From Deltaproteobacteria bacterium (GTDB lineage Bacteria > Desulfobacterota > Binatia > UTPRO1), in NCBI GenBank assembly GCA_020848745.1, contig JADLHM010000098.1:124001-188000 (forward strand): 64,000 nt of DNA. The letters are read 5' to 3'. How positions within the stretch are numbered: the stretch's first letter is position 1; each line of letters begins with the position of its first letter. The notes under the pieces were generated by a model that was given only the letters and a program-made list of their open reading frames with translations, searched no databases and was not told the origin of the DNA. A program made the translations under genes and the position numbers. Of this stretch, positions 1 to 64,000 are shown one piece after another.

Positions 1-1
1 G

Positions 2-1186
2 GCGGCGCTCGCGGCGGCGGACGAGGCCCATCCGTTCTGGCGTCCGATGACGGTGATGCCGGCGGAGTTCGCTGCCGCCGACCGGGCGCGGATCGGCGCC
101 GGCTTCCGGCGCGCGATCGCCGACCTGATCGTGCCCGGCTACCGGAAGCTCGACGCGTTCCTGCGCGACGAGTACCGCCCGCGTTGCCGTCGCAGCCTCG
201 GGCTCGGCGGCCTGCCGCGCGGGGGCGAGTGGTACGCGTACGCGATCCTCGCCAATACCGATCTGCCGCTCGCGGCGGCCGACGTACACCGGATCGGCCT
301 CCGCGAGGTGGCACGCATCCGCGCAGAGATGGACGCGATCCGGCGCGAGGTCGGCTTCGCGGGCTCGCGCGCAGCCTTCCTCGCCGCGTGGCGCCGGGCG
401 CCCGCGAACCGCTTCCGCGACGCGGACGAGATGTTCGCGGCGTTCCGCGGAGTGAAGCGCGAGATGGACGCGCTCACGCCGCGCTGGTTCCACCTGCGCC
501 CGACGAGCGACTACGAGATCGTGTCGGCGAGCAACCCGCGGAGCGCCGCCGCGAGCTACTCCGGACCGACCGACACCGTGCCGCGCGGCCGTCTCGTCCT
601 CAACACGATGAACCTCGCCGCCGTCGCCAGGGACCGCGTGCCGACGCTCTCGCTCCACGAGGCGGTCCCGGGACATCACTTCCAGATCGCGCTCGCCTTC
701 GAGATGAAGGACCGGCTGTCCGAGTACCAGCGGAAGATCTTCGGCTCGACCGCGTTCGTCGAGGGATGGGCGCTCTATGCCGAGAGGCTCGGGCGCGAGA
801 TGGGCGTCTACCGGACGCCGATGCAGCGGCTCGGCAACCTGAACGACGAGATGCTGCGCGCGGTGCGCCTCGTCGCGGACACCGGCATCCATGCGTACGG
901 CTGGTCGCGGGCGCGCGCCCGCGCCTACATGCGCCGGAACCTCGCGCACGATCCGGGCGACATCGCCGTCGAGGTCGATCGCTACGCGGTCTGGCCGGGC
1001 CAGGCGCTCGCCTACAAGATCGGTGAGCTCGAGATCCGCGCCCTCCGCCAGCGGGCGGAGACGGGGCTCGGCGCGGCATTCGACGTCCGCGAGTTCCACG
1101 ACGTCGTGATCGGGAACGGCACGGTGTCGCTCGGTGTGCTGCGGAGCCAGGTCGAGGAGTGGCTCGCGACGAAGCGCGCGGATTGA
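2..1186 (+). CDS. DUF885 family metallohydrolase, 5' end outside the window
   Basis: This reading frame is open from base 2, so the gene begins upstream of the window; the first ATG inside is at base 47. The product carries the DUF885 signature HEAVPGHHFQ (nt 656-685), with the HExxxxHH arrangement expected of a zinc site, and the second family motif FVEGWALYAERL about 30 residues later (nt about 752-790). DUF885 proteins resemble M2/M32-type metallopeptidases, and most are annotated as hypothetical or as possible secreted dipeptidases. The 394 codons visible are the C-terminal two thirds of the usual 550-620 residues, so a signal peptide cannot be assessed. No operon partner is visible: the next gene points the other way. 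Family assignment is firm; the substrate is unknown. Confidence 0.85.
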   Translation, partial: AALAAADEAHPFWRPMTVMPAEFAAADRARIGAGFRRAIADLIVPGYRKLDAFLRDEYRPRCRRSLGLGGLPRGGEWYAYAILANTDLPLAAADVHRIGLREVARIRAEMDAIRREVGFAGSRAAFLAAWRRAPANRFRDADEMFAAFRGVKREMDALTPRWFHLRPTSDYEIVSASNPRSAAASYSGPTDTVPRGRLVLNTMNLAAVARDRVPTLSLHEAVPGHHFQIALAFEMKDRLSEYQRKIFGSTAFVEGWALYAERLGREMGVYRTPMQRLGNLNDEMLRAVRLVADTGIHAYGWSRARARAYMRRNLAHDPGDIAVEVDRYAVWPGQALAYKIGELEIRALRQRAETGLGAAFDVREFHDVVIGNGTVSLGVLRSQVEEWLATKRAD

Positions 1187-1330
1187 CCCGTCCGCGCCAC
1201 GGGGTCTGGGTTCCACGATCGGCTGGCCGTCGCAGGTGCTCGCGCCGGTGACGACCGTCCCGGGACCAGCAACGGCCTGTTCGTCGCCTTTGCCCGCGAC
1301 GGAGACCGAGGACAAGGCACCGGCACCGAC

Positions 1331-1742
<412 letters not shown>

Positions 1743-1745
<3 letters not shown>

Positions 1746-2909
1746 TGCGGCCGACACCTCCTCGCACAGGTCGACGAGCGAGGCGGCCTCCACGCCTTCG
1801 GCGAGTGGAAAGCGCTCCGTTCCGCCGTAGACCACGAGGCGCCGTTCGGGCCGGACGTCATCGCAGGCCAGGTGGAATCCGCGCTCGAGCTGCGGCGCGA
1901 GCCCGCGCTTCACCTCGATCGCCCACGGCTTGCGTCGGCCCGGAATCTTCAGCAGCAAGTCGATCTCCGCGCCGGCCGCGGTGCGGAAGAAGTACGCTTC
2001 GGTGCCAGCCGAGGCAGCCGCGATCAGCGACTCGATCGCCAGACCTTCCCAGCTCCCGCCTGCGACGGGGTGGGCGAGCAACCCCTCGCGGTCGGCGACG
2101 CCGAGCAGCGCGTGGACGATGCCGCTGTCGCGCACGTAGACCTTGGGCGACTTGACCAGCCGCTTGCGGATGTTGCCGTGCCATGGAGGGAGCCGACGCA
2201 CCAGCAGCAGGTCCACCATCAGGTCGAGGTAGGTGGCAATCGTCTTGCCATCTACCGCCAGGGCACGGGCGAGTGCTGCGGCGTTCAGCAGTCCCCCTTG
2301 CTGGTGCGCGAGCATGATCCAGAAGCGGCGCAGGGTCTCCGCCGGGATGCGCGGCCCGAGCTGCGGGATGTCGCGCTCGAGGTAGGTGCGGATGAAACCG
2401 GTGCGCCAGCGCAGGCTCGCCGCATCGGACGCGGCGAGCAGGCTGTCGGGGAATCCTCCCCGCAGCCAGAGGCCGTCGAGACGCTCCCGGCCGGCCTCGC
2501 CCGCGTCGAGCGGCGCGAGCTCCAGGTAGCGAATGCGCCCGGCGAGCGACTCGCTCGACTGTCGGAGCAGGTCGATCGACGCCGAGCCGAGCATGAGAAA
2601 GCGCCCTTTGCCTCGACCGCGCCGCCGGCCGGCGTCGATCAGTCCCCGCAGGCCGCGGAAGAGCTGTGGCGTGCGCTGGACCTCGTCGAGGATCACGAGC
2701 TTGTCCTCGTGCTGCGGCAGATAGAGCTCCGGCTCGGTGAGCTTCGCCCGGTCGGCCTCGGACTCGAGATCGAGGTAGACGGCGGGTCGCTCCTTGGCGA
2801 TCTCGAGGGCGAGGGTGGTCTTACCGACCTGGCGCGGTCCGAGCAGGGCCACGGCCGGGAATTCGGCCAGGGCAGCGGTCAGGTCCGGCAGGAGGCGGCG
2901 CGAAAGCAT
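1743..2909 (-). CDS. AAA family ATPase with DUF4143 C-terminal domain
   Basis: The 388-residue product has an N-terminal AAA_14-type ATPase domain: Walker A GPRQVGKTT at residues 24-32 and Walker B LVILDEVQR near residue 75, the latter typical of this group. A sensor-like segment FLMLGSASIDLL follows. The C-terminal half matches DUF4143, including AIEVKRGL near its end, which resembles a PD-(D/E)xK nuclease-like core. Length is normal for the family. These genes are common in accessory DNA and often sit near restriction or toxin-antitoxin genes; their cellular role is not established. Here the stop codon overlaps the start of a broken restriction gene, suggesting the ATPase was once translated together with a type I system. 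A remnant of a second, related ATPase lies at 46.2-46.4 kb. Confidence 0.9.
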
Positions 2910-3244
2910 GCGCGCAATTATGGGGTTTCACTCCACAAATGCAAGGTTGACCTGGATCTCGCTACGGGCGACTCGTAGCGCTCGCGTCCGCAGCGCCTTC
3001 GCCGCGACGCCGCGGGCCGCACCCATTCCGCGCTTCTTTCAGTGCGCGGATCATCCTCCATCCGAGCGCCTCGCGATTCGCCGAACTTCGCCGAACGGAT
3101 ACCCCTCCGGGAGGTCTCGTCAAAGAACTCCCCGAAACGACGGTTCAGGCGCCGGGCGGAATGATCCTCGCGCTGAAAGGCGAGGACGGGACGCCGTTCA
3201 CCATCCCAATCCAGCCTTCCCCGCCGAAGCGTTGCGACATGGTC
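2910..3244. other. Intergenic region without a convincing gene
   Basis: 335 bp between two leftward genes. It contains a perfect inverted repeat, CGCTACG at 2960-2966 and CGTAGCG at 2974-2980, 51 bp before the ATPase start, which could be an operator or a terminator for the upstream ELM1-like gene; there is no T-tract. The rest has no reading frame with a recognisable domain or start context. Confidence 0.5.
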
Positions 3245-4357
3245 TCACCTGGCGGCCGTCGCGGTATCCATGAAAGACCCGGATCCTCGTAAGACAAGGG
3301 AGCGGACGCGGTCGGCGATCGCCAGGAGTTCGTCGCGCGGCGGCTTCGACGCGGCTGCGCTGTCAGCGCCGCCGAGCACCGACACCCGTCCCTTATCCGC
3401 AAGGCGGCGGATCAGCATGTTCATGTCCGGCCGGCCGTTGCAGAGGCCGATCCGGCGGAGCGGCGTTGCGAGTACCGTGCCGCGGACGCGGCGCTCCAGC
3501 CATCCCGCGACGTCGAGCTGACGAGGCGGGACGACCGTGACCGGCTTTCCGGTCCGGCAAGCCTCGGCGATCATCGAGGCGCTGTCGCCGGTGACGACGA
3601 TACGCTCGGCCAACCCGAGGAAGGCGGCATAGGGGTTGTCGGTGCCGGCGGCCTCCCAGCGATGGAGGACGTGCGGTACGGTGAGGTTTCGTGCCAGTGC
3701 CTCTACGGCGTCAAGCGGAGTCCGGCGACTCGTCGTCGCCAGAACCGACATGCCTTCGCGGCGCGCGAGCGCGCTCACGGTCTTTCCGAGCCGTGTCGCT
3801 GCGTCGGCATCGAAGGCGATCGACTTCGTTGCGCCGCCAACCACGAGCGCGAGATGAGGCGGCGCAGCCGCGCAGACGCGCGAACGCCAGTGGGCGGCGT
3901 CGCGATCGATGCGTTCCGACGCGAGGGCATTCAAAGGCAGATCGACGGTCAGAAGGTTCGGGGCCGCTGGGATGCCGTAGTGGGGCGGAGCAATTACGAC
4001 GTCGAACCATCGAAGCGGAGCCCGAGGCCGGCCGAGATGGACCAGACGGGTGCGGTTCAGACTGCGCCTCCGGATCCAGCGGGCGACGGGTACCGCGCGC
4101 CGGCCGGATGCCAACACGATGGTGGGCCATGGCGGCGAGAGCGACGGCGACGAGGCGGCGAGGCTGACGCGGGTCGCGCCGAGCAGGACGTTCGGCAAGC
4201 GGAACGCCCGAGTATAGTGCAGGTGTTTCTCCTCGATCGGCCAGCCGAGCGAGCGGCCGAGGGTGCGGAGCTGCTCGTTGTCGCCGGTCTTGTCGCCGAG
4301 GAGCATCCAGGTGCGCGGCGAGTCCTTTGCGTTCAGCGACGACGAGATCGCGTGCAT
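3245..4357 (-). CDS. ELM1-like (DUF1022) mitochondrial-fission-type protein
   Basis: The 370-residue product matches the bacterial branch of the ELM1/DUF1022 family. It opens with WMLLGDKTGDNEQ near residue 17, the usual start motif, followed by FDVVIAPPHYGIP and, in the second half, RIVVTGDSASMIAEACRTGKPV, a glycosyltransferase-B-like nucleotide-binding pattern. In alphaproteobacteria relatives the family sits near cell-envelope genes; in plants the homologue affects mitochondrial fission. The biochemical activity is not known. The ATG at 4357 lacks a clear ribosome site and lies inside an inverted repeat, so the ATG at 4306 (MLLGDK) is an alternative start giving 353 residues. A direct repeat resembling the one in front of the PepSY gene lies just upstream, which suggests control by the neighbouring two-component system. 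Confidence 0.8.
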   Translation of the reverse strand: MHAISSSLNAKDSPRTWMLLGDKTGDNEQLRTLGRSLGWPIEEKHLHYTRAFRLPNVLLGATRVSLAASSPSLSPPWPTIVLASGRRAVPVARWIRRRSLNRTRLVHLGRPRAPLRWFDVVIAPPHYGIPAAPNLLTVDLPLNALASERIDRDAAHWRSRVCAAAPPHLALVVGGATKSIAFDADAATRLGKTVSALARREGMSVLATTSRRTPLDAVEALARNLTVPHVLHRWEAAGTDNPYAAFLGLAERIVVTGDSASMIAEACRTGKPVTVVPPRQLDVAGWLERRVRGTVLATPLRRIGLCNGRPDMNMLIRRLADKGRVSVLGGADSAAASKPPRDELLAIADRVRSLVLRGSGSFMDTATAAR

Positions 4358-4372
4358 GCCGTTGCATGCACG
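4351..4372. repeat. Perfect 9-bp inverted repeat at the start of the ELM1-like gene
   Basis: CGTGCATGC (4351-4359) and GCATGCACG (4364-4372) are separated by CGTT. The repeat overlaps the proposed ATG at 4357. It could be an operator or a hairpin in the 5' leader if translation starts at 4306. Confidence 0.6.
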
Positions 4373-4400
4373 CGCGACGCTGAATGAGGCATGAATTCCG

Positions 4401-4417
4401 CATTCACCCTTCGTTCA
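4401..4417 (-). promoter_or_regulatory. Candidate response-regulator direct repeat upstream of the ELM1-like gene
   Basis: On the minus strand this reads TGAACG-N5-TGAATG, two near-identical hexamers one helical turn (11 bp) apart, as OmpR-family regulators usually require. The element at 6846-6862 reads TAAACG-N5-TGAACG with the same spacing, and both share AGATGAACG. It lies between the histidine kinase stop and the ELM1-like start, pointing at the latter. Confidence 0.4.
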
Positions 4418-4435
4418 TCTTGTCGCTTCGAGTCG

Positions 4436-5836
4436 CTACGCGATCGGCAGACGGAGCGTCGCGCGCAATCCGCCGAGCGTCCCGCGATCGAAGCGCAAGG
4501 TTCCGCCGTAGAGTGCGGCCAGGTCGCTCGTAATCGAGAGTCCGAGGCCCGAGCCAGGCGTGTCGTGATCGAGGCGCGTCCCGCGTTCGACGGCGCGCGA
4601 CGTCGCGGCCGACGACAAGCCGGGGCCGTCGTCGCCGACGGCGATCTCGAGGGCGTCGTCGCGGCGCTCGGCGGAGATGCTGACCCGGCTCGCCGCCCAC
4701 TTCCCGGCGTTGTCGACCAGGTTGCCGAGCATCTCTTCGAGATCTTGCCGCTCGCCTGCGAAGACGAGGCCGGCAGGCACGCGCACGTCGATCGCGAGGC
4801 GGCGCTCGGCATAGATGCGCTGGATCGTTGTGCGAATCTCCGCCACGACCGAACCGATTTCGGCGCGCGGGCCGACCGCCTGGTGCGACCCGGCCGCGGC
4901 GGCGCGTGTCAAATGGCGGTCGATGACGCTTGCCATGCGCTTCACCTCGGCGGCGATGCGCGCGCGGTCGGGGACAGGCTGCGTGGCCTCGACGGCCAGC
5001 ACCGCGAGCGGCGTCTTCAGGCCGTGGGCGAGATTGCCCGCGTGCTCGCGCGCGCGTGCGATCCGGCCTGCGTCGCGGTCGAGAACGTCGTTCATGGCGC
5101 CGACCAGGGTCTGTATCTCGTGTGGGTAGCGGACGCCGAGCCGTGCTTGGCGGCCGTGCTGCACGTCGCGGAGCTCGCGTCCGAGGCGGCGAAGCGGCCG
5201 GAGGCCGTAGCCGACCTGCACGGCAACGGCGAGAAGCAAGGTGGCGGCGAGCGCGCCGAGGGCCGCCGCGAGCAGGCGATCGAAGCGCGCGATGTCGCGC
5301 TGAAGCTCGGCTTGCGGCGCGGCGACCGTCACGACGAGCGGCTGGAGACGGCCGGGGTAGGTCAAGCGCCGCTCGACGACGCGGAGCGCCTCGTTCCGCG
5401 GCCCGACGAGCCGGAGCGCGGCGGGTTCCGCGGACTGGGTGGCGGCGGACGCCAGCACGGCATCCCAGAGCGAGCGGGACGTCAGGCGGTGCGTACCGTC
5501 GCTCACCTGCCAGTACCAGCCCGAATAGACGCGATCGAAAGCCGGATCGGGGATGTCGCGTGCGAGCGTCGGCGCGCCGGTAGGAGGCACCTCGATCGCG
5601 GCGACGACGGCGAGGAGGAGCGAATCGAGACGAGCGACGAACGCCGACTCGACGGCGCGCCGGAACCCCCACGACAGTGCAATGCCCCCGGCGAGGAATG
5701 CGAGAACGATCCACACCGTCGTGGCGGCGAGGAGCCGGGTTCGAAGCGAGCGTGTGCCGCGCGTCGTTTCCGTGTGGATCGTCAGGGCGACGTTCCTCCG
5801 GGAGCCTCGATCACGACATGGCCTCCTCCGGTTCAT
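4436..5836 (-). CDS. Sensor histidine kinase (PhoQ/QseC-like) of a two-component system
   Basis: The 466-residue product has the classic layout: membrane helix at about residues 34-56, a periplasmic loop of about 130 residues with GWYWQVSDG, a second helix at about 188-210, HAMP-like linker, H box NLAHGLKTPLAVL with His271, N box GNLVDNAGKW, and G boxes GDDGPGL and GSGLGLS. The NxAHxLKTPLAxL form of the H box is typical of PhoQ-like kinases paired with PepSY genes. The start overlaps the response regulator by 26 bp, so the pair is translationally coupled. The GWYWQ loop motif recurs in kinases of this type; the ligand is unknown. Phosphotransfer to the upstream regulator is the expected function. 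Confidence 0.92.
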   Translation of the reverse strand: MNRRRPCRDRGSRRNVALTIHTETTRGTRSLRTRLLAATTVWIVLAFLAGGIALSWGFRRAVESAFVARLDSLLLAVVAAIEVPPTGAPTLARDIPDPAFDRVYSGWYWQVSDGTHRLTSRSLWDAVLASAATQSAEPAALRLVGPRNEALRVVERRLTYPGRLQPLVVTVAAPQAELQRDIARFDRLLAAALGALAATLLLAVAVQVGYGLRPLRRLGRELRDVQHGRQARLGVRYPHEIQTLVGAMNDVLDRDAGRIARAREHAGNLAHGLKTPLAVLAVEATQPVPDRARIAAEVKRMASVIDRHLTRAAAAGSHQAVGPRAEIGSVVAEIRTTIQRIYAERRLAIDVRVPAGLVFAGERQDLEEMLGNLVDNAGKWAASRVSISAERRDDALEIAVGDDGPGLSSAATSRAVERGTRLDHDTPGSGLGLSITSDLAALYGGTLRFDRGTLGGLRATLRLPIA

Positions 5837-6485
5837 CGATTCGATAGCCGAGGCCGCGCACGGTCTCGATGACGTTCACGCCGAGCTTTTTCCGGATGCG
5901 GCCGATCAGGACGTCGATGACATTGGAGTCGCGGTCGTGATCGCGATGGTAGACGTGGTCGACGATGTCGAGACGGCTCACGATGTGGCCGCGTCTATGC
6001 AGGAGGTATTCCAGGATGCGGAGCTCGCGCTCGGTGAGGCGGACGGGCGTGCCGTTCACGGTGACGCTGCCGCGCGAAGGATCGAGCCGTACGGGTCCGC
6101 ACGCGAACTCGGCCGCGGCCGTGCCGCCGGCACGCCGCAGGAGGGCGCGCAGGCGCACGATCACCTCCTGGATCTCGAAGGGCTTCGTCACGTAGTCGTC
6201 GGCACCGGCGGAGAACGCCGCGAGCTTCTCCGGCCAGCGCCCACGCGCGGTCAACACGAGGACGGGGACCGTCACGCCACCGGCACGCCAGCGCTGCAGC
6301 ACCGTGACGCCGTCGAGGAGCGGAAGCCCGAGATCCAGCACCACGGCGTCATAGGGCTCGATGCCGCCGAGATGGAGCGCCTCTTCGCCGTTCGATACGT
6401 GCTCCACGACGAACCCGGCGTCGTCGAGCGCGTCGGCGAGCGCTCGGGCAAGCGCCGGCTCGTCTTCGACTACGAGGATCTTCAT
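5811..6485 (-). CDS. OmpR-family response regulator
   Basis: This 224-residue regulator has a receiver domain with acidic residues E7/D8, phospho-acceptor D51 (VVLDLGLPLLDG) and the conserved lysine in DDYVTKPF, followed by a winged-helix DNA-binding domain containing LTERELRILEYLL and a C-terminal RGLGYRID motif. It sits between a PepSY gene (4-bp overlap, upstream) and the kinase (26-bp overlap, downstream), so the order is PepSY-regulator-kinase in one operon. Direct repeats with 11-bp spacing in front of the divergent PepSY gene and the ELM1-like gene are candidate binding sites. Related systems respond to divalent cations or envelope stress, but the signal here is not visible. Confidence 0.94.
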   Translation of the reverse strand: MKILVVEDEPALARALADALDDAGFVVEHVSNGEEALHLGGIEPYDAVVLDLGLPLLDGVTVLQRWRAGGVTVPVLVLTARGRWPEKLAAFSAGADDYVTKPFEIQEVIVRLRALLRRAGGTAAAEFACGPVRLDPSRGSVTVNGTPVRLTERELRILEYLLHRRGHIVSRLDIVDHVYHRDHDRDSNVIDVLIGRIRKKLGVNVIETVRGLGYRIDEPEEAMS

Positions 6486-6823
6486 CGCTTCCGCGCTTGG
6501 TCAGCGCCGATGCCCTCCGTGCGGAGCAGGCGACCATTCACGGCGTCGTAGGTGAGCTCGATGACGTGCCCCTTGTCGGTGAGGAGTTCGATCTCGTACT
6601 CCCAGCGCTCCTTCTCCCACTCGAGCTCCACTTCGACGATCTTGCCCTCGTAGGCGGCGTCGACCGCCGCCAGGATCGTCGCGAGGGGCACGATCTCACC
6701 GGCCTCGCGCGCGAGGCGTGCGCGCACGTGGTCGTTGGAGTCGGAGTCGGTCGCTCCGAGCGGGGCGGCCAGCGCCACGAGGAGGACCCACGGCAGGAAG
6801 ATTGGAAACTTCGGCACGATCAC
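6482..6823 (-). CDS. PepSY-domain secreted protein, first gene of the two-component operon
   Basis: The 113-residue product has a signal peptide (about residues 1-24, ending LAAPLGATD) and one PepSY domain containing the pattern VEVELEWEKERWEYEIEL followed by the family ending DAVNGRLLRTE. Its stop overlaps the regulator start by 4 bp. Small periplasmic PepSY proteins are frequently encoded beside PhoPQ-like systems and are thought to modulate the sensor or to bind protease-like partners. The gene is divergent from a second PepSY gene at 6951, and the 127-bp gap between them carries a candidate regulator site. Confidence 0.88.
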   Translation of the reverse strand: MIVPKFPIFLPWVLLVALAAPLGATDSDSNDHVRARLAREAGEIVPLATILAAVDAAYEGKIVEVELEWEKERWEYEIELLTDKGHVIELTYDAVNGRLLRTEGIGADQARKR

Positions 6824-6845
6824 GATCTGAGTTAGCGCCCGGCAT

Positions 6846-6862
6846 TAAACGTCAGATGAACG
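6846..6862 (+). promoter_or_regulatory. Candidate response-regulator direct repeat between the PepSY genes
   Basis: TAAACG-N5-TGAACG: two hexamers 11 bp apart in the gap between divergent PepSY genes, 22 bp before the start of the leftward operon and 88 bp before the rightward gene. The spacing suits tandem binding by an OmpR-family dimer; the match to 4401-4417 supports it. Confidence 0.45.
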
Positions 6863-6950
6863 GCGGAGTCACGACGGGTTCAGGCCCGCGCTCTACGGTT
6901 CGGTCATCGGCGCAATCGGGCGCCCAAGCACCACACAAAGGAGCGCTACC

Positions 6951-7238
6951 ATGTTGAGGTTTTCCACGTATGGCATCCCCGGCGCGAGCCTCGTCGCGTT
7001 CATCATCACGGTTTCGGTCGGGGTCATCCCGGCCGCGGCGCATTCCGAGGCCAACAGCCTGCTGTCGTTTCCGGAAGTCACCCGCATCGTCGAAGCGGCC
7101 GGCTACACCCACGTGCACGACCTCGAATACGACGACGGCGAATACGAAGCCGACGCCATCTCGCCCGCGGGTGTGCCCGTGGACCTCCACATCGATCCCA
7201 GGGACGGCCGCATCCTGCGCGAGGAACGCGATTCGTAG
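6951..7238 (+). CDS. PepSY-domain secreted protein, divergent copy
   Basis: A 95-residue protein with a signal peptide (residues 1-31, ending IPAAAHS) and a single PepSY domain: FPEVTRIVEAAGYTHVHDLE followed by the closing strand pattern LHIDPRDGRILREE. The ribosome site AAAGGAG precedes the ATG by 8 bp. It is divergent from the PepSY/two-component operon and probably belongs to its regulon, as in many such loci where the regulator activates a separate small PepSY gene. The sequence differs clearly from the other PepSY protein, so it is not a recent duplication. Confidence 0.88.
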   Translation: MLRFSTYGIPGASLVAFIITVSVGVIPAAAHSEANSLLSFPEVTRIVEAAGYTHVHDLEYDDGEYEADAISPAGVPVDLHIDPRDGRILREERDS

Positions 7239-7468
7239 GATGGCGCGCCATCTGCGCGATCCCGGAATGCTGCGCCGTTGCGTAGCGATGTTCGCTGCGC
7301 TGAGGAGGAAGATCGGCTCGGCTTCTCATGCCCGGGAAGCCGGTGCGCGATTCCCGTGTGAGACGCGCGTCCGAGCGCCCGCCCGAAAGGATCTTCGCGC
7401 TGTCGCACGGCGTGGTGGCGCGGTCCGTCCCTGGCACGCTGGCTGTTTTTGCTCTGGGAGACCTGCTC

Positions 7469-8008
7469 GTGCGCCACCGCTTCCGGCTATTGCTCTGCGC
7501 AGCGCTCACGGCCGCTCTGCTGTTCGTCCCGATGCGGCAGGGCCCGGCTGTCTTTCCCGGGGCGGATGGCGCGATCGCCTTGGCCGACGCCGTAGTGTCG
7601 GAGAGGCTCGCTGCCACGGCCGCCCTCTGGAGCGGCCAGACCTGGGGTATCGTGCAGGTGGTCCCGCGCGTCGCGCGCCATGGCGACCAGATCCACATGC
7701 ACGGAATGGTGGGCGGCGGTCCGGCCGCGGAACCGTGGTGGAGCTGCTCACAGTACTCCGGCTGGTTTCCCAACGGCACGAGTCGGATCAGTCTCTTCGT
7801 TCCGGGCGACTGGGAGATGCCGTACACGGGCATCGACATCTTCGACCAGAAGGTCAACGTCATGGACAAGGACGGCGGCCCGAAACAGGCGCCGAAGCAC
7901 GTGAAGCGCCTCGGTGTCCACGTCGCCGACGCGCTCGGTGCGCTCACCGTGGATGTCGTGAAGGACGAGGTGCTGTGTCTTCCGGCCGACGTCGCGCGCA
8001 ACCCGTAG
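7469..8008 (+). CDS. Secreted protein of unknown function with a short DUF7450-like C-terminal segment
   Basis: I chose the GTG at 7469 because GGGAG lies 8 bp upstream and the resulting 179-residue protein begins with a signal peptide (RHRFRLLLCAALTAALLFV). The frame is open further upstream to 7328, but that extension is Arg-rich and lacks a ribosome site. The central part (SGQTWGIVQVVPRVARHGDQ) is not recognised. The C-terminal segment KHVKRLGVHVADALG followed by VDVVKDEVLCLPADV resembles the repeat found in DUF7450-type proteins of delta-proteobacteria and Binatota-like genomes, where a short strand pair ends in LC(V/L)P; that similarity is from memory and moderate. Location is probably extracytoplasmic. 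Confidence 0.6.
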   Translation: MRHRFRLLLCAALTAALLFVPMRQGPAVFPGADGAIALADAVVSERLAATAALWSGQTWGIVQVVPRVARHGDQIHMHGMVGGGPAAEPWWSCSQYSGWFPNGTSRISLFVPGDWEMPYTGIDIFDQKVNVMDKDGGPKQAPKHVKRLGVHVADALGALTVDVVKDEVLCLPADVARNP

Positions 8009-8057
8009 CGCGTCGGTTGCATTGCCCGCGGCAGGACGGGTCTGCTACCCGTCGCGG

Positions 8058-10706
8058 ATGGGGCGCTCCTGGTCCAGCAACGGTCGTCGGTTTGCGCGCG
8101 CATGCTCGCTGCTCGTCCTGTCGGCGCTGCTCGGCGGCGCGGCCGCACCGTGCGGGCTCGTCCGCACGGCCGAGGCGGCGCCCGCGCTTTCCGCCATCCA
8201 CCCGACCCTCGTCGATCCCCAGGGCGGCACGCGCCTCCTCGTGCGCGGCAGCGGCCTCACCGGCGTGACCGAACTCACAGTCGGCGGCGCTCCGGCGGGC
8301 GACCTGGTCGTGCTCGACGACGGTACGCTGTCGGCGCGATCCGGACCGGTCGCTCCCGGCCAGGGACTCGACGTCGTCTTCACGCGCGGCGCGGAGCAGG
8401 CGACCCTGCGCGCGGCGGTGGAGGCATGGAGCCCTGCCCAGCTTCCCGGCGCACGCGTGTTCGACGCGGCGAGCGGCGTGCAGGGCAGCACGCCCTCCAG
8501 CAGCTACGAGTGGCAGCGCCTGACCACCGAGATCGCGCCGGACTGGCGCGCGCGCGACGGCAACACACTCGCCTACCTTCCGGCGACCGGCCGGTTCTGG
8601 ATGATCGGCGGATGGAACCCATATCCCGTCCCCGACGGCTTCGACGGCGTCGACCCGGCGTCCGGTCTGGCGCCGCGTCCCACGACGAACGAGGTCTGGT
8701 CGACCGCCGACGGCGTGCGCTGGCGCGAGGAGCTGCCCGACGGGCACCCGCTCTTCGACCGCCGCCACGCGCACGCGACCCTCGTCTGGCGCGACAAGCT
8801 CTGGATCGTCGGCGGAGACTTCTGGCTCGAACGCTACAACCACGACGTCGTCTCGAGCACGGACGGCGTGAACTGGACCGTCGAGGTCGCCGAGACGCCG
8901 TGGGCGGACCGCGCGCTCCTCGTCGCCGGCGTGTACGACGACAAGCTGTGGGTGGTGGGCGGCCAGACGCTCGACGGACCGCGCGAGGACTTCGTCTACC
9001 ACAACGACGTCTGGCGCAGCGACGACGGCGTCCACTGGGTGCAGGTCGCCGCCGACGCACCGCCGAGCGCGACCCGCTGGTCGGGGCGCGGCATCTTCAA
9101 CGACCTGGTCGAGTTCGCCGGCCGCATGTGGCTGATCGGCGGCGGCCGCTACCGCGACGACGCGGTGGGTTCGTCCTACCTGCCCGAGGTCTGGTCCTCG
9201 AGCGACGGCGTCGCCTGGCAGCAGCACGCAGCGCCGCCCTGGCGCGGGCGCATCTGGCACGACGTGCGGGTATTCGACGGCAAGCTCTGGGTGCTGTCGG
9301 GCGGCGATGAATTCGGCAATCTCAACGAGACCTGGTTCTCCGAGGACGGCGAGACCTGGACCGCCTTCGCGCCCGAGCGCAACATCCATCCCCAGTCGCA
9401 CGCACAGGGCGTCGCGATCGGCGGCGACTTCCTGCTCTACGCGGGCGGCAACTACTCCTTCGGCGTCGGGCCGACGATCCGCGACGCGGACCGATCGGCG
9501 TGGCGGATGCGGGCGTTTCGCGGCGTCGCCGTCGACTCCTGGACCGACCGCGGCGCCGGCGCCGTCGTCGTGTCGGCGACCGGAGACGCGCGGCCGGTGC
9601 TCGATCCGGACGCGCTCGGCCCTGGTATCCCGGGAATCCAGTTCGACGGCTGGGCGTCGGTGCTCGAGCTCGCGACTCCCGAGTTGCAGCCCGGCGGGCG
9701 CTCCGTGTTCTGGGTCGGGCGCGCCCCGTGGATGCCGACGCCGCCCGACTGGCAAACGCCGCCCGTCCTGAATCCGCTGTGGACCGTCGTCGGGGACGGG
9801 GACGCGCAGTACTGCGCCGCCGGGCTCACCGACGGACGCCTGCACTACACGAGCTCTGCCGCCCCAGTCGGCTGGGACTTCGCCACTTTCGGGTCCGGGT
9901 TGCAGCAGCATCAGGGCGAGGTGCGATTCGCCGGCTTCACGCATTCGACCGACGGACGCGTCCAGGGCTGGGTCGACGGAGTCGCGGTGGGCAGCCCGGT
10001 CGACGTGGGCTACACGCCGTTCCACGGTTGGAGCCGCATCGGCGCGGGCGGCTATGCGGGCGTCGCGAACACGGGGTACGCAGGAACCCTCGGTGCGGTG
10101 ATCATCCTGCCGGTGGCGGTCGACGTCACGACGGTCGATCGCATGCACCGCTGGGCGCAGGGCCGCTTCGCCACGCCGCCCTGCCCGTCGGCCGCACGGC
10201 GCGATCTCGCGCTGAGCGGCCCGCGCGGCGCTGCCGGCGAGCGGCGGATCAAGCTCCGGGGCACGGTCGCCGTCACCGCACAGCCGGCCGCTCCGCTCGA
10301 CCCGAGCCAGGACGGGCTGCGCATCGAGATTCACGACGGCGACGGCAATGCCGTGCTCGACGCGATCTTGCCCCCGGGCCTCTACGACCGTGCGACGCGC
10401 GCCGGGTGGAAGGCGAACCGCGCGCGCACGAGCTTCACGTTCGTCGATCCGTTCGGCGTCGCCGGCGTGACCAGCGCGCGCGTCAAGACGGGCCAGCCGA
10501 CGTACGGACGCCGTGAGGTCGATCTTCGGATGAGCGGTCGGAGCGCCGTCGCGGTCGGCGCGTCGGCCCTGCCCCTCGCCGCGCGGCTCGCGCTCGGACC
10601 GGTCGGCGACGGCGGGTTCTGCGCCGACCTGCGATTCCCGGGGCCGGCGCCGGAGTCCCCCGCGTGCGCCGCCGCGCGTGGCGGCGGGGCGATCACCTGT
10701 CATTAG
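8058..10706 (+). CDS. Large secreted kelch-repeat protein with N-terminal IPT/TIG domain
   Basis: Starting at ATG 8058, the product is 882 residues with a signal peptide ending near AEAAPALS. An IPT/TIG domain follows (IHPTLVDPQGGTRLLVRGSG, VTELTVGG). Then come kelch-like blades with the recurring pattern DKLWIVGG, KLWVVGG, RMWLIGGG, KLWVLSGG, each linked to a VWSS(T/S)DGV type strand, about six copies between residues 170 and 480. A LamG-like stretch and a C-terminal beta-rich segment (IEIHDGDGNAVLDAILPP, ARVKTGQPTYGRREVDLRMSG) resemble endings of other secreted proteins of such genomes. It is likely an extracellular beta-propeller; ligand unknown. The opposite strand is also open over most of the gene, which is a GC-skewed shadow, not a second gene. 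Confidence 0.8.
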   Translation: MGRSWSSNGRRFARACSLLVLSALLGGAAAPCGLVRTAEAAPALSAIHPTLVDPQGGTRLLVRGSGLTGVTELTVGGAPAGDLVVLDDGTLSARSGPVAPGQGLDVVFTRGAEQATLRAAVEAWSPAQLPGARVFDAASGVQGSTPSSSYEWQRLTTEIAPDWRARDGNTLAYLPATGRFWMIGGWNPYPVPDGFDGVDPASGLAPRPTTNEVWSTADGVRWREELPDGHPLFDRRHAHATLVWRDKLWIVGGDFWLERYNHDVVSSTDGVNWTVEVAETPWADRALLVAGVYDDKLWVVGGQTLDGPREDFVYHNDVWRSDDGVHWVQVAADAPPSATRWSGRGIFNDLVEFAGRMWLIGGGRYRDDAVGSSYLPEVWSSSDGVAWQQHAAPPWRGRIWHDVRVFDGKLWVLSGGDEFGNLNETWFSEDGETWTAFAPERNIHPQSHAQGVAIGGDFLLYAGGNYSFGVGPTIRDADRSAWRMRAFRGVAVDSWTDRGAGAVVVSATGDARPVLDPDALGPGIPGIQFDGWASVLELATPELQPGGRSVFWVGRAPWMPTPPDWQTPPVLNPLWTVVGDGDAQYCAAGLTDGRLHYTSSAAPVGWDFATFGSGLQQHQGEVRFAGFTHSTDGRVQGWVDGVAVGSPVDVGYTPFHGWSRIGAGGYAGVANTGYAGTLGAVIILPVAVDVTTVDRMHRWAQGRFATPPCPSAARRDLALSGPRGAAGERRIKLRGTVAVTAQPAAPLDPSQDGLRIEIHDGDGNAVLDAILPPGLYDRATRAGWKANRARTSFTFVDPFGVAGVTSARVKTGQPTYGRREVDLRMSGRSAVAVGASALPLAARLALGPVGDGGFCADLRFPGPAPESPACAAARGGGAITCH

Positions 10707-11198
10707 ATCATTTTCAGATTCTCCTCAGCTTCACGATCGGCCGATCAGCGCGTTCACGAGCCCGTACTCTGGCCGAAGCGAGAGGTGACCTCGGCCGCGG
10801 TGGGCGCGGTGTCCGCGTCGGTCGCGCACTCCCCGCGGTGGGCGGCGCGGCGCTCGTACGTGACGGAGATCCTCGAGCGCAATCTGGCGTGAGCGCGGAG
10901 CAGCTACTTCGAGACTGGCGCGCTTCGCGTGCCGCCACCCTCCGGTCCTCGAGGTCGGAAGAGGATCGAAAGATCGCGCGCCGGTGTCGCGCGGCGCGTC
11001 AGTCCTGCGGGCAGGACGAGCTGCCGAACGCTCGATCTCGAGGACGATGACCCCCGCTAGCGAAAGCCAGGGCGAATGCCCCGCGCCGGGTGCACGTTGT
11101 GCGAATTGACGTTCGGTGCCCCGCTCTTTAGCATCGTCACGCAACGACATCCGCCACGCTGCGGCCCGCCCGTGACGTCGGCTCCCAAGGAGATCCGC
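10707..11198. other. 492-bp gap without a supported gene
   Basis: Between the kelch protein and the subtilisin. Several short frames are open but none has a ribosome site, signal peptide or recognisable motif. A perfect 12-bp palindrome GATCGGCCGATC lies at about 10735-10746. The promoter of the subtilisin gene should lie in the last 150 bp; a ribosome site AAGGAG is at 11187-11192. Confidence 0.5.
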
Positions 11199-13883
11199 AT
11201 GTCCGTCCTGATCCTCCGCGCCGCGGCCGTCGCGCTGTCGATCGCGGGTCTCGTCGCACCAGCCGCCGCCGCGCCGGCCGACGTCGGAGGCATACAGCGG
11301 CCCTCGACGGGGTCGAACGACCTCGTGACCGTCATCGTGAAGCTCGACGAGGAGCCGGTCGCGACCTACCGCGGCACGATCCGGGGTCTCGCGGCGACGA
11401 GCCCGCGCGTGACGGGTGCCGTGCGCCTCGATCCGCGCTCCGCGGCGGTCGGCGCCTACCGCGCCCACCTGGCGCGCAAGCACGATGCCTTCGCGCGCGC
11501 CGCGCGAAGCGCCGTCCCAGGCGCCCGCGTTCTCTACGGCTACGACATGGTGATTGGCGGTGTCGCAGTGCAGATTCCCGAGAGCGCGCTTGCGAGCGTG
11601 CAGGCCCTGCCCGGCGTCGTCGCGGTGTATCGCGAAACGTTCGGAGACCCCGATACCGACCTCACGCCGGCGTTCATCGGCGCGAAAGCCGTCTGGGGGA
11701 AGCTCGGCGGCCAGGGGAGCGCCGGCGAGGGCGTGATCGTCGGCGTCCTCGACACCGGCATCTGGCCCGAACACCCGTCGCTCGCCGACCCCGATCCGAA
11801 GGGCAAGCCCTACGTCGCCCCGCCGGGGACACGCGCGTGCGAGTTCTCGGGCGGCGCCAACCCCGGTCCGCCCTTCGCCTGCAACGGCAAGCTGATCGGC
11901 GCGTATCGCTTCATGGCGGGCCACGATGCCTGCACGACGTGCGCCCACCCCGCTGACGATTTCACGAGCGCGCGCGACGCCGACGGCCACGGCACCCACA
12001 CCGCGACGACCGCGGCCGGGAACGGCATGGTGCCCGCGACCCTCTACGACATCCCGCGCGGCAAGGTCTCGGGCGTCGCCCCGCGCGCGCACGTCATCGC
12101 CTACAAAGTGTGCGGCGCTGCTCCGGGCGGGTGCCGCGGCTCCGACAGCGTCGCCGCGATCCAACAGGCGATCCTCGACGGCGTCGACGTCGTCAACTTC
12201 TCGATCAGCGGCGGCGACGAGCCGTACATCGACGCGGTCGAGCTCGCGTTCCTCGACGCGTACGCGAGCGGCATCTTCGTCGCGGCCTCGGCGGGGAACA
12301 ACGGCCCGGCGGCGAACACCGTCGCCCACCGCGGCGGCTGGGTGACGAGCGTCGCCGCGAGCACGAAGAAGAAGAGCTATCGCAGCAAGCTGACGGTGAA
12401 GTCCGAGGACGGCGCCAAGCTGAAGCTCCTCGGCGCGAGCATCACGCCCGGAATCAAGGAGCCGGCACCGTTCCTCTTGGCGGCGAGCGCCGGCGACGCG
12501 AACTGCGACAGCGCGACCGCCGACGGCGCGTTCACCGGCATGATCGTCGGCTGCAAACGCGGCGGCAGCAGCGGCCGCACCCGCAAGAGCTTCAACGTCG
12601 CGCAGCGGGGCGCCGCCGGCATGGTCCTCTACAACGACCTCGCGGACCCGTCGCTCCTCGGCCTCGCGACCGACAACATGGCGATCCCGAGCATCATGGT
12701 CGACGGCGCCGAGGGCGCCGTACTGGTCGCGTTCGCCGCCGCGCATGCCGATCTCACCGCGTCCTTCACCCAGGGCAAGCCGGCCGGGAGCCGCGGGGAT
12801 ACGATCGCCACCTTCAGCTCGCGCGGCGGGCCGGATCTGTCGCTCGGCATCCTGAAGCCCGACCTCGCCGCGCCCGGGGTCCAGATCCTCGCCGGCAACA
12901 CGCCGGCCGGCTACCTCCCCGAGCACGTCGACGGCGAGCTCTTCCAGGCGATCGGGGGCACCTCGATGGCGAGCCCGCACGTGGCGGGCGCGGCGGCGCT
13001 CCTTCGCGCCTTCCACCCGAGCTGGAGCCCCGGACGGATCAAGTCGGCGCTCATGACGACCGCGTGGACCAAGACCGTCGTACGGGAGGACGGCGTCACG
13101 CCGTTCACGCCCTTCGACGCCGGCGCCGGCCGCATCGCACTCAAAGGAGCGCTTGCCCCCGGCGCGACCTTCGACGTACCGGCACAGGACTATCGCGATC
13201 ATGCGGCGGAGCTCTGGAAGGTGAACCACCCGAGCCTGTTCCTGCCGGCGTCGACCCCGGGATCCCTGACGGTCGAGCGGACGCTCCAGAGCGAGCTCGA
13301 GAAGGACAGCGTGTGGAAGCTGACGGTCGTTCCGGCCGCCGGGCTCACGATCTCGGTGCCGGCCGAGATTACGCTTCCCGCCGGGGGCACCGCGACCTTC
13401 CCGATCACGGTCGACAAGAGCGGGCTCGCCCCCGGCACCGTCGCGCACGCGACGCTGCAGCTGAAGGGCAAGGGCTCGCTGCACCTCCCGATCACGGCGG
13501 TCGGAACCGTTGCGCTCCCGAACCTCCGGATCACCGATGCCTCGGTCTCGAGCCCGCTCACGGCGGGGCAATCGGTCACCGTCGCGCGCACGCTGCTGAA
13601 CGCGGGCACCGCCGACGCCGCGCCGAACTACCAGGAGTTCTGGCTTTCCGCCGACACCCAGTTCGACGGGGGGGACGTCTACTTCACGCGCTGCCAGCGC
13701 GCCGTCCCGCTCGGCGCCGGTCAGTCGAGCTTCTGCAACTTCGACACCACGTTCGCGCCCCAGTTCCCGGTGGCCGCGGGCACGTACCACGTGCTCGTGA
13801 TCGCCGACAGGCCACCCGCGGTCGTCGAAAGCAACGAGACCGACAATATTTTCGTGATGCCGACGACCGTGACCGTGAACTGA
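11199..13883 (+). CDS. Secreted subtilisin-family (S8) serine protease with PA and CARDB domains
   Basis: Translation starts at ATG 11199, 6 bp after AAGGAG, giving 894 residues with a clean signal peptide ending VAPAAAAPAD. An I9-type propeptide (about 40-145) precedes the catalytic domain with Asp185 (GVLDTGIWPEHP), His264 (DGHGTHTATTAAG) and Ser589 (GGTSMASPHVAGAA). A protease-associated (PA) insert lies between His and Ser (MVLYNDLADPSLLG). After the catalytic domain come an Ig-like segment and a CARDB adhesion domain (LPNLRITDASVSSPLTAGQ through VVESNETDNIF). The order resembles cucumisin/C5a-type peptidases. All catalytic residues are present, so an active exported protease is expected. 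The frame extends upstream to 11076, but that part has no signal peptide. Confidence 0.95.
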   Translation: MSVLILRAAAVALSIAGLVAPAAAAPADVGGIQRPSTGSNDLVTVIVKLDEEPVATYRGTIRGLAATSPRVTGAVRLDPRSAAVGAYRAHLARKHDAFARAARSAVPGARVLYGYDMVIGGVAVQIPESALASVQALPGVVAVYRETFGDPDTDLTPAFIGAKAVWGKLGGQGSAGEGVIVGVLDTGIWPEHPSLADPDPKGKPYVAPPGTRACEFSGGANPGPPFACNGKLIGAYRFMAGHDACTTCAHPADDFTSARDADGHGTHTATTAAGNGMVPATLYDIPRGKVSGVAPRAHVIAYKVCGAAPGGCRGSDSVAAIQQAILDGVDVVNFSISGGDEPYIDAVELAFLDAYASGIFVAASAGNNGPAANTVAHRGGWVTSVAASTKKKSYRSKLTVKSEDGAKLKLLGASITPGIKEPAPFLLAASAGDANCDSATADGAFTGMIVGCKRGGSSGRTRKSFNVAQRGAAGMVLYNDLADPSLLGLATDNMAIPSIMVDGAEGAVLVAFAAAHADLTASFTQGKPAGSRGDTIATFSSRGGPDLSLGILKPDLAAPGVQILAGNTPAGYLPEHVDGELFQAIGGTSMASPHVAGAAALLRAFHPSWSPGRIKSALMTTAWTKTVVREDGVTPFTPFDAGAGRIALKGALAPGATFDVPAQDYRDHAAELWKVNHPSLFLPASTPGSLTVERTLQSELEKDSVWKLTVVPAAGLTISVPAEITLPAGGTATFPITVDKSGLAPGTVAHATLQLKGKGSLHLPITAVGTVALPNLRITDASVSSPLTAGQSVTVARTLLNAGTADAAPNYQEFWLSADTQFDGGDVYFTRCQRAVPLGAGQSSFCNFDTTFAPQFPVAAGTYHVLVIADRPPAVVESNETDNIFVMPTTVTVN

Positions 13884-13966
13884 CGGCGGCTATCACGACT
13901 GCCCGATGGGGACAGTGGCCGGCCTGCCCTTGCCGAGCAGTCAACGGCGTAGTAGCTAATTGGCAA

Positions 13967-14179
13967 GTGAGTCACACAATAACAGTTCGTCTTACACCAG
14001 AACTCGCCGCTTGGCTGGAGGACGCGGCGGCCAAGACCGGCGTCTCGCAAGGCAGGATCGTCCGCGATCAATTGGAGAAGGCGAAGGCGGGCGATCGAGG
14101 TCGACCTTTCATGCATCTCGCCGGCATCGTTCGCGGGGCGCGCGACCTCTCGACTCGGAAAGGCTTCTCCCGTTCGTGA
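13967..14179 (+). CDS. Ribbon-helix-helix antitoxin of a VapBC-like pair
   Basis: A 70-residue protein starting at GTG 13967. Its N-terminus, ITVRLTPELAAWLEDAAAKT, is the strand plus helix of a CopG/RHH DNA-binding domain, followed by GVSQGRIVRDQLEKAK. The C-terminal tail (FMHLAGIVRGARDLSTRKGF) resembles tails that block PIN toxins, including the common pattern G-I-x-R-G-x-x-D-L-S. The stop overlaps the toxin start by 4 bp (GTGA). RHH antitoxins usually repress their own promoter; an AT-richer patch just upstream (13948-13985) stands out from the surrounding GC-rich DNA. Confidence 0.85.
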   Translation: MSHTITVRLTPELAAWLEDAAAKTGVSQGRIVRDQLEKAKAGDRGRPFMHLAGIVRGARDLSTRKGFSRS

Positions 14180-14583
14180 AGGGGATCGCCGACACGGGAA
14201 TGCTCGTCGCGTTCGCCAATCGCATGGATCGCCACCATTCCTGGGCAGTCGGCGTGGCGGAACGCGTGACGGAGCCACTCCTCACCTGCGAAGCGGTGCT
14301 CGCCGAGACGGCGTTTCATCTTCGCAGCGTCGCGATCGTGCTCGCCATGCTGCGGGACGGACTCGTCTCTCTCGCCTTCGACGTGAACGACCACCTGGTC
14401 CAGCTGAACGCGCTCGCCGAGCGCTATGCCGACCGTGAGCCCGATCTCGCGGACCTCTGTCTCATCCGGATGAGCGAGCTCCATCCCCGTCATAGCGTGA
14501 TCACCGTCGATCGTGGCGACTTCCGGGTTTATCGCCGCAACAAGCGTGAGGCCATCCCGCTGATCTGCCCTCCGGACGCCTGA
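14176..14583 (+). CDS. PIN-domain toxin (VapC-like)
   Basis: A 135-residue PIN-domain protein starting at GTG 14176 inside the antitoxin stop. The acidic residues of the RNase site are visible: Asp6 in IADTGMLVAFANR, Glu in TCEAVLAETAFHL, Asp in PDLADLCLIRMSE and Asp in ITVDRGDFRVYR. Length and motif spacing are normal, so it should be an active endoribonuclease (VapC-type toxins cut tRNA or rRNA) kept inactive by the preceding antitoxin. No transposon ends are visible on either side. Confidence 0.88.
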   Translation: MKGIADTGMLVAFANRMDRHHSWAVGVAERVTEPLLTCEAVLAETAFHLRSVAIVLAMLRDGLVSLAFDVNDHLVQLNALAERYADREPDLADLCLIRMSELHPRHSVITVDRGDFRVYRRNKREAIPLICPPDA

Positions 14584-14668
14584 GAGCGCCGCGCCCGCAT
14601 CGTCGAGCGACCAGGTCGACATTGATGCCGCAGCGGCTCCGCGTGACGCCGGAACCGCTCGGCCGCCG

Positions 14669-16105
14669 CTAGCGTTTGAAGCGCAGGAGGAGATCGAAGA
14701 GCCGCGTGTGCAGCTTCGTGTACGGCGGGTAGAACATCTGGATCCCGGAGAGCTTCGGGTTCGTGTGCACCGGCCGCATCTTGCTGAACTCCTGGAAGCC
14801 TTCCCAGCCGTGGTAATGGCCCATGCCGCTCGCGCCGCTGCCGCCGAACGGGAGGTCGTGCTGGGCGATGTGGAACATGCAGTTGTTGATGGTGACGCCG
14901 CCCGAGATCGTCCCGTAGAGTACCTTGTCCTCGACCGCCTTGTCGTCGGTGAAGAGGTAGAGCCCGAGCGGGCGGTCCTTGGCGTTCACGTACGCGAGCA
15001 CCTCGTCGATCGTCTTGTAGGTCCTGATCGGGAGGAGCGGACCGAAGATCTCCTCCTTCATGATGATCATGTCGTCGGTCGGATTCAGTACGAGGTGCGG
15101 CGGGATCTTCCGCAACTGATCGTTGAACGTGGCGCCCGGCACGAGCGGTACGATCTGCGCGCCCTTCTTCTGGGCATCGTCGAGGGTGTTGCGGAGCCGC
15201 CGGTACGACTTCTCGTCGATCACCGACGTGTAGCTGCGATCGTTCGTGTCGGGATAGCGCTCCGCCATCGTCTTCTCGGCGCACTTCACGAACGTGTCGA
15301 CCTTGCCTTCGGGGATGAAGAGATAGTCCGGGGCGAGACAGGTCTGCCCGGCGTTCACGAACTTCGCGTAGAGGATGCGGCCGGCGGCGGTCTCGACGTC
15401 GTAGTCGGGCGCGATGATGGTCGGCGACTTGCCGCCGAGCTCGAGCGTCACCGGCGTCAGGTTCTCGGCGGCCGAGCGCATGACGGTGCGCCCGGCGTCG
15501 GCGGAGCCGGTGAAGATGACGTGGTCGAAGGGCAGGGTCGTGAAGTCGTGCGGCTTCACGCCGGGCAGGATCGCGACCATGTCCTCGGGGAACTCCTGCT
15601 TGAACTTCTCGGCGAGGAGCCGGCAGAGGTTCTGCGAGTTGCTCGCCATCTTGATCATGCAGCGGTTGCCGGCCGCGAGGACGCTGGTGAGCGGGCTGAT
15701 GGTCAGGAAGAGCGGGTAGTTCCACGGCGACACCACGCCGATCACGCCCTTCGGTTGCGGGATCAGTCGGTTCTTGGCGGTCGCGAAGAGGATGCCGACG
15801 TGGCGGTGCTGCGGCTTCATCCACTTGCCGAGCTGCTTCTTGGCGTTGCGGATGCCGTCGACGCAGTTGAAGAGCTCGAGCAGCTTCGATTCCTCGGCGG
15901 CGCGGTGGCCGAAGTCGGCGTTGATGGCCTCGGCGATCGCGTCGGCGTGGTCGACCAGGATGCGCTCGACGGTCTCGAGGTTGGTCCGGCGCTCGTCGAT
16001 CGAGGGGTAGGGATGACGCAGGTAGGCGGCGCGCTGCAGGTTGAAGACGCGTTGCGCCTCGTTCTCGACGACCTCGAGACGACGGAGCTGAGCGGTCTGG
16101 GCCAT
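14669..16105 (-). CDS. Aldehyde dehydrogenase family protein (coniferyl-aldehyde-dehydrogenase-like)
   Basis: A 478-residue enzyme starting at ATG 16105, 9 bp after GGAGGA. It holds the family landmarks: VVSPWNYPLFLTISPLTSVL, the NAD-binding HVIFTGSADAGRTV, catalytic Glu in VTLELGGKSP, catalytic Cys in NAGQTCLAPDY, and EEIFGPLLPI with PFGGSGASGMG near the end. The short length (no long N-terminal extension) and the C-terminal GMGHYHGWEGFQEFSK fit the class 3 / coniferyl aldehyde dehydrogenase branch, which oxidises aromatic or long-chain aldehydes with NAD(P). A glutathione S-transferase gene follows upstream on the same strand 86 bp away, so both may act in aldehyde or xenobiotic detoxification. 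Confidence 0.94.
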   Translation of the reverse strand: MAQTAQLRRLEVVENEAQRVFNLQRAAYLRHPYPSIDERRTNLETVERILVDHADAIAEAINADFGHRAAEESKLLELFNCVDGIRNAKKQLGKWMKPQHRHVGILFATAKNRLIPQPKGVIGVVSPWNYPLFLTISPLTSVLAAGNRCMIKMASNSQNLCRLLAEKFKQEFPEDMVAILPGVKPHDFTTLPFDHVIFTGSADAGRTVMRSAAENLTPVTLELGGKSPTIIAPDYDVETAAGRILYAKFVNAGQTCLAPDYLFIPEGKVDTFVKCAEKTMAERYPDTNDRSYTSVIDEKSYRRLRNTLDDAQKKGAQIVPLVPGATFNDQLRKIPPHLVLNPTDDMIIMKEEIFGPLLPIRTYKTIDEVLAYVNAKDRPLGLYLFTDDKAVEDKVLYGTISGGVTINNCMFHIAQHDLPFGGSGASGMGHYHGWEGFQEFSKMRPVHTNPKLSGIQMFYPPYTKLHTRLFDLLLRFKR

Positions 16106-16191
16106 GGTGTGATCCTCCTCCTGTGCGGCGACGGACGTGTGAAGCGGGTGATTTGACCCGACGATCGAGGCCAACGCAACCGGCCCGGCGG

Positions 16192-16800
16192 TCAGCCCGG
16201 CGTCGCCTGCGCCTTCGCGAGCGCGGGACGCGCCGTGCAGCGGCCGAGCCAGGCGGCCGCGTTCGGCGCCGTCGACAGGTCGAGGCCCGCCATCGGCGCG
16301 AGCATGAGCACCGCCGCCACGTTCAGGTCGGCGATCGTGAACTCCGGACCGGCGAGCCACTGCGTGCCGGCGAGCGCGCCGTCGAGGACCGCGAGCGGCT
16401 TCTTGAAGCGCTCGGCCGCGTCGTCGGCCTTCTTGGGGTCGCGCTGCTCCGCGGGGAGGAACATGCGGTGCATGAGGGTGGTGATGACCGGCTCCTCGAG
16501 CTCGGTCATGGCCCAGACGCTCCATTGATAGGCGCGTCCCTCGTCGGCGACCGTCTTCGGCCAGACGGCCGCCCCGTACTTGCGGGCCAGGTACAGGTTG
16601 ATCGCGAGCGACTCGAAGAGGGTCAGGTCGCCGTCCCGGAGCGCGGGGATGCGTCCGTTCGGGTTGATCTTCAGGTACTCGGGCGAATGGGCGTCGGTCA
16701 GGAAGTGCGTCGGGACCAGCTCGTAGGGCTGTCCGACCTCTTCCAGCGCCCAGAGGACGCGCATCGCCCGCGACATCGGGACTCCGTAGACCTTGATCAT
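16192..16800 (-). CDS. Glutathione S-transferase
   Basis: A 202-residue protein with a thioredoxin-like N-terminal domain (MIKVYGVPMSRAMRVLWALE, NPNGRIPALRDGD, LFESLAINLYLARKYG) and an all-helical C-terminal domain (FTIADLNVAAVL with the conserved Asp N-cap box). The ATG at 16800 follows AAGGAG by 7 bp. The motif VPxSRAMR near the active site, with Ser at the catalytic position, matches the class of bacterial GSTs that use Ser or Tyr rather than Cys. Substrate cannot be inferred; the same-strand aldehyde dehydrogenase downstream suggests electrophile detoxification. Confidence 0.92.
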   Translation of the reverse strand: MIKVYGVPMSRAMRVLWALEEVGQPYELVPTHFLTDAHSPEYLKINPNGRIPALRDGDLTLFESLAINLYLARKYGAAVWPKTVADEGRAYQWSVWAMTELEEPVITTLMHRMFLPAEQRDPKKADDAAERFKKPLAVLDGALAGTQWLAGPEFTIADLNVAAVLMLAPMAGLDLSTAPNAAAWLGRCTARPALAKAQATPG

Positions 16801-16939
16801 CGGCGGCTCCTTCTTCCGGAACGTTCCGGGGTTGGGTACCGAGCGCGTAGCCGCCGCTCCCGTCTCACGCAACCCGGCGTCACCGCTTGAAATCGCCTCG
16901 CTCCGGCCGCTAGATGTCGCCCCACGAAAAGGGGGGCCC

Positions 16940-17509
16940 ATGAAGGCACATCGCGTGGCTCGTGTTCTTGGGGCAGCACTGGCGCTCGGACTGATCGTCG
17001 GCTGCGGGGGAGGCGGATCCGGGAGCAGCAATCGCGTGTCGATCGGCGGCAACGCGAACTACCCGGCCTCGCTCGGCGGCGGAGCGGCCGCCGACTCCGA
17101 CTTCGTCGTCATCAATCCGGACCGGCCGAACGACCCGCTGGTCTCGGACGTGACGACCGACGTCGGCCGCTTCTTCGGCATCATCCGCAAGACCATCAGC
17201 GTCGCCGTCATCGTCTCGGGCCGGGTCGACGGACAGCCCGTGCGCGTGAGCGGGCTCCTCGCGGCTGACGAGAACAACGACGACAAGCAGCTCGACGGCC
17301 AGACCGACATCGCGTGCGAGGCCGGCGTGCAGGCGGTGATCGACGGCGAGATCGACGGCGGAGACCTCGGCACGCGGCGCATCGCGAACCTGGAGGACGC
17401 GGCGGCGCGCTTCGTGGCGACGACGGATTTCACGGACCCCGCGTCGGTGACGGCCGCCGCCAACCAGGTGCGCGTGCTCACCGACAACGGCGATCACCCG
17501 GCGCCGTAG
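16940..17509 (+). CDS. Small lipoprotein of unknown function
   Basis: From ATG 16940 the product is 189 residues with a lipoprotein signal (ALALGLIVGC, Cys22 as the lipid attachment site) followed by a Gly/Ser spacer. The body includes SDVTTDVGRFFGIIRKTISV, two acidic stretches (DENNDDKQLDGQTDIACEAG; VIDGEIDGGDLGTRR) and no domain I recognise. The acidic DxNxDDxxLDG-type segment could bind calcium, which is inference. It stands alone: the GST gene is divergent and a strong terminator follows at 17535-17570. Confidence 0.75.
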   Translation: MKAHRVARVLGAALALGLIVGCGGGGSGSSNRVSIGGNANYPASLGGGAAADSDFVVINPDRPNDPLVSDVTTDVGRFFGIIRKTISVAVIVSGRVDGQPVRVSGLLAADENNDDKQLDGQTDIACEAGVQAVIDGEIDGGDLGTRRIANLEDAAARFVATTDFTDPASVTAAANQVRVLTDNGDHPAP

Positions 17510-17534
17510 CCGCACGGCTTCGTTGGAGACAGGC

Positions 17535-17570
17535 GGCGGCGCGCTCGCGTAGCGCGCCGCCGTTTGCTTT
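17535..17570 (+). terminator. Rho-independent terminator after the lipoprotein gene
   Basis: A perfect 11-bp stem, GGCGGCGCGCT (17535-17545) pairing with AGCGCGCCGCC (17551-17561), loop CGCGT, followed by GTTTGCTTT. It is the clearest intrinsic terminator in the window and separates the lipoprotein gene from the DUF488 gene. Confidence 0.85.
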
Positions 17571-17582
17571 GGTGTGCTGGTG

Positions 17583-18236
17583 ATGGCGGACGGGCGCACC
17601 ATCTGGACCATCGGCCACTCGACCCATTCCGCCGAGGTCTTCTTCGGCTTCCTCGAGTGGCACGAGATCCGGACGCTCTGCGACGTCCGGTCGATCCCGG
17701 GCTCCCGACGCCACCCGCAGTTCGGCCGTGAAGCCCTCCATCTGAGCGCAGAGGCGCGCGACATCGCGTACCACTGGATGCCCGGTCTCGGCGGCCGTCG
17801 CCGTCGTCGCGCCGGCGCGCCGTCGCCGCACGTCGCCTGGGAAGTCCCGGCGTTCCGGGCCTACGCCGACTACATGGACACGCCCGAGTTCGCGACGGCG
17901 CTGGTCGAGCTCGAGCGCGAGGCGGGCCTGGCGCGGACGGCCTTTTTCTGCGCCGAGGCGCTCTGGTGGCAGTGCCACCGGCGAATGATCGCCGACCGCC
18001 TCGTCGTCGCCGGCTGGAGCGTGCTCCACATCGACTCGGGCGGGCACACGGCTCCGCACCGTTTGCCCGAGTTCGCGCGCGTCGCGGACGGCCGGGTGAT
18101 CTACGACGTCGGGGCCACGCTGGAGCTCCCGGCGCCGCGGCCGGCGCGGCGTCCCCGCGGGAGGGCCGCGCCGGTCAGCGCGGCGTCACCTGCGGCAGGA
18201 GATAGCCCGTCCCGAAAGTCCCGAGCGCCTCGGTGA
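17583..18236 (+). CDS. DUF488 family protein
   Basis: A 217-residue protein beginning MADGRTIWTIGHSTHSAEVF, the characteristic DUF488 start, followed by DVRSIPGSRRHPQFG and the conserved CAEALWWQCHRRMIADRL motif with its Cys-Glu and Cys-His-Arg pairs. Function is unknown; family members are small cytosolic proteins often found near stress or DNA-metabolism genes. Two upstream in-frame starts (17574 GTG, 17580 GTG) are less likely because 17583 gives the conserved N-terminus. The Arg/Pro-rich tail after residue 185 is not part of the family and overlaps the convergent gene by 62 bp, so the tail may be recent run-on sequence. Confidence 0.88.
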   Translation: MADGRTIWTIGHSTHSAEVFFGFLEWHEIRTLCDVRSIPGSRRHPQFGREALHLSAEARDIAYHWMPGLGGRRRRRAGAPSPHVAWEVPAFRAYADYMDTPEFATALVELEREAGLARTAFFCAEALWWQCHRRMIADRLVVAGWSVLHIDSGGHTAPHRLPEFARVADGRVIYDVGATLELPAPRPARRPRGRAAPVSAASPAAGDSPSRKSRAPR

Positions 18237-19077
18237 AGTAGACCAGGCGGTTCAGGTTCTGGGTGTCGTTCTCGGCGAGGAACGTGATGCTGCCGGCCGA
18301 GCCGTTCACGCCCGCGCCCGCGACCGACGCGAGGTCGGATACGGTGACGCCCGTCGCGACGAAGCTCGTGGAGTTGATGCCCGCGCCGTTGCTGCGCGTC
18401 GCCGAGAGGTTCCACGTGGTCGAGCCGATCGTCGCCCCGTAGCGTGGCTGGTAGTCGTCCTCGAAATTGATGAAGACGAGCTGATTGCCGCCGTCGGCGA
18501 CCGGCCCGAGCGAGCGCGGATCGTAGTAGGCAGCGAGGAGCGCCGAGCTCGGGCGGATGTTCTGCAGGCGGGCGTTGTTCGAGCCGTCGATGACGTCGCC
18601 GATGTCGGCGAGATCGCCGTCGTCCTGGTATGCCAGGCGCGCCGCCGCGGCGGCCCCGAACGCCGATCCGATCGACAGGTTGGCGACCGTGAAGTTGCCG
18701 GTGAGCGCGCGGCTCGCGACCGGCTGTCCGCCGAGGTTCACGGCCGTCGCGATCGCGACGCCTGGTTGCGCGTTGAGCCCGTCCTCGCGGAGCGCCCCGA
18801 CGTCCAGGATTTCGAGCGCGCCGCCCGGTAGGGTCAGGGCCTTCGAGAGCGGCGTGCTGAAGGTCGGTCCGTAGAAGAGGACGCTCACGCGGACCTCGTC
18901 GCCGCTCACGTTCCGGATGGCGAGGAACGTCGTGTAGTCGTGGCGCGCGTCGTAGAAGAAGATCAGCTGATCGCCGATCGCCAGCGGCGCGCCGATCGTC
19001 TCGAAGTCGCGGGCCTCCACGCGCCCCGCGCCGGCGAGCACGAGCGCCGCCAACAGCATGCTCAACATCCTCCGCAT
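18175..19077 (-). CDS. Secreted beta-rich protein of unknown function
   Basis: From ATG 19077 (GAGGTGGAG upstream) the protein is 300 residues with a signal peptide ending GAGRVEARD. The mature part is rich in small hydrophobic and Asn/Thr residues: AIGDQLIFFYDARHDYTTFL, FLAIRNVSGDEVRVSVLFYG, QLVFINFEDDYQPRYG. The pattern of an initial strand describing a data-like FLAIRN segment is seen in secreted proteins of soil delta-proteobacteria, but I do not recognise a named domain. It overlaps the convergent DUF488 gene by 62 bp and is divergent from ilvA. Confidence 0.7.
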   Translation of the reverse strand: MRRMLSMLLAALVLAGAGRVEARDFETIGAPLAIGDQLIFFYDARHDYTTFLAIRNVSGDEVRVSVLFYGPTFSTPLSKALTLPGGALEILDVGALREDGLNAQPGVAIATAVNLGGQPVASRALTGNFTVANLSIGSAFGAAAAARLAYQDDGDLADIGDVIDGSNNARLQNIRPSSALLAAYYDPRSLGPVADGGNQLVFINFEDDYQPRYGATIGSTTWNLSATRSNGAGINSTSFVATGVTVSDLASVAGAGVNGSAGSITFLAENDTQNLNRLVYFTEALGTFGTGYLLPQVTPR

Positions 19078-19249
19078 CTCCACCTCCTCGCGGGGCCGCG
19101 CCCCGCATTCCGCCGCGTTTCCGACCCGTGCGGAGCGTCGCTGACGCTCGCCTCGAGCTTCTTTATGTCGGTGCGCCACGGGACCGTCAATCGACGGCGC
19201 CGCCGTTTCGGCGGCGGCGCGATCGCGCGGAATCCGCTACGCTCTCCGG

Positions 19250-20761
19250 ATGCACGAGATGGTGAAGCGGGTCGTGAACGCGCGCGTCGCCGAGGTCCTG
19301 CCCGAGCCGACCCCGCTCGACCCGGCGCCCGGGCTCTCTACGCGGCTCGGGTGCGACGTGCTGCTGAAGCGCGAGGACCTGACGCCGATCTTCTCGTTCA
19401 AGCTCCGCGGCGCCTACAACCGGATCGCGCACCTCGACGCGCCGGCGCGCGCCGCCGGCGTAATCGCCGCGTCGGCCGGCAACCATGCTCAGGGCGTCGC
19501 GTACGCGGCGACGCGCCTCGGGCTGCGCTGCCGCATCGTGATGCCGCGCACCACGCCCGCCATCAAGGTCGCGGCCGTCCGCCACTACGGCGTCGAGGTG
19601 GAGCTCGTCGGCGACGACTACGCCGCGGCCGCGGTGCACGCCGCGACGATCGCCGCGGAGACCGGCATGACCGTCGTGCCGCCGTTCGACGATCTCGACG
19701 TGATCGCGGGGCAGGGGACGGTCGGCCTCGAGATCCTGCGCCAGGCGCCGCGCGAGCTCGGCGCCATCTTCGTGCCGATCGGCGGCGGCGGCCTCGCCGC
19801 GGGAATCGCCGCGGTCGTGAAGGAGGTGCGCCCCGAGGTGCGCGTGATCGGGGTCGAGCCCGACGACTCCGACGCGATGACGCGCTCGCTCGCGGCCGGA
19901 ACGCGCATCGTCCTCGACCACGTCGGGCGCTTCGCCGACGGCGTCGCGGTCCGGGAGGTCGGCGCGCTCACGTTCGAGATCTGCCGCCGCCACCTCGACG
20001 GCACGGTCGTCGTGTCGACCGACGAGATCTGCGCGGCCATCAAGGACGTCTTCGAAGAAACGCGGACGGTGCTCGAGCCCTCCGGCGCGGTCGCGCTCGC
20101 CGGCTTGAAGCGCGCCCGCGAGGACGCGGCGTTGGCGCCCGGCGCGGCGGTCGTGATCGCGTCCGGCGCCAACATGAACTTCACGCGCCTCGGGTATGTG
20201 ACCGAGCGCGCCGAGATCGGCGAGCACCGCGAAGCCATCCTCGCCGTCACGATCTCCGAGCGGCCGGGATCGTTCCTCGAGTTCTGCCGCACGATCGGCG
20301 AGCGCAGCGTCACCGAGTTCAACTATCGGCTCGCGACGCGTGCCGAAGCCCACGTCTTCGTCGGGCTCGAGGTGAGCGGGCGGCCGGAGGCCGCCGCCAT
20401 CGCCGAGCGCTTGCGCGCGCGGGGCTACGCATGCGTCGATCTCGGCGAGGACGATCTCGCGAAGACGCACGTACGGCACATGGTCGGCGGCCGGAGCCCG
20501 CTCGCGCACGACGAGATCCTCTTCAGCTTCGAGTTCCCGGAGCGTCCCGGCGCCCTCATGCAGTTCCTCACGAGCCTCGGCAGCCGGTGGAACATCTCGC
20601 TCTTCCACTACCGGAACAACGGCGCGGCGTACGGGCGCGTGCTCTGCGGGTTCGAAGCGCCGGCGGCGGAGCGCGCGGCGCTGGCGTCGACCCTCGCCGA
20701 GCTCGGCTTCCGCTGCGCGGACGAGACCGACAACCCGGCGGCGCGGCTCTTCCTGCGGTGA
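19250..20761 (+). CDS. ilvA: Threonine ammonia-lyase, biosynthetic (threonine deaminase)
   Basis: A 503-residue PLP enzyme converting threonine to 2-oxobutanoate, the first step of isoleucine synthesis. The PLP lysine lies in FSFKLRGAYNR, the phosphate-binding loop in FVPIGGGGLAAG, and SAGNHAQGVAYAA is the substrate loop. After about residue 325 come two ACT-like regulatory domains (RPGSFLEFCRTIGERSVTEF and RPGALMQFLTSLG with NISLFHYRNNGAAYGRV), as in the long, isoleucine-inhibited IlvA form of E. coli. The start at 19250 or the ATG at 19259 are both possible. No other branched-chain gene is adjacent. Confidence 0.96.
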   Translation: MHEMVKRVVNARVAEVLPEPTPLDPAPGLSTRLGCDVLLKREDLTPIFSFKLRGAYNRIAHLDAPARAAGVIAASAGNHAQGVAYAATRLGLRCRIVMPRTTPAIKVAAVRHYGVEVELVGDDYAAAAVHAATIAAETGMTVVPPFDDLDVIAGQGTVGLEILRQAPRELGAIFVPIGGGGLAAGIAAVVKEVRPEVRVIGVEPDDSDAMTRSLAAGTRIVLDHVGRFADGVAVREVGALTFEICRRHLDGTVVVSTDEICAAIKDVFEETRTVLEPSGAVALAGLKRAREDAALAPGAAVVIASGANMNFTRLGYVTERAEIGEHREAILAVTISERPGSFLEFCRTIGERSVTEFNYRLATRAEAHVFVGLEVSGRPEAAAIAERLRARGYACVDLGEDDLAKTHVRHMVGGRSPLAHDEILFSFEFPERPGALMQFLTSLGSRWNISLFHYRNNGAAYGRVLCGFEAPAAERAALASTLAELGFRCADETDNPAARLFLR

Positions 20762-20961
20762 CGCGCGCCGGGTCGCCGTCCGCGCGGCGCGCCCGGCGCG
20801 GTGCGCCGAGGCGGATGTCCGGGATCGTGCTCGCGGCGCCGGGCACGGCGTGCGGGCACTACCTCGACTTCGACCGGGCGCTCCATTGGGCAGCCCGCCG
20901 GCCGAGTGGGCCATGCGGCGCGTGATGGCGCGCGAGTTCGCGCGCGGCTGCGCGCGCGCGC

Positions 20962-20999
20962 TCCGGCGGAGGCCGCCGCGGACGGCCGTCCGCCTCCGC
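20962..20999. terminator. Hairpin between convergent ilvA and histidine kinase genes
   Basis: CGGCGGAGGC (20962-20971) pairs perfectly with GCCTCCGCCG (20990-20999); the interior also contains the palindrome GGACGGCCGTCC. No T-tract, so termination strength is uncertain, but position between two convergent genes fits a bidirectional terminator. The rest of the 299-bp gap shows nothing else. Confidence 0.45.
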
Positions 21000-21060
21000 C
21001 GCCTGCGCTGACGGGCAGGCGACCCGTTCGCCGGCGGGCATGCGCCTCGTTCGCCGGCGC

Positions 21061-22914
21061 TCAACTCGCGGCGCGGGTCGGCTCGACCGCCGCGGCGCGC
21101 TTCACCGGCACCGTGACGCTGAAGGTGCTCCCCCGGCCGGGCATGCTGTCGACGCGCACGGCGCCGCCGAGCGCCTGGGTCAGTCGCATCACGATGTAGA
21201 GGCCGAGGCCGACGCCGCCGTGGCGGCGGCTGTCGGAGCCGTCCGCCTGGCGGAACATCTCGAAGACGACGTCGAGCTGCTCGCGCGGGATGCCGATGCC
21301 GGTGTCGATCACCGCGAGCACCAGCGTGTCGGCGGGCGAGCCGCCCGGCTCGGGGAGCGACGTGTCAAGACGGACCTGCACTTCCACCCGCCCGCGCTCG
21401 GTGAACTTGAGCGCGTTGTGCACGAGGTTGCGGACGACCGTCACCAGCTTCGGCGCGTCGACCTCGACGACCGGCAGGTGCGCGGCGACCGTCCATGCGA
21501 GCGCGACGTCGTCCTTTCTCCAGTACTCCGGGATGCCGGCGCGGAGCTCGGCGACGAAATCGTCGAGCGCGACCAGCACCGGGTGTACGGGCAGGCGTCC
21601 GGCCTCGAGGCGGCTCACGTCGAGCGTCGCCTGGATCATCTCGAGCAGCTGGAGCGCGTAGAAGCGGACGCGGCCGAGCGTGTCCTCGCGCGCCGCCGCC
21701 TCCGGATCGGCCGCGCCCGCGGCGCGTGCCTCGTCGCGCAGGAGATCGGTGTAGCCGATGATCGCGTTCAGCGGCGAGCGCAGCTCGTGGGACATCGTCG
21801 AGATGAACTCCGACTTGAGCGAGCTCGCCGCGCGCAGCTCGTCGACGAGGCGGGCGTTGTCGAGCGCGAGGACCGTCTGGTGCGCGATGCCGAGGAGCAG
21901 CCGCTCGGTCGCCGGGAGGAACGCGGTGGCCGGGTCGTCTTGTCCGACGAGCAGCATGCCGAGGCCCTTGTCGCCGCGCCGGAGAACGGCGCCGACGAAC
22001 GGTCCGATCGTCCAGCGCTCGCTCAGCGTCGGCGGGATCGGCGACTCCGCCGGCGCGCGCACCGCGAGGCAGGCCTCGGGCGCGTGCCGCGCGAGCACCG
22101 CGTCGAGGCCCGCCGAATGGAACTCGACGCTCCGGATCTCCTCGTCGAAGAGTCCGGTCCGCGAGGCGAGGCCCATCACCCGGTAGGTGGCGCGCTGCGG
22201 ATCGCGGACCAGCGCGCAGGCCCACTGGCTCGCGGTGAGGTCGCGCGTCATCTCGGTTACGCGCTGCAGGAGCGAGCTGCTCGTCGGCGTCGACACGAGG
22301 GTCCGCACGACCGTGAGCAGGCCCTCGGTCATGCGGGCGCCGGCCTCGGCGTCGCGGTTCTTGGCGACGAGCCGGTCGCCGTAGAAGCGGCTCTGCTGCG
22401 CCACCAGGAAGAAGACGAGGATCGGCATCAGCACCGGCAGCGACCACTCGAGCGCGGGCGCGAGCCAGAGGTGCGCGATCGTCGAGAGCGTGGCCATCAC
22501 GAGCCCGCAGAGGAGCGAGAAGATGGCGCACGGGACGATGACCATCAGGTAGAGGAAGTGGAACTCGTTCGGGAGCTCGGGCGCGAGCGAGAGCCCGTAG
22601 CTGAAGGCGACGATGTCGACGGCGAACTGCGTGTAGATCAGCAGGCCGAGCCGCCGCCCGCTCCGCAGCCACCGCCGGTACGGCACCGTGACGAGGATCT
22701 CGGCCGTCGCGAGCCCGACGAGCGCGCCGATCGGCAGGTCGGGGAGGAGCGTCCGCTCGAGCACGATCGCGACGGCCGTCAGCACTGCCGCCGTCAGGCA
22801 GCGCGAGATGTCGAGCCAGGCCGAGATCTCGACCAGGTCCTCCGTCGGCAGGTCGAAGATGCCCGCGTTCAAGCGCGCCACGAGGCTGCGAGGGGAGGCC
22901 GGGACCGACGGCAC
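21061..22914 (-). CDS. Membrane sensor histidine kinase with GAF domain
   Basis: A 617-residue kinase. The N-terminal third holds about six hydrophobic helices (residues 35-180: ILVTVPYRRWLR marks a cytoplasmic loop), then a GAF domain (about 210-365, with TIGPFVGAVLRRGDKGLGML), a HisKA domain with the phospho-acceptor His in FISTMSHELRSPLNAIIGY, and a HATPase_c domain (N box VVRNLVHNALKF; G boxes DTGIGI and GVGLGLYI). No receiver or response regulator is adjacent, so it is an orphan kinase. The six-helix sensor resembles those of other orphan kinases that sense membrane or redox state, but no ligand can be named. It is divergent from the SDR gene 187 bp away. Confidence 0.9.
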   Translation of the reverse strand: MPSVPASPRSLVARLNAGIFDLPTEDLVEISAWLDISRCLTAAVLTAVAIVLERTLLPDLPIGALVGLATAEILVTVPYRRWLRSGRRLGLLIYTQFAVDIVAFSYGLSLAPELPNEFHFLYLMVIVPCAIFSLLCGLVMATLSTIAHLWLAPALEWSLPVLMPILVFFLVAQQSRFYGDRLVAKNRDAEAGARMTEGLLTVVRTLVSTPTSSSLLQRVTEMTRDLTASQWACALVRDPQRATYRVMGLASRTGLFDEEIRSVEFHSAGLDAVLARHAPEACLAVRAPAESPIPPTLSERWTIGPFVGAVLRRGDKGLGMLLVGQDDPATAFLPATERLLLGIAHQTVLALDNARLVDELRAASSLKSEFISTMSHELRSPLNAIIGYTDLLRDEARAAGAADPEAAAREDTLGRVRFYALQLLEMIQATLDVSRLEAGRLPVHPVLVALDDFVAELRAGIPEYWRKDDVALAWTVAAHLPVVEVDAPKLVTVVRNLVHNALKFTERGRVEVQVRLDTSLPEPGGSPADTLVLAVIDTGIGIPREQLDVVFEMFRQADGSDSRRHGGVGLGLYIVMRLTQALGGAVRVDSMPGRGSTFSVTVPVKRAAAVEPTRAAS

Positions 22915-23101
22915 GCTCCGAAGAGAGCAAACGCCATGCCCGATGGTGGGGCCGTCGCGTGGGCGCGCAACCCGGCGATCCGTCGTCGGCCGCCGCGCCG
23001 CATCGTGTGCGACGCGTCACGCGCCGTCATCCCGATGACGGTTCGCGCCATCCCGGGCCGGCGGCTGGCCGTGCGCCGCCGCGCACCATAGACTCGCCCG
23101 G

Positions 23102-24658
23102 ATGACCCGTCCCCCCGCTTCCGAGCCCCGCGAGGACCCCACGGCCGACCCGGCGTCCGGTGACGAGGCGCGGCTGCGTACCGCGATCGAGGTCCTCGAG
23201 TCGTTCGTCGCCGACCGCACCAAGCTCGCGTGTCTTTCCGAGGCGGAGCGCGTGCGTCTCCTCGAGGCGGCGGGGCGCGTGTCTCGGCCCGAGGCGCACG
23301 TCCGTCGACACGTGGCCAAGGCGGCGCGGCGCGAGCGGCGCCGCGCGAACATCGAGCGGCAGGAACGCGTGCTCTCGGAGACGGGCATCCGGAAGCTCCG
23401 CCGCGAGGTCGTCTTCACGACCCCGAACGTCTTCCCTCCGTCCGGCGACGAGGGAGCGACGTACGTCGACGCGAAGCACTGCTACGTCTGCAAGGAGCAC
23501 TACACGCGGCTCCACCGCTTCTACGACCAGCTCTGCCCGCCCTGCGCCGAGCTCAACTGGACGAAGCGCGGCGAGCTTGCCGACCTCCGCGGCCGGGTCG
23601 CGCTGCTGACGGGCGGCCGCGTGAAGATCGGCTACCAGGCGGGCATCAAGCTCCTGCGCTCCGGCGCGCGGGTGATCGTGACGACGCGCTTCCCGCGCGA
23701 CTCGGCGCTGCGCTATGCCCGTGAGCCCGATTTCGCCGAATGGGGCGACCGGCTCGAGATCTTCGGGCTCGATCTCCGCCACACGCCGAGCGTCGAGGCG
23801 TTCTGCTGCCACCTCCTCGCGACCCGCGACCGGCTCGACTTCATCGTCAACAACGCGTGCCAGACGGTGCGGCGTCCCCCCGACTTCTATCGCCACATGA
23901 TGGCGGGCGAAGCCGCCGCCCTGCGCACGCTGCCGGGGGACGTGCGCGGGCTTCTCGGCGCGTACGAGGGCGTGCGCCAGTACCACATGCTGCCCGAGGC
24001 CGGCGCCGATCTCCCCGCGGTCGACCGCGCCGAGCTGCCGGAGGCGGTCGGCCTCACGCACGCGGCCGCGCTCTCGCAGGTCCGGCTCCTCCCCGAGGAG
24101 CTCGCCGCACAGCGGGCGCTCTTTCCGCAAGGCTGCCTCGACCAGGACCTGCAGCAGATCGACCTGCGGGACCGGAACTCGTGGCGCATGCTGCTCGCCG
24201 ACGTGCCGGCGGTCGAGCTCCTCGAGGTGCAGCTCGTGAACGCGATCGCGCCGTTCATCTTGAACGCGCGCCTCAAGCCTCTCATGCTGCGGACGCCCGA
24301 GCGCGACAAGCACGTCGTCAACGTGTCGGCCGTCGAGGGGCAGTTCTACCGCCGCTTCAAGACGACCCGCCATCCGCACACCAACATGGCGAAGGCCGCC
24401 CTCAACATGATGACCCGCACCTCGGCGACCGACTACGTGAACGACGGCATCCACATGAACAGCGTCGACACGGGCTGGGTGACCGACGAGGACCCGGCCG
24501 AGGTCGCCGCCCGCAAGACCGCCGAGCACCGCTTCCACCCGCCGCTCGACATCGTCGATGGCGCGGCGCGCATCGTCGACCCCATCATCGCCGGCTTCAA
24601 TACGGGCGAGCACGTGTGGGGGAAGTTCCTGCGGAACTACCGACCGACGGACTGGTAG
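23102..24658 (+). CDS. SDR-fold oxidoreductase with N-terminal four-cysteine module, atypical active site
   Basis: A 518-residue protein. Residues 1-115 are charged and helical; then comes a possible zinc site, CYVC-x15-CPPC (about residues 127-149). The Rossmann part begins VALLTGGRVKIGYQAGIKLL, followed by FIVNNACQT, the usual Asn-Asn-Ala motif. At the place where SDRs carry Tyr-x-x-x-Lys the sequence reads HPHTNMAKAALNMM, so the lysine is kept but Thr replaces Tyr. The end (HMNSVDTGWVTDEDP) is SDR-like. A large insertion of about 110 residues between NNA and the Lys motif contains a long helical stretch. Related long SDRs occur in eukaryotes and a few bacteria; a substrate is not known. 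The missing Tyr suggests a different catalytic mechanism or a non-enzymatic role. Confidence 0.8.
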   Translation: MTRPPASEPREDPTADPASGDEARLRTAIEVLESFVADRTKLACLSEAERVRLLEAAGRVSRPEAHVRRHVAKAARRERRRANIERQERVLSETGIRKLRREVVFTTPNVFPPSGDEGATYVDAKHCYVCKEHYTRLHRFYDQLCPPCAELNWTKRGELADLRGRVALLTGGRVKIGYQAGIKLLRSGARVIVTTRFPRDSALRYAREPDFAEWGDRLEIFGLDLRHTPSVEAFCCHLLATRDRLDFIVNNACQTVRRPPDFYRHMMAGEAAALRTLPGDVRGLLGAYEGVRQYHMLPEAGADLPAVDRAELPEAVGLTHAAALSQVRLLPEELAAQRALFPQGCLDQDLQQIDLRDRNSWRMLLADVPAVELLEVQLVNAIAPFILNARLKPLMLRTPERDKHVVNVSAVEGQFYRRFKTTRHPHTNMAKAALNMMTRTSATDYVNDGIHMNSVDTGWVTDEDPAEVAARKTAEHRFHPPLDIVDGAARIVDPIIAGFNTGEHVWGKFLRNYRPTDW

Positions 24659-24887
24659 CGGTTGGTTGAGCGCCCCTCCGCGTCATGGTGCCGAGCGCCC
24701 CCGAACGCCGCGTGGGCATGGGCTGCGCTCCGTGTCGGAACGATTCCCCGCCGTCGGATGACGCCACTCGTCGGATGAGGTAAGGGATCGAAACGCCGGA
24801 CGCCGGGGTTGGCCGCGGTGCGGCACGACCTTTGCGATCCGGGTAGAACCTCAACGCCGTTCAACGATCAACTATTGGAGGGAGCGA

Positions 24888-25259
24888 ATGCGAGTTCGGA
24901 TCTTCGGTATGGCCGTAGCAGCGCTGGCAATGGCCACCGCCGCCCAAGCGGCGGAGAACATCCCGGCGGCTGCAGTCACGGAAGCGGACCAGGTGTGGAC
25001 GACGCGCTGCTCGTTGTGTCACGGCGCCGGCGGGAAGGGCGACGGACCGGCATCCGCGCCGCTCAACCCGAAGCCGCGCGACATGAGCGACAAGAAGTGG
25101 CAGGCGTCGGTCGACGACAAGCACATCGAACTCGTGATCGTGAAGGGCGGCCCGGCGGTGAACTTGAGCCCGATGATGGCCGGCAACCCGGATCTCGAGT
25201 CGAAGCCGGACGTCGTGAAAGCGCTGCGCGCCAAGGTCCGGAGCCTCGGCGCGAAGTAG
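24888..25259 (+). CDS. Small periplasmic cytochrome c
   Basis: A 123-residue protein with a signal peptide ending AAQAAEN and one haem-binding motif, CSLCH at residues 41-45, followed by GAGGKGDGP, typical of single-haem class I cytochromes of the cbb3 subunit / cytochrome c6-like type. The likely axial Met lies in LSPMMAGNPDLES. The start has GGAGGGAGCGA upstream. It stands alone between the SDR gene and a convergent hairpin, so its redox partner is not indicated. Confidence 0.9.
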   Translation: MRVRIFGMAVAALAMATAAQAAENIPAAAVTEADQVWTTRCSLCHGAGGKGDGPASAPLNPKPRDMSDKKWQASVDDKHIELVIVKGGPAVNLSPMMAGNPDLESKPDVVKALRAKVRSLGAK

Positions 25260-25268
25260 GCGGTTTCC

Positions 25269-25296
25269 GTCGCGGCGGCCGCGAGGCCGTCGCGAC
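25269..25296. terminator. Hairpin between cytochrome c and the beta-propeller gene
   Basis: GTCGCGGCGGCC (25269-25280) and GGCCGTCGCGAC (25285-25296) pair with a single G-T mismatch around a GCGA loop. No T-tract. The position between convergent genes supports a terminator role. Confidence 0.5.
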
Positions 25297-25314
25297 ACTC
25301 GCTGTGGCGCGCCT

Positions 25315-27330
25315 CTACGGCGCCTCGCAACGCAGCACGAGCTTGTCGTCGTCTCGGACGCCCTTCGTCGGCGCCGGAACGCTCTCGGCGCGGCCCTTCA
25401 ACGTGACCTGTGCCTTGGGCTTCCCGGCGAGCGCGACTGTGATTTCCGCCGGCGTGGTGCAGACGCTCGGCGCGCTGCCGGAGATCACCGGATCGAACGC
25501 CAGCTCGTTGCCGTGCTTGCCCGCAGGAATGGCGGCGCTCAAACGTTGGAATGCGCCCAACAGCGCCACGGCGTTCGCTGCGTCAATCGCCCGCCTGCCA
25601 TCGGGCCGCGGCTTCTGGACGGTGTAGCGTCCGAGGTCGGGCTGCGGACCGCACAGCGGCAGGTTCGGGTCGGCGACGTGCAGGCACACCGCGACGCGGA
25701 AGCGACACGCGCCGTCGGCCGTGCCGTCCGCGTCGCAGGAGGCGTCGCCGTCGGTGCAGCGCTGCTTGAAGCTCGGGACGCCCTTGTGGTCGAGGTACGG
25801 GGTATTGGCGGGATTCACGACGGCCCATTCGGCGAGGCAGTCGGTGGACGATGCCCCCTTGCCCGGGACGAGCTGCTCGTATCGGCACGCGGCATCGCAG
25901 CCGTCTCCGGCGAGGAGGTCGCCGTCGTCGCACTGCTCGCCCGTTCCCAGGATGGCATCGCCGCAGGCAGGGGATGCGGTCGGCGTCGGGGATGGTGTGT
26001 CGGGCGTCGGGGTCGCTGACGGAGTGAGGGTCGGAGTCGGCGTGCTGGTGGCGGTGGCCGTTTCAGTGGGGGTGGCGGTCTCAGTGGGTGTCGCGGGGGT
26101 CTCCGATGCCGTGGGCGTCGCGGTCGGAGTGCCGGGGACGACGTCGAGTGCCCGGAAGATCGCCACGGCATTGTCCGCGACTCCCGCTGCGTAAACGTAG
26201 GCGTTGTCGGGGCTCACGGTCACCGAAAAAGCGGTCCGGAGGCCGTCCACACCGGCGACGCCGTCCGTGTGCGCCTCGACGAAGGTGAGGCCGCCGGTCG
26301 TCGCGTTGCGAGCGAAGACCGCGACCGCGTGGTCGAGCTCGCTCGCGGCGTACAGGTGGCTGCCATCCGGGCTGACGGCGACGAGAATGGTCCCGCCGAG
26401 GCCGTCGACGCCGGCGACGCCGTCGGAGTGTTGCTCGACGAACGAGAGCGCGCCCGTCGTCGGGTTGCGGGCGAAGACGGACACCGCCTGGTCGAAGCGC
26501 CCGGCGGTGTAGACGTGCAAGCCGTCGGGGCTCACGGTGACCGCGATGGCGCCATCGAGCCCGCCGACGCCACCGACGCCGTTCTTCTGCTGTTCGACGA
26601 AGGTCAATACACCGGTCGCGGGGTTGCGGCCGAAGACGGCGATCGCGTCGTCGCCGAACCCCGCGGCATACACGTGCGCGCCGTCAGGGCTCGTTGCGAT
26701 CCCGCGGATCCGCTGGAGACCATCGATGCCCGCTACTCCATCGCGGTACTCGCCCGCGAACGTCAGCGCTCCGGTCGCGGGATTCCGGGTGAAAGCGGCG
26801 ATCGCGTTGTCGAGTTCGCCGGCGGCATAGACGTGCGCGCCGTCGGGACTGACGACCACCCACGTCGCTCCCGAGAGACCGTCCGCGCCGATACCGTCTA
26901 CTTTGCGTTCGACGAACGACAGCGTGCCCGTGGCGAGGTTGCGACCGAACACCGCGACGGAGTGATCGAACGGGCCGGCGGCGTACACGTTCTTGCCGTC
27001 CGGGCTGACGGTGACGGAAAGGACACCCGCGAGCCCCTCGACGCCCGCCACACCGTTCTTTTGCTGCTCGAGAAAGGTGAGCGCGCCGGTCGCTACGTCT
27101 CGGGAGAAGACGCCGATGGCATGGTCACCGCGTCCGGCGACATACAGGTGGGCGCCGTCGGGGCTGAGCGCCACCGAGCACGGGTTCGCTATGCCGTCGA
27201 CTCCCGCGACGCCGTCCTGCTCGAAGCCGACGAAACCCAGATACGCCCCGTGCGCGGATGGCGCGGCGAGCACGAGGAGGACGACATGTGCCGCGATGGC
27301 GACTGCACGACGCCGGTGAGCCTTGGCCAT
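25315..27330 (-). CDS. Secreted seven-repeat beta-propeller (lactonase/YVTN-like) with Cys-rich and unknown C-terminal domains
   Basis: I place the start at ATG 27330, giving 671 residues and a signal peptide ending APSAHGAY; an upstream ATG at 27387 would add 19 residues before it. Seven 50-53-residue repeats follow, each with VSPDGxHxYxAG and (A/S)VFxRNxxTGxL(T/S)F, forming one complete propeller of the YVTN/lactonase type. A Thr/Pro-rich linker (TPTETATPTETATATSTPTP) leads to a Myxococcus-type Cys repeat CGDAILGTGEQCDDGDLLAGD, then a C-terminal region with DCLAEWAVVNPANTPYLDHKG and CRFRVAVCLHVADPNLPLC, a segment I associate with Binatota-like secreted proteins. It ends in VRDDDKLVLRCEAP. 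It is immediately downstream of the 1784-residue gene and probably shares its transcript. Confidence 0.85.
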   Translation of the reverse strand: MAKAHRRRAVAIAAHVVLLVLAAPSAHGAYLGFVGFEQDGVAGVDGIANPCSVALSPDGAHLYVAGRGDHAIGVFSRDVATGALTFLEQQKNGVAGVEGLAGVLSVTVSPDGKNVYAAGPFDHSVAVFGRNLATGTLSFVERKVDGIGADGLSGATWVVVSPDGAHVYAAGELDNAIAAFTRNPATGALTFAGEYRDGVAGIDGLQRIRGIATSPDGAHVYAAGFGDDAIAVFGRNPATGVLTFVEQQKNGVGGVGGLDGAIAVTVSPDGLHVYTAGRFDQAVSVFARNPTTGALSFVEQHSDGVAGVDGLGGTILVAVSPDGSHLYAASELDHAVAVFARNATTGGLTFVEAHTDGVAGVDGLRTAFSVTVSPDNAYVYAAGVADNAVAIFRALDVVPGTPTATPTASETPATPTETATPTETATATSTPTPTLTPSATPTPDTPSPTPTASPACGDAILGTGEQCDDGDLLAGDGCDAACRYEQLVPGKGASSTDCLAEWAVVNPANTPYLDHKGVPSFKQRCTDGDASCDADGTADGACRFRVAVCLHVADPNLPLCGPQPDLGRYTVQKPRPDGRRAIDAANAVALLGAFQRLSAAIPAGKHGNELAFDPVISGSAPSVCTTPAEITVALAGKPKAQVTLKGRAESVPAPTKGVRDDDKLVLRCEAP
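25963..26136 (-). repeat. Thr/Pro-rich low-complexity linker
   Basis: Degenerate Thr-Pro/Thr-Ala repeats joining the propeller to the Cys-rich repeat. Similar low-complexity DNA is found at 36370-36640 in another secreted protein of the cluster. Confidence 0.8.
26143..27240 (-). repeat. Seven tandem ~159-bp repeats encoding propeller blades
   Basis: Seven consecutive units of about 53 codons within the beta-propeller gene; units share the codons for SPDGAHVYAAG and RNPATGxLTF. Identity between blades is visible at the DNA level, which suggests amplification by recombination. Confidence 0.85.
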
Positions 27331-27423
27331 CCGTGCGCGTGAGCTCGGACGAAAGGCGCTGCTGTCGAGAGGGTTCCGCTCATCCATGGGGGGTCTCCGA
27401 ACCTTGCGGCGGACGGGCAGTCG

Positions 27424-30400
27424 TCAATCCGACCGAGCTTTGAGCTGCTTCGTATCGTGCTTCGTGAACGGCGCACCGTACGTGGCTCCCCAACACCGGC
27501 CATTGGTCGCCTGCAACTGCACGGTGAGCGCCGGGCTCAACGGCGCCAGGTCCGGCATGGCCAACGCGCTGCCCGAGGCCTTGAGTGCGATCTTCGCGCC
27601 GCCGTCCGGTCCGCCCCTGAGATCGAGTTGCAGGCGCCCGTCCGATCCGAACGACAGGTCACGATGGCGGAAGCCGCTCGACGACACCCGCCAGCACGGT
27701 GCCCCCGTGCAATCGCTATGTGCGGGCAAGGGGATTTCGAGGATGGGGTGATCGGCGCGGTAGATGCAGAAGGTATGGGACGTGCCCCCTGGTGCGGTCG
27801 GTACACCGAAGTCCGCGACCGCCGTTGCGGCTCCCTTGGTCCACTTCCATTGCACGCCGTCCTTGCGGTCCTCCGCTGCGTTCCTGAGCGTCAGGAACGC
27901 TTTGCCGATGGCGATGGGTTGCCGGCACCCAGCCAACGGGGTGGCGGCGCAGGCACCATTCGGCGTCCGAACCGGTGTCGGCGTCGGGCCCGTCGCGGGC
28001 TCGCAGGCATCGCCGAGGCCGTCGAGGTCGTCGTCCTCCTGGTCGATGTTCGGGACGTCCGGGCAGTTGTCGACGTGGTCCGGAAGCTCGTCGTCGTCCG
28101 CGTCGGCCGCGGCCGTGACGACGAGCTCCTGGTGACACGCCGCACCGTTCGGGCAATCGCCGTCGCTGCGGCACGCGCCGTGATCACGCCGGCAGAGCTC
28201 GTCGCGACAGAGCTCTCCGGCCCCGCAGTCTGCGTCGTCCGTGCAGCTCGTCGGGCTCGGGTCGAGGCAACGTCCGCCGCTCGTGAGCGCGACGCCGTCA
28301 CCGGTCGGGTCGGCGAGCGGCGCGGCGAGTCGCTGGAAATCCTTGCCTGCGCTCACGCAGACGGCAGGGGCCGTGCAGCTCGCGTCGCTCGTACACGGCC
28401 CCTCGACGCGCTTGCAGACGTTCGGTCCCGGCTCGCAGAAGTTGCCGGCTCCACAGGAACCGGGAGCATTCGGATCGCACGGGATACCCAGGCTTCGCGT
28501 GCAGCCGCCGGGTGGCACGAAGCAGGTGCCGCCGGCGCAGTCGGCGTCGCTGGCACACGATTCCCCGGTGGTGGTGCAGATGCCGGCGCTGACCGATGCA
28601 ATGGGATGCAGCACGGATTCCGCGCCGGCCGCCGCGACGCGCATCGTACGCCCGCCCGTGCGCATGGCACCGCCGCCCGCGCCCGCCGCCTGGCGGACGT
28701 TGAGGACCTGGAGCACGAGGTCGCGGGTGTCGCCGTCGTCGTTCAGGTCGGCTCCCTGGTCGGCCTCGAGCGTCAAGAAGCGCACCGTGTCACGGCCGAC
28801 GCGATACGGGACACGCGGGTCGCAAGCCTCCAGGCGACACGGTGTGACCGCCGAGCCGGTGTCGATGATGCTACCGGTCGCGGCGTCGTAGACCCGCAGG
28901 ACGTCGTCGTCGGCATCGCCATCGGCATTGAGGATCGTGTCGCCCTCGGCGGCCTCGCTGGTACGAAAGGCGACGAGCTCGGCGCCGGGGGCGCCACCGA
29001 CGACGATGTCTTCCGCAGCGACCGCGCGTGGCGACGTGGTTGCGGCCACCACCATCGCGGCGGCGGCGGCATCGTAGATCTGCAGTACCCTGTCGCCGGT
29101 GTCGGCGTCGCCGTTCAGCGATCCCGCTCCTTGCGAGGCCTCGCTCGTCAGGAACGGGACGAGCGGACCCGCCACGGCGAGCTCGTCGGCCGCTTGCCCG
29201 ACGTTCACCCACGGGCCGCCCGACCGCGCCCACACGTGCACGACGGCGTCGCTCGCATCGCCGTCGCCGTTCAGCGCCACGCCCGAGCCGGCTTCGCTGA
29301 CGAGCGCGGCGACGTGCGCCGACGAAAGGGCCACGGCGGTCGCCGCTCGTCCCAGGTTCTGGACGGTGCCGCCGCTCCAGAGATGGACGACGTCGTCCAG
29401 CTGATCCGCGTCGCCGTTCAGGCTCGGCGTGTCCGCGGGGCATCCCGCGGCGGGCCCCGCCGCCTCCGGGCGCAAGAAGGCGGCGGATCCCTCGTGGGTC
29501 GTGACCTGGGTAGCCGGGCACCGCGGACCGACGACGATTCCGGTGGTGCCGTCGAGCACTTGCAGCACCGTGTCGTCGAGAACCCCGTCGCCGGTGACGT
29601 CGTGAGCGAGATCGAGGGGGGCTGCGGTCCGAACGAACACGTCCTGGGATGCGTTCGTATCGCCTGCCACCAGGTTCGTCGCCTCGTTCCCGAAGCCGGC
29701 GACGCGGCCGCCGTTCGACACGGTCGTCGCGTGCGATTCGCCATTGGACTCGGCATGCGTGGGTGTGAGGGCGACCCGGTGGGTGAGGCGCGTCTGGCGA
29801 TCGTGGACGAAGGCATCCTGCACGCCGTTGGTGTCGTTCGGAACGAGGTTCGTGGCGGTGCTCAGGAAGGACACGAATCGGCCATCGCGCGAGAGAGCGA
29901 TGTCAATGCTCATTCCATTCGCCTGCTCTCCCGCCGTTCCGATGCTGACCCGATCGGTCTTGCTGACCCGCCGGTCGCGGACGAACACGTCGAACACCTG
30001 GTTGGTATCGCCCGGCGTGAGATTGCTCGCCATGCTGAGGAAGGCGACGACGTTCCCGTCTGCCGAAATATGCGGTTGCCCGCTCACATGGTTGGCCCCA
30101 CCGCCATTCGGATCGACCGAAACGACATCGGTCGATCCAGTGTCGCGGTCGAACAGGTAGATCTTGTAACCGGACGAGCCGGCGACGAGGTTCGACGCGA
30201 TGCTCAGGAACGTGACGAACCGCCCGTCGTCGGAAAGGTCGGGCTGCTGGCTGTTGTTGTCGGGCTGCGCGCCGCCAATGCCGCGGCTGACGCGCTCCGT
30301 CGTTCCGCTACCACGGTCGCGCACGAAGATGTCCTGGACGTCGTTGTCCAGCCCGACATCCTCGGGAACCAGATTGCGGGCATCGCTCGCGAATACGACG

Positions 30401-32778
30401 AACCGGCCGTCGCCGGAGATCGCGGGGCTACTTTCGCACGGCAGATCTCCCGCGGCGCCGCCGGAGTTCTGGCTTACGAGCTCGGTCGTGCCGGTCGCGC
30501 GGTCGCGCACGAAGGCTTGCAGCATGCCGTTCGATCCCGCGACGAGATTCGTCGCGTTGCTGTAGAAGGCAACGAACCGGCCATCGGAAGAAATGGCAGG
30601 ACGTTCGCTGTCTCCATTCGACTGCCCCCCGCCCGTGGCGACGCTCGCACGTTCGATGGCCCCGGTTTGCAGATCCATGACGAAGACGTCGCGCGCGTTG
30701 TTCGTGTCGCCGGGAACGACATCGCTCGCGGTGCCGTCGAAGGCGACGAAGCGCCCGTCGGCCGATACGGCAGGGATTCGGCTCTGTGAATTCGCGGGTA
30801 CGCCGCCCAGGTTGCGGCTGACGAGGATGGTTGTCATGGCGGCATTCGCGAACTCGGGCGCCCGTGTAAACGCCAGTCCGTTCGAGACGGTGAAGCTTCG
30901 CCCGTCGATCACCGGAGCGGCGTCGAGCGCGCGTAGCCCGGCAATCGGCACCTCGACGGCGGCGCCGCTCACACGAAATATTCGCAATAGAAGATCGGCG
31001 ACGTCTCCATCGCCATTCTGGTCGATGTTCGCTTGAGAGGGCTCCGGCTCGAGCGCGGCGACGACCTCGCCTTCCGCGGCGACCGCCGGGAAGCTGAACG
31101 GCGGCTGGCGGATGCGTGCCACCGCTCGCCCGAGGCTGCCGCCGGCGCCAGTCGGGTATAGGGCGCCGGTTTGCCGATCCCCGAGGCGCAGCACGTCGTC
31201 GACCGCGTCGCCGTCGCCGTTCAGGTCCTGGTTCTCGATCGCCTCGTTGAGGACGAAGGCGTTGGCAACCGTGGTCTGGGCGAGGCCGTCGAGCGGCACC
31301 GGGTCGAGCGCGGCGAGCGCGAAGCTGCCGCACTGGCCGAGCGGGCACTCGGCGTCGCTCGCGCACGACGCGAGCGGCGTCGCACCGCCGAGGCAGGCGC
31401 CGAGCCGCAACACGACCGGGCCGACGGCGGCGAGGAGGCGATCGCGGAACTCGAAGAGACCCTCGCGGCAGACGCCTCCCGGGCAATCCGCACCGGTCAT
31501 GCATGGGCCCGTCGCATTACCGCCGCCCTCGCAGGTGAACGCCCCGCACGTGCCGTTCGGGCAATCGCCGGCCGTTGCGCACGGCAGCCCTTCCGCGTCG
31601 CCGCTGGCGCAGGTGAGGATCGTCGGGCTGCGGCGCGCGATGCGGAGCACGCTGCCTGGAGCGTCGGCGGTGCCGAAGAGCGTCACCGCATCGCCGGCAC
31701 TCGGATCCGCCTGCGGCTCGAAGACCGGCGGCAGGCGGGCGCCCGTTGCCGTGAACGATCCCAGATAGGCGTCGCCCGGCAATTGCACCGGTTGGCCGCT
31801 CGTGGCGAACGCTTCGGCGAGCGTCGCGCCGCGCAGCAGGCGCGCGACGGGTACCTGGTCGCGGTTCACCAGCACCCCGCGCATGTCGACCGGCAGCAGC
31901 AGATTGCCGTCGGCGTCGGTCGTGAAACGGAGCTCGTCGACGGTTCCCGTGCACGGCGGGCTCGGCGTCGTGCAGAGCGCCTGGAAGTCGTTCCGCGGCG
32001 GCAGCGCGGTGAAGCTCGGGAAGACGTCGTGCGGGATCGGCGCGCACGCGTCGCCGGTCGGACGGAAGAAGCGGTCGACGCACGCGAGGAGGCCGGGGAC
32101 GTCCCCGCACGCTGCGCTCGCGAGCTCGCAAGGCAGATCGGCTGGCGCGCCCGTCACGGCGAGCGTGAAGGGACCCGTGAGCGTCCGGTCATCGTTCTGC
32201 CCGGCGGTGCAGGCGCCGCCGCCGCACTCGCTGCTGCGTAGGCACGGCGCGCCGGGCGTCGCGCCGCCGGTGCAGGCCGCGAAGAGCCCGTCGGTGTCCG
32301 GGAAGCGGAAGCGCAGATGGTCGGGGTCGGGCACGACGAGGTCGGTCGGCTGGCCGCCTGCGTTGGCCGTGACGCAGGTCGCGGTCGCGACGTCGCTCCG
32401 CGCCTCGCAGCTCACGCGCCGACTCTCGAGTGCGGCACAGTCGGTCGCCAGCACGACCACGTGGCGCGCGCCTCCGGGCGGCGTGAAGACGAGCGTGACG
32501 ACCTGGTTCGCCGCCGGCGGCACGAACCCGGGCGACGCTGCATGGCACACGGGGTCGCGGCTCAAGTGCACCCAGTCGCCCGGCTCCGCGAACGGACGGT
32601 TGGTGGTGGCGAGGGTGCTCGCGAAGGATTGCTGGGTTCCGGGAATGACGTCGCAGGTCGCGTGGGCGGCGGACGGGTGCGTCAGGAGCGCAATGACGAG
32701 GAGCGCTACGGCACACGTGATCCTCGGAAACGGATGCCGGTCGGGGTGCCGCGAAGGATCGTCCAGGGGGCTCGGCAC
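27424..32778 (-). CDS. Giant secreted protein: TolB/WD40-like repeats, Cys-rich repeats and C-terminal QWKW domain
   Basis: The 1784-residue product has a signal peptide ending AAHATCD. Regions in order: an Ig-like/Cys-rich part with repeated CxxG-x-CxxxxECxxGxC units (residues about 150-500), six or more WD40/TolB-type repeats, each reading SxDGRFVAFxSxAxNLVPGDTN-like (about 640-1050), calx-like LNGDGDxxDxVxxVW repeats (1090-1400), a second Cys-rich block (CTTTGESCASDADCAGGTC), a calcium-type DxDxDxxxDxxDNCPD element and, at the very end, the QWKW domain (residues about 1610-1784, nt 27427-27950). It starts 104 bp from the GTCACC palindrome and is divergent from the LuxR gene. Probably exported and surface-attached; function unknown. 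Confidence 0.85.
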   Translation of the reverse strand: MPSPLDDPSRHPDRHPFPRITCAVALLVIALLTHPSAAHATCDVIPGTQQSFASTLATTNRPFAEPGDWVHLSRDPVCHAASPGFVPPAANQVVTLVFTPPGGARHVVVLATDCAALESRRVSCEARSDVATATCVTANAGGQPTDLVVPDPDHLRFRFPDTDGLFAACTGGATPGAPCLRSSECGGGACTAGQNDDRTLTGPFTLAVTGAPADLPCELASAACGDVPGLLACVDRFFRPTGDACAPIPHDVFPSFTALPPRNDFQALCTTPSPPCTGTVDELRFTTDADGNLLLPVDMRGVLVNRDQVPVARLLRGATLAEAFATSGQPVQLPGDAYLGSFTATGARLPPVFEPQADPSAGDAVTLFGTADAPGSVLRIARRSPTILTCASGDAEGLPCATAGDCPNGTCGAFTCEGGGNATGPCMTGADCPGGVCREGLFEFRDRLLAAVGPVVLRLGACLGGATPLASCASDAECPLGQCGSFALAALDPVPLDGLAQTTVANAFVLNEAIENQDLNGDGDAVDDVLRLGDRQTGALYPTGAGGSLGRAVARIRQPPFSFPAVAAEGEVVAALEPEPSQANIDQNGDGDVADLLLRIFRVSGAAVEVPIAGLRALDAAPVIDGRSFTVSNGLAFTRAPEFANAAMTTILVSRNLGGVPANSQSRIPAVSADGRFVAFDGTASDVVPGDTNNARDVFVMDLQTGAIERASVATGGGQSNGDSERPAISSDGRFVAFYSNATNLVAGSNGMLQAFVRDRATGTTELVSQNSGGAAGDLPCESSPAISGDGRFVVFASDARNLVPEDVGLDNDVQDIFVRDRGSGTTERVSRGIGGAQPDNNSQQPDLSDDGRFVTFLSIASNLVAGSSGYKIYLFDRDTGSTDVVSVDPNGGGANHVSGQPHISADGNVVAFLSMASNLTPGDTNQVFDVFVRDRRVSKTDRVSIGTAGEQANGMSIDIALSRDGRFVSFLSTATNLVPNDTNGVQDAFVHDRQTRLTHRVALTPTHAESNGESHATTVSNGGRVAGFGNEATNLVAGDTNASQDVFVRTAAPLDLAHDVTGDGVLDDTVLQVLDGTTGIVVGPRCPATQVTTHEGSAAFLRPEAAGPAAGCPADTPSLNGDADQLDDVVHLWSGGTVQNLGRAATAVALSSAHVAALVSEAGSGVALNGDGDASDAVVHVWARSGGPWVNVGQAADELAVAGPLVPFLTSEASQGAGSLNGDADTGDRVLQIYDAAAAAMVVAATTSPRAVAAEDIVVGGAPGAELVAFRTSEAAEGDTILNADGDADDDVLRVYDAATGSIIDTGSAVTPCRLEACDPRVPYRVGRDTVRFLTLEADQGADLNDDGDTRDLVLQVLNVRQAAGAGGGAMRTGGRTMRVAAAGAESVLHPIASVSAGICTTTGESCASDADCAGGTCFVPPGGCTRSLGIPCDPNAPGSCGAGNFCEPGPNVCKRVEGPCTSDASCTAPAVCVSAGKDFQRLAAPLADPTGDGVALTSGGRCLDPSPTSCTDDADCGAGELCRDELCRRDHGACRSDGDCPNGAACHQELVVTAAADADDDELPDHVDNCPDVPNIDQEDDDLDGLGDACEPATGPTPTPVRTPNGACAATPLAGCRQPIAIGKAFLTLRNAAEDRKDGVQWKWTKGAATAVADFGVPTAPGGTSHTFCIYRADHPILEIPLPAHSDCTGAPCWRVSSSGFRHRDLSFGSDGRLQLDLRGGPDGGAKIALKASGSALAMPDLAPLSPALTVQLQATNGRCWGATYGAPFTKHDTKQLKARSD

Positions 32779-32881
32779 AGGAGCGTCGGTGCTACCCGGT
32801 TGGATCGAGATCGGTCAAGGCGCGTGTCTGCCGGGTGTCTACCGGGCGGTTGGAGGCGTCGGCCCGGGCGCGCCGTCTGTC

Positions 32882-32898
32882 GTCACCAGATGGGTGAC
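32882..32898. promoter_or_regulatory. Inverted repeat GTCACC-AGATG-GGTGAC (copy 1)
   Basis: Perfect 6-bp arms with a 5-bp spacer, 104 bp upstream of the giant secreted protein (leftward) and 34 bp upstream of the LuxR-type regulator (rightward). Three more copies occur in the window (34413, 46469, 56906). Position in a divergent promoter beside a regulator gene suggests an operator bound by that regulator. Confidence 0.65.
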
Positions 32899-32931
32899 GC
32901 TCCGATCTCCCGGCCATGGTCTCTGAGCGCG

Positions 32932-33525
32932 ATGCCGGACGGGCGGTTGCTGGATCTCTTTCCGATGGGCGTGGTGACGCTGGATGTCGAGGGGCGCCTG
33001 CGAGCGGCCAATGGCCTGGCGCGGCGCATCCTCGCCGAGGGTGAGGGCCTGGAGCTGAGGAGCGGCAGGATCGTCGCGGCGCGCCGCCAGGATGCCATGG
33101 CGCTCGCGCGCTTCTTCGAGGACGCCTGCCCGAGCGCGACGGCCGAGGGCCTCCACGTGCGCGGCGCGATGCACGTTTCGCGCGATTCGCCCCGGCCGAA
33201 GCTGACGGTGCTGGTCGCCGATACGCACGGACGATCGGGGGCGAGCGCAAGCGGGTTCGTGCTCTTTCTCCACCAGCCGGACGTCGCGGTGTCCGTCTGT
33301 GAAACCACCCTACGCACGCTGCACCGCCTGACGCGCGCGGAGGCGAGGATCGCGGCCCTGCTCGTCCGCGGCCACTCGGTTGCGAGCATCGCGGCCGAGG
33401 TTGGCAGCAGCACGAACACCGTCCGTACGCACCTGAAACGGGTGTACTCCAAGGTGGAGGTGGCGAGTCAGAGCGCGCTCATTCGTGCAGTGCTGAGTGG
33501 GCCGGCGGCGTTGCGACTCGGGTAG
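32932..33525 (+). CDS. LuxR-type transcriptional regulator with PAS-like sensor half
   Basis: A 197-residue protein. Residues 1-110 look like a PAS domain (LLDLFPMGVVTLDVEGRLRA, ANGLARRILAEGEGL). The C-terminal part is a complete LuxR/GerE helix-turn-helix: LTRAEARIAALLVRGHSVAS, EVGSSTNTVRTHLKRVYSKV, with ASQSALIRAVL. ATG 32932 is chosen because the next in-frame ATG (32890) lies inside the palindrome. The same architecture occurs at 48222-49343. No phospho-receiver is present, so the signal is probably sensed directly by the PAS half. Its site beside copy 1 of the repeat makes it the best candidate regulator of the secreted-protein cluster. Confidence 0.85.
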   Translation: MPDGRLLDLFPMGVVTLDVEGRLRAANGLARRILAEGEGLELRSGRIVAARRQDAMALARFFEDACPSATAEGLHVRGAMHVSRDSPRPKLTVLVADTHGRSGASASGFVLFLHQPDVAVSVCETTLRTLHRLTRAEARIAALLVRGHSVASIAAEVGSSTNTVRTHLKRVYSKVEVASQSALIRAVLSGPAALRLG

Positions 33526-33573
33526 CGGCGGACAAGATTTGACCCCGTCGGCACTAGAGGCCACCATGGCCAT

Positions 33574-33876
33574 GTGAAGCAGGCCAAGGTGTCCGAGCTA
33601 AAGAACAACCTGAGCCGCTATCTCCACTACGTGCGACGGGGAGGTGTCGTCCGCGTGTTCGATCGCGATCGTGCCGTCGCCGAGCTGGTGCCGATCGGGC
33701 AAGGCACGGCGAGCGGCAGCGACGAGCTCGACGGCATCCTCGACGACTTGGAACGCAAGGGCATCGTCCGTCGCGGGACCGGAAGCCTTCCGAAGGACTT
33801 CGTGACGCGTCGCTTGCCCCGCGCCCGCACGAGCGTCGTGGAAGCGTTGCTCGAAGAGCGGCGCGAGGGCCGGTGA
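33574..33876 (+). CDS. Phd/YefM-family antitoxin of a VapBC-like pair
   Basis: A 100-residue antitoxin starting at GTG 33574. The N-terminus, KVSELKNNLSRYLHYVRRG, followed by VVRVFDRDRAVAELVPI, is the Phd/YefM DNA-binding fold. The C-terminal half (residues 55-100) is the part that would wrap around the toxin. The stop overlaps the toxin start by 4 bp (GTGA). Autoregulation is expected from the family; no clear operator is visible in the 48 bp upstream. Confidence 0.85.
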   Translation: MKQAKVSELKNNLSRYLHYVRRGGVVRVFDRDRAVAELVPIGQGTASGSDELDGILDDLERKGIVRRGTGSLPKDFVTRRLPRARTSVVEALLEERREGR

Positions 33877-34301
33877 GATTCTGGGATAGCTCGGCGCTCG
33901 TTCCCCTGCTGCTCTACGAGCCGGCGAGCGGCAGCGTCCGTTCGCTCCTGGATGAGGATTCCGCGATCCTCGCGTGGCGACTCGCTGGCACCGAAGTCGT
34001 GTCCGCACTCTGGCATCGTCGACGGGCTGGCGAGATCGACGAGGCCGTTCGCGTGTCGGCCGAAATGAGTCTGGCCGTGCTCGAGAAGGTCTGGACCACG
34101 GTGGAAGACGCTGCCCACGTCGATCGACGGGCGCGACGCCTTCTCGCCGTGCATCCTCTCCGCGCCGCCGATGCGCTGCAGCTCGCTGCCGCGTTGGTGG
34201 CCTGTGACGAACGGCCGGATGTCTTGGCGTTCGTCACGCTCGACGGCCGCCTGGGCGATGCCGCCCGACGGGAAGGCTTCGACGTCCTGCCTCGGCTCTG
34301 A
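33873..34301 (+). CDS. PIN-domain toxin (VapC-like)
   Basis: A 142-residue PIN-domain protein starting at GTG 33873. Acidic residues: Asp5 in RFWDSSALVPLLLYE, Glu in AGTEVVSALWHRR, Asp in LRAADALQLAAALVA and Asp in AFVTLDGRLGDAAR, i.e. the full RNase site. It is not close in sequence to the toxin at 14176. Together with its Phd-type antitoxin it lies between the LuxR gene and the second palindrome. Confidence 0.9.
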   Translation: MRFWDSSALVPLLLYEPASGSVRSLLDEDSAILAWRLAGTEVVSALWHRRRAGEIDEAVRVSAEMSLAVLEKVWTTVEDAAHVDRRARRLLAVHPLRAADALQLAAALVACDERPDVLAFVTLDGRLGDAARREGFDVLPRL

Positions 34302-34412
34302 GGCGGAAGAACGCCAAGCTGGGCGTTCGACGAGGCGACTCGTACCGAGATGACATCGGTTAGCCCGAGCCATGACGGCGAGACATGAATTCTCCGCGTT
34401 ATAGCCCCGGCC

Positions 34413-34429
34413 GTCACCAGATGAGTGAC
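34413..34429. promoter_or_regulatory. Inverted repeat GTCACC-AGATG-AGTGAC (copy 2)
   Basis: Differs from the perfect repeat by one base in the right arm. Its right edge is 106 bp before the start of the secreted protein at 34535, nearly the same distance as copy 1 from its target (104 bp). Confidence 0.6.
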
Positions 34430-34534
34430 GAAAGATCGCCGTCACGGCTGTAACGTCCACGCGACGACTTGGGCCACTCGATGCCCCCGCCCACACGCGT
34501 CGATAGAGAATCCATGCCGTTTCTGGAGGAAGAC

Positions 34535-37174
34535 ATGTCCGTCAGGCGTATCGTTTCGTGTGCGGTGCTCAGCTGTGTCGTGATCGCGCTGAGTCTCAGC
34601 ATGTGTCTGCCCAATACGGAGGCTGCAACCGGATGTCCCGGCGCCCTCGTCTACCAGGCGGACAATACGAGCACGCTCGACGCTGGTTGGACGGCAAGCT
34701 TGCACGACCTGCCGGTCATTGGGTGGTCGCTCCGCATGGGGATCAGCGGCTGCGCGGGAAGCACGCTCGGCAGCTGCGGTGAGTGCGCGATCACCAGCCT
34801 GATCACGAACGCCGGCGGCAGCAATCGACGGTGCAGCAACGACACCTCGATCAAGTGCACGGACGACACGCCGTGTACGGGCGGCGGCGGTGTGTGCCGG
34901 TTCTACGCAACGCCGCCGAATCCCATCGCGGGCGCCGGTGTCGGCGCGTGCGTCGTGAACGAGGTGAACGGCAGCGTGAGCGGTACGGTGAACATCGAGT
35001 CGGGAGCGCTCGCGGCGTCGATCGGGCTGAGCTCGAAGATCTACACCGCCATCAGCACGACGCAGCCCTGTCCGAAGTGCGTCGGTGATGCCACACCGAA
35101 CGACAACGTGCTCGCTGGGACGTGCAACGGCGGCGCTCGGAACGGTCTCGCCTGCGATGCCAATGCGACCTCGCCGATTCCCGATTTCGGCAGCACGAGC
35201 TTCGATTGTCCGCCGAGCGCATTCGACCTCATGGGGACGATGCCGCCGACCGTCGTCGCCGCGACGGCGGGCGCTTCGCGCACGCTTTCGACCGCGAGCC
35301 CGGTGTGCACGGGGAAGCCCGGCGCGTACTGTCACTGCGATACGTGCAACAACGGGAATGCGGAGCCTTGCTCGAGCAACGCCGACTGTCCCGATCCGGC
35401 CGGGCCGATCGGCCCGATCTGCGGCGGCAGACGTTGCCTCAGTGGTTCCAACAACGGTGCGGCGTGCACCACCCCCAGCGCATGCCCGGGTGGCTCTTGT
35501 GCGAGACCCGGCGAGCCGGCGAAACCGGACCGATGCGACGACGATACGAGCACGCCCGGGTCGGACTGCATCGACACGGCGCCGGTCGATGGCGAGGGCG
35601 AATGCGTCATCGGCCCCATCGAAACCCGGTGCGCCGCGCCGGAGCAGTATCGCGGGTGTCTCGGCCCCGCCGATTGTCCGCTGACGGGAACCTGCATCGC
35701 CGCGAACCAGCGATGCTACACGGGCGGCGGCGCCGTCGGCTCGTCGATCTCCGTATCGGGCACTGCGACGGCGCGCTCGGGCAACGCCTCGACCCCGACG
35801 AACCTCGGCAGCCTCTTCTGTCTGAGCGCGATGGGCGCGTCGGCGGTGAACAACGTCGTCGGACTTCCCGGTCTCGCGCGCATGAGCCTGAACGGCACGA
35901 TGACCTATGCCGACGAGGTCCAGATCCAGAACGTCGGGCCGGCGACGGAAGTGAGCACCGACACGGGCGAGGGCGACGGCGCGACGGCCGCCGATCCCGT
36001 AGAGACCGCCGTCACGACGCCCGCCGGCGGCGCCGGCGGCGAGGTGACCGTTCTCGAGACGACGCCGCAAGGCGCGCCGCCTCCCGGCTTCACGGTGCTC
36101 GGCAACCTGGTGCAGATCACGGCGCCGGCGGGCTCGGTGAGCGATCCGCTGACGCTGGCCTTCCGCGTCGACTCGAGCGCGGCCGTGGGTCAGACGCCGG
36201 CAACCGTGGTGGTGCGGCGAAACGGCGTCACGGTCGCCGATTGCTCGGCCGTGCCGCCGGCGCCGATCAGCCCGAATCCATGCGTCTTCCAGCGTACGTC
36301 CGCCGGCGACGACATCCAGCTCGGTGTGTACACGTCGGCGGCGAGCGATTGGGACGTGATAGGCCCGGAGGTCGGGACGCCGACGCCGACCGTGACCGCG
36401 ACGGCGACGGTCACGCCGACGCCGACCACGACTGCGACGCCGGTCGACCCGACGCCTACGGTGAGCGCGACGACGACGCCCACGGCGACCGCGACCCCGA
36501 CCGTCACCGTCACGCCGACCCCGGTCGCAACCCCGACCGCGACGATCACGAGCACGCCCGAGCCGCCGACGCCGACCCCGACGGGCACCGTCACGCCGAC
36601 GCCGCTCGCGACCGCGACGCCGACCGTCACTCCGACGACCGTCCCGCTCTGCGCGGCGGCGCCCGAGATCTGCCGGACGCCCATCGTCGGCGGCAAAGCA
36701 TTCCTCGCGATCACGGACAAGACGCCCGACGAGAAGGATCAGTTGCAGTGGAAGTGGTCCGCCGGCTCCGCGACGAGCAAGGCCGACTTCGGCGACCCCG
36801 TGACCACCGACGACTACGTGCTCTGCCTCTACGACGGCACGGGTCTCCTCGCGACGCTCACTGCTCCGGCCGGTGATGTGTGCCCGACCAAGCCGTGCTG
36901 GGCCGAGAAGCCGAAGGGCTACCAGTACAAGGACAAGGCGGCGACGCCGAGCGGCATCACGCAGCTCCAGCTCAGCGAAGGCGCCGCCGGCAAGGCGAAG
37001 ATCCAGGTGAAGGGCAAGGGTCTCGACCTGCCCGACGTGGATCTCTCGACGCTGACGTCGCCGTTGACCGTGCAGCTCAAGCCCGCGAGCGGCGGCGTCT
37101 GCTTCGGGGCGACGTATTCGTTCCCGCCGGTCATCAAGAACGACGGGGTCACGTTCAAGGACAAGGCGGACTGA
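34535..37174 (+). CDS. Secreted Cys-rich protein with Thr/Pro linker and C-terminal QWKW domain
   Basis: From ATG 34535 (GGAGGA 6 bp upstream) the 879-residue product has a signal peptide ending MCLPNTEAATG. The N-terminal 400 residues contain Cys-rich modules (CSNDTSIKCTDDTPCTGGGG; CDTCNNGNAEPCSSNADCPD). Next is the shared beta domain (GEGDGATAADPVETAVTTP, GFTVLGNLVQITAP, ending AASDWDVI; nt about 35935-36360), a Thr/Pro-rich linker (36370-36640) and the QWKW domain (CRTPIVGGKAFL, DQLQWKWSAGSAT, CLYDGTG, CPTKPCW, GKAKIQVKGKG, CFGATYSF; nt 36650-37171) ending FKDKAD. Start sites further upstream (34469, 34514) lack a ribosome site. The gene is 40 bp from the next, probably in one operon. Confidence 0.85.
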   Translation: MSVRRIVSCAVLSCVVIALSLSMCLPNTEAATGCPGALVYQADNTSTLDAGWTASLHDLPVIGWSLRMGISGCAGSTLGSCGECAITSLITNAGGSNRRCSNDTSIKCTDDTPCTGGGGVCRFYATPPNPIAGAGVGACVVNEVNGSVSGTVNIESGALAASIGLSSKIYTAISTTQPCPKCVGDATPNDNVLAGTCNGGARNGLACDANATSPIPDFGSTSFDCPPSAFDLMGTMPPTVVAATAGASRTLSTASPVCTGKPGAYCHCDTCNNGNAEPCSSNADCPDPAGPIGPICGGRRCLSGSNNGAACTTPSACPGGSCARPGEPAKPDRCDDDTSTPGSDCIDTAPVDGEGECVIGPIETRCAAPEQYRGCLGPADCPLTGTCIAANQRCYTGGGAVGSSISVSGTATARSGNASTPTNLGSLFCLSAMGASAVNNVVGLPGLARMSLNGTMTYADEVQIQNVGPATEVSTDTGEGDGATAADPVETAVTTPAGGAGGEVTVLETTPQGAPPPGFTVLGNLVQITAPAGSVSDPLTLAFRVDSSAAVGQTPATVVVRRNGVTVADCSAVPPAPISPNPCVFQRTSAGDDIQLGVYTSAASDWDVIGPEVGTPTPTVTATATVTPTPTTTATPVDPTPTVSATTTPTATATPTVTVTPTPVATPTATITSTPEPPTPTPTGTVTPTPLATATPTVTPTTVPLCAAAPEICRTPIVGGKAFLAITDKTPDEKDQLQWKWSAGSATSKADFGDPVTTDDYVLCLYDGTGLLATLTAPAGDVCPTKPCWAEKPKGYQYKDKAATPSGITQLQLSEGAAGKAKIQVKGKGLDLPDVDLSTLTSPLTVQLKPASGGVCFGATYSFPPVIKNDGVTFKDKAD
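36370..36640 (+). repeat. Thr/Pro-rich low-complexity tract
   Basis: About 90 codons of Thr-Pro, Thr-Ala-Thr and Val-Thr units, encoded by degenerate ACGCCGAC repeats. Such linkers separate a domain from its anchor in many exported proteins and could be glycosylated; that is inference. Confidence 0.85.
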
Positions 37175-37214
37175 GGGTGCGCAAACTACGTTCACTTGCT
37201 CGTGGGAGAAGTCG

Positions 37215-40200
37215 ATGACCGAACGTCGTACCCCGAATGCTCCTGCTCTGGTCGTCGTGTTGTCGTTCGCGTATCTCGCGATGCTGGTGCCATCGATCGC
37301 TGTGGGAGGTGTCTGGGAGGGCGATGGACCACCAAGCGGTAGCGTGCTGTCCATCGCATTCGACCCGGCCGATACCGACACCATCTACATCGGTCCCGAA
37401 GTCGATGGTCTCTTCAAGAGCACGAACGCCGGCGTCAATTGGACTCGGGTGGATGGCCCTTGGGAGGCGTCCTCTGCACGCGTCTTCCTCTCGATCGTGT
37501 TCGACAGCGGCAATCCGGGCGTCATGGTGGCTTGCGTAGCGGCGGACATTGCCGCCAATGGCAGCGTTTACCGATCGACGAACGGCGGAACGACGTGGCA
37601 ATACGCCGGCGTGTCCGGGTGTCGCGTGTTGGCGGCGGCCCCGTCGAGCCCAGGGACGATGTACGTCAGTCTCGGAAGTGGAACCGGGGGCATCAGGCGC
37701 AGCCTCGACGGTGGCGCCACCTGGAGTCTTCAGGCGTCCAACATCGGGTATATCTACGGCGTTGCCGTCGATCCGATGAACGCGTCCGTCCTGTACGCGG
37801 CGACCGGCGACAACGGGATCATCAAGTCCATCGATGGCGGTGCGAATTGGACCGCCGCGAACACCGGCGTCGCGACGACCCAACTGATTTCCGTCGCCGT
37901 GGACGCGACGGATCCCACCCATCTCTACGCGGGCACGGCGGATGGCCGGGTCTACGTATCGGGTAATGGCGCGTCGAGCTGGGTGCTGACGGGATCCGGG
38001 GTCGCGGGCCGGATCGTCAAGGCGATCGCGATCGACCCGACCGTCGGTACCACCGTCTATGTCGCCGGGTACGACGGCGTCGCGAAGAGCATCGATGGGG
38101 GCAACTCCTGGAACCTCGTTTTCGACGGAAGCTACGTGTTCACCATCGCGCTCGAGCCCGGCAATCCCGCGCGTCTCATCGCTGGCCTCAACAACTTCGG
38201 CGTCGCCATCACCGACGATGCCGGCGCGTCATGGGGGCTCGAAGGGCCGCCGTGGATCGCCAGGGGTGTGGCGTTGGATCCCTCGAACCCGTCGATTCTG
38301 TACGCAGCCAGCGAGGCGGCGAGGGGACTGTACCGAACGTCGGACGAGGGTGTGACGTGGCAGCGCCTTCCGATCGGTGGCCTCACCGACGACGTCTTCT
38401 GGGACATCGCGATCGATCCCAACGACAGCGACACTCTTTACGCTTCGGGATGGGGAGCCACCAACAAGTCCACCGACGGTGGTCTGACCTGGGGGCCAAT
38501 CAATCTCGGCGGGCGTCGGGTCGAGCTCGCTCCGGGCGGGCTCTACGGGTATGGCGGCGCCCTCGTGCGCAGCGTGGATGGTGGCGCGACGTCGCAGAAC
38601 ATCGCTCCGCCAACGGGCATCGTCGAAGACATCGCCGTGATCGACGCCAATACGATCTACGCAGCCGTCTTCAATGGCTCCTCGGGCGTGCAGAAGACCG
38701 TCGACGGCGGCGTGACATGGTCTCCTACCGCGTTCGTGGGGGATTCTTTCGCCGTCGCACCCGACCCGACCCAACCGAACGTGGTGTACGCCGGAAGCGG
38801 TAACGCGGTCTTCCGAACCAGTGATGGAGGCGCGATATGGAGCCTCGCCTTCAGCGTGGGCGGGGGAACCGTGGGGTCGCTGTGGGTCGATCCGGCCGCA
38901 CCCGATCGCCTGTACGCTGCCGCCGATACCGCCGTCGTCGTGGCGCGGCTCGTCAGCGGGAGCTTCGTGACCAGTCGACACGAGCTCGAGGGTGCGCATG
39001 CGCTGGACATGGTGGTCGATGCGCCGGGAGGTCGGCTCTTCGTCGCCACCTCGGGCTCGGGTGTTCTGCGCCTGGTTCCCGTGTGTCAGGACGGTCTCCT
39101 CGACCCCGGGGAAGCGTGCGACGACGGCAACGGCTTCACCGGCGATTGCTGTGCGCCGTCGTGCGCCGACGAGGCCAACGGGAGTCCGTGCGAGGACGGC
39201 TTGTTTTGTACGGCGAGCGACACGTGCTCCTCGGCGGCTTGTGTGGCGGGCGGACCGCGCGACTGTTCCGCGACCTCGGGGACGTGTGCGACTGGTGAGT
39301 GCAACGAGGCGCAGGATGTTTGCGAGCCGGCGCCGCAAAATGGCGGCCCGTGCAGTGACGGCAGCGCGTGCACGACAAGCGATCAGTGCGTCGTGGGTCA
39401 GTGCGTCGGTACGTCTTCCCTGTGTGGTGACGGCAACATCTCGCCGGGGTGCCTGGAAGAGTGCGACGACGGCGGAACGACGGACGGCAACGGTTGCTCG
39501 GCCGGCTGTCACGTCGAGACGGGCTGGTCCTGCTCGGGGACGCCGTCGGTGTGCATTGCGATCTGCGGCAACGGGACCCTCGATGCGGGGGAAGCCTGCG
39601 ACGACGGCGATCTCGGGAGTCTCGACGGTTGCACGGGAACGTGCACGGTCGAGCCGGGCTGGACTTGTCCCGGTTCGCCGAGCGTCTGCGCCGCGGTCTG
39701 CGGCGACGGCCTCCGGGTCGGGAACGAGCAATGCGACGCGGGCGACGCCGACGACGGCGACGCAGACGGCTGTGAGGCCAACTGCACGCTGACGCCGAAG
39801 ACCGCGACGGATACCGCCGTGCCCGCGGGTACGGTGAGCAGCGACGTCGAAGGGAACGGGGCCACCGCGCTCGATCCGCTGGAGACCGGGGTCACGACGC
39901 CGACCGGCGGGACCGTCAGCATCACGCGTCAACCGACGAGCGGCACTGGTGGTGCGGGCTTCGGGCTCCTCGGCCAGGAGCTGATCATCACCGCGCCGCC
40001 GTCGACCGCCGCAGCACCGCTACGCTTCGCCTTCACCATCGATCCGTCGCTAGCGCCGGGCCTGACGCCCGCGAACATTCCGGTCTTCCGCAACGGCGCG
40101 GAGGTGCTCGCCTGCACCGGTCCCGCCGGGGAAGCGTCGCCCGATCCTTGCGTGACCAGCCGCGGCCTGCACGCGAACGGCGAGGACATCGAGATCGTCG

Positions 40201-40766
40201 TGCTGACCTCGGCGGCGAGCACTTGGACCTTCGCGGTCGATGTCTGCGGGTCGGCTCCACGTCTCGACTGTCGGATACCGATCCAGAGCGGTAAGGCGTC
40301 GTTCCAAATCAAGAACGCGGCCGATGCGGCCAAGGATCAGCTGCAATGGAAGTGGCTGAAGGGCGCGGCGACGAGCGGCGGCGATTTCGGCGATCCGACG
40401 GCGATCACCGACTACACGCTCTGCGTCTACGATGCGGGTGACCTGTATCTACGTTTGGCCGTGCCGTCCGCCGGCACCTGTGCCGGGAAGGCGTGCTGGG
40501 CCGCCAAGTCCGGGAGTTTCAGCTACAAGGACAAGGCGGGCGTCGCCGACGGCGTGCAGCAGTTGCAGCTGAAGGCCGGCGTCCCCGCTGGAAAGGCGAA
40601 GATCCAGCTGAAGGGGAAGGGCGGAGGCCTTGCGCTGCCGATACCCCTCGCCATCACGCCACCGGTCACGGTACAGCTCCGCGCCTCGAACGGCACCTGC
40701 TGGGGCGCGACATACAGCAGCCCAAGCAAGAACGATCCAGCTGCGTTCGCGGCCAAGGCGGATTGA
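37215..40766 (+). CDS. Secreted BNR/sortilin-like propeller with Cys-rich repeats and C-terminal QWKW domain
   Basis: A 1183-residue protein with a signal peptide ending VPSIAVGGVW. Residues about 35-610 are BNR/sortilin-type blades: GLFKSTNAGVNWT, VYRSTNGGTTWQYAG, IIKSIDGGANWT, VAKSIDGGNSWNLV, VQKTVDGGVTWSPT. Then Myxococcus-type Cys repeats (CQDGLLDPGEACDDGNGFTG, CGDGNISPGCLEECDDGG, CGNGTLDAGEACDDGDLG, CGDGLRVGNEQCDAGD). The shared beta domain follows (EGNGATALDPLETGVTTP ... GFGLLGQELIITAP; nt about 39800-40225), then the QWKW domain (DQLQWKWLKGAATSGGDFG, CVYDAG, CAGKACW, GKAKIQLKGKG, CWGATY) ending FAAKAD. A remnant of a similar gene lies at 47371-47652. It follows the preceding gene by 40 bp. 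Confidence 0.87.
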   Translation: MTERRTPNAPALVVVLSFAYLAMLVPSIAVGGVWEGDGPPSGSVLSIAFDPADTDTIYIGPEVDGLFKSTNAGVNWTRVDGPWEASSARVFLSIVFDSGNPGVMVACVAADIAANGSVYRSTNGGTTWQYAGVSGCRVLAAAPSSPGTMYVSLGSGTGGIRRSLDGGATWSLQASNIGYIYGVAVDPMNASVLYAATGDNGIIKSIDGGANWTAANTGVATTQLISVAVDATDPTHLYAGTADGRVYVSGNGASSWVLTGSGVAGRIVKAIAIDPTVGTTVYVAGYDGVAKSIDGGNSWNLVFDGSYVFTIALEPGNPARLIAGLNNFGVAITDDAGASWGLEGPPWIARGVALDPSNPSILYAASEAARGLYRTSDEGVTWQRLPIGGLTDDVFWDIAIDPNDSDTLYASGWGATNKSTDGGLTWGPINLGGRRVELAPGGLYGYGGALVRSVDGGATSQNIAPPTGIVEDIAVIDANTIYAAVFNGSSGVQKTVDGGVTWSPTAFVGDSFAVAPDPTQPNVVYAGSGNAVFRTSDGGAIWSLAFSVGGGTVGSLWVDPAAPDRLYAAADTAVVVARLVSGSFVTSRHELEGAHALDMVVDAPGGRLFVATSGSGVLRLVPVCQDGLLDPGEACDDGNGFTGDCCAPSCADEANGSPCEDGLFCTASDTCSSAACVAGGPRDCSATSGTCATGECNEAQDVCEPAPQNGGPCSDGSACTTSDQCVVGQCVGTSSLCGDGNISPGCLEECDDGGTTDGNGCSAGCHVETGWSCSGTPSVCIAICGNGTLDAGEACDDGDLGSLDGCTGTCTVEPGWTCPGSPSVCAAVCGDGLRVGNEQCDAGDADDGDADGCEANCTLTPKTATDTAVPAGTVSSDVEGNGATALDPLETGVTTPTGGTVSITRQPTSGTGGAGFGLLGQELIITAPPSTAAAPLRFAFTIDPSLAPGLTPANIPVFRNGAEVLACTGPAGEASPDPCVTSRGLHANGEDIEIVVLTSAASTWTFAVDVCGSAPRLDCRIPIQSGKASFQIKNAADAAKDQLQWKWLKGAATSGGDFGDPTAITDYTLCVYDAGDLYLRLAVPSAGTCAGKACWAAKSGSFSYKDKAGVADGVQQLQLKAGVPAGKAKIQLKGKGGGLALPIPLAITPPVTVQLRASNGTCWGATYSSPSKNDPAAFAAKAD

Positions 40767-40795
40767 GGATTCGAGGAACGAGGCCTACGCGAATG

Positions 40796-41008
40796 CTACC
40801 GCTCGACAGATACCTCCTCGAGGATCACGTCCTTGAAGACCCCGGGGTCGCCGAGGCGTTTGGCGGCATCCAGGATCTCGATCCCCGCAAGATGCCCATC
40901 CGCGTCGTAGTCGGCGGCGATGCCATCGGCGAGATGCTGCGTCGTGACGGGGGTGTCCTTGAAGCGGATGTAGAGCGCGTCGACGGCGTGGTCGTAGGTG
41001 ATCTTCAC
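40796..41008 (-). CDS. DUF2283 family small protein
   Basis: A 70-residue protein matching DUF2283: MKITYDHAVDALYIRFKDTP and YDADGHLAGIEILDAAKRL are the family landmarks. DUF2283 genes very often follow a DUF4258 gene in a toxin-antitoxin-like pair, with DUF2283 as the proposed antitoxin. Here the DUF4258 partner immediately upstream (41019-41144) is truncated, so the DUF2283 gene may be an orphan antitoxin. The start ATG at 41008 has GAAGGAGC upstream. Confidence 0.85.
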   Translation of the reverse strand: MKITYDHAVDALYIRFKDTPVTTQHLADGIAADYDADGHLAGIEILDAAKRLGDPGVFKDVILEEVSVER

Positions 41009-41018
41009 GATGGCTCCT

Positions 41019-41144
41019 TCAGAAGAAGTAGACGTACACGGTCACGACGACGATCGCATCTGCCTCGTCGACGAAGATCGGCCGCACCTGCTTCATGCCA
41101 TACCACTTCCCGTTCCAGTCTGCCTGGAATCGAAAGTCCGTCAC
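41019..41144 (-). pseudogene. DUF4258 remnant (C-terminal part only)
   Basis: Forty-one codons from a GTG at 41144: FRFQADWNGKWYGMKQVRP followed by AIVVVTVYVYFF. This matches the end of DUF4258 proteins (typically D-x-x-W-x-G-K-Y-Y-x-x-K-Q-V and a final VITVIV-type strand). The usual first half, with a conserved HA-x-x-R-M-x-x-R pattern, is missing; the sequence upstream belongs to the divergent gene's promoter. It ends 11 bp before the DUF2283 start. Confidence 0.65.
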
Positions 41145-41207
41145 ACTGGATGAGAACGATGGCGCACGATTCAATGACGAAACGGATCGAGGAAAGGCTC
41201 TTCGGAC

Positions 41208-43202
41208 ATGAACAAGATGAATAGGAACACGATGAGCGTCACCATCTGCCGCCTCGCTGCCGTGATGCTGCTCGCAACGGCGATCATCGCGCCGCGCGCG
41301 CACGCCTACCGGGCGACCTTCACCGTCGACAAATGCCTCGCGGGCAAAATCAAGACGCTCGGCAAGGACGCCGCCGCGCAGACGGGGTGCCAGAGCAAGG
41401 CGGCGGCGAAGGACGACCCGCTCGCCGGCGAGTGCGTGACCAAGGCGAGCGCCAAGCTGACGGACGGTTTCGCGAAGCTCGATACGAAGTACCCGTCCTG
41501 CACCGGCGGCACCGGGAACGGCGCCGGGTTCGCGGCCCGGACGCTCGCGTACGGGGGCACCGTCGCAACGGTGGTCGGGTCCACCCCGGGCGGCAGCAAG
41601 TGCGACGCCGCGAAGAACAAGTGCGTCGGGAAGTACGTCGCCGGCATCACCGGCTGCTACGCGAAGGCCGCCGGCAAGACCGGCACCGTCGACAACGCGC
41701 CGGGCGGGTGTACGGCCAAGACCGCGGCGAAGCTCGTCGATGGCCTCAAGGGCTGCCTCGACAAGGGCGCCGCCGCCGGTGACTGCGCGAACCCCGGCAC
41801 CCAGGGCACGACGCTCAAGGCCGCCGCCGACGTCTTCATCGACACCCAGGCTTGCATCCTCGATCCGGCGGGCGCGCTCGCGCGGCCCGAGGATCCCGTC
41901 GTGCTCACCGGCGCCGACATCGCGAGCCTGAACGGTATCGCGCCGGCCGACCTCGTGGCCTTCCGCTACGACGGCGGATGGGAACAGGTGCCCGTGCAGG
42001 TGGACGAGCGCGCTGTCGTCAGCTTCGATGACGTCTACGACCACGCCGGGGGCAGCCCCTGGTGCGGTGGCAACTGCGGCGGCGGCTTCACCCGGCTCGA
42101 CTACACGGACGCCGGGACCTTCACGGGACCCGATCCCGACGCGACCATCGACGCCGACGACGAGATCGTCTTCATGGCGGCCGACGCGGGAGCGGCGAGG
42201 GCGGGCATGGCGCCCGCGCCGGCGGACGTCGTCGCCGGTACCGGCCTCGAGCTCACGATCGTCGACCCCCTGAGCTGCGGAACCGGATACGTCTACCTCT
42301 TCCAGCAAACCGGCGCGCTCGATCCCTCGGCCGGCGAGCAGTACGTGACCTACGATTTCGACCTGCTCTCGGGGCCGTATCTCACGACGTACAACCTCAC
42401 GACCGATCCGAACCCCGAGGACACCACCATCACGACCGACGTCTACGCGCGTCACTTCATCGACCGCTGGGTGCAAGACGAGCTGCACATCGTCAAGGGA
42501 GGCGCGACCGGCGTCGACATCCTCGACCGCCACAAGACGCAGTTCTGGCCCGACAACTGCTTCCGAACGGAGGACTCGTTCACCGGCCGCGACGGCTCGA
42601 CCGACATCGAAGGCGCGTTCGTCGCGAACCGTGCCGGGCCCGTGCGCGCCATCCGTTCCTATGTCGGCGCCAACAGCGGGCCGCGCTCGCAACGCCAGCA
42701 CCTCTACTATCGCGGCCGGGAGGACGAGACGAGCTTCCTGCGCGTGCACGGTATCCCCTCGATCATGGTCTTCCACGACTACAGCGCGGCTGCGTCCGGC
42801 ATGACCTACGCGAACGACAACAACCCGAGCGGCGTCACCATCGACGGCACGCCGGACGTGGTGACGCCGGGTGAGCTCGATTGGGAGCTCGTCACCGGCC
42901 CGCAAGGCTCGCTCGTGGTCGCGGGCTGGGTCGAAACGAATCTCACCGTCACGCTGACGTCCTTCTACCGCGACGACGCGAGCTCGATGAATTGCACCGG
43001 CGACGACACGTCGTCGTTCGGCGCGAGCGGCGCCTACGTCGACGGCGGCATCGCGGACACCGAGCCTTTTGGGCTCGGCAACTACCTGAACGGCATCCGC
43101 GTGCTGTACTACGACGCGCCGGGGCTCACCGCGGCGGACGCCGCGACGCGCAGCGCGTGGGCGCGCACGCCGCTCGTGCCCGTCGCGAGCGCGTGGCCGT
43201 GA
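41208..43202 (+). CDS. Large secreted protein with N-terminal Cys/Lys-rich helical repeats
   Basis: A 664-residue protein with a signal peptide ending APRAHAYR. The next 200 residues carry three Cys-rich repeats of the form KCxxxKxxxxGKxAxxxxxCxxKAA: CLAGKIKTLGKDAAAQTGCQ, CDAAKNKCVGKYVAGITGC, CTAKTAAKLVDGLKGCL. This module type is common in exported proteins of delta-proteobacteria/Binatota-like genomes, from memory. The rest (about residues 225-664: FRYDGGWEQVPVQVDERAV, DADDEIVFMAADAG, a repeated YDFDLLSGPYLTTYNLTT element) is a beta-rich domain with EQVPVQVDE, a motif of an unnamed extracellular family. No QWKW domain. An altered copy of a related helical module follows at 43.4 kb. Confidence 0.8.
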   Translation: MNKMNRNTMSVTICRLAAVMLLATAIIAPRAHAYRATFTVDKCLAGKIKTLGKDAAAQTGCQSKAAAKDDPLAGECVTKASAKLTDGFAKLDTKYPSCTGGTGNGAGFAARTLAYGGTVATVVGSTPGGSKCDAAKNKCVGKYVAGITGCYAKAAGKTGTVDNAPGGCTAKTAAKLVDGLKGCLDKGAAAGDCANPGTQGTTLKAAADVFIDTQACILDPAGALARPEDPVVLTGADIASLNGIAPADLVAFRYDGGWEQVPVQVDERAVVSFDDVYDHAGGSPWCGGNCGGGFTRLDYTDAGTFTGPDPDATIDADDEIVFMAADAGAARAGMAPAPADVVAGTGLELTIVDPLSCGTGYVYLFQQTGALDPSAGEQYVTYDFDLLSGPYLTTYNLTTDPNPEDTTITTDVYARHFIDRWVQDELHIVKGGATGVDILDRHKTQFWPDNCFRTEDSFTGRDGSTDIEGAFVANRAGPVRAIRSYVGANSGPRSQRQHLYYRGREDETSFLRVHGIPSIMVFHDYSAAASGMTYANDNNPSGVTIDGTPDVVTPGELDWELVTGPQGSLVVAGWVETNLTVTLTSFYRDDASSMNCTGDDTSSFGASGAYVDGGIADTEPFGLGNYLNGIRVLYYDAPGLTAADAATRSAWARTPLVPVASAWP

Positions 43203-43419
43203 TCGTTGTGAGGGCTGATCGGCAGTTCCTCGAGTTCGTCCGCAGACGAAGTCGCCACGACACCAGAGCGCGGAGAATCGCAACATGACCTTCCAATCCC
43301 GTCGACGACCGCGCGAAGCCCGAATGACGACATGCCGTCGTCTCCGGCAGACCCAACGCACCGGCATCGAGCTTTTGGGCAACTCGGTATGGACTGACCT
43401 CGTGCTCCCGTCCGGCAGT

Positions 43420-43560
43420 AAGGGGATCGGTGCGTGCCAGAAGGCGCTCGTGCAGGCCATGCAGAAGTACCACGCACAGGGATCCAAGGTGCTTCGCAAA
43501 TGCTGGGCGGCGCGAGACAAGGGCAAGTATTCCGACATCCGTCAAGATGCTTCCGCCGGT
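43420..43560 (+). pseudogene. Remnant of a Cys-rich helical module
   Basis: The frame reads GACQKALVQAMQKYHAQGSK then VLRKCWAARDKGKYSD, i.e. the Cys-x(n)-Lys-rich helical pair of the N-terminal modules at 41208-43202, but without a signal peptide, a ribosome site or the further cysteines. It is cut about 60 bp before the left end of an IS256-like fragment. Probably the tail of a disrupted gene. Confidence 0.5.
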
Positions 43561-43598
43561 GCGGAGTCGCGGTCGTGTTGGTCAAGTGGTGGAGGGGT

Positions 43599-43856
43599 GA
43601 GTGCCAGACTCAGTTGAAAAGTGGGTGGTGACCTCCCACAACGGTGAGACGTTCTCGCGAGGAACGATGTCTCATCAAGGAGGTCACACCCATGAAGCAG
43701 GTGCGACGAATACGGAAGACGGCGCAAGAGAATCGGTTGGTGCGGGCGCGGCTCACGGCAGCGCCTGAGGATGTCACGACGACGAACGCGAAGGGGGCGT
43801 TGATTCAAGCTGAATACTCTCACGCGGATTTCGACCCCCTTTTTCGCTCGGGATGA
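43599..43856 (+). mobile_element. IS256-family left end with truncated transposase
   Basis: Begins GAGTGCCAGACTCAGTTGAA, matching in style the terminal repeat of IS256-like elements. The ORF from ATG 43692 (AAGGAGG upstream) reads MKQVRRIRKTAQENRLVRAR, then VTTTNAKGALIQA, which I recognise as the N-terminus of Mutator/IS256-type transposases (usually followed by LIPLGLxAV). Here the sequence changes to EYSHADFDP at about 43810 and stops at 43856, so only the first 40 codons and the left end survive. No right end was found before the next gene at 43890. Confidence 0.6.
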
Positions 43857-43889
43857 GTCCGCGTCACCACAACGCGAGGAGGACTACCG

Positions 43890-46136
43890 ATGGGACCGTG
43901 CGCACGCGTGATGGACGAAGTTGTCTGTAACCTCATCCGTCTGGGGCGTGGAGCCAGACGGTGTGTCGTCAGGGCGAGTGTTCTGGCGCTCTTGGGGTGG
44001 CCCACGCTGGTCGCGGCGAACCCAGGCGATCTGGATTTGTCGTTTGGTACCGGCGGGAAAGTAACGACCGTTCTCGGGTCATTCTCCGGAATTGTGGACC
44101 TCGTCATTCAAAACGACGGCAAGCTCGTAGCGGCTGGGTACACATACGTAGGAGCCGATCAGGAGTTCGCGCTCGCTCGCTACAACACCAATGGGACGCT
44201 CGATGGCAGTTTCGGATCCGGAGGCACCGTCACAACGACATTCGGGTCGTACATGGAAGGGCATGGGATTGTCTTGCAAAGCGACGGAAAGCTGGTCGTG
44301 GCAGGCACTGACTACGCGCCTTCGCCCGGACCCATCGTCGTCATGCGCTTCAACACCAATGGGACCCTTGACGGCACGTTCGGGAGCGGCGGTAAAGCGA
44401 CAACCGTGATTGGTGGTACAGATAGTGGAGCATTTCCAATTGTGCAGCAGAATGACGGCAAGCTCGTGGTAGCTGGGGGGTCCGGCAGCAACATGGCGCT
44501 CGCGCGCTACAATCCCAACGGCACCCTCGACGGCACGTTCGGCAGCGGCGGCACAGTGACGACAGTTGGGCCCCAGACCGCTTTCGCGCTCGTCCTGCAA
44601 AACGACGGCAAGCTCGTCGCCGCCGGACGCTCCTCCGACGGTCTCGCCTTTGCGCTCGTGCGCTACGATGCCGACGGCACGCTGGACGGCACCTTCGGCA
44701 GCGGCGGAATCGTGACAACCAGCTTCGGATCTTACGCGGGTGTTTTGGGGCTCGTGCTCCAAAGCAACGGCAAACTGGTTGCGGCGGGTTACGCCTCGGT
44801 AGGCCCAACGAACGAGTTCGCACTTGCACGGTACAACCCCGACGGCACGCTCGACGGGAATTTTGGCAGCGGCGGGACCGTGACGACCGCGATAGGGTCG
44901 GCGGCAGGTGCCAATGCGGTCGTCACGCAGAGCGACGGCAAGCTGATCGCGGGTGGTTTGGCCGAGGTCAGTGGTGTGCTTCAGTTCGCGCTCGTACGCT
45001 ACAACTCCGACGGTACGCTCGACGGCACGTTCGGCAGCGGCGGAACCGTGACGACCGCGTCGGGATCGCAGGCGTACGCCAATGCCCTTCTCCTGCAAGA
45101 CGACGACAAACTGGTAGCGGCCGGTCTGGCAGGTGGCGAGAACTTCGGGTTCGCACGCTATGAGACCAACGACGTCGCGAGCGGGGTGGTCGGGGCGAAC
45201 GCCACCATCACTACGGACAACGAAGGCGATGGAGCGACTGCGAACGACGTAGTAGAAAGCTCCGTAACCTCACCGAACCCAGGATCGATCGACATCACCG
45301 AGCGCGAATCGCAGACCTCGTCCCCACCCGGATTTGCGCTCCTTGGTGAAGAGGTGCAGATCATGGCGCCACCTGCGAGCGTCGGGGCGCCGCTGAGCTT
45401 GGTTTTTCGCTTGGACGGCGCGATCATTCCCAGCGGTCAGGACGAGACGACGATCGTTGTGTTCAAGGATGGGATCGCCGTGCCCGCGTGTACGGGCGCC
45501 CCCAGCGCCGTCCCCGACCCATGTGTTGCAAACCGGACCCTGGTCGGGGACGACGCAATGCTCACCGTCCTCACGACGACAGCCAGTGATTGGACCTTCG
45601 CAACGACTGAATGTGCTGCGATGCCACAGGTCTGTAGGACGCCGACCGTCAGTGGCAAGGCGTACCTTGCACTCACGAACAAGACCCCTGACGATAAAGA
45701 TGCGTTTCAGTGGAAATGGCTGACCGGTGCGGCAACGACGAAGGCGGAGCTTGGGGATCCTCTACATATGGATAACTATGTCGTCTGCCTCTACGACGGT
45801 GCGGGTCTACGGGCGAAACTTACCGCGTCGGCAGGGGGCATCTGCGCCGGGAAGGACTGCTGGAAGGATAGTCCGAACGGTTACAAATACAAAGACAAGG
45901 ACGCGACGCCGAGCGGGATTACGCAGCTTCAGATCGCCGAAGGCGTGGACGGCAAAGCCAAGATCCAGATCAAAGGCAAGGGTTCGTACCTCCCCGACCT
46001 CAATCTAGCGGCACTCGTGTCTCCCATCATGGTCCAGCTTCATGCCGCGAGCGGCGGGGTCTGCTTCGGAGCGGAGTACACATTCCCCTCAGCGATCAGC
46101 AATGACGCAGTGTCCTTCAAGGACAAAGCGGACTGA
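43890..46136 (+). CDS. Secreted delta-60 repeat protein with C-terminal QWKW domain
   Basis: The 748-residue product starts at ATG 43890, after GAGGAGG, with a signal peptide ending WPTLVAANPGD. Seven delta-60 repeats follow, each of about 50-56 residues with LDxxFGxGGxVTT and NDGKLVxAGxxxxxxxxFALARYNxxG. The shared beta domain (NEGDGATANDVVESSVTSP, GFALLGEEVQIMAP; nt about 45175-45600) and the QWKW domain (CRTPTVSGKAYL, DAFQWKWLTGAAT, CLYDGAG, CAGKDCW, GKAKIQIKGKG, CFGAEYTF; nt 45605-46133) complete it, ending FKDKAD. The two C-terminal domains are closer to those of 34535-37174 than to 37215-40766. Codon use and GC look lower here than in flanking genes, a sign of separate origin. Confidence 0.87.
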   Translation: MGPCARVMDEVVCNLIRLGRGARRCVVRASVLALLGWPTLVAANPGDLDLSFGTGGKVTTVLGSFSGIVDLVIQNDGKLVAAGYTYVGADQEFALARYNTNGTLDGSFGSGGTVTTTFGSYMEGHGIVLQSDGKLVVAGTDYAPSPGPIVVMRFNTNGTLDGTFGSGGKATTVIGGTDSGAFPIVQQNDGKLVVAGGSGSNMALARYNPNGTLDGTFGSGGTVTTVGPQTAFALVLQNDGKLVAAGRSSDGLAFALVRYDADGTLDGTFGSGGIVTTSFGSYAGVLGLVLQSNGKLVAAGYASVGPTNEFALARYNPDGTLDGNFGSGGTVTTAIGSAAGANAVVTQSDGKLIAGGLAEVSGVLQFALVRYNSDGTLDGTFGSGGTVTTASGSQAYANALLLQDDDKLVAAGLAGGENFGFARYETNDVASGVVGANATITTDNEGDGATANDVVESSVTSPNPGSIDITERESQTSSPPGFALLGEEVQIMAPPASVGAPLSLVFRLDGAIIPSGQDETTIVVFKDGIAVPACTGAPSAVPDPCVANRTLVGDDAMLTVLTTTASDWTFATTECAAMPQVCRTPTVSGKAYLALTNKTPDDKDAFQWKWLTGAATTKAELGDPLHMDNYVVCLYDGAGLRAKLTASAGGICAGKDCWKDSPNGYKYKDKDATPSGITQLQIAEGVDGKAKIQIKGKGSYLPDLNLAALVSPIMVQLHAASGGVCFGAEYTFPSAISNDAVSFKDKAD
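44010..45165 (+). repeat. Seven delta-60 repeats (about 150-170 bp each)
   Basis: Tandem units encoding LDGTFGSGGTVTT and LQNDGKLVAAG; the third and fourth units are shorter. Repeat units are similar enough in DNA to favour copy-number change. Confidence 0.85.
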
Positions 46137-46166
46137 GCCGTCTTGTCTTTCAATACCGATGACGAA

Positions 46167-46187
46167 CCCAATTGACGGTCAACTGGG
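46167..46187. terminator. Weak hairpin after the delta-60 gene
   Basis: CCCAATTGAC and GTCAACTGGG around a single G, one mismatch, 30 bp after the stop codon. No T-tract. Confidence 0.35.
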
Positions 46188-46430
46188 CGACCCCAGCAAC
46201 ACGGTTCTCGACCGTGCCGCGCGTACAACGCCTTCGTCGCGGAGCTCGACTACGGCACGACGAACATGGACGCGATCGATCGCGCGCTTGACGGTGCGGA
46301 GGAGCGCGGGCTCGCGTTGCACTTCGTCGAGCGTGACGGGATTGGTACCGCCGATCAGTGCGTCTGGGTCGTGGCGCGCGGCATCGAGCACATCGAGCCG
46401 AGGCAGAGGTTTGATGGGCGTGAATGACAA
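46179..46430 (-). pseudogene. AAA/DUF4143-type ATPase remnant (Walker B region)
   Basis: The frame reads PRLDVLDAARHDPDALIGG then VTLDEVQREPALLRTVKRAI, which is the segment around the Walker B motif of AAA_14/DUF4143 ATPases (typically DP-x-x-F ... P-V-T-L-D-E-V-Q-R-x-P-x-L-L-x-x-I-K). Walker A and the DUF4143 half are absent and the sequence after residue 53 shows no further match. It is a relict of a gene related to, but not a copy of, the intact ATPase at 1743-2909. Confidence 0.6.
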
Positions 46431-46439
46431 TCATTCACG
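46419..46439. repeat. Perfect 9-bp inverted repeat CGTGAATGA/TCATTCACG
   Basis: CGTGAATGA (46419-46427) and TCATTCACG (46431-46439) with CAA between; a further CATGAATGAT follows at 46441. It may be the operator of the lost gene to the left. It lies 30 bp before copy 3 of the GTCACC repeat. Confidence 0.55.
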
Positions 46440-46468
46440 TCATGAATGATCAACAGCAGCGTGAGGCT

Positions 46469-46485
46469 GTCACCATTTGGGTGAC
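46469..46485. promoter_or_regulatory. Inverted repeat GTCACC-ATTTG-GGTGAC (copy 3)
   Basis: Perfect arms. It stands 25 bp before a truncated QWKW-domain remnant, i.e. where the promoter of a lost secreted protein would be if the body of that gene had been deleted. Confidence 0.65.
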
Positions 46486-46509
46486 GATTGCACGGTCGGG
46501 TTCCGATAA

Positions 46510-46728
46510 GCGCAGCTGAAGCTCGCCCAAGGCGACGAGGGCAAAACCAAGCTGAGCTTCAAGGCCAAGGGCGTCCTCTTGGACGTGCCCCCGCTCGCCG
46601 CGTTGGCCGGCCCGATTCGCGTGCAGCTCGTGCGCGGCGGCGGCGCCCAAGAGATGTGCTGGGAAGCCGTCTACGACGCGCCCTTCCTCAAGAACGACGG
46701 CGTGAGCTTCGTCGACAAGGCGAATTGA
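46510..46728 (+). pseudogene. QWKW-domain remnant (last ~72 codons)
   Basis: Open from 46510 directly after TAA 46507-46509, with no start. It reads LKLAQGDEGKTKLSFKAKGV, LAGPIRVQLVRGGG, MCWEAVYDAPFLKNDGVSF and ends VDKAN, aligning with the last part of the QWKW domain (GKAKIQVKGKG ... VQLKPASGGVCFGATYSF ... FKDKAD). The first half, including QWKW itself, is missing. The C-terminal end is intact, so only the upstream part was deleted. Confidence 0.75.
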
Positions 46729-46737
46729 TCAGGCCAT

Positions 46738-47070
46738 TCATTCCTTCCATCCTCGCATCGCGAGCACCTCGGCGATGTCCCTTCGACCGTCCAGAACGCC
46801 GACGATTCCAATCACTGGACCGTCGATCCTGAAGAAGATTCGGTATGGAGCGACGACCAGCTCGCGATAGGCCGTGACCCCGATGCGCTTCAGCTCCGGC
46901 ACGACGCGACCGCGCCGGGGATGCGTCGTAAGAGAGGCGATGCGGCGGGCCATCCCCGCATAGACGTCCCTCGCTCTCTCGGGGCTTTCGCGTCTGGCGA
47001 TGAATTCGAGGATGTCTTCGAGATCCGTAATCGCAATGGGCGACCACTCGACCCGCCGCAGCTCACTCAC
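46738..47070 (-). CDS. RelE/ParE-family toxin
   Basis: A 110-residue toxin. The ParE/RelE fold is visible in RVEWSPIAITDLEDILEFIA, AGMARRIASLTTHPRRGRVV, YRELVVAPYRIFFRID and the final VLDGRRD. Length and order are normal. Its start overlaps the antitoxin end by 8 bp. ParE-type toxins usually inhibit gyrase, RelE types cut mRNA on the ribosome; the sequence does not decide between them. The gene pair is inserted between two QWKW remnants. Confidence 0.88.
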   Translation of the reverse strand: MSELRRVEWSPIAITDLEDILEFIARRESPERARDVYAGMARRIASLTTHPRRGRVVPELKRIGVTAYRELVVAPYRIFFRIDGPVIGIVGVLDGRRDIAEVLAMRGWKE

Positions 47071-47344
47071 GCGCCAGTTCGGCGAGCTTGCGACGCAAGC
47101 GAGCCGTCACGCGCGCCGCCGAAACGCCCTTCCCTCTCTTCAGCTCCTGGTCGCCCTGCACCATGAACCGCAGCAGCAAGAGCGCCTGGCGTTGCTCCCG
47201 GAAGCTGTCGATGTCTTGCAAGACCGCCGTGGCTTTGCCGTTCTGCGTGATGAGAATCGGCTTCCGCTCCTGACGCGCGCGTCGAACCAGTTGCGCGCTC
47301 CGGGTCTTGAAAACCGTGATCGGCTCGATCGAGGTGTCGTCCAT
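47063..47344 (-). CDS. Phd/YefM-family antitoxin
   Basis: A 93-residue protein from ATG 47344 with the Phd/YefM start (ITVFKTRSAQLVRRARQERK, PILITQNGKATAVLQDIDSF) and a C-terminal toxin-binding helix. It is co-directional with and overlaps the RelE/ParE toxin by 8 bp, antitoxin first. The frame continues upstream to 47380 but the extension has no ribosome site. Confidence 0.85.
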   Translation of the reverse strand: MDDTSIEPITVFKTRSAQLVRRARQERKPILITQNGKATAVLQDIDSFREQRQALLLLRFMVQGDQELKRGKGVSAARVTARLRRKLAELARE

Positions 47345-47370
47345 GGGGCCAGTCTTAGACCCGGATTCGG

Positions 47371-47652
47371 ATGCGATCAACGCTCATCGGCACGGGCGGT
47401 CAGGGAATCGCGATCAGCTCCGATGCGGGCGGAAGTTGGGCGGCGTCCAATGCCGGCGTTGGCAACGTCGCCTTGGAGGCGATCGCACTGGTCCAGGGTT
47501 CGTCGGACGCTCCCGCTGCGCGCACCGGCCGATCCCGCCAAGCGGCGGCTGCAATGGAAGTGCAGCTCGGAGCGGGGGGCGACGGCAAGGCCAAGATCCA
47601 AGTGAAGGGGAAGGGCGCGTTACTCGCGCTCCCCGATCCCGCCGCGGCATAG
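47371..47652 (+). pseudogene. Remnant of a BNR-repeat plus QWKW secreted protein
   Basis: The frame from 47371 reads MRSTLIGTGGQGIAISSDAG then GSWAASNAGVGNV, a BNR/sortilin blade as in 37215-40766, then, around 47510-47555 in another frame, PADPAKRRLQWKC (compare NAADAAKDQLQWKW), and finally in the first frame VQLGAGGDGKAKIQVKGKGA ending at 47652. Thus blade, QWKW start and GKAKI end are joined by deletions with frameshifts. The final strand and last cysteine are missing: the copy stops at TAG 47650, where a truncated toxin gene on the other strand begins. Confidence 0.7.
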
Positions 47653-47867
47653 TAGACGGCGTAGGGAAAGCGACGGAGCAGCGCTCTCCGAATCCCCGCC
47701 CTGAGCTCGCCGTATCGGAAAGGGCTCGTGATGATCCGTTCGTAGGTGCGGCGCAGCTCGTCGAGGAACTCGAGCCCGAGGCCGGAACGCTCGTGCTGGT
47801 ACCATACGAACGCAGACTCGACATCCAGATCGGCCGCCGGCTCCGTGACGAGCCGGTAGCTGGTCAC
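47400..47867 (-). pseudogene. RelE/ParE toxin with lost C-terminus, running into antisense of the remnant
   Basis: From ATG 47867 the frame reads YRLVTEPAADLDVESAFVWY, GLGLEFLDELRRTYERI and RRALLRRFPYAVYYA, a RelE/ParE toxin up to the strand before its catalytic end. After residue ~75 (near 47645) similarity stops, and the ORF continues as the antisense of the QWKW/BNR remnant until 47400. The missing part normally carries the last strand with VLHxxRDP. Toxicity is therefore doubtful. Stop of the antitoxin and start of the toxin overlap (ATGA). Confidence 0.65.
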
Positions 47868-48097
47868 GATGACGTCTTCGTCAGGCGCTCGAGGAGATCG
47901 TGCGCTGGCCGAGCAAGGTGCGGTTCCTTCCGATACGCCTCCAAGCGCTGCTCGGCGAGATCCAGATGGCTCTCCGGCACGGGAAGCTCACCCGGCTGAT
48001 CGGCGATGCGGTCCCAAAGCTCCTGGAGGTAGCGTATCTGGTCGGCTTTGGTGAGGTTGCTGAAGCCCGGAGGCTCCGGGAGGGGGAGACTGGCCAT
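47864..48097 (-). CDS. Addiction-module antitoxin (RelE-associated, stability type)
   Basis: A 77-residue protein from ATG 48097 with GGAGG 8 bp upstream. It reads LTKADQIRYLQELWDRIADQ, LPVPESHLDLAEQRLEAYRK, the standard pattern of the putative addiction-module component family that precedes RelE-type toxins. It overlaps the broken toxin by 4 bp. It may now act without an active partner. Confidence 0.82.
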   Translation of the reverse strand: MASLPLPEPPGFSNLTKADQIRYLQELWDRIADQPGELPVPESHLDLAEQRLEAYRKEPHLARPAHDLLERLTKTSS

Positions 48098-48221
48098 GGC
48101 GTTACCTCCTGCCGTCACGTTTGCGGGGCCGCATGGCGAGGATCGTAGCTGCGAGACGACTGCGGCCGCAACGGCTTTTGGCGCTACGAGTATCCACCGA
48201 GCGAGCGCCGGCTTCGGGCCA

Positions 48222-49343
48222 TCACGCACTCGATCCCGTGGCCGGTGTGATCACGAGCGCAACTGCCCCTCTTGCGAGCACCCGCGTCAGCTCGTTCTGG
48301 CTCGCGACGCCGAGCTTCGAGAAGGTGCGCTTGAGGTGGGTGCGGATCGTGTTGACCGAGACGCCGAGCGCGCGGGCCATCGTCTCGACGCGAGCGCCGG
48401 CGAGGAGGCGCAGGGCGACGTCGGCCTCGGCCGGGGTGAGGCCGTAGAGTTCGCGTAGCACGGGCGCGACCTCCGCGAGGTCCCCGTCGGGGTCGGCGAC
48501 GATCGCGACGGTCACGGGCGCGTCATCGGTGCTCTCGGGCCCTTCGGTCGGCAGCCGGGCGAGCCGGACGAAGTACGGCGATCCGCCGCGGCGGCGCGTG
48601 ATCGGCATGAGGATCGGCGCGTTCCCATACGTGACTTCGCGAACGGCGCGCCGCAGCCGCGTCGTATCGGCGTCGCCCGTTGCTGCGAGGAGACCCCGCT
48701 CGACCAGGATGCCGTCGCCGGCGGCGGTCATGGCCCGGGCCGCGGCATTCGATCGCGTGACGCGGCCGTCGCGGGCGAGCAGTGCGACACCGAGTGGCAG
48801 CCGATCGAGCACCGCGGCGAGTGCGTCCCGCTCGCGCGTGAGCGCTTCGATCCGGCGCGCGGTCGCGAAGGCGGGTCGCAGGTCGCCGGCCAACGCCTCG
48901 GCCCGTCGGAGATCGACCGCCGTGAACGGACCCGTCGCGCGTGCGCGCGCGAGCACGAGCACCGCGGTCGCGCGCTCGTCGGTCGCGAGCGTTGCGACCC
49001 CGAGCGCGTCGCCGCCCGGATCATCGGACGTGATGGCGAATGCGTCCTCCCGCGCGGACCGCGCCAACCGGCGCCCGAGCCCGGAGAGCGCGGCGGCTCT
49101 GACGGTCCATCCCGCGCCCGCCCGCCAGACCGTCGGCGAGCCGTCCGCCGGGCGGCCTGCCGCCGATCGCGCAGGCAGGACGACGGCCGCGCCCGCGGCG
49201 TCCATGTACGTCGCCACCCGTGCGAGGAGCGCGGGCCACGCAGCGGGCGCGAGTGCCGCTGCGCCGACGAGGTCGGCGAAGCTCTCGCGCGCATCGCGTT
49301 CGGCGGTGAGCGTCGCGCTCGGCGTCGGATGGGGTACGGCCAC
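48222..49343 (-). CDS. LuxR-type regulator with GAF/PAS-like N-terminal half
   Basis: A 373-residue protein from GTG 49343 (GGAGGT about 15 bp upstream; other starts are possible). The N-terminal part holds a GAF-like region (ATYMDAAGAAVVLPARS, AEALAGDLRPAFATAR) and a PAS-like region (RLPLGVALLARDGRVTRSN). The C-terminal end is a LuxR/GerE helix-turn-helix (LTPAEADVALRLLAGARVE, LGVSVNTIRTHLKRTFSKLG), close in form to that of the regulator at 32932. There is no receiver domain. The frame runs on past 52 kb on the same strand, but that extension is the antisense of the kinase gene and not coding. A 207-bp gap separates it from the divergent kinase gene. Confidence 0.85.
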   Translation of the reverse strand: MAVPHPTPSATLTAERDARESFADLVGAAALAPAAWPALLARVATYMDAAGAAVVLPARSAAGRPADGSPTVWRAGAGWTVRAAALSGLGRRLARSAREDAFAITSDDPGGDALGVATLATDERATAVLVLARARATGPFTAVDLRRAEALAGDLRPAFATARRIEALTRERDALAAVLDRLPLGVALLARDGRVTRSNAAARAMTAAGDGILVERGLLAATGDADTTRLRRAVREVTYGNAPILMPITRRRGGSPYFVRLARLPTEGPESTDDAPVTVAIVADPDGDLAEVAPVLRELYGLTPAEADVALRLLAGARVETMARALGVSVNTIRTHLKRTFSKLGVASQNELTRVLARGAVALVITPATGSSA

Positions 49344-49550
49344 GCCGGGTGTCGAGCAACCTCCGTGCCCGCCGGGAAAGCGCGTCGGCGCGCGCGGGAT
49401 CGGGGGTGTGGCCCGAGCGATGTGCACGCGATTGCGCAGCCGGGCGCGGCGCGCGCGCTCGCATTGCACAATGCGGTGCGTGCGGCCGGCCAGGTCCGGT
49501 GAACGGCTGGGTCTTGCCGAGACGGGCCGGAACTTGCTTACCAGAGACCG

Positions 49551-52163
49551 ATGCACAGGCCGGGTCCGATCGCCTACTTGCTGCCGCTCGTCGCGCTCGC
49601 GATCGGCGTGCCCATCCTCGCGTTTGCGACCATCCGCAGCGTGACCTGGGTCGGCCGGACGTTTCCCGGCTTCTTCGTCATGCAGAACGCGGTCGTACCG
49701 ACCGTGAGCGGGATCGACTGGCCCCCGGACCGCGCCGGGATCTTCCACGCGCGCGTCACGGCGGTCGACGGCGAGCGGGTGCGGTCGGGCGCCGAGGTCT
49801 ACGAGCGCGTCGCCGCGCATCCGCCCGGAACGCCGATCGAGTACACGCTCGCGGGCGAGGACGGCGAGGACGGCGCCCGGACCGTGCGCGTCGCCGCGCA
49901 TCGCTTCGGCTGGTACGCGTACCTCGAGACCTGGGGCATCCTGCTCGCGTTCGCGTGGAGCTACCTCGCGATCGGGCTCGTGGTCGCCTTCCTCCAGCCG
50001 CGTACCCGCCAGGCGCGGGTCTACCTGCTCCAGGCGCTCGTCGGGAGCATCTATCCGGCGGCGGCGGTCCTGTATCACCAGGCGAGCTCCGACCACCCGT
50101 GGCTCACGGCCGTCGGGCTCGCCGCGGAATGCGTGTTCCCCGCGACCTACGTGCATCTCGCGCTCGTGTTCCCGGTCGAGCGCCGCCTCCCCGCGCCGGC
50201 GTGGCTCTGGACGGCGACTCCGTACGTTCTGAGCGCCGTGCTCGTCGTGCTCGGGCTCCGCGGCTTCTACGCGGATCCGCCGACGCTCGCCGCGTTCCGC
50301 GCCGCCTACGTCTACACGTCGGCGAGCATCCTCTTCTTCGTGGCCGCCATGGTCGTCGGGTACGTCCGGAGCCGTGACCCGGCGATTCGTGGACGGATCC
50401 TCGCCGTCCTTCCAGGGGTCGTCTTCGGGACGGCGGCGGTGTTCCTGATCTTCCTGAACAACGCGTCGGCGGGCCGCGACCTTCCGATCCAGTTCGGCCT
50501 CGTGCCGTCGTTCGCGTTCTACGTGAGTGTCGCCTACGCGATCGCGAAGCACGACTTGTTCGACGTCGACCGGGTGGTCCGGCAGAGCTTCGTCTACGGC
50601 CTGCTCACCGTGATCGTGCTCGCCGGGTACGCGCTCGCGCTCAGCGTTCCGGCGCAGGTGGCGCCGGCCGGCGTGGTCGGCGCGCTGTTCGTGCTCGGTC
50701 TCGCCTTCCTGCTCGATCCCCTCAGGCGCGGCGTGCAGCGGGTCGTCGACCGCGCCTTCTTCCGGAGCCGCCTCGACGGCGCCCGGACCGTCGCCGAGCT
50801 CAGCGAGGCGCTCACCAGCGTGCTCGACCTCGACGAGATCGTGGCGCGCGTCACGCAGGTGGTGACCGAAGCGATGCAGCTCGAGTCGACGACGCTCGCG
50901 GTCGCGGAGGAGGGGAGAGCGTGGTCGCGCGGCGCCGACGGGGCGCTGCGGATCGTGCCGGCCCCGCCGGCGGACCTTGCCGCGGCGGCGCGGGCGGCGG
51001 TCACGGAGTCGCCGATCGACCCGCCGCTCGGCGCTGATGCTCCGGCGTTCGGCGCCGGGGTGCGCGCGGTCCTCGGCAGCTTCGACGCCGCGGCGGTCCT
51101 GCCGCTCGTGCTCGGCGAGCGCCCCCTCGGCTTCCTGGCGCTCGGAGCGAAGCGCTCCGGGCGGCCGCTCGGAGCGCGCGATGTCCGCCTGTTGCGGACC
51201 CTGGCGAACCAAGCGGCGATCGCGATCCAGAACGCGCTGTCCTTCCGCGCGCTCGGCGCCCTGAACCGCGAGCTCGACGAGAAGGTTCGCGCCCGCACCG
51301 AGGAAGTCCGGCGCTCCAACGTGGATTTGAAAACGGCGTACCGCGAGCTCCAGGACACCCAGGCGCAGCTCGTCCACTCCGAGAAGATGGCCTCGCTCGG
51401 CCAGCTCGTCGCCGGCGTCGCTCACGAGCTCAACAACCCGGCGAGCTTCGTCCACGGGAGTCTCGGCAACCTGAGCCGCTACCTGGCGACGTTCGTCGAG
51501 GTGATCCAGCGCTATCGGGCCGCGCCGATCGCCGACCCCGCCGTGCGCGAGTCGCTCGAGGCGCTCTCCGCGGCCTCCCAGCTCGACTATCTCCTCCAAG
51601 CGACGCCCGAGCTCCTGCGCTATTGCGCCGAGGGCTCCGAGCGCATCAAGCGGATCGTCGAGGACTTGCGCGTGTTCGTGCGCGCGGAGCAAGGCGAACG
51701 CTCGTCGACGGACCTGGCCGCGGATCTCGAGGCGACGCTGCGGCTCCTCGCGGAGCGCATCGCGAACGTCCGCATCGAGCGGCGCTACGGCGTCGTGGCC
51801 CCCATCGAGGCGCACGCCGGCCAGTTGAATCAGGTGTGGATGAACCTCCTCGCCAACGCGGTCGACGCGGTCGAAGGGCATCGGGACGGCGTCATCACGG
51901 TCGCCATCAGCGACGAGGGCGCCTGGGTGAAAGTCGTGATCGCCGACAACGGCGTCGGGATCCCGTCCGCGGTGCGGGGCAAGATCTTCGACCCGTTCTT
52001 CACCACGAAAGCGATCGGGCGCGGCACCGGGCTCGGTCTCAGCATTGCCTACGGCGCGGTGCGCAGCCACGGCGGACACATCGCGGTCGAGAGCGAGCCG
52101 GGCCGCGGCACCACGATGACCGTCCGCCTGCCGCGTCATCAGGCGAGGCCGCACGCGGCCTGA
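49551..52163 (+). CDS. Membrane histidine kinase with PDZ-like N-terminus and GAF domain
   Basis: An 870-residue sensor kinase. N-terminal helix, then an extracytoplasmic loop with PDZ-like sequence ([29 protein letters not shown]), then about seven more helices (residues 125-390), a GAF-like domain (about 425-575), a coiled coil ([20 protein letters not shown]), H box [20 protein letters not shown], and HATPase_c motifs ([30 protein letters not shown]). It resembles the kinase family often paired with NtrC-type regulators. The gene is followed after 95 bp by such a regulator and then by lnt, suggesting a three-gene unit. The PDZ-like loop may sense misfolded envelope protein, which is inference. 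Confidence 0.88.
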
Positions 52164-52258
52164 CGCGGCGCCTTTCCTTTCCGGCACCCATCCACTACCT
52201 ATCGACCTCTCATGCCACCTGCGTCCGGCCTTTGCGGCCGCGTGAGATCGCGAGCGCG

Positions 52259-53671
<1,413 letters not shown>

Positions 53672-53702
53672 GAGGAGAGCACTGCCGCGCCGGATCGCGC
53701 TC

Positions 53703-55196
53703 GTGTTGCTCGCCGCGGGCCTGTACGCGCTGGCGTTGCCGCCGTGGAGCATGCTGCCCGTCGCGGCGGTGGCGCTCGTGCCGTTCCTGCTGGCGCTCCG
53801 CGACGTCGCCCCGCTGCGCGCGGGATGGCTCGGGCTCCTCTTCGGGACCGCGGCGATCTGGGGGGTCGGCCATTGGGTGCCCGGCGCGCTCGCGTACTAC
53901 TACCAGCAGCCGCTGTGGTTCGGCGTCGGCTTCGCGCTCGCCGCGTCGGTCGTCTTCGCGGGGTCGTACGGCGCCGGCTTCGCGGCGTGCGCGGCGTGGA
54001 TCGGCTCGCGCACGGCCGGCGCCGCGCGCGTGCTCGCGCTCGCGGCGCTGTGGGTCGCGTGGGAGCTCGCGCGGGCCCGATTGCTGACGGGCGATCCCTG
54101 GCTCCTCTTCGGCTACGCCCTCGGGCCCTCGCCGGCGCTGCGCCAGGCGGCCGACCTCGGCGGCGTGTATCTCTTGTCGTTCGTCGCCGTGCTCGCGAAC
54201 GCGGCGATCGCGGAGGCGCTGGCCGGTGGCGGGCGCGGGCGTTTCGCCGGCCTCGGGGCCGCGCTCGGCGTTCTCCTGGCTGCCTGGGCCTACGGCGCCG
54301 GACGGCTCGCGACCGCGCTTCCCGGCGCGGCGGTGCCGCTCGTCGTCGTCCAGGGGAACAATCCGGTCGGGGCGCAATGGACCGACGAGGACTACGGTGC
54401 GGGGCTCGAGCGCTACGTGGCGTTGTCGCGCGCCGCCGCCGCGGCGGCGCGGCCGTCCCTGTTGGTCTGGCCGGAGAGCGCGCTCACCGTCTTTCTCGCG
54501 GAGGACCGCGGCTACCGAGCCACCATCGGGCGCATGCTGCGGGAGACGGGAGCCGAGCTCGTGGTGGGCGGTCCATTCCGCGACGGCGAGGGCGGTGCGG
54601 CGCGGTACTTCAACGCGGCGTTTCACGTGACCGCGGACGGCCGCATCGCGGGTCGGTACGACAAGACGCATCTCCTGCCGTTCGCCGAGTACTTCCCGCT
54701 GCGCACCATCCAGTTCCTGCGCCGCCGCTTCGAGCGGGTGCGATACTTCACGGCCGGGGAGCGGCAGGAGCCGATCGTGACCTCCTTCGGGCCGGTGGCG
54801 ATCGTCATCTGCTTCGAGGCGATCTTTCCGGAGATCGTCCGCGCCCGCATGGCGCACGGCGCCCGCCTGTTGTTGAACCTCTCGAACGACGCCTGGCTCG
54901 GGACCGGCGCCGGCCGCGAGCAGCACCTCGCGATGGTCGCGCTGCGCGCGGTCGAGAACCGCACCTGGGTGGTGCGCGCCACGACGACCGGGGTGTCGGC
55001 GCTGATCGATCCGTTCGGGCGCGTCGTCGCACGGGCGGATACCGATGCGGCGACGACGCTCGCGGGCGGCATCGTGCCGCTCGCCGTCGAGACGGTGTAC
55101 GAGCGCGCCGGCGACGCCTTCGCCTATGCCTGCGTCGCGTTCGCGATCGTCGGTGCCGTCGCCTGCGCGATCGGCCGGCCGCCGCCCCGCGTCTGA
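53703..55196 (+). CDS. lnt: Apolipoprotein N-acyltransferase
   Basis: A 497-residue membrane enzyme that adds the third acyl chain to lipoproteins. About six to seven helices occupy residues 1-210; the nitrilase-like domain follows with the catalytic Glu in LVWPESALTVFL, Lys in GRYDKTHLLPFAEYFP and Cys in VAIVICFEAIFPE. A C-terminal helix (YACVAFAIVGAVACAIG) closes it. Start GTG 53703 lies 32 bp after the regulator stop. It overlaps the convergent radical SAM gene by 73 bp. Its linkage to a kinase/regulator pair hints at envelope control. Confidence 0.95.
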   Translation: MLLAAGLYALALPPWSMLPVAAVALVPFLLALRDVAPLRAGWLGLLFGTAAIWGVGHWVPGALAYYYQQPLWFGVGFALAASVVFAGSYGAGFAACAAWIGSRTAGAARVLALAALWVAWELARARLLTGDPWLLFGYALGPSPALRQAADLGGVYLLSFVAVLANAAIAEALAGGGRGRFAGLGAALGVLLAAWAYGAGRLATALPGAAVPLVVVQGNNPVGAQWTDEDYGAGLERYVALSRAAAAAARPSLLVWPESALTVFLAEDRGYRATIGRMLRETGAELVVGGPFRDGEGGAARYFNAAFHVTADGRIAGRYDKTHLLPFAEYFPLRTIQFLRRRFERVRYFTAGERQEPIVTSFGPVAIVICFEAIFPEIVRARMAHGARLLLNLSNDAWLGTGAGREQHLAMVALRAVENRTWVVRATTTGVSALIDPFGRVVARADTDAATTLAGGIVPLAVETVYERAGDAFAYACVAFAIVGAVACAIGRPPPRV

Positions 55197-56860
55197 CAGA
55201 GCATCGCGCGCAGGAACCGCGGCCACGACGACGAGCCGCGGCGCTGCTCGGCGGCCGTCCAGAGCGCGTGCAGCTCACCGAGCAAACGGCCGGTGCCGGC
55301 GAGCGCGACGCCCACCTCCCGGAAGCGGCGCGCCGCGTGCGCGGCGCGGCCTTCGATCACGCACCCGCGGCGCCGGTCGCGCCGCGGCGTCAGGCGCCCG
55401 AGGCCCGTGATCATCGGGTGCGCGCCTTCGAGCTCGATCGCGCTCCGGTACCACAGCCAGAGCTGCAGGAGCGTGATCCGCAGGTCCGGAGCGACATCCG
55501 CGAGGCGCCGCTGCATGGCGGTCGGCGCGTAGAAGAGCCGCCAGGCGTCGGCATAGGCGGCCTGCCATTCGGCCCGCGTCATCCGCGGGTGATCGAGGAC
55601 GGCGTGAAACGTGTCGTAGCGATTCCAGTCGGCGTCGAGCGGCGTGCCGCGCGCGACGAGGTCGCGGTGGTCGCGTGAGCCCGGGAGCGGCGTCCACATG
55701 AAGAACGACGCGAGGTCGGGCCGGATGTCTTCGCGGAGCCTGATCACGGCGGCGCGGACACGGTCCGCCGTGTCGTGCGGGAAGCCGACGATGTACCCGA
55801 CGTGGGTGAGGATGCCCGCGCGGCGCCAGCGTTCGACCACCGCGGCGTAGTCGCCGGTCCGATTCTGCCGTTTGCCCGCGTCCGCGAGATTCTCGGAGTC
55901 GAGGCTCTCCATGCCGAGGAAGACCTGGAAGCATCCCGCCTGCCGAACCCCTTCGACGAAGCCCGGCAGGCGATGCGCCGCGAGATCGGCCTGCATCAGG
56001 AAGCGGAGCGGGATGCCGTGCTTCCGCCGCACCCGGCACAGCACGTCGAGGACCTCGTGCCAGCGCGGGTTCCGGGCGAAGTCGTCGTCGGTGAAGAAGT
56101 AGTCGGTCGTGCCGAGCGTACGGAAGTTCTCGAGGAGGGCGTCACCGATCATCTCGGGATCGCGGGCGCGCATGGTGCGTCCCTGGACGTTGATGACGGT
56201 GCAGAACGAGCAGGCGAACGGGCAGCCGCGGCTCGTCTCGAGGGTCCCGAGGCCGCGGTGGACGAAGCGGCGGAGCAGGCGGCGGTCGAGGCGCGGGACG
56301 GGGGCGCTCGCCAGCGCCGGGCGGGCGGCGAGCGTGTCGTAGGACGCCGCGAGGCGGCCCGTCGCGGCGTCGCGCAGGATCGCGTCCCAGGCGGTCTCGA
56401 TCTCCCCGGCGACGAGCGTCACGCCGGCCGCTCGGAGCGCGCGGAGATCGGCGGGAAGCTCGGGGAGCATGGCGAACGAGCCCGATACGTGAAAGCCGCC
56501 GAGCAGGACCGCGCATCCCCGCTGGCGGAAGCGGAGGGCGAGATCGACGGCGCGCGGGAACTGGCTCGTTTGGACGCCGACGAGCGCGATCAACGTCCGC
56601 GCGCCGCGCCGCCGCGCCGCGCGCGCGAAGCGGCGCCACGGCACCTTCTGCACGGACTCGTCGCACAGTAGCGCGTCGATGCGTGTCGTGCCGAGCGCCC
56701 GCCGGCGCGCGGCGTCGAGCGTCAGGGCGTGCAGGCACGCAAGGCTGTTGCTGGGGAGGACGCCCCGGAGATGACGCACCGGATAGCCGTCGTCGTCGTA
56801 CTTGGTCGGACGGATCAATGCGACGAGGAGGCGCTCCGCCGGTGACCCACGCCGATGCAC
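55124..56860 (-). CDS. B12-binding-type radical SAM protein
   Basis: A 578-residue protein. The N-terminal ~190 residues look like a B12-binding-type Rossmann domain (LIALVGVQTSQFPRAVDLAL, GCAVLLGGFHVSG). The radical SAM core has CPFACSFC (Cys-x3-Cys-x2-Cys) preceded by TLETSRG, with GMESLDSENL and a final DPTLPGS-like FFMWTPLPGSRDHRDLV. This is the usual layout of cobalamin-dependent methyltransferases such as hopanoid or bacteriochlorophyll enzymes, but no partner gene suggests a substrate. Start unclear: GTG 56860 is chosen, TTG 56818 (IRPTKYDDDGYP) is the alternative. The 3' end overlaps lnt by 73 bp. Confidence 0.85.
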   Translation of the reverse strand: MHRRGSPAERLLVALIRPTKYDDDGYPVRHLRGVLPSNSLACLHALTLDAARRRALGTTRIDALLCDESVQKVPWRRFARAARRRGARTLIALVGVQTSQFPRAVDLALRFRQRGCAVLLGGFHVSGSFAMLPELPADLRALRAAGVTLVAGEIETAWDAILRDAATGRLAASYDTLAARPALASAPVPRLDRRLLRRFVHRGLGTLETSRGCPFACSFCTVINVQGRTMRARDPEMIGDALLENFRTLGTTDYFFTDDDFARNPRWHEVLDVLCRVRRKHGIPLRFLMQADLAAHRLPGFVEGVRQAGCFQVFLGMESLDSENLADAGKRQNRTGDYAAVVERWRRAGILTHVGYIVGFPHDTADRVRAAVIRLREDIRPDLASFFMWTPLPGSRDHRDLVARGTPLDADWNRYDTFHAVLDHPRMTRAEWQAAYADAWRLFYAPTAMQRRLADVAPDLRITLLQLWLWYRSAIELEGAHPMITGLGRLTPRRDRRRGCVIEGRAAHAARRFREVGVALAGTGRLLGELHALWTAAEQRRGSSSWPRFLRAMLCQTRGGGRPIAQATAPTIANATQA

Positions 56861-56905
56861 GGGCCGCCACCGTATCCGCGTGCCGGCTCTGCCGCCAACG
56901 GGCTC

Positions 56906-56922
56906 GTCACCACATGGGTGAC
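56906..56922. promoter_or_regulatory. Inverted repeat GTCACC-ACATG-GGTGAC (copy 4)
   Basis: Perfect arms, 46 bp before the proposed radical SAM start (88 bp before the alternative TTG) and 37 bp before the small gene at 56959. It is 10 kb outside the secreted-protein cluster, so the regulon may reach further than the cluster. Confidence 0.55.
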
Positions 56923-56958
56923 GACGGCGCCGAGGGGGGCCGGCTATTGCGTTCGTCC

Positions 56959-57168
56959 ATGCCCCCCATCGATCCACAAGACGGCGAGCCCGGCCGCCGG
57001 GAAGACGATCGCGTCGCCGAGCGACCCGGCCGCGTCAGCATCGAGCGCAACGGACAAGAGTATCTGGTGACGATCAACGGCGCCGCGTTCGTGGCGTTGT
57101 CTCGCGCGCAGGCCGAAGGCATCGCGCGGCGAATGCGTGGCGGGACGCGGCCGCTGCGCGTGATCTGA
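56959..57168 (+). CDS. Small protein of unknown function
   Basis: A 69-residue protein. The first 24 residues are charged (PIDPQDGEPGRREDDRVAER) and the rest reads GRVSIERNGQEYLVTINGAA, ALSRAQAEGIARRM, a beta-hairpin followed by a helix. I do not recognise it. Coding is supported by the neat pattern of a small hairpin-helix protein, lack of competing frames and position between two genes; the start could also be further upstream. Confidence 0.45.
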   Translation: MPPIDPQDGEPGRREDDRVAERPGRVSIERNGQEYLVTINGAAFVALSRAQAEGIARRMRGGTRPLRVI

Positions 57169-57254
57169 CGGGCGCCCGTCCTCACCGGACCGCGGCCCGT
57201 CGGTGTGGCCGCCGCGAAGGAACCGCGCTATGAGGCGCGCGGGTCCAACTCCCC

Positions 57255-59006
57255 GTGACGCCGCCGAGCACCGACGCCCTGGCACCTCCGTCCTTCTTCC
57301 GCGACGTGTGGCGGCTCGGGATGATTTACTGGCGCACGCGGGCGGCGCGCGCCGGCGCGGCGCTGCTGCTCCTGGCGATCGCCCTCGAGCTCGCCACCGT
57401 CTACAGCGCGGTCCTGGTCGCGCGCACGCAGGCCGCCGTGTTCGACGTCCTCCAGGATCGCGACGTCAAGGCGTTCCTCGGCGCGCTCGGCCTCCAGGCG
57501 GCGGCGATGCTCGGGACGATCCTGGCCGGGACCTTCCGCATCTACGTGCGCCAGATCCTCGAGGTGCGCTGGCGCCGCAAGATGACGGCCGAGTACCTGC
57601 GGCGCTGGATGACGCCCGAGGCGTTCTGGCAGCTCGAGCTCCACGGCGCGGCGATGGACAACCCCGACCAGCGCATCGCCGAGGACATCCGCGCCTACGT
57701 CGCGAGCGCGCTCGGGCTCTCGCTGTCGCTGCTGTCGAGCCTGGCGGCGCTGGCGTCGTTCGGCGGCATGCTGTGGGGCTTGTCGCGCGGCTGGCCGATC
57801 GCCCTGCCGACGGGCGACGTCTGCGTGCCGGGCTTCCTGATGTGGGTGGCGATCGGCTCCGCCGCCTTCGCGATGTGGATCACCCACGTCGTCGGCCGGA
57901 AGCTCGTGCCGATCAACTTCGACAAGCTGCGCTACGAGGCCGACTTCCGCTACGGCCTGGTGCGCTTCCGTGATCACGTGGAGTCGGTCGCGTTCAGCCG
58001 CGGCGAGGTGATCGAGCGCCGCCGCCTGCTGCAGCGCTTCGGCAGCATCGTCGAGAACTGGTGGCAGCTCATCCGCGCGCAGCGGAACCTCTCGCTGCTG
58101 ACGCTCGGGCTCGGGCAGATGAACGGCGTCGTGCCGATGCTGCTCGCGGCGCCCGCGTATTTCGGGGGCCATCTCACGCTCGGCAAGATCACGCAGGTCG
58201 GGTTCGCGTACGGCCAGGTGTCGGGGGCGCTCAACTGGTTCGTGAACGCGTATCAGGAGATCGCGCAGTGGCGGGCGAGCATCCAGCGTCTCACGTCGTT
58301 CGCCGACGTCATGACGACGACCTCGCGCGAGCTCGCACACGCGAAGCGCCTGGAGGTCGAGCGTCGCGACGACCCGACGCTTCGCTTTCACGATGTCGTC
58401 CTCAACAGGCCCGACGGTCAGCCGCTCGTCCGCGCGGTCGGCTCGATCCGGCAAGGCGAGTCGATCACGCTCCTCGGTCCGACCGGCAGCGGCAAGACGA
58501 CGCTCTTTCGCGCCCTCGCCGGCCTCTGGCCGTTCGGCGCCGGGCGGATCGAGATCCCGCGCGAGGCGCGGCTGCACTTCGTGCCGCCCCAGCCCTATTT
58601 CCCGGTCGGGAGTCTGCGCGTCGCTCTCACCTATCCCGATCTCGAGGTGCACTACTCCGACGAGGTCCTGCGCGAGGCGCTGCGGGTGATGGATCTCGGC
58701 TTCCTCGCGACGGCGCTCGACGACCAGGCCCAGTGGCACGTGCGGCTCTCGGTCGCCGAGCAGCAGCGGCTCTCGCTCGTGCGCGTGCTCGTGAAGACGC
58801 CGGACTGGCTCTTCCTCGACGAGGCGACCTCGGCGCTCGACGAGGCGATGGAGGCGAAGGTCTACGGCATCCTGCGCGCGTACCTGCCGCACGCGACGCT
58901 CCTCTCGATCGCGCACCGGCCTTCGGTCGCGGCGCTGCACGACCGCCGCTGGAAGCTGGTGCCCGGCGACGACGGCGTCGGGTTGGTGGTGGTCGACGAC
59001 GGATGA
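57255..59006 (+). CDS. SbmA/BacA/YddA-like ABC transporter (fused permease and ATPase)
   Basis: A 583-residue half-transporter starting at GTG 57255. The membrane half (residues 15-340) matches ABC_membrane_2: RRKMTAEYLRRWMTPEAFWQ, DNPDQRIAEDI, YEADFRYGLVRFRDHVESVA are its landmarks. The nucleotide-binding half has Walker A LLGPTGSGKTTLF, signature LSVAEQQRLSLVRVL (a variant of LSGGEQQR, with VA for GG), Walker B WLFLDEATSALDE and H loop SIAHRPS. The family includes peptide importers (SbmA/BacA), YddA and peroxisomal very-long-chain acyl-CoA transporters. The substrate cannot be read from sequence. Neither neighbour suggests an operon. Confidence 0.93.
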   Translation: MTPPSTDALAPPSFFRDVWRLGMIYWRTRAARAGAALLLLAIALELATVYSAVLVARTQAAVFDVLQDRDVKAFLGALGLQAAAMLGTILAGTFRIYVRQILEVRWRRKMTAEYLRRWMTPEAFWQLELHGAAMDNPDQRIAEDIRAYVASALGLSLSLLSSLAALASFGGMLWGLSRGWPIALPTGDVCVPGFLMWVAIGSAAFAMWITHVVGRKLVPINFDKLRYEADFRYGLVRFRDHVESVAFSRGEVIERRRLLQRFGSIVENWWQLIRAQRNLSLLTLGLGQMNGVVPMLLAAPAYFGGHLTLGKITQVGFAYGQVSGALNWFVNAYQEIAQWRASIQRLTSFADVMTTTSRELAHAKRLEVERRDDPTLRFHDVVLNRPDGQPLVRAVGSIRQGESITLLGPTGSGKTTLFRALAGLWPFGAGRIEIPREARLHFVPPQPYFPVGSLRVALTYPDLEVHYSDEVLREALRVMDLGFLATALDDQAQWHVRLSVAEQQRLSLVRVLVKTPDWLFLDEATSALDEAMEAKVYGILRAYLPHATLLSIAHRPSVAALHDRRWKLVPGDDGVGLVVVDDG

Positions 59007-59019
59007 CGATGCCGCGCCG

Positions 59020-59373
59020 TCAGTACGCGACGAGCGCCTCGAGGTCGCCCGTCGCCTCGTTCCGCGCGACCACGAGACGCGACATGCAGGGCATGCAGTA
59101 CACGCGGTCGCCCGGGAGGAGCGTGCGGCTCGAGCGGATCACGACCTTGCAGACGGGGCAGATGACCTCGTTCGGCGCGAGCCGGTCGCCGGCGCCCTTC
59201 CACTTGCGGTAGAAGCGCCGGTACTTCTTCGGGACCTCGTCGAAGCCGCTGTCGTCGAGGACGAAGCGCTGGCGCTCGCCCTTCGGATCGTTGGCGGCGG
59301 GGCTGCCCGCGGCCGGCTCGCCTTCGTCGCCGTCGATCCCGGCGGCGCGGCCGTCTTCGAGGCCGTGGCTCAT
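59020..59373 (-). CDS. Zinc-ribbon protein linked to the ferritin-like operon
   Basis: A 117-residue protein. The first 35 residues are acidic and disordered; then FVLDDSGFDEVPKKYRRFYR and a four-Cys zinc site: CPVC (about residue 71) and CMPC (about residue 93). It overlaps the end of the ferritin-like gene before it by 4 bp (ATGA), so translation is coupled. The role is unknown; such modules can be metallochaperone or electron-transfer helpers, a speculation here. Confidence 0.75.
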   Translation of the reverse strand: MSHGLEDGRAAGIDGDEGEPAAGSPAANDPKGERQRFVLDDSGFDEVPKKYRRFYRKWKGAGDRLAPNEVICPVCKVVIRSSRTLLPGDRVYCMPCMSRLVVARNEATGDLEALVAY

Positions 59374-60137
59374 GATCCGAACCCCAGGCGCTCGACCGAC
59401 TCGAGATAGATCCGGCCGAGGCGCTCGTTCTCGTCGCGCGGCATGCCGAGCGTCCGCACGGTCTCCTCGAGCGACTCGAGTACGAGGTGATCGAGCTCCT
59501 GCTTGATCCGGCCGATGCGGGCGCGGATGTGCGGCGACGCGGCGACGCGCCGCCCGAGCTCGTTCTCGCCGAAGCCCATGTGGCGGCGCTCGTCCTTCAC
59601 GACCCCGCGCAGGATCTCGGCGGTCACCGGGTCGGCCTCGCGCGCGTGGTCCTGGAAGACGGCGAACTCGAGCGACTCGAGGATGACGTTCTGCGCGAAG
59701 ATCGCGGCTTCCCAGTCCTTGCCCGCGACGAGTTCGAGGAGGCGCCGGCGGAACGTCTGGAGGCTCCGGCCGGCGCGCCGGTCGACCTCGGCCTCGGGAT
59801 CGGCGACGCCGAGCTCGCGCATGCGATGGTAGAAGACCTCGAGGTGGCGGCCCTCGTCGGCCACCTGGGTCGCGAGGAACACCTTGGCGAGCCGATTGGG
59901 CGCGATCACGATGAGCCCGCTCGCGCCTTCGAGTGCCGCCGACTCGCCGACGCAGTAGTTGCAGAGGACCGTGATCAGGCGATCACGGTCCTCCGCCGCC
60001 ATGGGCGCATCGACCGTTTCGGGCCGGTGTCCCCAGGTCGTACCGGACAGATAGCCCTCGACCGCCTGGAACCAGAACTCGAAGGAGTGCACCTCCTCGT
60101 AGAAGCTCTGGGGATCGAGGTCGTGGACGTCGCTCAC
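59370..60137 (-). CDS. Ferritin-like diiron protein, second paralogue
   Basis: A 255-residue protein starting at GTG 60137 (GTGA overlap with the gene before). It has the four-helix diiron signature: Glu65 in CVGESAALEG, Glu95-x-x-His98 (ADEGRHLE), Glu154 in NVILESLEF and Glu183-x-x-His186 (KDERRHMGFGE). It is related to the other paralogue over its whole length (for example FAQNVILESLEFAVFQ against VGQNIVLEGMAFSVFE). R2-type and oxygenase diiron proteins share this pattern; no known enzyme subfamily is recognised. Confidence 0.82.
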   Translation of the reverse strand: MSDVHDLDPQSFYEEVHSFEFWFQAVEGYLSGTTWGHRPETVDAPMAAEDRDRLITVLCNYCVGESAALEGASGLIVIAPNRLAKVFLATQVADEGRHLEVFYHRMRELGVADPEAEVDRRAGRSLQTFRRRLLELVAGKDWEAAIFAQNVILESLEFAVFQDHAREADPVTAEILRGVVKDERRHMGFGENELGRRVAASPHIRARIGRIKQELDHLVLESLEETVRTLGMPRDENERLGRIYLESVERLGFGS

Positions 60138-61006
60138 GGGTGCGCGGGCGTCTGGTACTCGAGGCCGATGCGGCCGAGGCGGGTCTTGAACTCCTTCAGG
60201 ACCGTGGCCGCCAGGAGATCCTCCATCTCCTCGGGTGTCATCGCGCCGAGGTCGGCGCCCTGGAAGCGCGCGTGGCTGCGCTCCTGACCGATGCGCTCGA
60301 GCTCCGCGACGGCCTGCGTGTTGCGGAAGGCGTCGGCGAACGTCGCGAGCATGAAGTACGACATGTCCTTCTGCATCTTCTCGATGTCCGGGCGGCGTTC
60401 CGGACTATCCTTGATGAGCGAGCCGATGCGGTTCTCGCCGAAGCCCACGTGGCGCCGCTCGTCGGCGATCGTGCCGGAGAGCGTGTGCGCGAACTTCGGG
60501 TTCATCTCCTCGTTCATCGCGTGCATCATCTCGAAGACGCTGAAGGCCATGCCCTCGAGGACGATGTTCTGGCCGACGACGCCGGCGATGAAGTCCTTCT
60601 TGTCGACCTTCTCGAGGAGCACGCCCGCGAACTTCACGAGGTTCGGGTTCGCGTACCGCGTGAGGGTCGACTCGAGGTCGTCTTTGCGGACGCCGAGGTC
60701 GTAGAGGCGCTGCGTGAAGATCTCGACGTGGCGAGCCTCGTCGAGGGTCTGGGTCGCGAGGAAGCGCTTGCTCGCCTCGTCGGGCGCGCTGTTGATGAGG
60801 CCCGAGGAGGCGGCGAGCGCGCAGCGCTCACCCACGACCAGCTGCACCGTCGTGCGGATGGCGTCCTCGTGCAGGACCGGGTTGCTCTTGAGCAACTCGA
60901 TTTCCTGTTCGCCCGGTTTGTGACCGTAGACGGTTCCTTCGAGGTAGCCCTGCGGGCAGGACTCGAGCCAGTTCTGGATCGAATACGCGGAAAGGAAATC
61001 AGCCAT
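60134..61006 (-). CDS. Ferritin-like diiron protein, first paralogue
   Basis: A 290-residue protein from ATG 61006. Likely diiron ligands: Glu60 (VVGERCALA), Glu90-x-x-His93 (TLDEARHVEIF), Glu151 (NIVLEGMAFS), Glu183-x-x-His186 (IADERRHVGFGE), a complete set. The pattern is that of ferritin-like / R2-like oxidases rather than ferritin storage proteins. The motif YLEGTVYGHKPGEQE also occurs as YLSGTTWGHRPETVD in the paralogue. It is the first gene of a three-gene operon whose members overlap by 4 bp each. An upstream frame extends past 61.2 kb but has no ribosome site; ATG 61006 has AAAGGAAAT upstream. Confidence 0.82.
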   Translation of the reverse strand: MADFLSAYSIQNWLESCPQGYLEGTVYGHKPGEQEIELLKSNPVLHEDAIRTTVQLVVGERCALAASSGLINSAPDEASKRFLATQTLDEARHVEIFTQRLYDLGVRKDDLESTLTRYANPNLVKFAGVLLEKVDKKDFIAGVVGQNIVLEGMAFSVFEMMHAMNEEMNPKFAHTLSGTIADERRHVGFGENRIGSLIKDSPERRPDIEKMQKDMSYFMLATFADAFRNTQAVAELERIGQERSHARFQGADLGAMTPEEMEDLLAATVLKEFKTRLGRIGLEYQTPAHP

Positions 61007-61158
61007 GGATCGCTCCTTGTTCAACGGCGGGGATTCGCCCGCTCGGAGAGGAGCAAGGCGCGTGCCCGGAACGCCCGCCCGCGCGCGGCCGGAGCCGAGG
61101 CGCTTTCCCATCGTCGGCGAGCGCCCCAGTCTCTCGCCCCGGAATCCGGGCGCGGGCC

Positions 61159-61178
61159 GCTTCCCAAACTTGGGAAGC
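61159..61178. promoter_or_regulatory. Perfect 9-bp inverted repeat GCTTCCCAA/TTGGGAAGC
   Basis: Located in the gap between the divergent ferritin-like operon and the NnrS gene, 153 bp from one start and 80 bp from the other; arms at 61159-61167 and 61170-61178 with two bases between. Position and symmetry fit an operator; the regulator is unknown. It does not resemble the Crp-type palindrome at 63700. Confidence 0.5.
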
Positions 61179-61257
61179 GCGCCGGTCCGGCCTCGCGCCG
61201 CCACAATGATGCGCTTCTCATCTTCGGGGTGGTACGGCGGCTGCAAGGTCGGCGGGC

Positions 61258-62976
61258 ATGCAGTGCGGTGGACCGCCGATGATGCCCGTCCTTTCCGCGC
61301 CGCCGGCGCCGGTCGCCTGGCGGCGCGAGCCGTTCCGTCTCTTCTTCCCGGTCGCCGTCGTTCTCGGCGCGATCGGCGTCGGGCACTGGCTCTTCTACGC
61401 GACCGGTATCACCACGACCTACTCCGGCTTCCTTCACGGCCAGGTCATGACCCAGGCCTTCATGATGGCGCTCGCCGTCGGTTTCCTGATGACGGCGGTG
61501 CCGCGGCGGACGCAGTCGGCGCCCCCCGCGGCGTTGGAGATGGCCTGCGCGCTCGCCGCGCTCGTCATCGTGACGGCGGCGGCGCTCGCGGGCCGCTGGG
61601 CGCTGGCCCAGCTCGCCTACGCGGCGCTCTTCCTCGTGCTGCTGCAGTTCGCGGTGCGCCGCTTCCTCGGTCACGGCGCGGCCCGCCGGCCACCGGCGTC
61701 GTTCGTGCTCGTGCCGATCGCGGTCGCGCACGGGCTCGCGGGCGCGCTGCTCATCGCGCTCGCGACGCGTCCGGGAACCTCGCCCGTGGTGCTCGCGCTC
61801 GGACGCCTCTTCGTCGAGCAGGGCGTCTTCCTCTGCCTCGCGGTCGGGGTCGGGAGTCTGGTGCTGCCGCTGATGGCCGGTGAGCCGCCGCCGGCGGATC
61901 TCGGGAGCTCGCCGCGCGAGCGCGCGAAGCTCGCGGCCTACGCGCTCCTCGGCGCCGCGCTCTGCGCCTCGATGGTGGTGGAAGCGGCCGGCTGGGTGCG
62001 GCTCGGTCCGCTCTGCCGCGCCGCCGTCGTCGTCGGCGGCCTCGTGCTCGGCGGCGGCGCCGCGCGTCTCCCGAAGAAGCCTGGCCTGCACCGCCGCCTC
62101 GTCTGGCTCGCGGTGTGGCTCATGCCGGTCGGCCTCGTCGGTGCGGCGCTCGCGCCCGACCTCCGCATTGCGATGCTGCACGTGCTGTTCATCGGCGGCT
62201 TCTCGCTCATGGGATTCGGGGTCGCGACCCACGTCTCGCTGAACCACCTCGACCTCGAGCGCCTAGCGCTCGGCCGGCCGCCGGCGGTCGTGGCGCTCGG
62301 CCTCTGCATGGTGCTCGCGATGCTCGCGCGCGTCGGCGCCGACTTCTCGGAAGGCTACTTCGATCACCTGGCGTGGGCCGCCGCGCTCTGGATCGTCGGC
62401 GCGGGCGCCTGGCTCGCCTTCCTCGGACCGCGGCTCCTCGGCCGCGCGCCGCGCGCGGCGCCGATGCCGGCCCACGCGCTCGGTCCGGTCGCGGCGTATC
62501 TGGTCGCCGACCACGAGCGGCTCGACGCGCTGCTCGCCCGCACGGTCCGGCATCCGGACGCGCTGGACCCGGTCGCGTACGATCGCTTCCGGCGCGGGCT
62601 CCTCCGTCACATCGGCATGGAGGAGAAGATCCTCCTGCCGGCGGCGCAGCGCCGGCGCGGCGGGGAGCCGCTTCCCGAGGCCGCGCGGCTGCGGAGCGAC
62701 CACGGGGCGCTCGCCGCGCTCCTCGTGCCGCGTCCGACGCCCGCGATCATCGCGGCGATCCGCCACGTCATCGCCGCCCACAACGTGCTCGAGGAAGAGC
62801 CGCGCGGCGTCTACGCGGTGTGCGAGGCGCTCGTCGGCGATGCGGGCGAGGCGCTCGCCGCCGCGCTCCGCGACGCGCCCGAGGTGCCGGTGCACGCTCC
62901 GGTCGACGACGTGCGCGTGCTCGACGCCACGCGGCGCGCGCTCGCGCGCGCCGGATACGACCCGGCGCTCGTATGA
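61258..62976 (+). CDS. NnrS-family membrane protein fused to a C-terminal hemerythrin domain
   Basis: A 572-residue protein. Residues 1-405 form about twelve membrane helices of the NnrS family, with WRREPFRLFFPVAVVLGAIG and HGQVMTQAFMMALAVGFLMT near the start and GGFSLMGFGVATHVSL in the middle. NnrS is a haem-copper membrane protein linked to nitric oxide tolerance. Residues 415-572 are a hemerythrin-like domain: VADHERLDALL (His), HIGMEEKILLPAAQ (His, Glu), RSDHGALAALL (His), HVIAAHNVLEEEP (His, Glu). A fusion of the two is unusual. Translation starts at 61258 or ATG 61279. Confidence 0.88.
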   Translation: MQCGGPPMMPVLSAPPAPVAWRREPFRLFFPVAVVLGAIGVGHWLFYATGITTTYSGFLHGQVMTQAFMMALAVGFLMTAVPRRTQSAPPAALEMACALAALVIVTAAALAGRWALAQLAYAALFLVLLQFAVRRFLGHGAARRPPASFVLVPIAVAHGLAGALLIALATRPGTSPVVLALGRLFVEQGVFLCLAVGVGSLVLPLMAGEPPPADLGSSPRERAKLAAYALLGAALCASMVVEAAGWVRLGPLCRAAVVVGGLVLGGGAARLPKKPGLHRRLVWLAVWLMPVGLVGAALAPDLRIAMLHVLFIGGFSLMGFGVATHVSLNHLDLERLALGRPPAVVALGLCMVLAMLARVGADFSEGYFDHLAWAAALWIVGAGAWLAFLGPRLLGRAPRAAPMPAHALGPVAAYLVADHERLDALLARTVRHPDALDPVAYDRFRRGLLRHIGMEEKILLPAAQRRRGGEPLPEAARLRSDHGALAALLVPRPTPAIIAAIRHVIAAHNVLEEEPRGVYAVCEALVGDAGEALAAALRDAPEVPVHAPVDDVRVLDATRRALARAGYDPALV

Positions 62977-63014
62977 GGCACGCGGTGACGTACGCGGAGC
63001 CGGCGGCGGCTCCT

Positions 63015-63680
63015 TCAGTCCTCGCCCGCGGCGAGTTCGCGCAACATGCCGACGTCGGCGAGGGCGAGGGCGTGCCGCGCCGAGCGTACGACGCCGGCCT
63101 TGTGCCACTTGCTGGTGATGCGGATCGCCGTCTCGACGGTCGTGCCGACCATGTCGGCGAGCTCCTGGCGCGTGACCGGGAGCACCGTCACGCCGTCTTC
63201 CGTGTGGCCGATCTTCGTCGTGAGCGCGAGGAGCACGCGCGCGAGCCGCTGCTCGACGGGCTCGAGCGCGACCGACTGCAGGCGCTCGTGGGCGCTGCGG
63301 AGCCGTGTCGTCGCGAGCGCCAGGATCGCCGAGCGCAGCGTCGGGTGGCGCTGGCAGATCTCGCGGACGAGCTTCGCGGGTACGCGCCAGGCCGTGCTCG
63401 GCTCGACGGCGATCGCCGAGGCGGGGTAGGGGCGATCCTCGAGCGCGACGACGGCGCCGAAGAACTCGCCCGGCGGGATCACCTCGAGCACGATCTCGCG
63501 GCCGCTCGGCCCGGCCTTCACGATGTGGACGAGCCCCTCGCGCACGGCCCACACGTGGGTCGACGGCTGGTCCTGGGAGAAGGCGATCGCGCCCTTCGGG
63601 AGCGCGACCTCGCGCGCCGCGGCCTTCACGAGCGCCCGCTCGCTCGGCGGCAGGGTCCGGAAGCCGGGGAGCTCCTCCAT
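63015..63680 (-). CDS. Crp/Fnr-family transcriptional regulator
   Basis: A 221-residue regulator with the cyclic-nucleotide-binding-type beta roll (LVHIVKAGPSGREIVLEVIP, GEFFGAVVALEDRPYPASA), the long dimer helix (LRSAHERLQSVALEPVEQRL) and a winged helix with recognition motif TRQELADMVGTTVETAIRIT. There is no N-terminal cysteine cluster, so it is not an iron-sulfur FNR; a haem or NO-sensing Dnr-type role is possible given the neighbours. Divergent from the hemerythrin gene with a palindromic site in between. Confidence 0.92.
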   Translation of the reverse strand: MEELPGFRTLPPSERALVKAAAREVALPKGAIAFSQDQPSTHVWAVREGLVHIVKAGPSGREIVLEVIPPGEFFGAVVALEDRPYPASAIAVEPSTAWRVPAKLVREICQRHPTLRSAILALATTRLRSAHERLQSVALEPVEQRLARVLLALTTKIGHTEDGVTVLPVTRQELADMVGTTVETAIRITSKWHKAGVVRSARHALALADVGMLRELAAGED

Positions 63681-63699
63681 CCGGCCCGTTCTCTAACCT

Positions 63700-63719
63700 G
63701 TATGAGGCGAGTCATACAA
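63700..63719. promoter_or_regulatory. Crp-geometry palindrome TGTATGA-N6-TCATACA
   Basis: Perfect 7-bp arms with a 6-bp spacer, the same half-site spacing as the CRP consensus. It lies 20 bp from the regulator start and 31 bp from the hemerythrin start, i.e. a likely shared operator for autoregulation and control of the neighbour. Confidence 0.7.
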
Positions 63720-63749
63720 CGCGGCGGCGCGGCGACCGATGGTCCGCGC

Positions 63750-64000
63750 ATGGAAGAGACCATCGCTTTGTTGTTGCGGCAGCACGACGAGCTGCTCGCG
63801 TGCCTCGACGCGACCGCGCGGGAGCTCGCGGCCCTCACGGCGCCGCTCGCCCGGTTCGTGACCCGTCTCGAGGCCGAGCTCGACGGGCATTTCACGGTCG
63901 AGGAGCAGACGCTGTTTCCGAAGCTCGCCGCGTCCGCGGACGTGACGCCGGGGACGATCGCGCTCGTCCTCGACGAGCACGCCGCTGTCCGTGCCCGCAC
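63750..64000 (+). CDS. Stand-alone hemerythrin-domain protein, 3' end outside the window
   Basis: The frame from ATG 63750 is open to the window end (83 codons seen). It begins METTI-like with LLLRQHDELLACLDATAREL (His), then DGHFTVEEQTLFPKL (His, Glu) and LDEHAAVRAR (His), the ligand order of hemerythrin domains. It is related to the hemerythrin half of the NnrS fusion. Divergent from the Crp/Fnr gene. The rest of the protein lies beyond the window. Confidence 0.8.
   Translation, partial: MEETIALLLRQHDELLACLDATARELAALTAPLARFVTRLEAELDGHFTVEEQTLFPKLAASADVTPGTIALVLDEHAAVRAR

Follow-up and report, generated by a model that had tools for sequence, protein, structure and literature searches.

The window, a 64,000-nucleotide stretch of a genome (G000; 155 contigs, 99.5% complete, 4.88 Mb), carries a gene that joins an NnrS-type membrane domain to an HHE (hemerythrin-like) domain in one reading frame (Table 1). 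Its start codon is either the ATG at 61258 or an alternative ATG at 61279, both of which are kept in all three genomes carrying the fusion. A Crp/Fnr-family regulator gene, a candidate operator and a second HHE gene, which runs off the end of the window, follow. The genes past the window end were called by a simple coding-score script on an extended locus (L107), in which the window position equals the L107 position + 55999.

Table 1. Features of the fused gene and its surroundings (window coordinates unless otherwise stated)
Feature	Position	Strand	Description or basis
Fused gene, NnrS-type membrane domain and HHE domain	61258..62976	+	572 aa, uninterrupted frame; Pfam; two same-genus genomes
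NnrS domain, divergent subfamily, residues 21-395	61318..62442	+	PF05940; 29-sequence alignment; hydropathy
Variable linker, residues 396-411	62443..62490	+	NnrS relatives stop at about residue 397; dN/dS
HHE (hemerythrin-like) domain, residues ~412-530	62491..62847	+	PF01814; six ligands in relatives
C-terminal tail of the HHE subfamily, residues 531-572	62848..62973	+	Kept in stand-alone relatives
Crp/Fnr-family regulator gene	63015..63680	-	PF00027 and PF13545
Palindrome TGTATGA-N6-TCATACA, candidate operator	63699..63718		In the gap separating the Crp/Fnr gene from the second HHE gene
Second HHE gene, incomplete in the window	63750..64000	+	131 aa in full (L107 7751-8143); PF01814, 63.1 bits
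Other palindrome site in the genome	G000:C25:131624-131643 (L194)		Just upstream of a second nirK

The fusion is real. It was found end to end in two other genomes from the genus, each assembled independently, SJ588 (89% identity) and UTPRO1 (76% identity), and the original prediction of an NnrS protein fused to a hemerythrin stands on the open frame, both Pfam domains and the agreement of these genomes. Because the full-length fusion recurs in both, an assembly error masking a stop codon between the parts, the refutation named in that prediction, is excluded. Pairwise comparison of the three fusion genomes gave dN/dS values of 0.19-0.30 (NnrS half) and 0.22-0.40 (HHE half), indicating that both halves are under purifying selection across three species; the linker, which offers few sites, had the highest value of the four segments in two of the three pairs. 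A shadow open reading frame in high-GC DNA was ruled out by homology and by dN/dS.

The membrane half matched PF05940 over residues 21-395 with 108.6 bits (cut-off 28), covering model positions 2-369 of 371. This score of ~110 bits compares with 368 bits for the canonical second NnrS of the same genome. The NnrS matches of the class fell into two main groups, a canonical group of complete matches (~340-376 bits) and the subfamily of the window protein (~90-136 bits), with a few weaker matches; the window genome, SJ588, and UTPRO1 each encode one canonical and one divergent-subfamily NnrS. In a comparison of a 29-sequence alignment of the subfamily with 11 canonical NnrS proteins, three of the five canonical histidines (H60, H308, and H330) were kept, and the other two were absent. 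These observations indicate that the membrane half belongs to a divergent NnrS subfamily and is not a canonical NnrS, so the earlier description of it as a normal NnrS does not hold. Since two canonical histidines are absent, haem or copper binding cannot be assumed for this half, as the original prediction had done in calling it a haem-copper membrane protein, and results obtained on canonical NnrS may not carry over. Averaged hydropathy predicted ~12 helices, and most of the basic residues fall on the side that holds the two termini. From this bias, the C-terminus, and hence the HHE domain, is predicted to lie in the cytoplasm.

In the C-terminal half, PF01814 was matched at residues 413-489; against a cut-off of 25.3, the match scored 23.8 bits when the whole protein was searched and 26.3 bits when the domain was taken alone, and all 34 aligned members of the C-terminal family matched this model at E 0.01 or better. 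The ligand residues H419, H451, E455, H482, H508, and E512 each occur in at least 85 of the 86 relatives. Their order, H / HxxxE / H / HxxxE, gives a complete set of four histidines and two carboxylates. Classical O2-binding hemerythrin uses five His, one Glu, and one Asp, with an HxxxH pair in helix C. The fused domain departs from this ligand set: it has a single conserved His (H482) in helix C and HxxxE in helix D. The ligands of E. coli YtfE are H84, H129, E133, H160, H204, and E208 (PMC9052748); we checked these residues on its sequence and found the same six-ligand order as in the fused domain. The profile comparison of the fused HHE domain with YtfE was weak (hhalign probability 16%; PDB search E 0.05), but the alignment superimposes the HxxxE motifs and pairs H482 with the region of His160. 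The fused protein matched no NCBIfam model at E 0.01, including the RIC equivalog TIGR03652. Membership in RIC was ruled out by the lack of this match and of an ScdA_N domain. The fused HHE domain is thus YtfE-like in the ligand pattern of its site and not a member of RIC. The original prediction had claimed a complete hemerythrin domain with its iron ligands; the six ligands are indeed present, but in the YtfE/RIC-type pattern and not in that of classical hemerythrin.

The HHE tree placed the three fused domains in one clade (support 100/100). The nearest domains by path were stand-alone HHE proteins of Binatia (genomes G105, G135, and G033), with weak support for the deeper forks. We also observed an HHE orthologue fused to a DUF6306 domain (genome G011; L113 7031-7987), and the HHE family thus joins other fusions too.

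The fusion was detected in three of three genus members among 148 genomes of the class surveyed, and the two halves are separate genes or absent in the other 145. UTPRO1 is an order name within the uncultured phylum Binatota (PMC8262859), and the window most likely derives from this group, judging by the name and by kinship. In the NnrS-subfamily relatives retrieved from outside the genus, the chain ends no more than a few residues from position 397, apart from one that runs on for 17 residues. Outside the genus an HHE relative, if there is one, is generally encoded by its own gene. No stand-alone copy of the fused HHE subfamily was found within the genus. The original prediction had proposed a search for the domain order elsewhere; the order occurs in the two same-genus genomes, and a pattern scan of 84,980 species, which catches close relatives only, revealed no fusion outside the genus. 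Likewise, a search of 284 Myxococcota genomes detected no fusion, plasmid records contained no match to the fusion protein, and we found no description of an NnrS-hemerythrin fusion in the literature searched. These searches were aimed at close relatives of the window protein and not at canonical NnrS proteins of other phyla, such as Pseudomonadota; within that scope, the fusion is limited to one genus. The nearest case outside the genus is Minicystis rosea (Myxococcota), in which an NnrS-type gene overlaps an HHE-type gene by 14 bases; the product of the latter has three segments that match the HHE model.

The second hemerythrin gene, which the original prediction had placed behind the Crp/Fnr gene, was confirmed there (Table 1). 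It is followed in the same direction by norC, norB, norQ, norD, nirK, and a nirV-like gene, a series starting 157 bases beyond the window end. The families of norB and nirK were confirmed: the best solved relatives of NorB are the cNOR subunits 4xyd and 3o0r, and NirK passes TIGR02376. The domains found in the products of norC (two of the cytochrome c type) and nirV (an FGE-sulfatase domain) fit these names, and norQ and norD were named from position and appearance. The two cytochrome c domains of the island NorC (L107 8158-8868) are accompanied by a C-terminal cytochrome c domain in NirK (L107 13027-14523). SJ588 has the same gene order, including the nor and nir genes, minus the second HHE gene. 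In the space before its norC (L031 ~8390-8475), the last codons of the second HHE gene are still readable, with seven residues identical, as if the gene had been deleted. UTPRO1 keeps the second HHE gene and nirK, with no nor genes at this place.

For the palindrome between the regulator gene and the second HHE gene, 0.15 occurrences were expected in the window with 3 mismatches. When up to two mismatches were allowed, the 4.88 Mb genome contained only one other site, just upstream of the second nirK. The palindrome occupies the same place in UTPRO1 with one mismatch, and a weaker form is present in SJ588. As it recurs only before the second nirK, it points to a small denitrification regulon under the Crp/Fnr protein, the presumed ligand of this putative operator. 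A search ahead of the fusion gene revealed no such palindrome or operator, and so its co-regulation with the island is suggested by position only.

Upstream of the fusion gene and divergent from it, window positions 59020-61009 encode three proteins, two of them ferritin-like di-iron proteins and the third small and zinc-ribbon-like. The same di-iron/di-iron/zinc-ribbon trio follows a stand-alone NnrS-type gene in genome G030, and in genome G050 the first di-iron gene is preceded, ~120 bases away, by an NnrS-like gene that is more divergent still.

Outside the genus, relatives of both halves were found near genes of NO metabolism. Of 22 possible pairs of an HHE orthologue and an NO reductase, 5 lie within 12 kb of each other (0.12 expected); the HHE orthologue is also near an NnrS-type gene in 3 of 7 pairs (0.03 expected), and an NnrS-type gene lies near an NO reductase in 2 of 15 pairs (0.08 expected). 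Owing to short contigs, these proximity counts are undercounts, and their P values are rough as related genomes are not independent. By genome, HHE and NO reductase co-occur 17 times (8.1 expected, P 9e-5). Co-occurrence by genome of HHE and the NnrS subfamily was not significant. One Bacteroidota contig (L100) has a qNOR gene on one side of HHE and a NirK-like gene on the other; in four further Bacteroidota contigs, HHE follows a DUF2249-type gene (Pfam-confirmed in one). At most Nitrospira HHE loci, the commonest conserved neighbours include no nor or nir genes; some Nitrospira have an FeS-assembly (DUF59) gene near HHE. In six Nitrospira loci, a membrane protein of ~366 amino acids with no Pfam match is encoded directly after the stand-alone HHE (L073 6610-7707). 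A homologue lies beside the canonical NnrS of the window genome (L141 44-1324, minus strand). This Nitrospira neighbour was rejected as an NnrS, its profile similarity being weak (hhalign probability 27%).

The genes nnrS and dnrN (ytfE) are core members of NO-responsive regulons (PMC1274295). NnrS is reported to leave NO in place and to shield the iron pool from dinitrosyl complexes (PMC9246220). It has also been proposed to signal to Fe-S repair proteins, as cited in PMC5710167. Together with the adjoining norCBQD-nirK-nirV genes, found also in SJ588, with nirK in UTPRO1, with the repeated proximity of stand-alone HHE relatives to NO reductases, and with the complete YtfE ligand order, this background suggests that the fusion product is probably a membrane-anchored NO-management protein of the denitrification island, whose cytoplasm-facing di-iron domain would limit NO damage. 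NirK would produce NO in the periplasm, and NorCB would clear most of it, while part would enter the cytoplasm. At the inner face of the membrane, the di-iron site anchored by the fusion could bind NO or nitrite, or hold or donate iron, in a manner coupled to an NnrS action that limits dinitrosyl-iron complexes. Through the fusion, a single molecule would combine the membrane part with its di-iron partner. Such an arrangement fits the proposed signaling from NnrS to Fe-S repair without proving it. Against the NO role stand the Nitrospira loci, mostly without nor or nir neighbours, the exclusion of the HHE domain from RIC, the loss of two canonical histidines, and the finding of no operator ahead of the fusion gene. 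The shared task assumed in the original prediction is therefore backed, as NO handling, by the nor and nir genes next door and by relatives of both halves clustering with NO reductases, but two of its premises are off, as the membrane part is a divergent NnrS and the ligand pattern is of the YtfE/RIC type; NO capture by the di-iron site beside a haem-copper protein, the example offered there, would be one hypothetical mechanism. It is conceivable, although rather unlikely, that the divergent NnrS and this specific HHE subfamily constitute a dedicated cytoplasmic-face membrane module for NO or nitrite, with the fusion as its single-chain form; one example would be a di-iron NO scavenger or reductase fed via the membrane part.

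HHE domains handle O2 elsewhere. The fused domain might accordingly be a membrane O2 or redox buffer or sensor resembling bacteriohemerythrin, with the denitrification neighbours reflecting microaerobic life and not NO chemistry. Bacteriohemerythrins are discussed for low-oxygen methanotrophs in PMC12607906, and an NnrS-type gene lies near what appears by eye to be a cbb3 oxidase cluster in genome G003. However, helix C supplies one His and helix D an HxxxE motif, a YtfE-type ligand set, and the closeness to NO reductases is repeated; we regard an O2 function as unlikely. YtfE has been reported as an iron donor (PMC8117158). Storage or donation of iron by the HHE domain, with the NnrS part as a metal or haem partner in the assembly of NorB or iron enzymes (or an equivalent supply of copper or haem), would suit the DUF59 genes near HHE in some Nitrospira and the two ferritin-like proteins encoded just upstream of the fusion. 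Yet no metal-transport family was seen, and NorQ and NorD are already in the island. A role in supply seems quite unlikely, and it is compatible with NO management and does not exclude it.

The remaining explanation is a neutral fusion, in which a stop codon was lost between neighbouring genes whose products still work independently. In most relatives each half is a gene of its own, the linker is variable, and the fusion is not the only gene of either kind in the genome, which encodes a canonical NnrS and the second HHE protein besides. Nevertheless, the fusion has been kept in three species with purifying selection on both halves, and the genus yielded no stand-alone copy of the fused HHE subfamily, which leaves a neutral fusion very unlikely.

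The fusion bears on the role of NnrS itself: protection of iron without NO removal has been reported, and the link to Fe-S repair is only proposed in the source cited above. The fusion physically links two kinds of protein known so far mainly for their joint induction, and an NnrS-type domain joined to a YtfE-like di-iron domain within a nir-nor island renders the question of the NnrS partner directly testable.

Compared with known systems, the membrane half resembles NnrS (PF05940) in matching the whole domain, in its comparable length and 12 predicted helices, in keeping three of the five histidines, and in its denitrification setting, whereas it differs from canonical NnrS in its lower score, the loss of two canonical histidines, and the added C-terminal HHE domain. 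The HHE half shares with YtfE/RIC/ScdA/DnrN the six-ligand order and an NO-related neighbourhood. Unlike these proteins, it is without ScdA_N and its cysteine pair, is shorter, appears tethered to the membrane, and has no RIC match. NnrS and hemerythrin genes are also adjacent on a Fuscovulum plasmid, together with NnrU and a cyclic-nucleotide-binding (Crp-type) gene, the NnrS there having been found by a canonical NnrS query. Both there and in Minicystis rosea, which likewise encodes the two kinds of protein side by side, NnrS and hemerythrin are separate proteins, in contrast to the single chain encoded in the window.
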